A DNA stretch of 30,687 nt from IMG/VR virus record IMGVR_UViG_3300043452_000006, positions 1-30,687 of that record; one strand, given 5' to 3'. Position 1 is the first letter of the stretch; each line of letters starts with the position of its first letter. This stretch comes from a virus. This document shows, one piece after another, positions 1 through 30,687 of this stretch. The notes under the pieces are model-generated. The model saw only the letters and a program-made list of their open reading frames with translations, searched no databases and had not been told where the DNA came from. The translations under genes were made by a program, and so were the position numbers.

Positions 1-77
1 ACCTGGTTCTGGACGTACGTTTGGAAGTCGGGTTCGGTTACAACCTCCCCAACGGTCCAGTCTTTCCAACCAGTCAT
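1..77 (-). CDS. Partial: N-terminus of the 163-residue tail adaptor/fibre protein
   Basis: The ATG at 77-75 opens the reading frame MTGWKDWTVGEVV, which runs off the left edge after about 25 codons. It is the duplicate of the start of the gene at 30105-30596. Compared with that copy, two of the three base differences are silent and one changes Ala to Thr at residue 20. It lies just downstream of the minor tail gene ending at 90. This is the same gene seen twice because of the end overlap, not a separate locus. Confidence 0.8.
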   Translation of the reverse strand, partial: MTGWKDWTVGEVVTEPDFQTYVQNQ

Positions 78-168
78 TTTCTATTTCTCCTAATACGCGA
101 GAGTATTGCCCGCACTAAGTTTACCAAAGAATGGGTCCGACAGTCTCCAGAACCCGGCTTCGATACCG
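1..168. repeat. Contig-end overlap, left copy
   Basis: These 168 bases recur at 30520-30687. Positions 43-168 are identical; three differ (9 c/t, 20 t/c, 42 a/g compared with 30528, 30539 and 30561). The repeat begins inside one gene and ends inside the next in a layout that closes the map into a circle. It is therefore best read as the ends of a circular or circularly permuted genome of about 30,519 bp, with strain-level variation, rather than a biological repeat. Confidence 0.85.
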
Positions 169-1313
169 CCCAAGCCTAGGCTAACGATGTGCTGGGTCGG
201 TGTCTTGCGCTGGGCAATGCGAATAATCTCAACGGTGCGCTGGATTGGGTCGCCAATTCCCGACGGCGTAAATTTGACTTGTACAACGTCGCCAAGCTCC
301 AAGCCCAAAATAGTATCTTGATCTTCTTCGGATAGCGTGTCTAGTTCTACGTCTAGCGCGTCGAAGCGATATTCCGGGTTGGCGTATTTGGCGATTAGTA
401 GGTTTACCAAGTTGTCGTTGGCCGTGTCGTCATTCATTAGAAGGCCGTCTAGCGTCAAGTTGAAGATTCCGTATTGAAGTTGCGAATTATCGTTATTAGC
501 CGTCGCCGTGCCACCGCTTAGGCGGGTACTGACAATTTCGTTGTATAGAAGTTCGGTGCCATAAACCACGCGTAGGTTTGTGTACGGTAGCCCGGTGCCG
601 TCGTCTGCGAACGTTGTAGACCCGTTGGCCGCACTACCGAAGCGGTCTTTGAATCTGGCGCTTCCGTCTTTGGCAATGAAAAAGGAACCTGGTTCGGTTT
701 CGGCTACCTTTTGTATGTATTGAAGTGCGTTAGCGCCTGTGGCCACGGTGTCCGCTTGTAGGGTTGTTTGGCCTTCGTCTATTGTTCGCGCGTCCGGATC
801 GAAGTTCACTTGCGGATTGCTAAGAATTGCGTTTATGCGCGCGCCCGATAGCTGGGTAACGTTGGTTAGCGCCGGTAGCGTTTGGTTCGCTAGCTGGGTC
901 ATTGTGTCGGAACCCTTTACGGTTGCGATAGCGCGACCGCGGATTTCGTAACTTAGGTCCCAGTCGTCGATAGATCCAACGACTTGCCTAATGCCATTAG
1001 AAGTAATTCTTACCGGACGGCGCGGGATAATCTGTCCGGCGTAGGGCGAACCAGCGTAAAGCGGGTCGAACGTGCGGTCGGTGTTGTCTAGGTTTATTTG
1101 AACCTGGCCGGCGGAATAGCGGTCTAGCTGGCGGGACTTACCGCGGTTTATGCCGTATTCCAGAACCTTAGAAGTTACGTCGTAATACAACGTTCCACCT
1201 AGAACGTATTCAGTAGATCCAAGCAAACCTTTTACCGGGTCGTCCAACGTAACGAACGGTGCTAGTGGCGAACCCGATACGTCAAAACCGATTTCTACTA
1301 CGTTAGTAGGCAT
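90..1313 (-). CDS. Minor tail protein (distal tail/baseplate type)
   Basis: A 407-residue protein directly downstream of the tape measure gene, where siphoviruses encode distal tail or baseplate-hub proteins. Residues 60-110 (including INLDNTDRTFDP and PYAGQIIPRRPVRI) match the pattern of actinophage minor tail proteins that build the tail tip. The protein has no membrane segment and looks beta-rich. It starts 1 bp after the tape measure stop, so translation is probably coupled. No separate Dit/Tal pair is visible, so this single protein may serve as the hub. The assignment is based on position plus that pattern. Confidence 0.8.
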   Translation of the reverse strand: MPTNVVEIGFDVSGSPLAPFVTLDDPVKGLLGSTEYVLGGTLYYDVTSKVLEYGINRGKSRQLDRYSAGQVQINLDNTDRTFDPLYAGSPYAGQIIPRRPVRITSNGIRQVVGSIDDWDLSYEIRGRAIATVKGSDTMTQLANQTLPALTNVTQLSGARINAILSNPQVNFDPDARTIDEGQTTLQADTVATGANALQYIQKVAETEPGSFFIAKDGSARFKDRFGSAANGSTTFADDGTGLPYTNLRVVYGTELLYNEIVSTRLSGGTATANNDNSQLQYGIFNLTLDGLLMNDDTANDNLVNLLIAKYANPEYRFDALDVELDTLSEEDQDTILGLELGDVVQVKFTPSGIGDPIQRTVEIIRIAQRKTPTQHIVSLGLGGIEAGFWRLSDPFFGKLSAGNTLAY

Positions 1314-1314
1314 A

Positions 1315-3423
1315 CTAGGCCCTTACGAATACACGGCCCGAAGCACGTTCGAACCTTAGAATTTCGTCTACAATTTGGCGACCTACGTTAGTTCCGTCAG
1401 TTCCCATACCGGCGTTTACGTTTATGTTGTAGGTGTTAGTGCTTGGGGCGGTACCGCCCGACGACGGCATAATTGAAGTCGCGCTAGATTCTTTTAGTCC
1501 GGTTGCTCCGGCCGCCATAGAACCCGCCTCGGCCACCGCTGGCAAACCTAGGGCAATGGTTCCACCTGCGCCTAGGGCCACGGCCGCTAGATCGTCTACG
1601 GCGTTTTCTACTATGCGTTCCGAACCGACCAAGCCACCGACCAGGCCCTGGGCGATGTTCTTACCAAACCCTTCGAATACCTTAGAAGGCGACTTGATTC
1701 CCAAAAGTTTCTTGAATTCGTCGGTTACTAGGTTTGCTAGATCCTTTACGGCTTTTCCGATTACCGCCGGGGCGTTCTCTACCAAGCCCTTTACCAAGCC
1801 CATTAGTAGTTGAAAACCAGCGGAAATTAGTTGGCCAATACCGCTTAGAAGCCCGCCGACGATAGTTGGGATAAGGCCAAACACCGCTTTTAGAATTAGT
1901 GGCGTTGCCTTTACCAAACCTTGTACTAGCGCAAAAAATAGTTGTATGGCGGCCGGCACTAGAACCGGAACTAGATCCACTAGCGTTTTGATTAGCGACG
2001 GCAGAACATCGTCGGTAAACGCTGTAATTAGTTCTGGCAAAACATTTAGCAAACCGTCAATAAGGCCCAAGAATAGGTCGATTGCTCCGGTAACTAATCC
2101 TGGTAGCATTTCCGCCAATGCTCCGACGATTGTTGGTAGCGTGTCAATAATGGCTAGAACCAGTTCTGGGATTGCTAGTAGCCAACCTTCAATTAGTCCC
2201 ATAAATAGATCTAGTGCCGTAGTAACCAGCGTAGGCAACATATCCATAAGGGTAGTTACAATTTGTGGCAATATATCGACAATGGCGTTTAGTAGTTGCG
2301 GAATAATTGTTAGCGTCGCTTCTACCAGCGCTTCGAATACAAGTTGCGCGGTTTCCAATAGCGTAGGGATCATACCTAGAAGCGCGTCTACGATTGCCGG
2401 TAGCGCCGCTACTAGGGCATTTACAATTTGTGCAATTATTCCCGGTAGCGTTTCGACTAAGGCGTTTATTACTTGGGTTCGAAGTTCTAAGAAGTTGTTC
2501 AGTAATGTTTGTAGGCCGTCGCCTTCTATCCACTTGGTAACGGTCGTAGTGAAAGAAGTTAGTAGCGCCATTAGGCCGTCTACACCGCCACCGGCACCTT
2601 CGAAAATTCCAGTTACTTTTTCGCGGAATTCGTCAAACTTGGTAAGCGCGATTTCTACCGCTGGTACTAGGGTTTCGACAAAGAAGCTAGCGAAGATATC
2701 AAAAGTTGGGAGAAGTCGCGCGCCAACGGCTTCTTTTATGTTGTCGAAGCCAAGCGTCATTTTCTCGGCCGAAGTAACCGTGGCCGCGGCGGTTCCGCCG
2801 ACCTGGGTTTCGATAGCGCCCAGAATAATGTTCTGCGCGGATAGGAGGTCGCCCGATTCTGTTAGGGCCTTAATCTTGTCTCTTTCGGCGGCGGTGAAAG
2901 TTACACCGGACCGGGCTAGCGCGGTAATACCCTTTATTGGGTCGTTTAGTGCTTTACCTAGGGCGGTAGCGTTGCTCTCGGCAGAACCGAAACCAGTCGC
3001 CGCTAGATCTACGGCCGCTTGCGTTGCGCGGTCAAAAGCTCCGCCGGTATCGTCTGCGGTATCGGCTAGGCCCTTGAATGTTAGAAGTTTGGCCTGGGTT
3101 TGCTTGATTACCTCCGCGTCGGTTCCAAGCGTTAGTTCGTTGGCTTGGGCGTAGTCAATTAGTCTTTGCGTTACCGCGTCGGTTTCAGAACCGAAGATCC
3201 CCATAGATTCGGCAACCGCACCTAGTCGGTTGTTTGCTTCGCGAACCGATTCGGCGGCGACGATAGATTCTTTGGCGAATTGCCCTACGGCTCTAAAGCT
3301 AAACGCGGCGGCAAGAATTCCGCCCATAACCTTTAGTTGCTTACCAAGCCCGCCAATAGCGCCCTCGGCTTGTTGCACGCCTTTGTTATCGTACTTGGAG
3401 ACGATAGGTAAGTTAATTGCCAT
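1315..3423 (-). CDS. Tape measure protein
   Basis: A 702-residue protein, the longest in the genome, as expected for the ruler that sets tail length. The N-terminus (about 1-70) is Ala/Gly-rich with a helical region. The middle (about 320-545) is strongly hydrophobic, with Leu/Ile-Pro pairs 11 residues apart arranged in a repeat of about 44 residues. Near 576-600 it carries GIKSPSKVFEGFGKN, the conserved C-terminal motif of many tape measures. At about 1.5 angstroms per residue the tail would be roughly 100 nm. It overlaps the upstream gene by 1 bp and follows the frameshifted chaperones, the normal order. Confidence 0.95.
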   Translation of the reverse strand: MAINLPIVSKYDNKGVQQAEGAIGGLGKQLKVMGGILAAAFSFRAVGQFAKESIVAAESVREANNRLGAVAESMGIFGSETDAVTQRLIDYAQANELTLGTDAEVIKQTQAKLLTFKGLADTADDTGGAFDRATQAAVDLAATGFGSAESNATALGKALNDPIKGITALARSGVTFTAAERDKIKALTESGDLLSAQNIILGAIETQVGGTAAATVTSAEKMTLGFDNIKEAVGARLLPTFDIFASFFVETLVPAVEIALTKFDEFREKVTGIFEGAGGGVDGLMALLTSFTTTVTKWIEGDGLQTLLNNFLELRTQVINALVETLPGIIAQIVNALVAALPAIVDALLGMIPTLLETAQLVFEALVEATLTIIPQLLNAIVDILPQIVTTLMDMLPTLVTTALDLFMGLIEGWLLAIPELVLAIIDTLPTIVGALAEMLPGLVTGAIDLFLGLIDGLLNVLPELITAFTDDVLPSLIKTLVDLVPVLVPAAIQLFFALVQGLVKATPLILKAVFGLIPTIVGGLLSGIGQLISAGFQLLMGLVKGLVENAPAVIGKAVKDLANLVTDEFKKLLGIKSPSKVFEGFGKNIAQGLVGGLVGSERIVENAVDDLAAVALGAGGTIALGLPAVAEAGSMAAGATGLKESSATSIMPSSGGTAPSTNTYNINVNAGMGTDGTNVGRQIVDEILRFERASGRVFVRA

Positions 3424-3953
3424 TACTTGTTTAGCTCCGCGTCGATTTTCTCAAAAGTGGTATTTAAGATAGATTCCGCAAGTTTTACAATGTCCGGGCG
3501 TAGTAGTCGGAATTGCTTATAGAAGAAACGACCGCCTTTACCCGTCAATGGAAACCGTGAGTTCAATACCGAAATAAAATTTTGGCCTTCGGGCGTAGAC
3601 CCGCTGGATCTAGTTCCCGCTAGTTCGGCAAACATAAAACCAGCCTGGCCAGATAGTGGCACCGATTGAACGCGAATAGCTACTAGGTTAGTGGCGTTAG
3701 CGCGGTTCTTACCGGGCGTAAAGCCTACGACACCTTTACGCGGTCCCCAACCTAGGCGACCGTAGCGCATACCGCTTAGCGGCGGTTCTCCGACCGGTGG
3801 CGCGGCGTTAGATATTTGCGTAGCAAGTGGGCTTAGGCGGGTCTTTAGTTGGTTTCTAAGATCCTTTACGCCTTCTTCTTCTATCGACTTTAGAAGGCTA
3901 AGCGCCCTACGAACCTGGGTAGCGTCTACCGTGTCCGTTGTATGCTTTAGCAT
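3423..3953 (-). CDS. Tail-module protein of unknown function
   Basis: A 176-residue soluble protein between the tail chaperones and the tape measure gene. I do not recognise a family with certainty. The first 55 residues look helical, followed by a basic Gly-rich stretch with RYGRLGWGPRKG near residue 65. HK97 gp10-like tail-completion proteins have a similar length and a basic middle, but usually lie upstream of the tail tube gene. A tail assembly or completion role is inferred from position only. Confidence 0.6.
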   Translation of the reverse strand: MLKHTTDTVDATQVRRALSLLKSIEEEGVKDLRNQLKTRLSPLATQISNAAPPVGEPPLSGMRYGRLGWGPRKGVVGFTPGKNRANATNLVAIRVQSVPLSGQAGFMFAELAGTRSSGSTPEGQNFISVLNSRFPLTGKGGRFFYKQFRLLRPDIVKLAESILNTTFEKIDAELNK

Positions 3954-3976
3954 TTCGCGCGCCTCCTTTTACAATT

Positions 3977-4135
3977 CTACCGCCGGGATTGCTTGCGGTT
4001 TATATGTTCGATTACGCGGCCCATAGTCCAAAGCATACGGGGATCTAATTGCATTAGTTCCCGCGGGCTTATCTTGTATTCGTAGGCTAGAACGGCTAGC
4101 GTCCAATGAATGGAACTATCGCCTAGCGGCTTTAT
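3977..4135 (-). CDS. Tail assembly chaperone, frameshift extension (T part of GT)
   Basis: This frame has no ribosome-binding site of its own. It is reached by a -1 slip at the end of the preceding gene: the stop-proximal sequence is A AAA AAA followed at once by TAA (slippery run 4135-4141). After the slip translation continues with ATA AAG and adds 52 residues, giving a fusion of about 134 residues. The G and GT product pair that coats the tape measure during tail assembly is conserved in siphoviruses even where sequence is not. Position just upstream of the tape measure region fits. Open reading frame in this phase extends back to 4180. Confidence 0.85.
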   Translation of the reverse strand: MKPLGDSSIHWTLAVLAYEYKISPRELMQLDPRMLWTMGRVIEHINRKQSRR

Positions 4136-4380
4136 TTTTTTACGTCGGTATCCGAAATGCCTTCGACAGTCTCTAGCCACGCGTCGAAGTCTAGGGCGGT
4201 AGCCTTAGTGCGCTTCTCGGCGTGCCACGCTAGATAGAACAAGTGCGTTAGCTTTACGTTGGTTTCTAACCGGGCAATGCTTAGATCGAATTCACGTTCG
4301 AAAGCCACCAAGTCCGGCGCAATGGCCGAAATTGACTTGGTGCTTCCGTCGGTGAAGGTTGTTTGTAGGTTGATTTGCAT
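4132..4380 (-). CDS. Tail assembly chaperone (G part)
   Basis: An 82-residue acidic protein immediately downstream of the tail tube gene. It ends ...DTDVKK with the last two Lys codons and the stop forming the slippery context AAA AAA TAA, so most ribosomes stop here and a minority shift into the next frame. It corresponds to the short chaperone (lambda gpG equivalent). Sequence similarity to characterised G proteins was not recognised; the call rests on gene order and the frameshift signal. Confidence 0.85.
   Translation of the reverse strand: MQINLQTTFTDGSTKSISAIAPDLVAFEREFDLSIARLETNVKLTHLFYLAWHAEKRTKATALDFDAWLETVEGISDTDVKK
4135..4141 (-). promoter_or_regulatory. Slippery heptamer A AAA AAA for -1 ribosomal frameshift
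   Basis: Seven A residues on the coding strand are phased A_AAA_AAA in the frame of the 82-residue chaperone and followed directly by its TAA stop. The overlapping frame is exactly -1 and stays open for 52 codons. This is the classic arrangement for the G/GT tail chaperone pair. Confidence 0.85.
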
Positions 4381-4390
4381 TTTCTATTCC

Positions 4391-4801
4391 TTATGCGGTA
4401 GTCCCGCGGGTCACGGTACCACTTACCGGCCACGACACGGAAAACGTAGATAGGTCCCCAATGCTAGAAGCAAATGGAGAATACTGGGTTACAAGGGCCA
4501 ACATCGAATAGCTTGGGTTGGTTGCGGAAACCGAACCGCTAGTTGGCTTGATAGTAACGGTAGCCTGGGTTCCCAATAGTGGGAATAGGGTAGCGTCCAC
4601 CGAAGCCGCGCCAAAGTCCTGGTGCCAGTCCAAGCTAAGCGAAGCGTCCTTTAGGCCGCCAATGCGGGTTCTGTAACCAGAACCGAACGCGGTGGTTTCC
4701 TGCTCCTCGGCGGTGATCTCTAGGGTAGCGGCAGCCAAGTCGTCGGAAAAGTTAGTTCCGTTAATAGTGATTGTGTAATCGGTAGCGACAAACTTGGCCA
4801 C
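4391..4801 (-). CDS. Major tail (tube) protein
   Basis: A 136-residue protein in the tail tube position, between the terminator-like gene and the chaperones. It has an all-beta look with many Thr, Ser and Gly, and includes FGSGYRTRIGGLKDASLSLDW, typical of short actinophage tail tube proteins. Many copies would polymerise into the tail tube. A purine-rich AGGAGAG lies just ahead of the start. Short size (no extra Ig-like C-terminal domain). Confidence 0.9.
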   Translation of the reverse strand: MAKFVATDYTITINGTNFSDDLAAATLEITAEEQETTAFGSGYRTRIGGLKDASLSLDWHQDFGAASVDATLFPLLGTQATVTIKPTSGSVSATNPSYSMLALVTQYSPFASSIGDLSTFSVSWPVSGTVTRGTTA

Positions 4802-4812
4802 GATTCTCTCCT

Positions 4813-5217
4813 TTAGTTAGCGTACACTTGAACGGCGAAGTCCGCCGCCAAATAGTTTTCTCCACCTAATAATACCGCACCGATGTTTTGCATTTCGGAA
4901 ACGCGTACGTCATAGGCAGAACCTCCTAGCGTGCGGTCTGTTTGAACCGCTAGCTTTATTGAACTTGCGCCGGACGGTGTAGCGAAAGCATTTAGTCGGT
5001 CTTGGGCTGAACGCTCCGAAGCGCGACCGACCACCACCGAAATTACAAAATTGTAGATAGTCAAGCCTTTATTGAACGCGTTATCGTATTCCACGCGGTT
5101 TAGCTGGACTATGGCAATGGGTGGCGTTGGGTTGTCGGTGATATCCGCGGTGGCCCTTAGCCCGGTAATCGTTTGTAGGTTAGTTGCTAACCCGTCGCGG
5201 ATAGTGGCAATGCTCAC
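4813..5217 (-). CDS. Tail terminator / tail completion protein (putative)
   Basis: A 134-residue protein between the head-tail adaptor and the tail tube gene, the usual place of the protein capping the tail at the head-proximal end. It opens with a helix (IATIRDGLATNLQTI) and then alternates beta strands such as NFVISVVVGR, in keeping with the alpha/beta fold of tail terminators. It overlaps the upstream gene by 4 bp (ATGA type). Assignment by position and pattern. Confidence 0.7.
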   Translation of the reverse strand: MSIATIRDGLATNLQTITGLRATADITDNPTPPIAIVQLNRVEYDNAFNKGLTIYNFVISVVVGRASERSAQDRLNAFATPSGASSIKLAVQTDRTLGGSAYDVRVSEMQNIGAVLLGGENYLAADFAVQVYAN

Positions 5218-5825
5218 GCGAACCGAACCTTCTTGTATGGCATTAGTAGGGCTTCGATATCTGGATCTACTTTACCTACGCGAATAACGCCCAAGTCTCC
5301 AAACCCGGCAACGCCTAGGGGTGAATCGTAACGCTTAAATCCGCGCATTGCCAAAAGAATGGTGGCTTGCTTGATTGCCGTTGGGATAGCCGACCAACCG
5401 AACGTGCCTACAACCTGGACGGTTGCTTCGTTGTTGTTAGTGGACTTTGGATCCCATAGTGGGAATAGGTAATTACCAATAGCCCTAATAGTGTCGAACG
5501 GCCGGTAGGTTCCGCCGGATAGTCCGTTTAGTGGTTCCAGTTGGCGGTCGGTGCTAGCCCAAGTAATGTCGAAAGTACCGTTTGCTTGGCTAGAAGTCTT
5601 TAGCGTAGTTAGGGTAACTAGGTCGTCGATATCGCAAGTAAAAGAATCGGTCGGTGCGTAAACGCGTGTGGCCGAAGTCTGGAAGAATACGCGCTCACAA
5701 ATACCGTCGATTTGGCGACTTGCGGATTCCACGGCAATTTCTAGCAACGCGTCGTCCACGTTATCGGTGATCCGTAACGCCGCCTTTACGTCCGCTAGCG
5801 TGCAATACCCGTTTGTAATAGCCAT
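5214..5825 (-). CDS. Head-to-tail adaptor (gp6-like connector)
   Basis: A 203-residue protein. The N-terminal 60 residues (CTLADVKAALRI, then ESASRQIDGICERVFF) match the helical core of HK97 gp6-like adaptors, which form a ring below the portal. A beta-rich insertion follows and then a C-terminal helix. It lies after the nucleotidyltransferase gene with a 4-bp gap and begins the tail operon. Function is well supported by pattern and order. Confidence 0.85.
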   Translation of the reverse strand: MAITNGYCTLADVKAALRITDNVDDALLEIAVESASRQIDGICERVFFQTSATRVYAPTDSFTCDIDDLVTLTTLKTSSQANGTFDITWASTDRQLEPLNGLSGGTYRPFDTIRAIGNYLFPLWDPKSTNNNEATVQVVGTFGWSAIPTAIKQATILLAMRGFKRYDSPLGVAGFGDLGVIRVGKVDPDIEALLMPYKKVRFA

Positions 5826-5829
5826 AGGT

Positions 5830-6252
5830 TTATTCTACCGCTAGTCGGTGCTTTATCTCCGTTGAACTAATGCCCTGGGTGTACGGGATATAAGCCAAGC
5901 CGATTCCGTATTGGTCTAGCCAGTCTTGGCTAAAGTCCATTTGCCGGTAATAATCTCTGCGCGCCCAGTCGGAACCGATAATGATTAGGTCCGGACGGAC
6001 GGCCAAAATAGCCGGCTTAGAATCGTTCCCGGCATAATTTGGGATTACACGGCTAACGTAGCGGCAACCTTTTAGCACGGCTTCACGTTCCGCGTATCGC
6101 ATTATCGGCGGGCGACCTTTATACGCTTCTATAAATTCGTCGGTGTTTAGGGCTACCACGACTTCGCCTAGATCCGCGCAACGTTTCAAAAAGGCAACGT
6201 GGCCGGAATGAAATAGGTCGAACGTTCCGCCCGTGTAAATAGTTAGTCCCAA
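5830..6252 (-). CDS. Cytidylyltransferase-like nucleotidyltransferase
   Basis: A 140-residue enzyme of the HxGH nucleotidyltransferase superfamily, close in size to glycerol-3-phosphate cytidylyltransferase (TagD). GGTFDLFHSGHV (His15 and His18) is the nucleotide-binding motif, and GISSTEI (127-133) is the second signature. TagD enzymes make CDP-glycerol, the teichoic acid precursor; other members use other phosphorylated substrates, and the usual RTEGIS is YTQGIS here, so substrate is open. It overlaps the upstream GT2 gene by 10 bp and is the last gene of a three-gene glycan cassette. Confidence 0.85.
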   Translation of the reverse strand: MGLTIYTGGTFDLFHSGHVAFLKRCADLGEVVVALNTDEFIEAYKGRPPIMRYAEREAVLKGCRYVSRVIPNYAGNDSKPAILAVRPDLIIIGSDWARRDYYRQMDFSQDWLDQYGIGLAYIPYTQGISSTEIKHRLAVE

Positions 6253-6890
6253 CGGTTTTCCCTTCTAACGTCCAAGCTCCAGCCGTGTACTGAATAATCG
6301 TTGTCGGCTATCTTTTGGTGGTAGCGTACTTCGTTCTTGGCCCAAGTCCGCGCATTGGCTTCTAAGAAGTCTTGGCGGGTTGTCATTGGTTCGTGTCTAA
6401 TGCGAACGGGTAATTGCTTTACCGGCACGCCCGCGGCTCTTATACGGCGTTCTAGGTCGTTGTCGTCGAAGTAGATAGGGTAAAACGCTTCGTCATACAA
6501 CCCGGCCTTGGCAATACAACCTTCGCCAAAGATTGGTGCGGCCCAAGGTGTCTGGTCTACGTCTGCAAAATTTAGCGCGTTTGTATCGACTTCGCGTTCT
6601 ATGATTTCTAACGCACCTGGTTCGAACCAAGCGTCGTCGTTTACCATTACCCAATAGGGCGCGTAGGGCGTGGACTTGATAACTAGATTCCAAGCTCCGA
6701 CTAGCCCTAGGCCGAACGGTACTTCGATATGCCAAAGATTCTGTACCAAGTCTGGCTTGGTGGGTTTCCAAGTTTGCTTACCCGAATTGTTTACAATTAC
6801 CAAGTGTTCTACCGGATAATCTATGCTGGCCATAAGCCGTTCGGCTAGATCAAACCTAGTAATGGTTGCAAACCCTATAACGGGTATCAA
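6243..6890 (-). CDS. Family 2-like glycosyltransferase
   Basis: A 215-residue protein with GT2 (GT-A fold) features: an N-terminal VIGFATITRFDL strand-loop, VIVNNSG, MVNDDAWFEPG (the acidic metal/sugar-nucleotide motif) and DDNDLERRIRAAG downstream. I chose the TTG at 6890 because it overlaps the upstream TGA (TTGA), has GGAG 8 nt ahead, and starts exactly where the fold begins. An upstream TTG at 6932 would add 14 unrelated residues read inside the preceding gene. It probably transfers a sugar to a phage or host surface molecule. Confidence 0.85.
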   Translation of the reverse strand: MIPVIGFATITRFDLAERLMASIDYPVEHLVIVNNSGKQTWKPTKPDLVQNLWHIEVPFGLGLVGAWNLVIKSTPYAPYWVMVNDDAWFEPGALEIIEREVDTNALNFADVDQTPWAAPIFGEGCIAKAGLYDEAFYPIYFDDNDLERRIRAAGVPVKQLPVRIRHEPMTTRQDFLEANARTWAKNEVRYHQKIADNDYSVHGWSLDVRRENRWD

Positions 6891-8080
6891 GCGAAGCGCT
6901 CCGTCCAGAACGGCAACCAATACTTTTCCCAAACAACGTCTACATCGAATTGCTTAGCGAAGTCGATAGCGGTTTGGCTAACGCCACGGGGCGCGTCGTA
7001 GGCTAGCCCCAGCGCGTCAATAAGCGACTGAATTAGCGGGATTTGGAAGAAGCTGGATTGTTGTTCGTCCCAGAATGGCTGGCCCGCGACTAGCCAAGAA
7101 TCTGGCCCGGCTAGATCTTGCGTTGCGGCGAAGCCCGAAGTAATCACGTTGGTTCCGCACGCCTGGGCCTCTACTACCGGCACGCCGAAGCCTTCGCCAT
7201 AAGAAGCGCTTAGCAACACGTCCGAAGCCGTGTAAACGCCCGCCAAGAAGTCTTGCGGATATCCGTTGCGTAGCGTATCCGTATCGGCAATGCGAACGTG
7301 TTCTTCGCTAAGCCCTACGGCCTTTAGTAACACCGGCAACGTAAAGCCGCCGAATACTTTCGACGGTTCCATATGTAGGTATAAGTACGCGTCCGGGTGT
7401 GTGCGGCGGAATAGGGCGAACGCCATAAGTTGTTCTGCCAATGCTTTACGGTGAAAGAATCCGCCGTTGGCTTTATTGGCTTGAACCATAGACACTAGAA
7501 ACGCGTCGTCGGGTACTTGTAGATACTCGCGGACTGGTTGCCCAAACACTTCGTAGGTTGGCTTGAAAGTTTTGGTATCTATCGCGTGCGGAATATATAC
7601 GTTGTCTATACCCGCCGCGTCTAGCTGGCGCTTACCGTGTGGCGACATTGTTACCGGTGTAACGTTCTGGCGCATAAGAAACTTGCGAACGCCGGGCGGT
7701 AGCGTAATGTGGTCTAGCGGAACCCAACTAATAATTTCGCCGTCGAATTTTAGGTTGTTGTAAACCCATACATCGTAAAGCGTAAATAGCACGGACTTTA
7801 GCTTCGGGAATTGGTCGGCAAAATGCTTATGCCATACCGCCATAACATCGTCGGAATAAAGCGAATAGCCACGCGGGTAATGCGCCACTTCTCCAGTTTT
7901 TAGTTTCAGTTTTTCCATACGGCCTTCTAAGCCGTAATTAGATAGGTTGGCTACTTTTATTCCGTGTTTTAGTAGCTTCTCCGCTAGGTATTGCGCTTGC
8001 ACGCCATAACCGGTAGGTGATCCAATGGTGTTCGTAGCTAACGAAACTACGCCGTTTAGTTTGTAGGTTGCCATAGTCAT
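6887..8080 (-). CDS. Family 4 glycosyltransferase (GT-B fold)
   Basis: A 397-residue protein with the GT4 C-terminal signature EGFGVPVVE (Glu296 and Glu304, the E-x7-E motif that binds the nucleotide-sugar). A Gly-rich N-terminal acceptor site GSPTGYGVQ lies at 20-28. It is the first gene after the capsid terminator and starts the glycan cassette. Two ATGs are possible (8080 or 8074); AGAG upstream fits the second slightly better. The target is unknown: virion glycosylation or change of the host envelope are both possible. Confidence 0.9.
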   Translation of the reverse strand: MTMATYKLNGVVSLATNTIGSPTGYGVQAQYLAEKLLKHGIKVANLSNYGLEGRMEKLKLKTGEVAHYPRGYSLYSDDVMAVWHKHFADQFPKLKSVLFTLYDVWVYNNLKFDGEIISWVPLDHITLPPGVRKFLMRQNVTPVTMSPHGKRQLDAAGIDNVYIPHAIDTKTFKPTYEVFGQPVREYLQVPDDAFLVSMVQANKANGGFFHRKALAEQLMAFALFRRTHPDAYLYLHMEPSKVFGGFTLPVLLKAVGLSEEHVRIADTDTLRNGYPQDFLAGVYTASDVLLSASYGEGFGVPVVEAQACGTNVITSGFAATQDLAGPDSWLVAGQPFWDEQQSSFFQIPLIQSLIDALGLAYDAPRGVSQTAIDFAKQFDVDVVWEKYWLPFWTERFA

Positions 8081-8087
8081 ACTCTAG

Positions 8088-8127
8088 CAAAAAAGGGGAA
8101 AGCCCCGCGCAACCTACAACGCGGGGC
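8088..8127 (-). terminator. Rho-independent terminator after the major capsid gene
   Basis: On the minus strand GCCCCGCG (8127-8120) pairs perfectly with CGCGGGGC (8109-8102) around a 10-nt loop, followed by TTTCCCCTTTTTT. It separates the capsid gene from the glycosyltransferase cassette. Confidence 0.9.
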
Positions 8128-8148
8128 CTTCCGGCTTTTAGGGATCGC

Positions 8149-9294
8149 TTACGCGTGTACTAGGTACTTTACGTGGCTAGCGTGGGTTAGCGCGCCGTCC
8201 ATACGGTAAGTAAAGCGGTATGCGGTTACGTCGTTCGCGAAGTACGCGTCGGCGGAAGTAGCAACCTCTAGTCCGGTGGTTACGATCTTGTAGCTTGGCA
8301 AGTGGCCGAATACGACGGACTTAGCGCCGGTTCCGATGTTTGCCATTGCTGGGTTCTCGAATACGTTGTAACCAGCGAATACGTCTGGTGCGCCAACGTT
8401 TACGGTGTATAGGTAAGCGCCGTCGTCCGACTTTAGCTTACGCATTGCGCCAACGGTCGAAGTGTTTGCCATATAGCCAACACCTGGTAGGCGACGTGCC
8501 GCACCGTCAAGGCTAAACTGCAACGAAATCAAGTCGTCTGCGGTAAAGCTGGTGGTGCCGGCGGTAACTCCCGAACCTGCGCTTGCTACCAAACCTAGGG
8601 TCTCGGTTGAACCGGTTCCCACGGTGGCTAGCTGGTTGATCTTGAAACCGATAGCGTTACCGGCTTGCTCCGCAATAACGGATTCGATGTCGAACCCGGC
8701 GTCGGTTAGCAACTCGTTGGCGATCTGTACGGTGAAACCGATCTTCTTAGGGGTCAATAGAACGCTGTCGAAAGTCGGGTTCGATTCTGCGATAGCGGAA
8801 CCGGCGGCGTACTGGGTCGCGGTGCTGTATGCGGTGTAAGTAGGGATACGTAGAGACTCGCCCGAAGTGCGGGTAATTACGTCCGAAGTGTCTAGCATTG
8901 GGCCGACAAGTCTGGCCAAGCCGTACACCTGGTCCAAGAATCCAACTGGAACGGTCGCGGTCGCTGGGATAAGCGCGCGCTTCTCGTGGTTGAATACGTG
9001 GGAACGAACCTCACCCTGCGCCATTGCGCGGAAGATCTCCGCGTCGGAACGGGATTCGGTCGCTGGAACGAAGCCCTTAGCGGCCGCGGCCACCTCTAGC
9101 TTGCGCTCCTCGGCACGCTGGGCAACTGCGATAGTCTCTGCCGCGCGATCCATTTCGGCCTCTAGGCGGCCAATTTTCTGCATTTCTTCGCCGTCAAGTC
9201 CGCGCTTCTCGGTCTCGGCAGATTCGATAACGTCCTTGATCTGCTCGTATAGGTTCGCGCGAAGCTCCTGCTGGCTCTTAATAAAGTCAGACAT
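8149..9294 (-). CDS. Major capsid protein, HK97 fold
   Basis: A 381-residue protein matching phage HK97-type capsid proteins. The first 85 residues are charged and helical (the delta or scaffold region normally removed by the prohead protease). The core then shows P-loop-like strands, SGESLRIPTYT, LTPKKIGFTVQIANELL and a C-terminal DVTAYRFTYRMDG. It follows the protease gene with one small gene between. It is enclosed by two strong terminators and has its own leader, suggesting separate high-level expression. Confidence 0.95.
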   Translation of the reverse strand: MSDFIKSQQELRANLYEQIKDVIESAETEKRGLDGEEMQKIGRLEAEMDRAAETIAVAQRAEERKLEVAAAAKGFVPATESRSDAEIFRAMAQGEVRSHVFNHEKRALIPATATVPVGFLDQVYGLARLVGPMLDTSDVITRTSGESLRIPTYTAYSTATQYAAGSAIAESNPTFDSVLLTPKKIGFTVQIANELLTDAGFDIESVIAEQAGNAIGFKINQLATVGTGSTETLGLVASAGSGVTAGTTSFTADDLISLQFSLDGAARRLPGVGYMANTSTVGAMRKLKSDDGAYLYTVNVGAPDVFAGYNVFENPAMANIGTGAKSVVFGHLPSYKIVTTGLEVATSADAYFANDVTAYRFTYRMDGALTHASHVKYLVHA

Positions 9295-9309
9295 TCTTAC
9301 TTCTTTCTA

Positions 9310-9440
9310 ATAATTAGTTCGCTGGGATTATGCGGCGCTAAACGCTCTGCAAGCATTACGGCGCTAAACGCTCTGTAACGCGCGAAAGTTTTGGCGTACT
9401 CTCGTTGTAATAATTGTAACGCACGTCTGCACGCTTAAAA
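9310..9440 (-). promoter_or_regulatory. Capsid gene leader with probable tandem promoters
   Basis: Non-coding stretch between the upstream terminator and the capsid start. A 17-bp element is present twice (9333-9349 and 9359-9375), 26 bp apart. On the minus strand each copy has TT(A/G)CAG, then AGCGTTTAGCGCCG, then TAAT, resembling -35 and -10 boxes. The promoter reading is inference; an operator pair for a regulator is the alternative. A GTTACAATTATTACAAC stretch lies upstream. Confidence 0.5.
9333..9375. repeat. Two 17-bp direct repeats upstream of capsid gene
   Basis: The sequence cggcgctaaacgctctg occurs at 9333-9349 and 9359-9375, identical, with 9 nt between copies (26 bp period). Each copy has an internal GCG-CTAAA-CGC dyad. 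No other copy was seen in the window. Confidence 0.9.
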
Positions 9441-9476
9441 AGAAACTCCCCGGCCCAAGAAGCCGGGGAGAAGAAA
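9440..9476 (-). terminator. Rho-independent terminator before the capsid gene
   Basis: A perfect 9-bp stem, CTCCCCGGC with GCCGGGGAG, with a short loop, followed on the minus strand by TTTCTTTTT. It ends the transcript carrying portal, protease and the 78-residue gene. Confidence 0.9.
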
Positions 9477-9506
9477 CGTAGGGGCTTGGCGGCGACCGCT
9501 TAGGGG

Positions 9507-9743
9507 TTAGCGTGTTTCTGCCGGCTTGGTTACTCGCGTTTCTTTTGCGGAACGTTCAAACTTCGTCCCGTCTTGTAGCGTACCGTCCCCGTCGCCGTCT
9601 TTGGCGTTTAGGTCGTACGCAACTTCGCTATCCAGCGAAACAATAGCCGCGGCCCATTTATCGGCGTATTCGTGAATTACGCCCGTGCTTGGGTTTCCGG
9701 CTACGTCTAGGATTGTTGCTTTTACCTGGTCAAAAGTTGCCAT
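9507..9743 (-). CDS. Small acidic protein with EF-hand-like loop
   Basis: A 78-residue protein between protease and capsid genes, overlapping the protease stop by 1 bp. I do not recognise a family. The centre has NAKDGDGDGTLQDG, which resembles the calcium-binding loop DxDxDG of EF-hand and dockerin domains. The C-terminus is charged. By position it could be a scaffold, decoration or assembly protein, but this is not shown by the sequence. It is the last gene before the terminator. Confidence 0.65.
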   Translation of the reverse strand: MATFDQVKATILDVAGNPSTGVIHEYADKWAAAIVSLDSEVAYDLNAKDGDGDGTLQDGTKFERSAKETRVTKPAETR

Positions 9744-11005
9744 TAGATAGCCTTAGATAGTAGTTCGGCCTTTTTCTTCTTTAGCTCTAAAAAGCCAAGA
9801 TCCACTTCTTCAACCTTTGGGGCCTCTGGTAGTGGGGAAAGCGTGTCAATAACTTTAGTTAGAAGTGCGCGGTCGTCTGGGCTCATTTGTTCGCCTTGCT
9901 CAACCTTTAGCAATGCGTCGGCTAGTGCGTCCGCGTCCACTTCGGCGCGCTGGGCAATTTTGTCTAGCCCGCGAACCTGGGCGGTTCCGTTAGTGCCTTG
10001 ATATGCCGGGAACGCGGTTAGGCTAACTTCGTGAAGGCGTACGGACTTTAGCGTACGTTCGGTGCCTTCGGCGTTCCATTCGTCGCCGCCACGCGCTGGG
10101 ATTGAGAATCCAAAACTAAAACCAGACACGTCGCCGCGCTTAATCAACTCTCGCGCGTCCCGCCCGTGGGTGGTGTTGGGTAGAGTAGCTTCTACGCGTA
10201 GGCCCTTGTCGTCCTCTATAAGTGTCATAGTGCCGGCGCGCGTGGATCCCATTACCGCGCCGGTATCGTGGTTCCACAAAAGCTTTACATCTCCACGCGA
10301 CTTTAGGCTTCGGGTAAAAGCGCCCGGTGCGATAGTTTCGGTAAAGCCGCCAAGGTTTTCGGACCGCGAATTAAATAGGGCGGCGTAGCCGGTTAGCGTC
10401 ATATTGTCGCCGTCCTCGCGAAGCTCTAAGCCGTTCTCAAACTCGCGTGTTTCTAACTTACTCAAAATAGCGCCTCCCGTGCGGCCTTCTTGTTCTGCCT
10501 CTAGTCTAGCAACTACACCTTCGGCGTAGGCTAAAGCTCTTTGTGCAGAACGCTTAGTTCCGCCACCTCCCCATAACGCCACGGCAACAACGCCGGGCGA
10601 CGGGTAATCTTCCGATTGTGGATCTGCGGCCGGTGCGTCAAAGTCCACCATATGCCTAGCCAGAAACGCTTTTAGTCTTACCCATTTTTCCGCGGTAATC
10701 TGGCCTTCGGCCATTGCCCTAGCTTCGCGCTTGGTTTTGTCTAGTAGGCCGTCACCGGCGCGACCTTCTTCTACCCAGCGCAAGCCTAGACGGGCAGAAG
10801 CCCTAAAGTATGCTGGGGCGCTTATGTCTACTTCGCGAACCTCTAGCGAACGTTCGCCACCTGGTTCGATTCCTTCGGCAATACTTACCGCAACCATTTG
10901 ATCTATCGCGGATTGCTTAGTATCGTGGCACGCTAAAACTTCGCCGTCGTCTTTGATAACGGCCCAAGCCGGGCAAGAAGTAGAATCCGAAATAAAGTAC
11001 GGCAT
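9743..11005 (-). CDS. Prohead (capsid maturation) protease with extra N-terminal domain
   Basis: A 420-residue protein. Residues 185-345 are the HK97/U35-type serine protease, with likely catalytic His246 (LLWNHD), Ser297 (SGFSFGF) and Glu326 (RLHEVSL). Residues 60-170 form a helical region (ITAEKWVRLKAFLARH, VAVALWGGGG) often fused to actinophage proteases. The Lys/Glu-rich last 70 residues may act as a scaffold. The enzyme trims the capsid protein N-terminus and itself during head maturation. It is joined end to start with both neighbours, indicating translational coupling. Confidence 0.92.
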   Translation of the reverse strand: MPYFISDSTSCPAWAVIKDDGEVLACHDTKQSAIDQMVAVSIAEGIEPGGERSLEVREVDISAPAYFRASARLGLRWVEEGRAGDGLLDKTKREARAMAEGQITAEKWVRLKAFLARHMVDFDAPAADPQSEDYPSPGVVAVALWGGGGTKRSAQRALAYAEGVVARLEAEQEGRTGGAILSKLETREFENGLELREDGDNMTLTGYAALFNSRSENLGGFTETIAPGAFTRSLKSRGDVKLLWNHDTGAVMGSTRAGTMTLIEDDKGLRVEATLPNTTHGRDARELIKRGDVSGFSFGFSIPARGGDEWNAEGTERTLKSVRLHEVSLTAFPAYQGTNGTAQVRGLDKIAQRAEVDADALADALLKVEQGEQMSPDDRALLTKVIDTLSPLPEAPKVEEVDLGFLELKKKKAELLSKAI

Positions 11006-11277
11006 TAGTCTTGCCTAATCACCATTACGTGTAATTCATTAGTGCCACTATCGGCTATTGCCCAAAGTGAATCACCGGGGCCAATAGTGATCTGGCTAGT
11101 TAGGGTTGCTTGGGCGTGTATGCCATTGGTAATTGAAACGTCACTACCGCCGATATACACGTTGTTATTTTGTGAATGTTCGTGATTGTGTATACATACG
11201 TGCTGGCCATTCATTGCCGCATTTACGATTTGTACCGCGGCCGTGCCTACGGAAAAATGGTTAGAGATAATTGGCAT
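11005..11277 (-). CDS. Small beta-rich virion-module protein, function unknown
   Basis: A 90-residue protein between portal and protease genes, 1-bp overlaps on both sides. The sequence alternates short strands: VCIHNHEH, NNVYIGGSDV, ITIGPGDSLWAI, ELHVMVIRQD. This pattern resembles small phage proteins built as compact beta sandwiches and often found near head genes. A head decoration or minor structural role is possible. No enzyme motif is visible. Confidence 0.7.
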   Translation of the reverse strand: MPIISNHFSVGTAAVQIVNAAMNGQHVCIHNHEHSQNNNVYIGGSDVSITNGIHAQATLTSQITIGPGDSLWAIADSGTNELHVMVIRQD

Positions 11278-12632
11278 TACTGGACCTCGTAAGCGCCGCT
11301 AGGGTTTTCTGGGTCGAACGTCGCCGCTTGTTGTAGCTGTACGGTCGGTAGTCCGGTGTGCGCGATTGCCGGAATGTTTAGGGCGGCTAGTGTCTCCGCT
11401 GGGTCGAAGCCAGAATTTATTAGCTTTTGCGCCATAGTAATTCGCTTGTCTAGCGCGGTTAGATCTGCCGCGTTTAGGTTTACGTTGGCTAGCGGAACGC
11501 GTGGTGCTTCGGCCGCTGGGTCCACTACTGGGCGTAGGTCCTCTAGGTAACGCACTTCGTTTATGCTCATTGCGCCAGATTGCAACATTGTCGAATAAGC
11601 GGCGGTGCGGGATTGTAGATCTGCGCGTAGTAGGCCGTCGATGTTGAACCTTAGAAACGCGGTGGCTCCGCCCGGTGAACGGCTAAGAAGCGGTGTTAGC
11701 GCGCCTTCGATTTTGCCGATAACGGGTCGAAGCCCGTGTGTAACCCAGGCAAGATTCATTTGTTCCACCGACGCGTAACTTGTGGTGCCTGGTAGCCCTA
11801 GTAGGTGCGGTGGCACGTTGAACGCGCGGGCCACGTCTGCGATTGACTGGTTGCGAGAATCTACCAAAGTAGATTTCTCCGGGTCGGTCTGGGTTGCAAC
11901 AAACTTAGCGCCGCCAGATAAAACACCGGTGCGGTGGCCCTTCTTCCAGCCACGGTGTCGGTTGTCAAAAGCCGACGCTAGTGCGGTGGCTTGATCACCA
12001 GACAACATACCTGGGAATTCAATAACGCCGGCCATATTCGTACCGGCACCAAAGAAGGTCGAAGCGTAACGCTCTAGCGCTAGCGCCAAACCGAACGTCT
12101 CATTCATTGCCTTGATACGGCTAATACCGCGGATTTCGCCCGGCTTCATTACGTCCGGAATAAATACGATTTCTTCGCTAGATAGTGGCATAGATTCGCC
12201 TTCTACCACGAATTGAAGTCTGCCTAGGCCGTTGCGCTTTACCGTTACGGTATTTGGGTTTAGCACGGTTAGGTTTACTACTTCTCCGCGGTCGTTGGAG
12301 AATACGCGAATAAAGGCATTACCTTCTAGCAATAGCGAAACGATTACCTGGTTGTAGAAGGCTTCGCGTGGTAGGTCTACGTCTGGTTGCAGAACCCAAG
12401 CTGGCTGGGGCCTAAACGGATAGCGTGCGCCGTCGCGTCTAATGTAAGCGTCTAGGGGTAGCGTGGAGATTGTGTCTGCGATAAGGCTAATAGCGCTAAA
12501 CACCGCATTTACTTGAAAGACTGAATCGCTGTTTATGTTTGTTCCGGATAGGTTGCCGAAAACGATATCGTCGCCCGATTCGAATACGGTCTGGTAACTA
12601 ATTGCGCGCTTCTCGAAAAACCTATCGAACAC
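11277..12632 (-). CDS. Portal protein, HK97 family
   Basis: A 451-residue protein following the terminase genes. It has typical HK97 portal segments: an N-terminal FQVNAVFSAISLIADTISTLPL, EGNAFIRVFSNDRGEV, and AFNVPPHLLGLPGTTSYASVEQ near residue 285, followed by the long C-terminal helices. Twelve copies form the DNA entry channel. The start is a GTG at 12632 with GGAG 9 nt upstream, just after the stop of the small membrane protein gene. Confidence 0.95.
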   Translation of the reverse strand: MFDRFFEKRAISYQTVFESGDDIVFGNLSGTNINSDSVFQVNAVFSAISLIADTISTLPLDAYIRRDGARYPFRPQPAWVLQPDVDLPREAFYNQVIVSLLLEGNAFIRVFSNDRGEVVNLTVLNPNTVTVKRNGLGRLQFVVEGESMPLSSEEIVFIPDVMKPGEIRGISRIKAMNETFGLALALERYASTFFGAGTNMAGVIEFPGMLSGDQATALASAFDNRHRGWKKGHRTGVLSGGAKFVATQTDPEKSTLVDSRNQSIADVARAFNVPPHLLGLPGTTSYASVEQMNLAWVTHGLRPVIGKIEGALTPLLSRSPGGATAFLRFNIDGLLRADLQSRTAAYSTMLQSGAMSINEVRYLEDLRPVVDPAAEAPRVPLANVNLNAADLTALDKRITMAQKLINSGFDPAETLAALNIPAIAHTGLPTVQLQQAATFDPENPSGAYEVQ

Positions 12633-12634
12633 TT

Positions 12635-12763
12635 CTATTTCTCCAAACTAATACCAATAAGGGTAATAAGTATTCCGCCAACTATAAGGCCCGCTGGCAA
12701 CGCGATAAGCCCGGCCCCAAGGGTTACGGCCACCGCGCCGGTTATCTGTAATAGGTTTTTCAT
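12635..12763 (-). CDS. Small single-pass membrane protein (42 residues)
   Basis: A short ORF in the gap between terminase and portal: ATG at 12763, with AGGA 4 nt upstream, stop TAG at 12635. The product starts MKNLLQITGAVAVTLGAG and is almost entirely hydrophobic, ending SLEK. It has one long or two short membrane segments. Spacing is tight on both sides (7 bp to terminase, 2 bp to portal), which supports it as a real gene. Function unknown. Confidence 0.75.
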   Translation of the reverse strand: MKNLLQITGAVAVTLGAGLIALPAGLIVGGILITLIGISLEK

Positions 12764-12769
12764 AAGATC

Positions 12770-14296
12770 CTAAATAAAAAATTGCGGCGTTACTTGTTCT
12801 TCTAGTCTAGCGGTAGCGCGGTCATATGCCATTAGAAGGGCTATCGCTAGGTCAATTTTCAAGCGTGGGTTTCGGTAATCTTTTGTGATTCGCGCGCCAC
12901 GGTTTGAATCTATCTTTAGTATGCAGTTATCTAGGTGTCTGCCTAGGGCCGCGTCGCCATTGTGCTTTATCTTCCCGGCCAGAATTGCTTCGTTTAGCTT
13001 GGCGGTTGCCGGCACGGTTCGGTTTATGGTGTTCGGGTATTCCGTAACCGCTAGGCCCACTTCGGCCCATTGGTACATTTCGTCTTGATAGTAGCTAGGG
13101 TCGCAAACTATCTCACGGCAATTAGGGTGAGCCAAGAAGAAGTCGATAACCGTTTTACTTACTAGGTTCTTGTCGATTACCCAAGAATCGTCGTCTAGGG
13201 CGAAGTCTTTTTCCCAATGCGCAACCCGGAACGCGCGGAACACGTCGCCTTCTTCGCGCGGGAGAATAACCGCAACTAGCGCGGTGCTGTCGTTCTTCCA
13301 AGATCCGTCGAAACCCAGAACGTATTCGTCGGTTGGTAGTAGTTCGAATTCCTCCGTTAGCCCGTCCCATACTCCCGCCGGCAACCAAGCGGACTTAGTG
13401 TTTACCCATTGGTTGCAACGCTTGGTTCTAAATTCGGCTTCCGGTGTTGTACGAACCGCGCTAGTAAAGTCCGCCGCCGCGCAAATATCCCCGTAGCCTG
13501 GGTTGGCTTCTTGCCACGTTTCTTCTACGCGGTGGTCCGAAGTTTCCGCCGCTTCCCACCAAGCCATAAAAAAAGTGTCGTCGGTTAGTTCTTCATTGGC
13601 TAACTTTTTGCCGTAATTGTAAAGACTGTAAGCAATGCTATCGTCGCCGGTCTGATCGGTGCGCGTTCCGGCCGTGGTAATCCCAACCATATGCGCCCGG
13701 TTGCCACGCGCTCCCATTGCCAAGCTCATTACGTCCCATAGTTCGCGGGTCTGCATTGCGTGAATTTCGTCGGCGTAAACGGCGACCGGATTCAAACCTT
13801 CTTTGGAATACGATTCGGCAGATAGCACGCGATACACCGAACCCAGTTCTGGCACTTCGATAGCGTCTCGGTAAAGCTTGGCCATTGCCGTAAGTTCTGG
13901 GTGCGCTTCGATTATTCGTTGCGCGTCCTTAAAAACGATTCTGGCTTGCTCTTTTTCCGCCGCGATTGAATAGATTTCCGCTCCGCGTCCACCTAGAACG
14001 AATAGGTCCGCCAAGGCCAAGGTACTCGCGATAGCCGATTTCCCGTTCTTTCTAGGTAAGCCCACGTATGAAATGCGTTTCAAGAATCCGCCCGCGCCGT
14101 CGTCGGCATAGATCCGTCGGATAATTTCACGTTGCCAGTCTCGCAAAACTAGCGGTGAACCCGCTGGGCCGGCTACTGAATCCTTAGTAATAACGCCAAA
14201 TAGTTCTACGAATTGTAGGGCGGCTTCGGCCCTGGAACCATAAAGCGTTTCTTCGGGTACCGGCGTAAGCCAACGCGGTGGCCAATTAGTCGCCAT
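12770..14296 (-). CDS. terL: Terminase large subunit
   Basis: A 508-residue packaging motor. The ATPase domain has a Walker A-like GLPRKNGKSA (79-88) and Walker B VAVYADE (171-177), followed by VGITTAGTR as the coupling motif. The C-terminal nuclease has acidic residues in GFDGSWKND (Asp330) and IVCDPSYY (Asp399). It cuts concatemeric DNA and drives it into the prohead with the small subunit and portal. It overlaps the small subunit gene by 11 bp. Confidence 0.95.
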   Translation of the reverse strand: MATNWPPRWLTPVPEETLYGSRAEAALQFVELFGVITKDSVAGPAGSPLVLRDWQREIIRRIYADDGAGGFLKRISYVGLPRKNGKSAIASTLALADLFVLGGRGAEIYSIAAEKEQARIVFKDAQRIIEAHPELTAMAKLYRDAIEVPELGSVYRVLSAESYSKEGLNPVAVYADEIHAMQTRELWDVMSLAMGARGNRAHMVGITTAGTRTDQTGDDSIAYSLYNYGKKLANEELTDDTFFMAWWEAAETSDHRVEETWQEANPGYGDICAAADFTSAVRTTPEAEFRTKRCNQWVNTKSAWLPAGVWDGLTEEFELLPTDEYVLGFDGSWKNDSTALVAVILPREEGDVFRAFRVAHWEKDFALDDDSWVIDKNLVSKTVIDFFLAHPNCREIVCDPSYYQDEMYQWAEVGLAVTEYPNTINRTVPATAKLNEAILAGKIKHNGDAALGRHLDNCILKIDSNRGARITKDYRNPRLKIDLAIALLMAYDRATARLEEQVTPQFFI

Positions 14297-14726
14297 TACT
14301 CATACGCCTAAGTTGCTCTAGCTTGCTTTCGGTTTTGGCAATAGTGAATCCCAAGCGCGAACGGTCTGCCGGGGTGAATCCCAAGCGGCCTAGGTTTGCG
14401 GCTATTGCTTTTTCTAGTTCGTTCAAATTCATATTTAGCGTGCGGTCGTTTGGGTTGTCTGGCACTAGGGCTAGCAATGAATCGCGCCGGTCTAATTGTT
14501 CGCAAGTCATTTGCAAAACGTGAACGTCCGTCCGGCTACTTACCCAAAGTTCGCCGTGCTTAAATACAGAATCCCAAAGTTGCTTACCGGACCATTCAAG
14601 CGGTCGGATCGGTTCAACGTAGCCCGAAGTCAATACGTCCAGTTCCGCTTTAGGCAATGGCCTACGGCCTGGGTTACCTAGAAGCTTCTTTTGTTCGACT
14701 GGTTTAGAAGGTCGTCCCGCTGGCAT
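14286..14726 (-). CDS. terS: Terminase small subunit
   Basis: A 146-residue protein beginning MPAGRPSKPVEQKKLLGNPGR, the common opening of P27/actinophage small terminase subunits. A DNA-binding helical N-terminus is followed by helices for ring formation. I chose ATG 14726 because AGGGG lies 7 nt upstream; a longer frame from a TTG at 14765 has no support. It recognises the packaging site and guides the large subunit. It follows a strong terminator region and a leader with a dyad. Confidence 0.9.
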   Translation of the reverse strand: MPAGRPSKPVEQKKLLGNPGRRPLPKAELDVLTSGYVEPIRPLEWSGKQLWDSVFKHGELWVSSRTDVHVLQMTCEQLDRRDSLLALVPDNPNDRTLNMNLNELEKAIAANLGRLGFTPADRSRLGFTIAKTESKLEQLRRMSNGD

Positions 14727-14736
14727 TTGCTTACCC

Positions 14737-14776
14737 CTACATCTTGTGGTTGCTAGGTTGTTCAACCACTACATCT
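14737..14776. promoter_or_regulatory. Dyad and direct repeat in the terminase leader
   Basis: gtggttg (14746-14752) and caaccac (14763-14769) form an inverted repeat flanked by two copies of ctacatct (14737-14744 and 14769-14776). The element lies 11-50 nt upstream of the TerS start and borders its ribosome-binding site. It could be an operator, an mRNA hairpin controlling TerS, or part of the packaging recognition site. TACACT a little upstream could be a -10 box. Confidence 0.5.
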
Positions 14777-14852
14777 AGTGTATCGCTTGGGCAATAATTT
14801 CGCGAACCTCTACGAAAGCGGGGCGCTGAGGGTAGGTTTGCGGACGTATGCT

Positions 14853-14903
14853 AAAAAATGCCCCGGTCCCCGTAAATACGGCGGTGGGGTAATGGGCTTT
14901 TTT
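14853..14903. terminator. Probable bidirectional terminator between HNH and TerS genes
   Basis: A long imperfect GC-rich hairpin (CCCC...GGGG outer stem and an inner CCGTATTTACGG) is flanked by six A at 14853-14858 and six T at 14898-14903, so both strands end in a T run. It would stop the leftward early transcript after the HNH gene. The non-coding stretch 14777-14929 around it is also where a cos packaging site could lie; no cos sequence could be identified. Confidence 0.7.
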
Positions 14904-14929
14904 GGGCTTGTTTCTAGGCGTGCGCCGGC

Positions 14930-15262
14930 TTAGGCCAACGGTTTATTTCCACGTCTTTGATTACAGAGACGGTGCGCTGGGGCTAATGGGCTTAGTGGGT
15001 CGCCCGGTAATAGGTGATCGGCTTCTATCTTGTCGCCTACCTGGAACGGTGCTTGGCATAAATGGCAATGCGTTGCGTTGGCTATCACTTGTTGGCGTAG
15101 CGCACGGTATCTGGATCCATACATTGCGGCCTTGTATTGCCTTCTTGGTTCTGTATTTCTTTTGGCTTCGCGAAGTTTGTTTAGTTGTTGTAGGTGAGTA
15201 GGGCAGTAGCTACCGGTAGATAGGGTCCCGCAAGTTAGGCACGGACGGTTAAATTTTGGCAT
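14930..15262 (-). CDS. HNH endonuclease next to terminase
   Basis: A 110-residue protein with a zinc-ribbon/HNH layout: CLTCG and YCPTH at the N-terminus, HCHLCQAPF, then DHLLPGDPLSPLAPAHRLCNQRRG as the HNH core. HNH proteins coded beside the terminase (as HK97 gp74) are required for cutting at cos in several phages. I take ATG 15262 as the start, since 15268 is a TTG two codons earlier; it overlaps the upstream glycosyltransferase stop. Confidence 0.88.
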   Translation of the reverse strand: MPKFNRPCLTCGTLSTGSYCPTHLQQLNKLREAKRNTEPRRQYKAAMYGSRYRALRQQVIANATHCHLCQAPFQVGDKIEADHLLPGDPLSPLAPAHRLCNQRRGNKPLA

Positions 15263-16307
15263 AAACAATTTGGCGGAACGTATCGCCTATACCCTCCCAC
15301 GAAATAGTTTCCGCATACTCGCGGCTACGTGAATGCCATTGGTCCCAGTCATTGGCTAGGTACTCTAGGGCTTCGGGTAGGTTGTTGGGTTGCTCTACCA
15401 TTATTACCCCGTTATAGCCACGCCCGCCTACCTTGGTGGTAATGATCGGTAGCCCGTAGCTCATTGCACGCGCGACCTTTAGGCTTGTCCCGCTTCCGGT
15501 GTGCATTAGGTTTACGAACGCGTAGGCATTGGCTAGGTAGTTATCCATAGTGTCGTTATCTACGTAACCGATTAGTTCTACATTAGGGCGGTTAGTGCGT
15601 ACTTGCTTAGCGCATAATCCCAGTATCTGGACGTTGTAGTTGTCCGGGGCGTTGTCGGCTAGGGCTTGGGCCGCTCTTACATTAGGGCCGTAGTTGCTTC
15701 CGATAAAGATTAGGTTTCTTGTTTTACCTTCGGCAAGCTTGGGCGGTAGATCCGTGCCATTAGGGACGTAGTGCATTGGCGCGGTTGGGTTGTAGGTCTG
15801 GCGTAGTATCTGCGCGTCTAGCTCCGAACAATAGGTAATCGCCCGCGCGTTCTTTACGGCCGCTTCTTCTAGCTCACGCACTATTTGTTCGTCGATAGAA
15901 CCTGGCCACCTAAGCGATGTTAGAAACGCTTCGGCATTGTGCGCGTCGTAGATATAGGGCGTGTCCCCTACGAACGGGTATAGCCACGGGTGTTCCAATA
16001 CGATTAGGTCCGGCGCATAGTCGGCTATTGCGGCCTTTAGTTTGTTTTGGTGCTTAGCGGTAAACGCTGGTACGCCGTCCATTGTGTACACGGCTTGGCC
16101 AAAGATCTTATTGGCTTGTTCGTGGGCTTCTGGGTCGGCGTTTATTACCTGGTATGTCATTTCGCTGTAAGTAGTTTCAAATTCCGCTTCCCAGTTAAGG
16201 GCAATGGTTTTTATGCTACCTAGCGCGGCTAGTAGGTTTAGGGCGCGTTCTGCGCCACCGAAGTTAGCCGGAATTATGTTGAACGGAACTAGGCCTAGAA
16301 CCTTCAT
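15249..16307 (-). CDS. Family 4-like glycosyltransferase (second)
   Basis: A 352-residue GT-B protein. N-terminal PANFGGAERALNLL is the acceptor-side Gly loop, DAHNAE lies at 121-126, and GSGTSLKVARAMSYGLPII (271-289) is the sugar-nucleotide binding region, with Lys277 in place of the usual first Glu side. It starts by ATGA overlap with the FmdB-like gene. It is about 7 kb away from the other glycan genes and in the early/DNA module, so it may be expressed earlier, for example to alter the host surface. Confidence 0.88.
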   Translation of the reverse strand: MKVLGLVPFNIIPANFGGAERALNLLAALGSIKTIALNWEAEFETTYSEMTYQVINADPEAHEQANKIFGQAVYTMDGVPAFTAKHQNKLKAAIADYAPDLIVLEHPWLYPFVGDTPYIYDAHNAEAFLTSLRWPGSIDEQIVRELEEAAVKNARAITYCSELDAQILRQTYNPTAPMHYVPNGTDLPPKLAEGKTRNLIFIGSNYGPNVRAAQALADNAPDNYNVQILGLCAKQVRTNRPNVELIGYVDNDTMDNYLANAYAFVNLMHTGSGTSLKVARAMSYGLPIITTKVGGRGYNGVIMVEQPNNLPEALEYLANDWDQWHSRSREYAETISWEGIGDTFRQIVYAKI

Positions 16308-16483
16308 TTGTTTTTATCCGTCGCGTAGAAACCGGACCCGTTGAATGTCACGGCCCCGAAGCTGTAACTTCGCTTCATAATCTCGCCACATTCTGGGCAA
16401 GTTAAGTTCTGGCTATCGTTTAGGCCCAAAGTTATAGATATGGTTTTGTCACAAACTAGACACGTAAATTCATAGATTGGCAT
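16304..16483 (-). CDS. FmdB-like zinc ribbon protein
   Basis: A 59-residue protein: MPIYEFTCLVC at the start, CPECG in the middle and GSGFYATDKNK at the end. Two CxxC pairs (Cys8/Cys11 and Cys29/Cys32) form a zinc ribbon, and both ends match the FmdB family of small putative regulators. ATG 16483 overlaps the upstream stop by 1 bp and its TGA overlaps the next ATG (ATGA), showing tight coupling. Function in phages is not known. Confidence 0.85.
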   Translation of the reverse strand: MPIYEFTCLVCDKTISITLGLNDSQNLTCPECGEIMKRSYSFGAVTFNGSGFYATDKNK

Positions 16484-17634
16484 TAGAGCTTATACACCGT
16501 CCCCGTAAAATCTTGATCCTTAGCAAGTATAAAAGTTGCCAAGCCTGGTACTGAATCTTCGCCCGTAACCTTTTTCCACCACCCGGAACCGTTGTCAAGG
16601 GTCGGGGCCATCACTAAGAAGCGTGAAGTCCCGCGCGGTGTAGATCCCATTTCGGTTACGCGTAGGTGGTGCCAGTGGCCGTGGACCAATACCGAAGCGT
16701 CTGCCACCGGTTGGCGACCGAACGCTTGTCCGCGCCACCACGTCGCCATTGCGTCTGGCCTTTTAGCCTGGTGGCCGTGAACGATACCCAAAATATGGAA
16801 GCCGTCTCCGAATACGTCAATAGCTAGGCTTTCGTCGTGCGGTTGCGGTTCCAGAAACTTAATTGGTAAGGATAATTCCTTACTTATTCTGGCAAGTTGC
16901 CGGCCAATAAATATGCCCCAGTCGTCGGTTGCTTTACCAATTACTTGTTTACCGATTCTAAATTGGCAATGGTTAGATCCCACCGAAGCGTATGTTACGT
17001 CTGGGACGCGTTCTGCAACTTGCCGAAGCGTCTGATACGCCAGAGTAATGCTCAAATCTACTTGATCCATAATGCTTAGGTCGTTGGTTGCTAGCTGTTG
17101 TAAATCCGCGGCGTTCCCGAAATTCTCGACTGTATCGCCGGTATCTACGAAGATAGCTTTACTAGGCTTCTCCGCCTTTATCTTCTCCATTAGGCGGTAT
17201 TGCATTAGTGATACGCGTTCGATAAGACTTTGGGAATTGCCCCGGTAATCGACTTTTCCTACTTGTAGATCAGACCAAAGAATTACTAGGCATTTCTCCG
17301 TTACCTTCTTAGGCGGTATAACTTTTATCTTATTTTTTGCTTCCGCAAGAAGTAGCGGTAGGTCTATGCCCGCGGCTTTACGCCGGAACGTGAATCTATA
17401 CGAAGTAAGCCACGGCCCTTCTTCGCGTTGTTGCCAACGGGACGTTCTAATAGGCGGAATTACTTCTATACCTTCGGGATCTAGGCCCGCGCTAATTAGA
17501 AATTCGTCAAAGTTAGCCGGTTCTTGTTCGTAGCCCGGCGTGGTCGCGGTGCCTTCGTTGCCGTCAAATTCAATACCTGGGCGGTAAGTCGGCGGCGCGG
17601 TGACTTTAGGCGCTGGTTGCAGATTCTCAAGCAT
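16483..17634 (-). CDS. Metallophosphoesterase (calcineurin-like)
   Basis: A 383-residue protein. After about 110 variable residues it shows the metallophosphoesterase blocks in order: WSDLQVGK (120-127), GDTVENF (166-172), GSNH (219-222), VHGHQ (285-289) and VHGHWHH (317-323). The first block has Gln in place of the usual His. Such proteins in actinophage replication regions are thought to be nucleases or phosphatases; substrate cannot be told. It overlaps the upstream HTH gene by 8 bp. Confidence 0.88.
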   Translation of the reverse strand: MLENLQPAPKVTAPPTYRPGIEFDGNEGTATTPGYEQEPANFDEFLISAGLDPEGIEVIPPIRTSRWQQREEGPWLTSYRFTFRRKAAGIDLPLLLAEAKNKIKVIPPKKVTEKCLVILWSDLQVGKVDYRGNSQSLIERVSLMQYRLMEKIKAEKPSKAIFVDTGDTVENFGNAADLQQLATNDLSIMDQVDLSITLAYQTLRQVAERVPDVTYASVGSNHCQFRIGKQVIGKATDDWGIFIGRQLARISKELSLPIKFLEPQPHDESLAIDVFGDGFHILGIVHGHQAKRPDAMATWWRGQAFGRQPVADASVLVHGHWHHLRVTEMGSTPRGTSRFLVMAPTLDNGSGWWKKVTGEDSVPGLATFILAKDQDFTGTVYKL

Positions 17635-17860
17635 TGCTAAAACACGCGCAATTCTTGAACCGGTGCGATGTAAGCGGTGTATCGCTAATTTGTAGGCCCT
17701 TCTCCGCTAACGCCTTGGATAGTGTCTTTATTGGCCAATTCTGGCTATCGAAAATGGCGGCGGTTAGAATCTCTTGGTCTGATTGGCTTAGTGTTTCCAG
17801 TATTGCGCCAACTTTACAACTTCTCCGGAAAGAAGTAGGCGGCCGTAGATCTTCTAGCAT
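17627..17860 (-). CDS. Small helix-turn-helix protein
   Basis: A 77-residue protein with LSQSDQEILTAAIFDSQNWP, then IKTLSKALAEKGLQISDTPLTSHR, an arrangement seen in small actinophage HTH proteins whose recognition helix ends in an HRxxxC motif. The C-terminal CACF may add metal or disulfide contacts. It lies between a small hypothetical gene and the phosphoesterase gene. Regulatory or DNA-end binding roles are possible. Confidence 0.65.
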   Translation of the reverse strand: MLEDLRPPTSFRRSCKVGAILETLSQSDQEILTAAIFDSQNWPIKTLSKALAEKGLQISDTPLTSHRFKNCACFSNA

Positions 17861-17868
17861 TGGTTCCC

Positions 17869-18075
17869 CTATATCGCTAAATTGTTTTCTTCTTTTAGAA
17901 GTGTTTCCGCTAAATAGTTTAGGGTGCCGTGGCTAAAGTCGCCGTCTATTAGGTGTTCGTCGAAAACATCGGCTAGCTCTTTACGAATAGCGTCCATATC
18001 CGGGGACCATACCAATTTATCGTCCCGTAGTAGATCTATGGCTTGGCGATAGTTTGTTCGTACCCAGTTGCTCAT
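17869..18075 (-). CDS. Hypothetical protein (68 residues)
   Basis: The protein begins MSNWVRTNYRQAIDLLRDDK and is acidic and mostly helical (AIRKELADVFDEHLI, LNYLAETLLKEE). The start at 18075 overlaps the upstream TGA as ATGA, which is preferred over an in-frame upstream start at 18138 that would lie inside the preceding gene. No family recognised. It belongs to a run of small early genes. Confidence 0.7.
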   Translation of the reverse strand: MSNWVRTNYRQAIDLLRDDKLVWSPDMDAIRKELADVFDEHLIDGDFSHGTLNYLAETLLKEENNLAI

Positions 18076-18263
18076 TTTTCTTCTTTCTGGATTAGTTCGA
18101 TTAGGTCGCATAATGCGTAACAAGAAGCGTGGTCGCAACCGTTTTTATGATCGAAGCAAATTCGGTTTTTTGCAAGCTTGATAATGCGTTCACGTTCGGT
18201 TGTAACGCCAATTCCATAAGCGTTATGCGCGTTTGTGTGAATTAGATCTTGTAGGTCGCTCAT
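18072..18263 (-). CDS. Hypothetical protein with Cys/His cluster (63 residues)
   Basis: A 63-residue protein. The second half contains ICFDHKNGCDHASCYALC, with four Cys and two His that could bind zinc. The first half is helical (ERERIIKLAKN). Small proteins of this build are frequent in actinophage early regions. ATGA overlap on both sides. Function unknown. Confidence 0.7.
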   Translation of the reverse strand: MSDLQDLIHTNAHNAYGIGVTTERERIIKLAKNRICFDHKNGCDHASCYALCDLIELIQKEEK

Positions 18264-18568
18264 TCTTCGCCTACTTCGTCGGCCACCTGGACCATTGGTA
18301 CTAGCGGTACGTTTATCCCGCGCATACGTTCGTTCTTTAGGTGACTTGCTAGCGACCGGATTTTACCAAGCCGGAACCCGGACCAACGGCGGTCGTCGGT
18401 TTCTACGATTGGCGCGGCCATTAGTCCAAGCTCTAAGAAACGCGCTACGGCCTTTGGTGATCTATCCAAGCGCTTCACCTGGTAGATAATCCCTAGCTTG
18501 TCGAATTCCTTCTTGGTCTGGTTGCATTGCACGCAATTTGGTTTTTCCCACAACGTGATCTTTACCAT
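18260..18568 (-). CDS. nrdH: NrdH-like glutaredoxin
   Basis: A 102-residue thioredoxin-fold protein with the NrdH redox motif Cys12-Val-Gln-Cys15 in KPNCVQCNQTKKEFDKLGI, then the cis-Pro segment AAPIVETDD and WSGFRLGKI. NrdH donates electrons to class Ib ribonucleotide reductase, widespread in Actinobacteria. No phage-encoded reductase is present here, so it presumably feeds the host enzyme to raise dNTP supply. The C-terminal 25 residues extend beyond the usual length. Confidence 0.9.
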   Translation of the reverse strand: MVKITLWEKPNCVQCNQTKKEFDKLGIIYQVKRLDRSPKAVARFLELGLMAAPIVETDDRRWSGFRLGKIRSLASHLKNERMRGINVPLVPMVQVADEVGEE

Positions 18569-18765
18569 TCGCCACCGCCTAGATTGTGAATAGCCTTAGC
18601 GATACCGGGTTGGTCGCGCTTAGCGGCTTGATCGTGCAAAATGCGTAGTTGCGTGATAGTCGATTCGCGGTTTAGTTGAGTGCCGTAGCGCATACCTAGG
18701 TTGTAATCTTCGTCTAGTTCGCGTGCAAAAAATGCTTCGGCCAGTAGCCTAGCTAGTTGTTTCAT
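18562..18765 (-). CDS. Hypothetical protein (67 residues)
   Basis: A short helical protein starting MKQLARLLAEAFFARELDED, with no recognised motif and no membrane segment. It overlaps neighbours on both sides by 7 and 17 bp. Overlaps and codon use match the surrounding early genes, so it is probably real. Confidence 0.65.
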   Translation of the reverse strand: MKQLARLLAEAFFARELDEDYNLGMRYGTQLNRESTITQLRILHDQAAKRDQPGIAKAIHNLGGGEW

Positions 18766-18958
18766 TCTCTCCCCTTAGTTCTTTGGCCGCCCAACGTAGC
18801 GTTTCGGCTTCGCTGGTCTGGCCCTGGTTATGTAGTTCGTTAGATAGTTCGTCTAGTAGGTTGGACGCGGCTTCGAAGCCACGGTTCCATACGATTAGTT
18901 CCAGCGCTTCGATAGCGTTGCTAATAGCGCCTTTTATTTGTTCGCTTGGATTGCTCAT
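18749..18958 (-). CDS. Hypothetical helical protein (69 residues)
   Basis: An acidic, probably all-helical protein (MSNPSEQIKGAISNAIEALE, then LLDELSNELHNQG). No family recognised. It starts by 4-bp overlap with the winged-helix gene, so it is translationally coupled to it. Confidence 0.65.
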   Translation of the reverse strand: MSNPSEQIKGAISNAIEALELIVWNRGFEAASNLLDELSNELHNQGQTSEAETLRWAAKELRGENETTS

Positions 18959-19254
18959 AGGTTGGCCCAGTCCACGTCCCAGACAATGGAATTTCTGCCC
19001 GAAGTCATTTTTACGCGGTCCCCGGTGTCGATAATCTTTCCGGACGCGACTAATTCCGACCGGCGGGATCTAATGCCACTATCGCTGGCGTACTTCTTGT
19101 TTTCATACCGCCAAGCGCGGATTAGGGCTTCGTCATTCATTGGGCCGTATTCGCGGAATAGGTAAAGAATGATTGCGTACGACCCGGCTAGGCCAGATAC
19201 CGACGCGGCGGCTTCGTGCGATGTAATTGGATCTAGTGTTCTAGTGTGTGGCAT
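18955..19254 (-). CDS. Winged-helix DNA-binding protein
   Basis: A 99-residue protein resembling phage winged-helix proteins: an N-terminal DPITSHEAAASV, a helix YAIILYLFREYGPMNDEALI, then IRSRRSELVASGKIIDTGDRVKM as recognition helix and wing, ending in NSIVWDV. The RxRRSELVxxG pattern is common in actinophage regulators acting on early or replication genes. A GGAGG stretch lies just ahead of the start (19259-19263). Confidence 0.75.
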   Translation of the reverse strand: MPHTRTLDPITSHEAAASVSGLAGSYAIILYLFREYGPMNDEALIRAWRYENKKYASDSGIRSRRSELVASGKIIDTGDRVKMTSGRNSIVWDVDWANL

Positions 19255-19263
19255 TTTTCCTCC

Positions 19264-19407
19264 TTAGCTAAATAGATAGTCGAAGTAAGCGATAAGTACC
19301 GGCCATACGGCCTGGAGAATTGTGCGGTGTAGATCGCCAACAAATACGGCGATAGCGCCTAGCAATACAACGGTAACGAATACCGCGTCTTTAGTTCTTG
19401 TAGTCAT
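19264..19407 (-). CDS. Small membrane protein (47 residues)
   Basis: ATG 19407 to TAA 19264. The product MTTRTKDAVFVTVVLLGAIA continues with another hydrophobic stretch, WPVLIAYFDYLF. It has one clear membrane helix and a second hydrophobic patch. It starts by ATGA overlap with the upstream 56-residue gene, which supports it as real. Function unknown; superinfection exclusion or membrane anchoring are guesses. Confidence 0.65.
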   Translation of the reverse strand: MTTRTKDAVFVTVVLLGAIAVFVGDLHRTILQAVWPVLIAYFDYLFS

Positions 19408-19574
19408 TTGGCACCTAGCTTTAGCTGGGCATATTCTTCTTGCAGACTTGCTATTAGTTTGTTGGTAGCCTCAATGTCTGCTGGATTCTTTTTGTAAACA
19501 AGGCTTGCTTCTAGCGATCTAATTGTCGCCCAGATTACTTCTAAGTTGAACTTTTTTCTTGCTAGTGCGTTCAT
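19404..19574 (-). CDS. Hypothetical helical protein (56 residues)
   Basis: ATG 19574 with AGGGGAAA about 8 nt upstream, stop 19404. The product begins MNALARKKFNLEVIWATIRS and continues as a charged helix (LIASLQEEYAQLKLGAK), a likely coiled coil. It is the first gene after a good promoter and therefore leads an early operon. No family recognised. Confidence 0.7.
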   Translation of the reverse strand: MNALARKKFNLEVIWATIRSLEASLVYKKNPADIEATNKLIASLQEEYAQLKLGAK

Positions 19575-19603
19575 TTGATTTCCCCTTCGTTTTGAACACT
19601 TTT

Positions 19604-19633
19604 AGAATACAAGATTTCGAAATGAACGCGCAA
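19604..19633 (-). promoter_or_regulatory. Sigma-70 type promoter for the small early operon
   Basis: On the minus strand TTGCGC (19633-19628) and TATTCT (19609-19604) are separated by 18 nt; TTG adjoins the -10 box. The start codon of the 56-residue gene is 30 nt further on, with a ribosome-binding site between. Confidence 0.6.
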
Positions 19634-19668
19634 GTTTTATTAGCGTGTTAGATAACGGTTTCATAACG

Positions 19669-20066
19669 CTAAATTGCGGTTATTGTTACTTCCGCGCCGG
19701 ACCATTCCGGGTTATAGATCTTGGTTGCGTAGACTTCGACAACCTGGCTATCGTCGCCCCAGACAACTTGCGATTGCCCGATACCGTCCAATAATCCGCG
19801 TAACAATTTATCTACACGTCGGGCGGGACTATTGGCCACGCCCGTTTTGTCTCACTAACTGTTTTTGGTCTAAGTAGGTGAAAGACGACTTCGACCCGTA
19901 CCGGGCCAAGTAGTAATTGGTGATCTTCTTTTACTTCCGCCAAGCACGTGTCGGCAATGGCTTTACGCCAAACTTTTAGATTCTTACCGGCGGCTTCGAC
20001 TATGCGGCCATTGTAAACACGCTTGGATCCTTGGCTAGTCGGTGTGCCACTAATCCTTATCTGCAC
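19669..20066 (-). pseudogene. rusA: RusA-like Holliday junction resolvase, frameshifted
   Basis: Two frames together make one RusA-type resolvase of about 132 residues. The first (GTG 20066 to TAG 19812) carries TSQGSKRVYNG, FHLLRPKT and ends PPDV. The second (-1 phase, to TAG 19669) continues VDKLLRGLLDGI, DDSQVVE and the usual C-terminus. Family members read PDVDKL here, two of the three catalytic Asp; the phage has an extra GT (GACGTGTAGAT). The break is thus at the active site. It may be a true mutation, a sequencing error, or a rescue by -1 slip at GTG, though no slippery heptamer is present. RusA resolves junctions formed by the phage recombinase. Confidence 0.75.
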
Positions 20067-20208
20067 GGTTCCAACCGACGACCACGGCGATAAACAATAG
20101 GGCGCTAAACACAAACCCTAGAACCTGGGTTACTGGTTCGGCTTGTAGGGCTAGTAACGCGAACGTTACGGCCATTGTTAAAACCAGAACGTTAGAAACC
20201 AGCTTCAT
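20050..20208 (-). CDS. Small membrane protein (52 residues)
   Basis: ATG 20208 overlaps the stop of the SSB gene (TAATG). The product MKLVSNVLVLTMAVTFALLA has two hydrophobic segments separated by QAEPVTQ and ends WNRADKD. Longer in-frame starts to 20379 lie inside the SSB gene and give a non-protein-like Arg-rich stretch, so are rejected. Function unknown. Confidence 0.7.
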   Translation of the reverse strand: MKLVSNVLVLTMAVTFALLALQAEPVTQVLGFVFSALLFIAVVVGWNRADKD

Positions 20209-20483
20209 TAGAACGGTGCGTCGGCGGTAGAGATAAGCGCATTGTTTACGTGGATAGCCGCGATTTTCTTTGGCTGGTTGTCGCGCCCGGTAAATTCCTC
20301 TAGCTTTACGCTTAGATCGCCGGCAATAGAAACAATGTCGCCTTCGGCTACGGTTTCTTTGCTCCAAACGGTGTACCAAGTCTTGCGTTCTTCGCCTTTG
20401 TAAAAGGTAGTCTCGCTAGCCTTGAATCCGTATCCTGGGATAAGGCGTTCTACGCGTGCCGATTCGATTTCGATACTTGCCAT
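20208..20483 (-). CDS. ssb: Single-stranded DNA-binding protein (short OB fold)
   Basis: A 91-residue protein with an OB-fold pattern: TWYTVWSKETVAEGDIVSIAGDLSVKLEEF and KIAAIHVNNALI. It ends in ADAPF, like the acidic, Pro-Phe tip by which SSB proteins recruit partners. It is shorter than cellular SSB (about 110 residues of fold plus tail). It would coat single strands during replication and recombination. Neighbouring genes are the replication initiator and resolvase, which fits. Confidence 0.75.
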   Translation of the reverse strand: MASIEIESARVERLIPGYGFKASETTFYKGEERKTWYTVWSKETVAEGDIVSIAGDLSVKLEEFTGRDNQPKKIAAIHVNNALISTADAPF

Positions 20484-20517
20484 TAGATAATTCCTTAGTT
20501 GTAGGTTGGGTTTCAGT

Positions 20518-20769
20518 TTACGCTACGGGTCCGACGTGTTCAACATTTACGCAGTCGGCGTTTCCGCAAGATCTGCTACCTGGTAAAACTTCGTTTCCGT
20601 CGTCGTAAACCGGTGTGATTTGGTCCAAGTCGAAGTTACCGTGCCACGGCAAACATTCGCCTATTCGTTGTTGCTTTCGCGTTCTGCACGAAGCGCATAG
20701 TTCTTGGTTCTTCCGAGACGCGTTTACTTCCCATAGAATCCCGCACCGGGTGCAAAACTGATCTGCCAC
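20518..20769 (-). CDS. Zinc-binding protein with HNH-like C-terminus
   Basis: An 83-residue protein. FCTRCG and LCASCRTRK form a zinc ribbon, and SCGNADCVNVEHV resembles the Cys...Cys-Val-Asn...His end of small HNH/His-Me nucleases. CLPWHGNFD in the middle could supply the other part of the site. Whether it cuts DNA is unclear; a structural zinc protein is equally possible. It lies 4 bp after the initiator gene. Confidence 0.65.
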   Translation of the reverse strand: MADQFCTRCGILWEVNASRKNQELCASCRTRKQQRIGECLPWHGNFDLDQITPVYDDGNEVLPGSRSCGNADCVNVEHVGPVA

Positions 20770-20773
20770 GGCA

Positions 20774-21547
20774 TTAGTTTAGTGATTTTGAACACGGGGC
20801 GCATAATGCAAGATTCTTACCGTGTCCGCAATACACCGGCCCAGTTGCTTTTTCCGCTTGTTGGCGTTGTTGCTCTAGATATTCACGGGACGCGGCTAAT
20901 TCTTTTTCACGGCGTACGCGGGCGCGGTCTGCCGCTTCCGATTGTGGCGCTGGATTGGCGGCATTCTCCCAGCTATCAGCATTTAGCCAAGTTGCCGGAT
21001 ACTTCGTAAAGTCCGGGTTGCGCGCTGGATCGTTGCGATAAGCAATTACACCGGCCATAACATCTTCGAACGTGGTTCGGCTTAGGGCCGACTTGAAAGC
21101 CCTAAACGCTTTTGCCTTATCCAGCTTCCGGGGATATGCGTTCCAGAATTCTTCGAATAACGCGTTAATGTTTTTCTTCACTTGTTCTTCTTTATCTATG
21201 TTCTTCTTAGGGGTCGGATTTTCCGACGGCGGATTTTCCGACGACGGGTAATCCGTAGGGTCGTGCGTAACCCAGATTGCTTCGCCAAACTTTCCGTCTA
21301 GGTTCACTTGCGAACGGCTTAGATAGCCATACTTCTCTAGCTCACTTATTGCCGTTCTAATAGCGTCGCGGCCTTCTTGGTTATGGTCGGCTAGCGAAGC
21401 AATGCTTAGGCTCCAACCGCTGGCATGGCTCATTACTAAAGCCAATAGTCCGCGGGCCTTAAAACTAAGCCTGGTATCCCGCAACCATTCGTTAGGTATC
21501 TGGGTAAAGTGATCGTCGAACGCGTGGTGGCCGCGAATTAGTGGCAT
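20774..21547 (-). CDS. Replication initiator-like helix-turn-helix protein
   Basis: A 257-residue protein. Residues 15-95 are a winged helix (TQIPNEWLRDTRLSFKARG, AIRTAISELEKYGYLSR) as in phage replication initiators. After a Pro/Ser linker, residues 130-195 have FEEFWNAYPRKLDKAKAFRAF and YPATWLNADSWE, the C-terminal block of many phage O-like replisome organisers. The tail has CGHGKNLALCAPC, a possible zinc knuckle. It probably binds the origin and loads the host helicase. No phage polymerase, helicase or primase was found. Confidence 0.85.
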   Translation of the reverse strand: MPLIRGHHAFDDHFTQIPNEWLRDTRLSFKARGLLALVMSHASGWSLSIASLADHNQEGRDAIRTAISELEKYGYLSRSQVNLDGKFGEAIWVTHDPTDYPSSENPPSENPTPKKNIDKEEQVKKNINALFEEFWNAYPRKLDKAKAFRAFKSALSRTTFEDVMAGVIAYRNDPARNPDFTKYPATWLNADSWENAANPAPQSEAADRARVRREKELAASREYLEQQRQQAEKATGPVYCGHGKNLALCAPCSKSLN

Positions 21548-21558
21548 AGTTGCTAGCC

Positions 21559-21768
21559 CTATTTCACTAAGCGCTCACGTCGCGAATATTCCTTATAGGC
21601 TTCGCGCGCCAAGTAATCCCTGGAACCAGCGGACCAGCGCCCGGCGTGAAAATAGATTTGCTTTAGTTCTTCGGCTAGATCTAGTTTGTGTTCGGTCGTA
21701 ATAACCCGGTACGGCGATTGCTCAATAGCCCGATTTCTCGCGTCTTTGGCTATCAGTTCTATATCCAT
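21559..21768 (-). CDS. Hypothetical protein (69 residues)
   Basis: A charged, helical protein (MDIELIAKDARNRAIEQSPY, then LAREAYKEYSRRERLVK). No recognised family or motif. It sits between the HNH and initiator genes with short gaps (8 and 11 bp), as expected for an operon member. Confidence 0.65.
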   Translation of the reverse strand: MDIELIAKDARNRAIEQSPYRVITTEHKLDLAEELKQIYFHAGRWSAGSRDYLAREAYKEYSRRERLVK

Positions 21769-21776
21769 TTATTCCC

Positions 21777-22115
21777 CTAAATTAGAAATTGCGGCGGGGT
21801 CGTCTCTATCTTGTCCCCGTTGTCGGTAATCATAAACCACCGACGGGATACTTTGTCAAATACTGGCGTGTCGAAATTGTCCCATTGGCCTAGCTTGTGG
21901 CCGTAGTCGCGCGCCTGGCTAGCAATGGTCGCGTCCGACTCCATAGCGCCGTTGTAAGCCGAACAAACCAGAATTAGGTTAGATAACTTGTCCAACAACT
22001 TAGAACCGCCCATAGCGCGATTACGGCGGTGGTGCGGCACTAGGTCGTTAGTCTGCCCGCAATGGTAACAATGCGTATCCCGGTCGCGTAGTTGTTGGAT
22101 TAGCTTAGGCTTCAT
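21777..22115 (-). CDS. HNH endonuclease (early module)
   Basis: A 112-residue protein: HCYHCG zinc pair, then LVPHHRRNRAMGGSKLLDKLSNLILVCSAYN as the HNH core, in which the terminal His of the motif is replaced by Tyr-Asn (usual form C-x-x-H/N). The C-terminal 40 residues (FDTPVFDKVSRRWFMIT) look like a small beta extension. It may be a phage nuclease acting in recombination or host DNA breakdown; a homing type is less likely because it does not interrupt a gene. Confidence 0.85.
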   Translation of the reverse strand: MKPKLIQQLRDRDTHCYHCGQTNDLVPHHRRNRAMGGSKLLDKLSNLILVCSAYNGAMESDATIASQARDYGHKLGQWDNFDTPVFDKVSRRWFMITDNGDKIETTPPQFLI

Positions 22116-22118
22116 AAC

Positions 22119-22445
22119 CTAAAGTCTAGTTTCCACGCCTATTAGTTTCGCCTGGGTAGCCAATGCCATAAGCGCCGATTCTAGGCTTTTTATCTTTACC
22201 TTGATTCGGTTGGCTTCGGCTTTCCTAAGGTCGCGTTGTAGCCGTGCGTCGGCGCTCTCTAGCCGGGCTAGCGCGGTGCGGTCGGCCACGGTGCCTTCGT
22301 TCTTGATAAACGACCTTTGTTCAACTAGATCCAGCGCGTGTTCGGCTTCGGCTAACGCAACTTCGGCCGCAAAAAGCGCTTCAACGCCCCGGCGATTCTC
22401 CGCCGTTAGTTGGCTTAGTTGTTCGGTTATCTCCGATAGAAGCAT
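22119..22445 (-). CDS. Coiled-coil protein next to recombination genes
   Basis: A 108-residue Ala/Glu/Leu-rich protein that looks like one continuous coiled coil (FAAEVALAEAEHALDLVEQR and RLQRDLRKAEANRIKVKIKS). AGAGGG precedes the ATG by 6-7 nt. Proteins of this build are common beside annealing proteins in actinophages, but their role is unknown. Confidence 0.7.
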   Translation of the reverse strand: MLLSEITEQLSQLTAENRRGVEALFAAEVALAEAEHALDLVEQRSFIKNEGTVADRTALARLESADARLQRDLRKAEANRIKVKIKSLESALMALATQAKLIGVETRL

Positions 22446-22578
22446 ATAAACCCTCTAGGTGAAAGATTAGTTCGCGGGACCAAAACGCTTTTAGCGGGAC
22501 GTTATTTGTTTCTTGCGATACGCGGGTTGCTTCTTCTAGCTCCCGTATCTTCGCTTCCAGTATCAAGTGATCCCGCAA
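22381..22578 (-). CDS. Possible small overlapping gene (65 residues)
   Basis: This frame fills the 56-bp gap between the annealing protein gene and the coiled-coil gene but overlaps both (77 and 65 bp). The product (ILEAKIRELEEATRVSQETN, then FWSRELIFHLEGLYASI) looks protein-like. Starts are TTG at 22578 or 22566, with no strong ribosome-binding site. It may be real or a by-chance frame. Confidence 0.4.
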   Translation of the reverse strand: MRDHLILEAKIRELEEATRVSQETNNVPLKAFWSRELIFHLEGLYASIGDNRTTKPTNGGESPGR

Positions 22579-23071
22579 TTTGCTTTAACTCCTCTAAAAC
22601 TTCCGGCCGTGCGCCGTCCGCCTTGGCTTTAGTGTATAGCTTCCGTAGTTCTGCCACGTCGGTAATGCCCTTGGCAATTTCTAGGTAGTCCGTTGCTTGT
22701 TGCGCAACACGCGCTACTTTTTCCATTTCCTCCCGCGAAGCTAGCGTGTTCGGATCCTTATTCATTGCGTACCCGATTGCCATTAGTGCGCGCCCAATGG
22801 CCGACGTTTCCGCATTAGGTAGCGGGGCTACATTATTTGCGCCGCCGGTGCCTTCGGTTTCGCTAGCGTAGCCGGTGCCTTTTGCTAGCTTGTTAGCCTG
22901 GTCGCCCGCGTCTAGGTAAATAGTGGCCTTTACGACCCAAGTTCTAGCGCCGGTAAAAGTTTCGTAGGTGTTTACCCATTTAGTCACAATGCGGCCGTCC
23001 GGGTGGTCTTTATGAAATTGGGCTAAGCGCTCCGCAACGGTTGCGTACGCTTCCAAGTCATACTTCGGCAT
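22502..23071 (-). CDS. Putative single-strand annealing recombinase
   Basis: A 189-residue protein: AERLAQFHKDHPDGRI at the start, WVVKATIYLDAGD in a beta region, and PLPNAETSAIGRALMAIGYAM, a block typical of actinophage ERF/Rad52-like annealing proteins. The C-terminus is helical and charged. It is one small gene downstream of a YqaJ-type exonuclease; exonuclease plus annealing protein form the standard phage recombination pair. Family assignment is from pattern and context, so alternative DNA-binding roles remain. Confidence 0.7.
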   Translation of the reverse strand: MPKYDLEAYATVAERLAQFHKDHPDGRIVTKWVNTYETFTGARTWVVKATIYLDAGDQANKLAKGTGYASETEGTGGANNVAPLPNAETSAIGRALMAIGYAMNKDPNTLASREEMEKVARVAQQATDYLEIAKGITDVAELRKLYTKAKADGARPEVLEELKQIAGSLDTGSEDTGARRSNPRIARNK

Positions 23072-23264
23072 TATCTTCTTCTTCCTCGTCTATAAACTTC
23101 CAACCGTCACTAACCCACAAACTAACATCTAGCCCGTGAATGTAGATCTGCCTAAGTTGGCGGTGGTCGTCTAGCACTAAGCCCGCGACCCGGCCACTAA
23201 CTACGATATGAGTATCCCCAGTCTCTTTTACCAGCGATACGTCGTCCCCAAGTAAAACGTGCAT
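23058..23264 (-). CDS. Hypothetical beta-rich protein (68 residues)
   Basis: A short protein (MHVLLGDDVSLVKETGDTHI, then VAGLVLDDHRQLRQIYIHG) ending in a run of Glu. It looks like a small beta barrel. It lies between exonuclease (1-bp gap) and annealing protein genes (14-bp overlap), so is part of the recombination operon. Function unknown. Confidence 0.65.
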   Translation of the reverse strand: MHVLLGDDVSLVKETGDTHIVVSGRVAGLVLDDHRQLRQIYIHGLDVSLWVSDGWKFIDEEEEDNAEV

Positions 23265-23265
23265 T

Positions 23266-24144
23266 TTATTTCCTAACTACTAGATATGGTCGGCCTTGGC
23301 CCTTAGCTTGGCGGCTAGCGATTCTCACGCGTTCGCCGTCTACCTCTACGTAAGCGTGCTTGGCCGTTCCCATAAGTGCCATTACTTGATTCTTATGTTC
23401 TTGTAGCTCTTTTTCCGCTTCGTCAAACTTGCGCTGGGCTAGCGCTAGGTTATGCCCGCCGTCAATATAAACTTCTTCGTCGGTAATCTCTGGGTGTAGA
23501 TCGCGCAACGTTTCGTAAGTAGACGCGGAACCGTCCCACTCCGGCATTGTGCCGTTTTGTAGGCAATTCCAGAATTCCTCCGCGACCAAGTGCGCCGTGG
23601 CCGTCGCGAAGTCGTCTATCGTGATTTCGTGTTCTACCCAGTCCATACCAACTAGGCCGATTAGGTATCCACGGCATACGCCTAGCACGTCTAGGTAATG
23701 TTGCACCTGGGCTTCGTAGGCCGGCGGAACCTTGTCCCAGTAGTTGCGAGAAGTCTTTACTTCGATTACTACGATTTCCCCGGTGTCTTTGTGAACACCG
23801 ATAGCGTCTGGGTTGGCGTGTAGGTAACTAATCTTCGGGTGGCGGTAAGTGCCGGCGCGGTAGATTTCGTATTCTGGGTGTGCTTCCGCGAATAGTTCCA
23901 GAATAGGTTGTTCTAGCTTGTTTCCTAGCTTTACTGCAAACGATGTTAGCGGCGGGTCTGGGATAAGCCCTAGTCGCTTGGCCCAAAGTGTCACCGCGCT
24001 AGTCCACGGATTCAAACCAAGCAAAGTACCTATTTCGCTTCCGCCGATTCCGTCTTTGCGTAGGGCGTGCCACTCCGGACTACCGGATTCGTAAAAACCT
24101 AAGTCGATTGCCCCGTTTTTCAACTTGCCACTAAATACGTCCAT
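23266..24144 (-). CDS. YqaJ-type viral exonuclease (lambda Exo-like)
   Basis: A 292-residue PD-(D/E)xK nuclease. GIGGSEIGTLLGLNPW (32-47), LGNKLEQPI with Glu79, NPDAIG with Asp113, IEVKTS with Glu128 and Lys130, and QVQHYLDVLG with Gln146 and Tyr150 are the conserved blocks in order. It resects 5' ends to give 3' tails for the annealing protein. A helical C-terminal extension (about 225-270) follows the catalytic domain. It is the first leftward gene, with AAGGGG 6 nt before its ATG, and diverges from whiB with 29 bp between. Confidence 0.92.
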   Translation of the reverse strand: MDVFSGKLKNGAIDLGFYESGSPEWHALRKDGIGGSEIGTLLGLNPWTSAVTLWAKRLGLIPDPPLTSFAVKLGNKLEQPILELFAEAHPEYEIYRAGTYRHPKISYLHANPDAIGVHKDTGEIVVIEVKTSRNYWDKVPPAYEAQVQHYLDVLGVCRGYLIGLVGMDWVEHEITIDDFATATAHLVAEEFWNCLQNGTMPEWDGSASTYETLRDLHPEITDEEVYIDGGHNLALAQRKFDEAEKELQEHKNQVMALMGTAKHAYVEVDGERVRIASRQAKGQGRPYLVVRK

Positions 24145-24173
24145 TTATTCCCCTTCTTGGTTACTCTTACTTT

Positions 24174-24434
24174 ATGACTACCCACGGACTTTTTACGTCT
24201 GATTATTTACAATTCTTGCGAGAGATACACGCGGTCGGCGGTGTGCCTTGCGAAGATTACCCAAAGTTCTTCTTTCCGGAAGATTTTCCGCACCCGGAAC
24301 AACGCCAAGTAGTTATTAAGATTGCTAAGAAGTTATGTAACGAATGTCCGATAAGGGCTAAGTGTTTTACCTACGCCATAAAGTCAAACCAGCGCCACGG
24401 GATCTGGGCGGGTACCCTCCCAAGCGAACGCTAG
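24174..24434 (+). CDS. whiB: WhiB-family Fe-S transcription regulator
   Basis: An 86-residue protein and the only convincing plus-strand gene. Four Cys (26, 55, 58, 64) in the pattern C-x28-C-x2-C-x5-C ligate a [4Fe-4S] cluster. FFPED (34-38) and GIWAG (76-80) are further WhiB hallmarks; the basic C-terminal tip is short. WhiB proteins are restricted to Actinobacteria and their phages and bind the sigma factor. TACTTT lies directly ahead of the ATG and no ribosome-binding site is visible, so the mRNA may be leaderless. It probably redirects host transcription or represses host or competing phage genes. Confidence 0.92.
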   Translation: MTTHGLFTSDYLQFLREIHAVGGVPCEDYPKFFFPEDFPHPEQRQVVIKIAKKLCNECPIRAKCFTYAIKSNQRHGIWAGTLPSER

Positions 24435-24445
24435 ACGTTTTCAAT

Positions 24446-24470
24446 AAACGGTAGTTATTGTCCGTTTTAT
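24446..24470. terminator. Bidirectional terminator between whiB and the RNA gene
   Basis: aaacgg (24446-24451) pairs with ccgttt (24462-24467) around a 10-nt loop, followed by a T and AT on the plus strand and by TTTATT on the minus strand. It would end whiB from one side and the long late transcript, including the tmRNA-like RNA, from the other. Confidence 0.6.
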
Positions 24471-24511
24471 GAAACCAATTACTTTACTTTTTCGCGTTGT
24501 ATAAATCCGCG

Positions 24512-24591
24512 TGGACTTGCAGGGATTCGAACCCTGGTCTTAGTTGTCTCCGCGTGCGGTCTTTACAACTAATCGAAACCGTTCCAAGCCC
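24512..24591 (-). ncRNA. tmRNA-like RNA lacking the mRNA-like domain
   Basis: An 80-nt RNA. GGGCTTG (24591-24585) pairs with CAAGTCC (24519-24513) in a 7-bp acceptor stem with a G:U at the third pair, the alanine identity element of tRNA-Ala and tmRNA. The next 13 nt, GAACGGTTTCGAT, match the stemless D-loop region of actinobacterial tmRNA. TAGTTGT and ACAACTA (24571-24565, 24547-24541) form the P2-like helix, closed by 17 nt containing CCGC/GCGG. The T arm CAGGG-TTCGAAT-CCCTG directly joins the acceptor stem. No tag frame, pseudoknots or encoded CCA. A normal tRNA is unlikely: no D stem and no 5+7+5 anticodon arm. Confidence 0.75.
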
Positions 24592-24652
24592 TAAGAAGCC
24601 GTGGCGGGCTTGTATGCGTAGTCGCCCACGCGCCCGGTCCACGCGCTCCCGA

Positions 24653-25009
24653 CTAGTCTACGTCGTCTTTAGCGTTTGGGTCGTATAGTGCTTCGTCGCC
24701 GTCAAAGTCTACGTCGTCGAAGTCGAAGTTTCCGTCCTGGGTAACCTTTAGTGCGTCCTCTACGGCTTCGCTATCCGATTTCGCAACGGCGGCGCGAAAT
24801 GCGTTTTGCAAGTCTGAAACCTCTAGGGTTCCCTTCCAAGCCACGGCCACGCCGATAGTCGTTAGAACGACCGCAAAAGCCGAACCAACGCCAATTAGGG
24901 TCCCCATAAGTGCGTCGCCAAGCGCCGCGCCTACTGCCGTGCCACCGAACGCGGTCGCAAGTGTAAGTCCAATAGAACGGACTAGAAATTGCTTGATTGT
25001 TTCTTTCAC
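24653..25009 (-). CDS. Putative holin (two or more membrane segments)
   Basis: A 118-residue protein. Residues 10-60 are hydrophobic and Gly/Ala-rich (LATAFGGTAVGAALGDALMG, AFAVVLTTIGVAVAW) and give two probable membrane helices. The C-terminal 35 residues are very acidic, ending in Asp-Val-Asp. Gene start overlaps the endolysin stop by 4 bp. Small size, membrane character and position beside the lysin suggest a holin; an acidic tail is unusual, as most holins end basic. Confidence 0.65.
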   Translation of the reverse strand: MKETIKQFLVRSIGLTLATAFGGTAVGAALGDALMGTLIGVGSAFAVVLTTIGVAVAWKGTLEVSDLQNAFRAAVAKSDSEAVEDALKVTQDGNFDFDDVDFDGDEALYDPNAKDDVD

Positions 25010-25452
25010 TTGTTCGCCTTAATAAATTCGATTGGATCTTGCTTGCTTGTAGTCGGACCGAAAACGCCCTTGATTTCACGCGACACGGTTAGGTGTAGGT
25101 GGCCACCGGTAGAAGCCGAACCGCTTGGAAACTTCTTTCCGCCGCCGATTTTGCCGACAATATCGCCTTCGCTAACCTTAGTGCCTACGTCTAGCCCTGG
25201 TTCTGCTAGGTGGCAATAGCCAACGTAGTACAACTTCTTATCTACGCCCATTACGCGTTGCACCGATACGTTGCCAAGAACGTCCGACCATTGCTTTAGA
25301 ACAATAGTGCCGTTACCGATTGCCGGAATTGGCGTACCTTCGGGGCGCGCCCAGTCCACGCCAGAGTGGGGTTGCATACCGTTCTTACGGCGGAATTCGG
25401 ATAGTGTGCCGAATCGCCCGGTAATAAACTTAGGGTCGAATGGAAAGCGCAT
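25006..25452 (-). CDS. Endolysin, M23 family peptidase
   Basis: A 148-residue zinc metallopeptidase of the lysostaphin/LytM type. HSGVDW gives His29 and Asp33, and GGHLHL gives His118 and His120; His81 is a further candidate active-site residue. These cut peptidoglycan cross-bridges or stem peptides. There is no signal peptide and no separate cell wall-binding domain, so release would depend on a holin. It lies between two membrane protein genes, forming a lysis cassette. Confidence 0.9.
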   Translation of the reverse strand: MRFPFDPKFITGRFGTLSEFRRKNGMQPHSGVDWARPEGTPIPAIGNGTIVLKQWSDVLGNVSVQRVMGVDKKLYYVGYCHLAEPGLDVGTKVSEGDIVGKIGGGKKFPSGSASTGGHLHLTVSREIKGVFGPTTSKQDPIEFIKANK

Positions 25453-25461
25453 AGGTCTAGT

Positions 25462-25668
25462 TTACTTCAACATCGAAGTAACGAATGATCCAATGAAACC
25501 AGCGGCACCGGCGGCTAGCCAAACCATTTTTTCCAAGAAGCGAATACGGCGTTCGTGGTCTTTCAAGTTACGCTCCACCCAGTCGATATGGGTTGGTATC
25601 TTCTCGTTTAGTCGCTCAACTTGCTTTATTAGCTCAATAGCCCACGTCGGGATTTGTTCGTTGTCCAT
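25462..25668 (-). CDS. XhlA-like holin or membrane protein
   Basis: A 68-residue protein with a charged helical N-terminal half (WAIELIKQVERLNEKI, VERNLKDHERRIRFLEKM) and a single C-terminal membrane helix VWLAAGAAGFIGSFVTSML. This order is that of XhlA/hemolysin-type holins. It starts the lysis cassette. It may act with the other membrane protein as a holin pair. Confidence 0.7.
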   Translation of the reverse strand: MDNEQIPTWAIELIKQVERLNEKIPTHIDWVERNLKDHERRIRFLEKMVWLAAGAAGFIGSFVTSMLK

Positions 25669-25712
25669 TAGATACGCCTTATTAGTGCCGGGGCGTAGGT
25701 TGTATGCCTATT

Positions 25713-25850
25713 TTAGTCGAAGTTCGCGACGAATGTTTTGTGCGCTTCTAGGGCGGCCACTTCGTATTCGTCTAGGGTTTCTTTGGCTTCTAGTTCCGCA
25801 ATGCGGATACGGGCCGCTTCTACGGCGTGCGAGATATCTAGGTTATCCAT
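25713..25850 (-). CDS. Small helical protein (45 residues)
   Basis: ATG 25850 to TAA 25713, overlapping the S74 fibre gene stop by 8 bp. The product (MDNLDISHAVEAARIRIAEL, then KETLDEYEVAALEAHK) is acidic and helical, likely a coiled coil. Tight packing in the operon supports it. Five of its Leu codons are CTA, as elsewhere in this genome. Function unknown. Confidence 0.65.
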   Translation of the reverse strand: MDNLDISHAVEAARIRIAELEAKETLDEYEVAALEAHKTFVANFD

Positions 25851-26889
25851 TTTGTTTCGCTTCCAGTTCGGCAACCTTCGCCGATAGCTCTTGAATTGCC
25901 TTTACCAAGATTGGAATTAGGCGACCCGGTGTTGCTTCCAACTTATCTTCGTTTTCGCGTAGGGTAAGTTTTAGTCGGTCCGCTTCGTACTTATCTTCGA
26001 CTTCGGCTAGGTGTTGCGCGATAAAACCAAAGTCTAGGTCGCCAACCTTAGATCCGTCGCGGGTATCCCAAGTGAACGATACCGGTTCTAGTTCGTTGAT
26101 AAAGTCTAGGCCGTACTCTAGCGGCGCGATATCTGCCTTGTCGCGTTCGTCCGATAGCGAAGTAATCGAAGTCACCTGGCAACGTAGGGTCGCGATAGAA
26201 GAATTGCCCAAAGTAATTTCGTTGCTAACGCTGTTACTGGACGGCGAAGCCTGGTAGCCGATTAGAACGTTGTTAGAACCCGAATAGGTAAAGAAGCTAG
26301 CCATACCGCCGGCGTACGCGCCTAAAGCGGTGTTGTTGCTTCCCGATGATCCCCAACCATAACCCGAAGCAAAACCGATAGTCGTATTGTTGTCGCCGTT
26401 CATTACGTACGCGGATTGCGCGCCGATAGCCGTATTGTAGCTACCGCTAGCCATAAGTTGCGCGGCGGACGGACCAATTACGATATCGTTTCCACCGGTA
26501 GTAAACGCGGTACCCGCGGTGTGGCCAATTGCGATATTTCCGTTCTGGCCACCGCCCGCCGCCGTTCCAGCGCCACCGGCTAGGTAGCCAAGCTTTAGGT
26601 GGTTAGACCCAAGCGTTAGAGTTTGTCCGTATACAAGTCCAGCGGTGCCGGGAGAAGCGTTAGGCACGTCTGGCGTAACCTGGCCCCAGCTAGAACCGTT
26701 GTAAACCTGTAACTGGTTTATATCTTGTAGATACGAAACCATACCTTCAGAAACTACGCCCGTTAGTGCGGAACCACGTGCGGCGGAAGAAGCAAAAACC
26801 ATAACGGTTTGATCTTGGAAATACGACTGAAAATTAGCGGCCGTGAGCTGTTCGCCCGCGACCCACTCTTTGTAACCTAGCCCGGCCAT
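25843..26889 (-). CDS. Tail fibre/spike with S74 self-cleaving chaperone domain
   Basis: A 348-residue protein. Residues 1-72 are an adaptor-like domain shared with the protein at 30105-30596. Residues 115-215 are repeats of NxxIGxxA type (IAIGHTAG, TAIGAQSA, TTIGFASG, TALGAYAG, VLIGYQA), as in trimeric beta-roll heads. Residues 243-340 are a peptidase S74 intramolecular chaperone, with SDERDK giving the Ser246/Lys251 pair, FGFIAQHLAEVE, and a C-terminal coiled coil. S74 domains trimerise fibres and cut themselves off. A receptor-binding role is likely. Confidence 0.88.
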   Translation of the reverse strand: MAGLGYKEWVAGEQLTAANFQSYFQDQTVMVFASSAARGSALTGVVSEGMVSYLQDINQLQVYNGSSWGQVTPDVPNASPGTAGLVYGQTLTLGSNHLKLGYLAGGAGTAAGGGQNGNIAIGHTAGTAFTTGGNDIVIGPSAAQLMASGSYNTAIGAQSAYVMNGDNNTTIGFASGYGWGSSGSNNTALGAYAGGMASFFTYSGSNNVLIGYQASPSSNSVSNEITLGNSSIATLRCQVTSITSLSDERDKADIAPLEYGLDFINELEPVSFTWDTRDGSKVGDLDFGFIAQHLAEVEDKYEADRLKLTLRENEDKLEATPGRLIPILVKAIQELSAKVAELEAKQNG

Positions 26890-27251
26890 TATTCCTCTAT
26901 CCCGAAATTAGTTGGTTCCCAGTCGCCTAGTTCTTCGTTCCAAGAATAAATTAGGCCGTCGGTTGGGTAAGCAATAGGCGCTTCCCATTGTGCGGTTTCT
27001 TCGTTTAGCAACCAAGAATCAAACGGCTTAGGCGCAATAAACGCGTCCAGCGCTGGGTCGTAGGTATACCCAATGCCGGCGTAGTTCTTGCGAATGTTGC
27101 CGTTGTAACTTGTTCGCTTGCAGACTTGATCGCGTAGTTCGCCGTAATAGGCTTCCCAGTCGGTAATTCCGTCTACTTCTTCCCACTCGTCGCGACCGAC
27201 GATTACTTCGGTAACGACGTTGTTCGCGTCTAAAAATGCGTAGTGGGCCAT
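26889..27251 (-). CDS. Small tail-associated protein of aquatic phage type
   Basis: A 120-residue acidic protein rich in aromatic residues. MAHYAFLDANNVVTEVIVG, YAGIGYTYDPALDAFIAPKP and SWLLNEETAQWEAP match a protein family common in marine and freshwater phages near tail fibre genes. No enzymatic motif. Its role is unknown but it is probably a virion or fibre-assembly protein. It abuts the fibre gene with a 1-bp overlap. Confidence 0.75.
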   Translation of the reverse strand: MAHYAFLDANNVVTEVIVGRDEWEEVDGITDWEAYYGELRDQVCKRTSYNGNIRKNYAGIGYTYDPALDAFIAPKPFDSWLLNEETAQWEAPIAYPTDGLIYSWNEELGDWEPTNFGIEE

Positions 27252-27264
27252 AGGTCTATTCTAC

Positions 27265-27513
27265 CTAAGAGATAAGCGCGGTGATTTCTGATTCAGTCAA
27301 GCCAAGCGCCGACAATTTAGCAATGGCAGATTCCTTAGCTTCCGCCTTAGCGGTTGCTTCGGCTTCACGTGCCAGTTGTTCGGCTTCGGCCTGGGCCGCC
27401 ATTAGCTCACGTTCCGCCAATTCCTCCGCGGTAAGCGGGATTGACTGGACGCGCTCCGGGTGGCCTTCGGGCTTGCTTAGGTCTACGACCAAGCGGGTAA
27501 TGGTTTCACTCAT
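27265..27513 (-). CDS. Ala/Glu-rich coiled-coil protein
   Basis: An 82-residue protein. The first 25 residues form a possible beta start (ETITRLVVDLSKPEG), then a long Ala/Glu helix with AEELAERELMAAQAEAEQLA, ending in LSALGLTESEITALI. Such proteins occur next to tail fibre genes in aquatic phages. A fibre attachment or chaperone role is inferred from position. AGGAAGATAAA precedes the start. Confidence 0.65.
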   Translation of the reverse strand: MSETITRLVVDLSKPEGHPERVQSIPLTAEELAERELMAAQAEAEQLAREAEATAKAEAKESAIAKLSALGLTESEITALIS

Positions 27514-27525
27514 TTTTATCTTCCT

Positions 27526-28047
27526 TTAGCTTACGGTTGTTGTTCCGTCTGATCCCTTTAGTATGCCGTAAAGACTCGCGCTGGAATGTTGTACAAAGTT
27601 TCCACCGCCGGCGTTGAAAAGCGCTAACGACGTGATTGCGGACGAAGAATTGAACTGTCCAGCGGTAAGCCATTGAATACCGGTAGTGCCGTTATTTTCG
27701 TCTACTAAATCCGCTGTAAAAGGTTTAGCAACGCTAGAAGTGTAATTCGGGATATACAAACTACCGTTACCAAAAGTATTAGCGGTCCACCCGCTATTTG
27801 GAACCGAACCCAAATAAGTAGTATCGGTAGCCGATGTTGCAGTAGATCCGTTGCCATATAGAAGCCTGGTTGAAAGATTAGCGGTTGAACCGTTTACGCG
27901 TAGCCTAAGCCCGCCGTCGGTAACTGACACTCTTGCACTAAAAACTAATAGTAGGTCCGTATAAGTTTGTGGAATACTTGCCCCGGTTCCAAACTCAATA
28001 TTTGCCGCACCGCCGGACCCAACTGTTACCGTCTGTATTAGATCCAT
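27526..28047 (-). CDS. Adhesin-domain tail protein, paralogue A
   Basis: A 173-residue beta-rich protein. IPQTYTDLLLVFSARV, LRLRVNG, STRLLYGNGS, SAITSLALFNAGG and SASLYGILKG align in order with segments of the next two genes upstream, so this is one copy of a repeated domain. The domain is known from many phage tail fibres and is likely carbohydrate- or receptor-binding. It lacks the Gly-rich part found in the 515-residue protein. Confidence 0.75.
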   Translation of the reverse strand: MDLIQTVTVGSGGAANIEFGTGASIPQTYTDLLLVFSARVSVTDGGLRLRVNGSTANLSTRLLYGNGSTATSATDTTYLGSVPNSGWTANTFGNGSLYIPNYTSSVAKPFTADLVDENNGTTGIQWLTAGQFNSSSAITSLALFNAGGGNFVQHSSASLYGILKGSDGTTTVS

Positions 28048-28050
28048 TGG

Positions 28051-28545
28051 CTAACTCGCTATCCCGTAGAGACTAAACGTCGAACCGGCGTTGAATGAAG
28101 AAACGCAAAAAATGCTAATTGAAGTTATTGCACTTGTATTAGCCCAACGATTAGCAGTAGTAAACGCATTGTAAGAAGCTACGGAAGGATCGTAAGCGTG
28201 ATTTACTAAGGTGGTTTTGTGCTTATCGGTTGCGCTGTAATCCATAATTTGCAGTTTACTTAAAAATCGGGGATTGGTTCCTGGCAAGTCACCGGAATAA
28301 CCGAAGTTAGTAGTCGCTGACGAGCTAAATGCGCTGCTATTTTCGCCCCATATACGCACGAATGAATAGTTGTTGCCCGTATCCCCATTAAATCTAAATC
28401 TCAATGCGTCTGCTCCGCTTGCGGGTGTCCCGGTTGAAATCAAAATCAAATCTCGGTAAATTTGCGGGATTGAATCAAATACGATTAGTGAATCTGATCC
28501 AGTAAGCGTTAGCGTTGCTAGTGGAATATATGTTGGCCTACCCAT
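28051..28545 (-). CDS. Adhesin-domain tail protein, paralogue B
   Basis: A 164-residue protein paralogous to its two neighbours: IPQIYRDLILISTGT, LRFRFNGDTGNNYSFVRIWG, IMDYSATDKHKTTLV, RWANTSAITSISIF and FSLYGIAS. The RFNGDTxxNY and LYGI motifs are best preserved here. It consists of the domain alone, with a short N-terminal strand. Probably a virion receptor-binding or decoration protein. Gaps of 3 and 2 bp to neighbours. Confidence 0.78.
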   Translation of the reverse strand: MGRPTYIPLATLTLTGSDSLIVFDSIPQIYRDLILISTGTPASGADALRFRFNGDTGNNYSFVRIWGENSSAFSSSATTNFGYSGDLPGTNPRFLSKLQIMDYSATDKHKTTLVNHAYDPSVASYNAFTTANRWANTSAITSISIFCVSSFNAGSTFSLYGIAS

Positions 28546-28547
28546 TG

Positions 28548-30095
28548 CTATCCCTTAATTCCATAGATTGAAAAACGCGTTCCACTTACAAAGCTAGCGG
28601 AAAATCCAGAAACTAACGTAATGCTTGTAACGCTAGCCGTGCTTGCCCATAGATTAGAAGCCAACCAAATTCTGTCGTAAGAACCTGGAACGCCAGATAA
28701 GGTTTTTATGGTTTTGTTTTTAGTCGTTGAAAATGGGTCTAAAATATCGCAAATTCCAGCATTGAAAGCCGAAGCCGTAAAGTTATTGCCCGTAGCTTGC
28801 ATAAATCTAGCGCCACTAGCGGTTTGCGAATTTTCAGATCCGGCAACCGAACCGGTTCCGTAAAGCGCGTGATAACGATAATTAGCTACGGTGCTATCGT
28901 TGTTGAACCTAAGAATAATGTCGTCGCCTACGTCCGCACGATTGGTACGTGCTACAACTCTTAGTTGCAAGTGCTTATAGGTCCCACTAAGCCCGGTTAC
29001 GTCAAACGTTACCGACGCTTGCGAAGAAGATAGGTAAGTAGTTCCAATTAGTACGTAGTCGCTATCGACGGCTTCGCTAAAGCTAACGGTTCCCGTTCCT
29101 GCGGTAAAAGTTGTAACGCGGAACCCGCCCGAAGTTACTGTTGAATGGGTTAGCCCGGCCGCTACGGAGATAGCGTAGAAGTCTGGGTATTTGATAATAA
29201 CGACACCAGATCCACCGGCGGCACCTAGTTTATTGGAAGTTCCTCCACCACCGCCACCGCCAGTATTGGTCGTGCCGGCTACTGGGTTTTGTGAAGTAAC
29301 GTGGATTCCTCCGCCACCGCCGCCACCAGAACCACCAGAACCAGCAGTACCAGCATAAACACCAGCACCGCCGCCACCGGCACGGGTAACGCTAGTACCA
29401 GTTATGGAAGAAGCAACGCCAACCCCGCCAGAACCGCCTGTAATTGTTCCCCCTGGCGCTACACCATTGCCACCAACTCCACCAGCGCCACCTCCACCGC
29501 CACCAGCAGCACCATTATTTGAACCATTATTTATATGGCCTTGGCCACCGTTGTACCCTTGATTAGTAGTTCCAGTTCCGAAAGTGGCGTTTTGCGGTCC
29601 AGCGCCTCCACCTGAACCGCCATTTTTTCCAGTATTACTAGACGAAGTTAAGCCACCACGTCCACCACCGCCACCGCCAGTAGACGTTATAGAAGCAAAT
29701 ACTGAATTACTACCATTGGCCCCGTCTGCTGGGAAAGAAGTTCCACCTGCGCCACCAGCGCCCACGGTAACGGTGTAGTTTGTTGCTACCGCTAAGGTAA
29801 GTGCCGATTCTGCGCTAGCGCCTCCGCCCGAAGTTCCCGCGGAAGTGCGATAGCCACCAGCACCGCCACCGCCGGCCGCTTCGGACCAAAAAGCACCAGC
29901 ACCAGCACCGCCACCAGCTCCACCGGCAATAACCAAGTAATTCACGGTAAGCGGCGTACCCGCGCTAAAGAATTGTTTCCACGCGCCCGAAAGCTTTACG
30001 TAACCTTCGGCTACTTCTTTCCAAGATCCGCCGACCCTAGCGTAGATATCGCTAACGTTGCTCCACGAACCCGATAGCCTAACGTGCGCGCTCAT
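28548..30095 (-). CDS. Glycine-rich tail fibre/adhesin, paralogue C
   Basis: A 515-residue protein in three parts. Residues 1-50 hold three short repeats ending in W-K or W-S (VRLSGSWSNV, ARVGGSWKEV, VKLSGAWKQF). Residues 51-305 are glycine-rich, starting YLVIAGGAGGG with many polyglycine runs, as in polyglycine-helix adhesins such as S16 gp38. Residues 335-515 are the same domain as the next two genes (YKHLQLRVVAR, LRFNNDSTVANYRYH, SIYGIKG). It is the best candidate for the main receptor-binding protein. Confidence 0.85.
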   Translation of the reverse strand: MSAHVRLSGSWSNVSDIYARVGGSWKEVAEGYVKLSGAWKQFFSAGTPLTVNYLVIAGGAGGGAGAGAFWSEAAGGGGAGGYRTSAGTSGGGASAESALTLAVATNYTVTVGAGGAGGTSFPADGANGSNSVFASITSTGGGGGGRGGLTSSSNTGKNGGSGGGAGPQNATFGTGTTNQGYNGGQGHINNGSNNGAAGGGGGGAGGVGGNGVAPGGTITGGSGGVGVASSITGTSVTRAGGGGAGVYAGTAGSGGSGGGGGGGIHVTSQNPVAGTTNTGGGGGGGTSNKLGAAGGSGVVIIKYPDFYAISVAAGLTHSTVTSGGFRVTTFTAGTGTVSFSEAVDSDYVLIGTTYLSSSQASVTFDVTGLSGTYKHLQLRVVARTNRADVGDDIILRFNNDSTVANYRYHALYGTGSVAGSENSQTASGARFMQATGNNFTASAFNAGICDILDPFSTTKNKTIKTLSGVPGSYDRIWLASNLWASTASVTSITLVSGFSASFVSGTRFSIYGIKG

Positions 30096-30104
30096 TGGTC
30101 CCCT

Positions 30105-30596
30105 TTATGGTGTGTAAACAAGGAATACGTCGCCGTCCATACCGATAGCGGTTCCCGGTGCGACTGTTCCAAGACTGATATTTCTAACTACGGCAGAACC
30201 AACCGCGGCGGTTGTTACCGCGCCATTAGTGCGCGCGACGTAGTTGGTAGCAATGTCGGTAACTTGCGAAGAAGCAATAGTAATCCCCGAACCGATTGCG
30301 GCGTAGTTTGCGTTTAGAGTTACGCTACCCGAAGTTCCGCCACCGGTAAGCCCTGTACCCGCGGTAACGGCCGTAATGTCGCCCGTGGCAATAGATACCC
30401 ACGCGGACCCGTCGTACACCTCTACGGCGTTTGTATCCTCTAGGTATGAAACCATACCTTCTACTACGGCGGTACCTAAAGTCGTTCCGCGCGAAGCTGT
30501 ACCCGCGTATACCTGGACGACCTGGTTTTGGACGTACGCTTGGAAGTCGGGTTCGGTTACGACCTCCCCAACGGTCCAGTCTTTCCAACCAGTCAT
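30105..30596 (-). CDS. Tail adaptor/fibre protein
   Basis: A 163-residue protein. Residues 1-70 (WKDWTVGEVVTEPDFQAYVQ, then GMVSYLEDTNAVEVYDGSAW) are related to the start of the S74 fibre and look like the domain that binds the tail tip. The rest has Gly/Thr-rich beta repeats (VTAGTGLTGGGTSGSVTLN) found in fibre shafts. On the circular map it follows directly after the minor tail protein, so opens the fibre operon. Confidence 0.75.
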   Translation of the reverse strand: MTGWKDWTVGEVVTEPDFQAYVQNQVVQVYAGTASRGTTLGTAVVEGMVSYLEDTNAVEVYDGSAWVSIATGDITAVTAGTGLTGGGTSGSVTLNANYAAIGSGITIASSQVTDIATNYVARTNGAVTTAAVGSAVVRNISLGTVAPGTAIGMDGDVFLVYTP

Positions 30597-30687
30597 TTTC
30601 TATTTCTCCTAATACGCGAGAGTATTGCCCGCACTAAGTTTACCAAAGAATGGGTCCGACAGTCTCCAGAACCCGGCTTCGATACCG
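30520..30687. repeat. Contig-end overlap, right copy
   Basis: Matches 1-168 with three substitutions, all within the first 42 bases; the remaining 126 bases are identical. Joining the two ends gives a circular map of about 30,519 bp with no gene interrupted. Confidence 0.85.
30609..30687 (-). CDS. Partial: C-terminus of the minor tail protein (duplicate)
   Basis: The last codons of the 407-residue minor tail protein at 90-1313, ending ...SAGNTLAY and a stop, repeated because the window overlaps itself. Identical to the left copy over this length. It shows that the minor tail gene lies immediately upstream of the gene at 30105-30596, 12 bp apart. Confidence 0.8.
   Translation of the reverse strand, partial: GIEAGFWRLSDPFFGKLSAGNTLAY

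Follow-up and report, generated by a model that had tools for sequence, protein, structure and literature searches.

The window, i.e., the whole stretch of DNA analyzed here, is an IMG/VR virus record of 30,687 bases whose ends (positions 1-168 and 30520-30687) overlap by 168 bp at 98.2% identity; in view of this overlap, it is close to a whole phage genome. It contains a siphovirus-like gene set (terminase, portal, protease, HK97-type capsid, and tape measure), and its closest sequenced terminase is that of Pontimonas phage phiPsal1 (54% identity), which, together with a WhiB-like gene, points to an actinobacterial host. A cytidylyltransferase and several glycosyltransferase-like genes lie inside the structural block (5830-8080 and 15249-16307), an arrangement to which phiPsal1 is similar in part. 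A small RNA is found between two convergent genes, which encode a small membrane protein and WhiB. It is read from the minus strand, like nearly all other genes in the window; an earlier note on this DNA had named no strand. At the DNA level, a search of the region against sequenced phages revealed no long-range homology. The locus comprises the following features:

24174-24434, plus strand: WhiB-family regulator, convergent with the RNA, which marks an actinobacterial phage
24435-24653, unstranded: lineage-specific segment of 219 bp holding the RNA, missing from the same site in the close relatives L002 and L003
24439-24474, unstranded: imperfect inverted repeat with arms of 13 nt and a spacer of 10 nt, located between the RNA and whiB, a possible terminator
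24512-24591, minus strand: predicted TLD-only tmRNA gene (mini-tmRNA), 80 nt up to discriminator A73; 84.3 bits with model R2, which was built from sequences that include it
24585-24591, minus strand: 5' strand of the acceptor stem, GGGCUUG, with G3 of G3:U70; in relatives, G1-G3 are invariant and positions 4-7 covary
24573-24584, minus strand: stemless D region GAACGGUUUCGA, a tmRNA-type D loop
24565-24572, minus strand: 5' strand of helix P2, UUAGUUGU
24548-24564, minus strand: P2 loop of 17 nt, AAAGACCGCACGCGGAG, with the small hairpin CCG-CACG-CGG, replacing the mRNA-like domain and pseudoknots
24540-24547, minus strand: 3' strand of helix P2, ACAACUAA
24537-24539, minus strand: GAC linker preceding the T arm (compare GGAC of actinobacterial tmRNAs)
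24520-24536, minus strand: T arm CAGGG UUCGAAU CCCUG
24512-24519, minus strand: 3' strand of the acceptor stem, CAAGUCC, and discriminator A73; C74 is encoded, the remainder of CCA is absent
24653-25009, minus strand: small membrane protein resembling a holin in position and composition, encoded upstream of the RNA and on its strand
25006-25452, minus strand: M23 peptidase (endolysin-like), upstream of the RNA in the same transcription unit

From 24591 to 24512, the DNA reads GGGCTTG GAAC GGTTTCGA TTAGTTGT AAAGACCGCACGCGGAG ACAACTAA GAC CAGGG TTCGAAT CCCTG CAAGTCC A, and the corresponding RNA is laid out as GGGCUUG-GAAC-GGUUUCGA-UUAGUUGU-AAAGACCGCACGCGGAG-ACAACUAA-GAC-CAGGG-UUCGAAU-CCCUG-CAAGUCC-A. 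The earlier note had described a tRNA-like domain of tmRNA type, and the anatomy agrees with that description: the acceptor stem has seven of seven pairs, including G3:U70, the D region is stemless, and the T arm has five of five pairs. Helix P2, given there as 7 bp, in fact consists of 8 pairs. As had also been noted, the strands of P2 are closed by only 17 nt, so that the mRNA-like domain (resume codon, tag, and stop) and pseudoknots PK1-PK4 are absent. The RNA shares with canonical one-piece tmRNA (RF00023) the G3:U70 acceptor, A73, the stemless GGUUUCGA-type D loop, P2, the GGAC linker, the T arm, and the UCCAC end, but lacks approx. 280 nt containing the resume codon, tag, stop, and pseudoknots, and the window copy falls below the gathering score. 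It is not a tRNA either, as it has neither a D stem nor an anticodon arm and is called by neither ARAGORN nor Rfam. The window almost certainly encodes a tmRNA-type RNA without a message. In addition, a 9-nt perfect inverted repeat, CGCGTGGAC/GTCCACGCG (24508-24516 and 24637-24645), would allow the 3' end of the RNA to pair with the leader, although it may have arisen by chance.

Infernal and ARAGORN had been named as checks in the earlier note. Neither ARAGORN nor Rfam at gathering thresholds reports the RNA in the window; RF00023 aligns it end to end with 44.6 bits against a cut-off of 47, and relatives mostly reach 51-77 bits. The RF00023 score was dropped as decisive proof because ordinary tRNA-like genes (76 nt) from Actinomycetes score as high as 42 bits. 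Single-sequence folding was set aside as well: z is only about -2, and the minimum free energy fold is unlike the tmRNA fold. With the covariance model R2, purpose-built for the family and including the window RNA among its building sequences, members outside the model score 63-78 bits (46 for a weak member, Alone3), whereas tRNA genes score at most 32. These scores, together with extensive compensatory change, indicate that the RNA is not a chance occurrence.

Exact patterns built on the D and T sequences of the window copy had no matches; the family was then opened by a relaxed pattern (GGWTTCGA as D loop, then 28-58 nt and a T arm). In IMG/VR, this pattern matched at least 120 stretches, and among the matches listed, 81 also form acceptor and P2 stems; in bacterial and archaeal genomes it matched 115 stretches, only three of which pass the stem filter, all false on inspection. 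A strict pattern returned 41 and 34 contigs in two exhaustive scans. The pooled set comprises at least about 78 different RNAs with this plan on at least ~110 IMG/VR records, a count that excludes two tRNA false matches. Across the analysis, L052, L099, L182, and L216 were discarded as tRNAs or chance matches. The RNAs range from ~75 to 92 nt, with all helices kept. Searching 297 Actinomycetes genomes with R2 gave two matches, both on contigs with phage-like proteins as judged by eye; the RNA is thus restricted to phages. These two copies (L291 and L292) have the D loops GGTGTCGA and GGCGTCGA, and their neighbors are phage-like genes (phosphodiesterase and kinase) or a gene resembling those for portals. 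Among cultured phages, unannotated copies are present in Pontimonas phage phiPsal1 (5569-5647) and Streptomyces phages Shaeky (42932-43010), pSt2308, LuckySocke, BRock, and GiJojo (in the last, beneath a predicted ORF), and weaker copies are present in Alone3 and Daubenski. In Daubenski, a full 283-nt tmRNA (97446-97728) is accompanied by a divergent RNA of mini-tmRNA-like type whose D loop is degenerate (86343-86419; L290:2448-2524); the latter has BLAST matches in dozens of Streptomyces phages.

The covariation of both stems, which the earlier note had named as a check, is extensive: in relatives, it extends to each of the eight P2 pairs, to four pairs of the acceptor stem, and to two of the T arm, whereas G1-G3, U70-C72, and A73 are fixed. 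In an alignment whose columns are placed by the D-loop and T-loop anchors alone, many pair types occur at each of the eight P2 positions, at acceptor pairs 4-6, and at the outer pairs of the T arm, and pairing there lies far above that of shuffled controls. In alignment A2 (26 sequences), 94.1% of cells are paired versus 65.3% after shuffling, and covariation is 0.736 versus 0.160 for shuffled sequences and 0.07-0.13 with a slid structure. In particular, L068 and L080, which carry the RNA at the same membrane-protein/whiB site, have a P2 sequence unrelated to that of the window and an intact P2 helix. On this comparative evidence, the RNA is real and functional.

When RNAs were chosen blind to the acceptor, i.e., by P2 and the T arm alone, 55 were obtained, and 54 remained after removal of L052, a tRNA. 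All 54 have U70, C71, C72, A73, and a 5' GGG, whereas positions 66-69 use all four bases (the acceptor stem of phiPsal1 reads GGGGCCG/CGGTTCC). Such a pattern provides evidence of selection for alanine charging across the family. Position 74 is C in 51 of the 55 acceptor-blind RNAs; this nucleotide is nearly always encoded and C75 and A76 often are not, as is likewise the case in actinobacterial host tmRNAs. Even in a scan without a D-loop requirement, GGNNTCGA is still found in 21 of 23 distinct relatives. Moreover, GGUUUCGAC, the GGAC linker, and the UCCAC end are common to the RNA and actinobacterial host tmRNAs. A CCGCNNGCGG-type hairpin in the P2 loop is common across the family. The cap CCGC-NN-GCGG, following AAAG or AAAA, recurs in many of the RNAs (24548-24564 in the window), and a similar motif, GC(A/G)C(A/C)CGGAG, occurs in host tmRNAs directly before the distal P2 strand.

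A phage-captured ssrA gene with its middle deleted, either as a pseudogene or through an assembly artefact, would also display the sequence elements of tmRNA, and close relatives without the segment could be taken to fit such an origin. This explanation is refuted by the covariation and must be regarded as extremely improbable, given that dozens of distinct RNAs of ~75-92 nt keep their helices by compensatory change and that copies are found in several cultured complete phage genomes. The preference of the earlier note against a degraded ssrA copy is therefore upheld. A full-length tmRNA at the same site in relatives was also looked for, and none was found: L068 and L080 have a mini-tmRNA there, and L002 and L003 have nothing.

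Across phages, the RNA is located at several unrelated sites. In phiPsal1 and several contigs from IMG/VR, it lies directly upstream of the capsid gene; in another group it adjoins a phosphodiesterase gene, and elsewhere, e.g., in Streptomyces phages, it is embedded in tRNA arrays. The RNA nearest to that of the window by sequence (L037, 69 of 80 positions identical) is located before a capsid gene. The membrane-protein/whiB site is occupied in the window, L068, and L080, and in the latter two the RNA also adjoins homologues of the small membrane protein, which has no match in Pfam or PHROG. At this site, the 219-bp piece with the RNA is missing from L002 and L003, both of which are fragments; because the RNA is present in L068 and L080, it may equally well have been lost in the L002/L003 lineage or gained in the window. 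The variable location also bears on the idea that the RNA is an attachment-site remnant, left by integration into a host tmRNA gene. Some cluster K actinophages do use tmRNA as attB (PMC10865867), but attP typically copies the 3' part only, whereas here both halves are present and covary. In addition, no integrase was found in the window with PHROG and PF00589 profiles, and a scan for tyrosine integrases detected one in 3 of 49 records; Shaeky has a serine integrase. A remnant of this type is very unlikely. WhiB is encoded in 18 of the 49 records.

The RNA seems to be transcribed, in the window by read-through. Transcription is argued for by its position on the same strand as the upstream gene or, where that gene is opposite, by a -10 element. 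In particular, such an element was found in 7 of 26 cases with the upstream gene opposite, versus 0.3-1.3 expected, although several of the seven represent one clade; there is no excess of -10 elements when the upstream gene is on the same strand, and no sigma-70 promoter was found directly upstream of the RNA in the window. The earlier note had also suggested a role late in infection. This agrees with the gene order of the window, in which the RNA comes after the genes for the peptidase and the small membrane protein, but not with many relatives, which carry the RNA elsewhere, including tRNA arrays and sites behind promoters of its own.

Approximately one third of the contigs scanned have tRNA genes, and several of them hold the RNA inside the array. 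Since phage tRNAs have been proposed to counter tRNA-cutting defenses (PMC10264068), the RNA might be a generic tRNA-like accessory that does not act via SmpB but, e.g., serves as a sponge for tRNA nucleases or tRNA-modifying enzymes of the host. Such a role is improbable: most copies stand alone, there is no anticodon arm, and the kept tmRNA-type D loop and AlaRS identity suit AlaRS and SmpB better. The view of the RNA solely as a component of tRNA arrays was rejected, again because most copies are found alone. The Streptomyces phage arrays that include the RNA (L250, L251, and L281-L283) also contain a gene for an RNA ligase, which may serve tRNA repair.

The earlier note was mistaken in assuming that no phage RNA of this kind had been described. 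The RNA of mycobacteriophage DS6A was classed as 'TLD only' (Hudson et al. 2014, PMC4131195) and is mentioned, along with short plastid forms, by Nawrocki et al. 2025 (PMC11915505); the tmRNA database holds 9 'standard, no CDS' entries among 97,179 sequences (PMC11915505). Like the window RNA, that of DS6A is phage-borne, contains little beyond the tRNA-like domain, and has no tag frame. The likeness is drawn from its description, and DS6A is a single phage in the papers cited, whereas the present family covers more than 100 contigs from several phage groups and is characterized by conserved alanine identity and the recurring CCGC-NN-GCGG cap. The kind is thus already known; as far as the literature shows, its breadth, uniform architecture, and selection for alanine charging are new. 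A TLD-only tmRNA that had been treated as a curiosity of one mycobacteriophage is now found, mostly unannotated, in over 100 phage contigs as well as several cultured actinophages. The tag-coding region has also been lost from jakobid and oomycete mitochondrial tmRNAs (RF02544) and from the ~65-bp plastid tmRNA of Mallomonadaceae. In contrast to the phage RNA, these are organellar, and the mitochondrial ones are mostly permuted and thought to use imported SmpB. Full-length or two-piece tmRNA genes are carried by the mycobacteriophage Bxz1 group, OM43 phage Melnitz (PMC9004378), and Streptomyces BE1 phages (PMC5764925), but these are annotated as tmRNA genes proper. A parallel in layout is an engineered TLD fragment used with SmpB (PDB 2CZJ, as cited in PMC3929946), which also has a shortened P2 and a small loop; according to that citation, it is a 63-nt laboratory Thermus construct made of 5' 25 nt and 3' 34 nt with a UUCG joining loop.

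Together, these features suggest a mechanism in which the locus encodes the tRNA-like domain and the first 8 bp of P2, with a small-hairpin cap in place of the tag frame and pseudoknots. The RNA would probably be transcribed with the lysis-region genes and then excised by host tRNA-processing enzymes. Judging from the invariant identity elements, host AlaRS probably charges the RNA with alanine by way of G3:U70; the RNA would then be bound by host SmpB via the D loop and elbow and delivered by EF-Tu. SmpB was not found in the 26 records scanned, so that SmpB of the host would be used. As there is no resume codon, each SmpB or stalled ribosome taken would be lost to the host tag-and-degrade route, and trans-translation would be inhibited or diverted during infection. 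The phage mini-tmRNA therefore probably intercepts the host ribosome-rescue machinery, and inhibition of host trans-translation is, on balance, its probable net effect. A decoy or inhibitor had been among the functions proposed in the earlier note, and it is the best supported of them. It is favored by the existence of a covarying family, the fixed charging elements, the kept D loop, the motifs shared with host tmRNAs, and the lack of SmpB in the 26 records, as well as by a report, as cited in PMC4131195 and PMC11915505, that a similar TLD-only molecule, chargeable or not, strongly inhibits E. coli tmRNA, perhaps by titrating SmpB (Mao et al. 2009).

Three observations count against this reading. 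The published inhibition is independent of charging, yet the charging elements are strictly kept; titration does not need alanine elements, so pure SmpB titration fails to explain their conservation. It is therefore likely that a charged RNA enters stalled ribosomes, and the retention of alanine identity suggests that the RNA acts charged, beyond the needs of SmpB titration. Furthermore, L002 and L003 (both fragments) are without the RNA at the window's site, and the coexistence of a full tmRNA and a mini-like RNA in Daubenski is odd for a simple inhibitor.

A charged RNA might instead serve template-free rescue or alanine tailing, a possible but rather unlikely function. The mini-tmRNA and SmpB would enter non-stop ribosomes, and the nascent chain would move onto alanine; repeated rounds would yield a poly-alanine tail, or another factor would free the chain. 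The phage would thereby clear stalled ribosomes without an SsrA degradation tag, perhaps with an RNA that offers no tag codons for RNase toxins to cut. The strict conservation of G3:U70 and A73 is consistent with such a role. Moreover, SmpB and a TLD fragment yield poly-alanine in vitro without mRNA (Shimizu and Ueda 2006, as cited in PMC3929946), the crystallized TLD fragment, as presented in PMC3929946, has the same layout as the phage RNA, and tag-less tmRNAs are kept in jakobid and oomycete mitochondria, in oomycetes alongside a mitochondrion-targeted SmpB. However, the sole in vivo report found inhibition, also without charging, and release of the chain lacks a stop codon to explain it. 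If rescue proved true, it would represent a widespread viral tag-less rescue or alanine-tailing system that replaces host trans-translation during infection. The family makes two questions accessible in laboratory strains, namely the reason for phage interference with ribosome rescue and the action of a message-less tmRNA on a stalled ribosome.

The RNA also reveals a blind spot in annotation: the copy in the window escapes ARAGORN and falls short of the Rfam cut-off, and two other copies are miscalled as long tmRNAs. ARAGORN calls at L062:5905-6228 (minus strand) and L111:10045-10574 (plus strand) end at their 3' side in mini-tmRNAs, and their 5' ends and tags are probably spurious. Tallies of phage tmRNAs based on ARAGORN may include similar cases.
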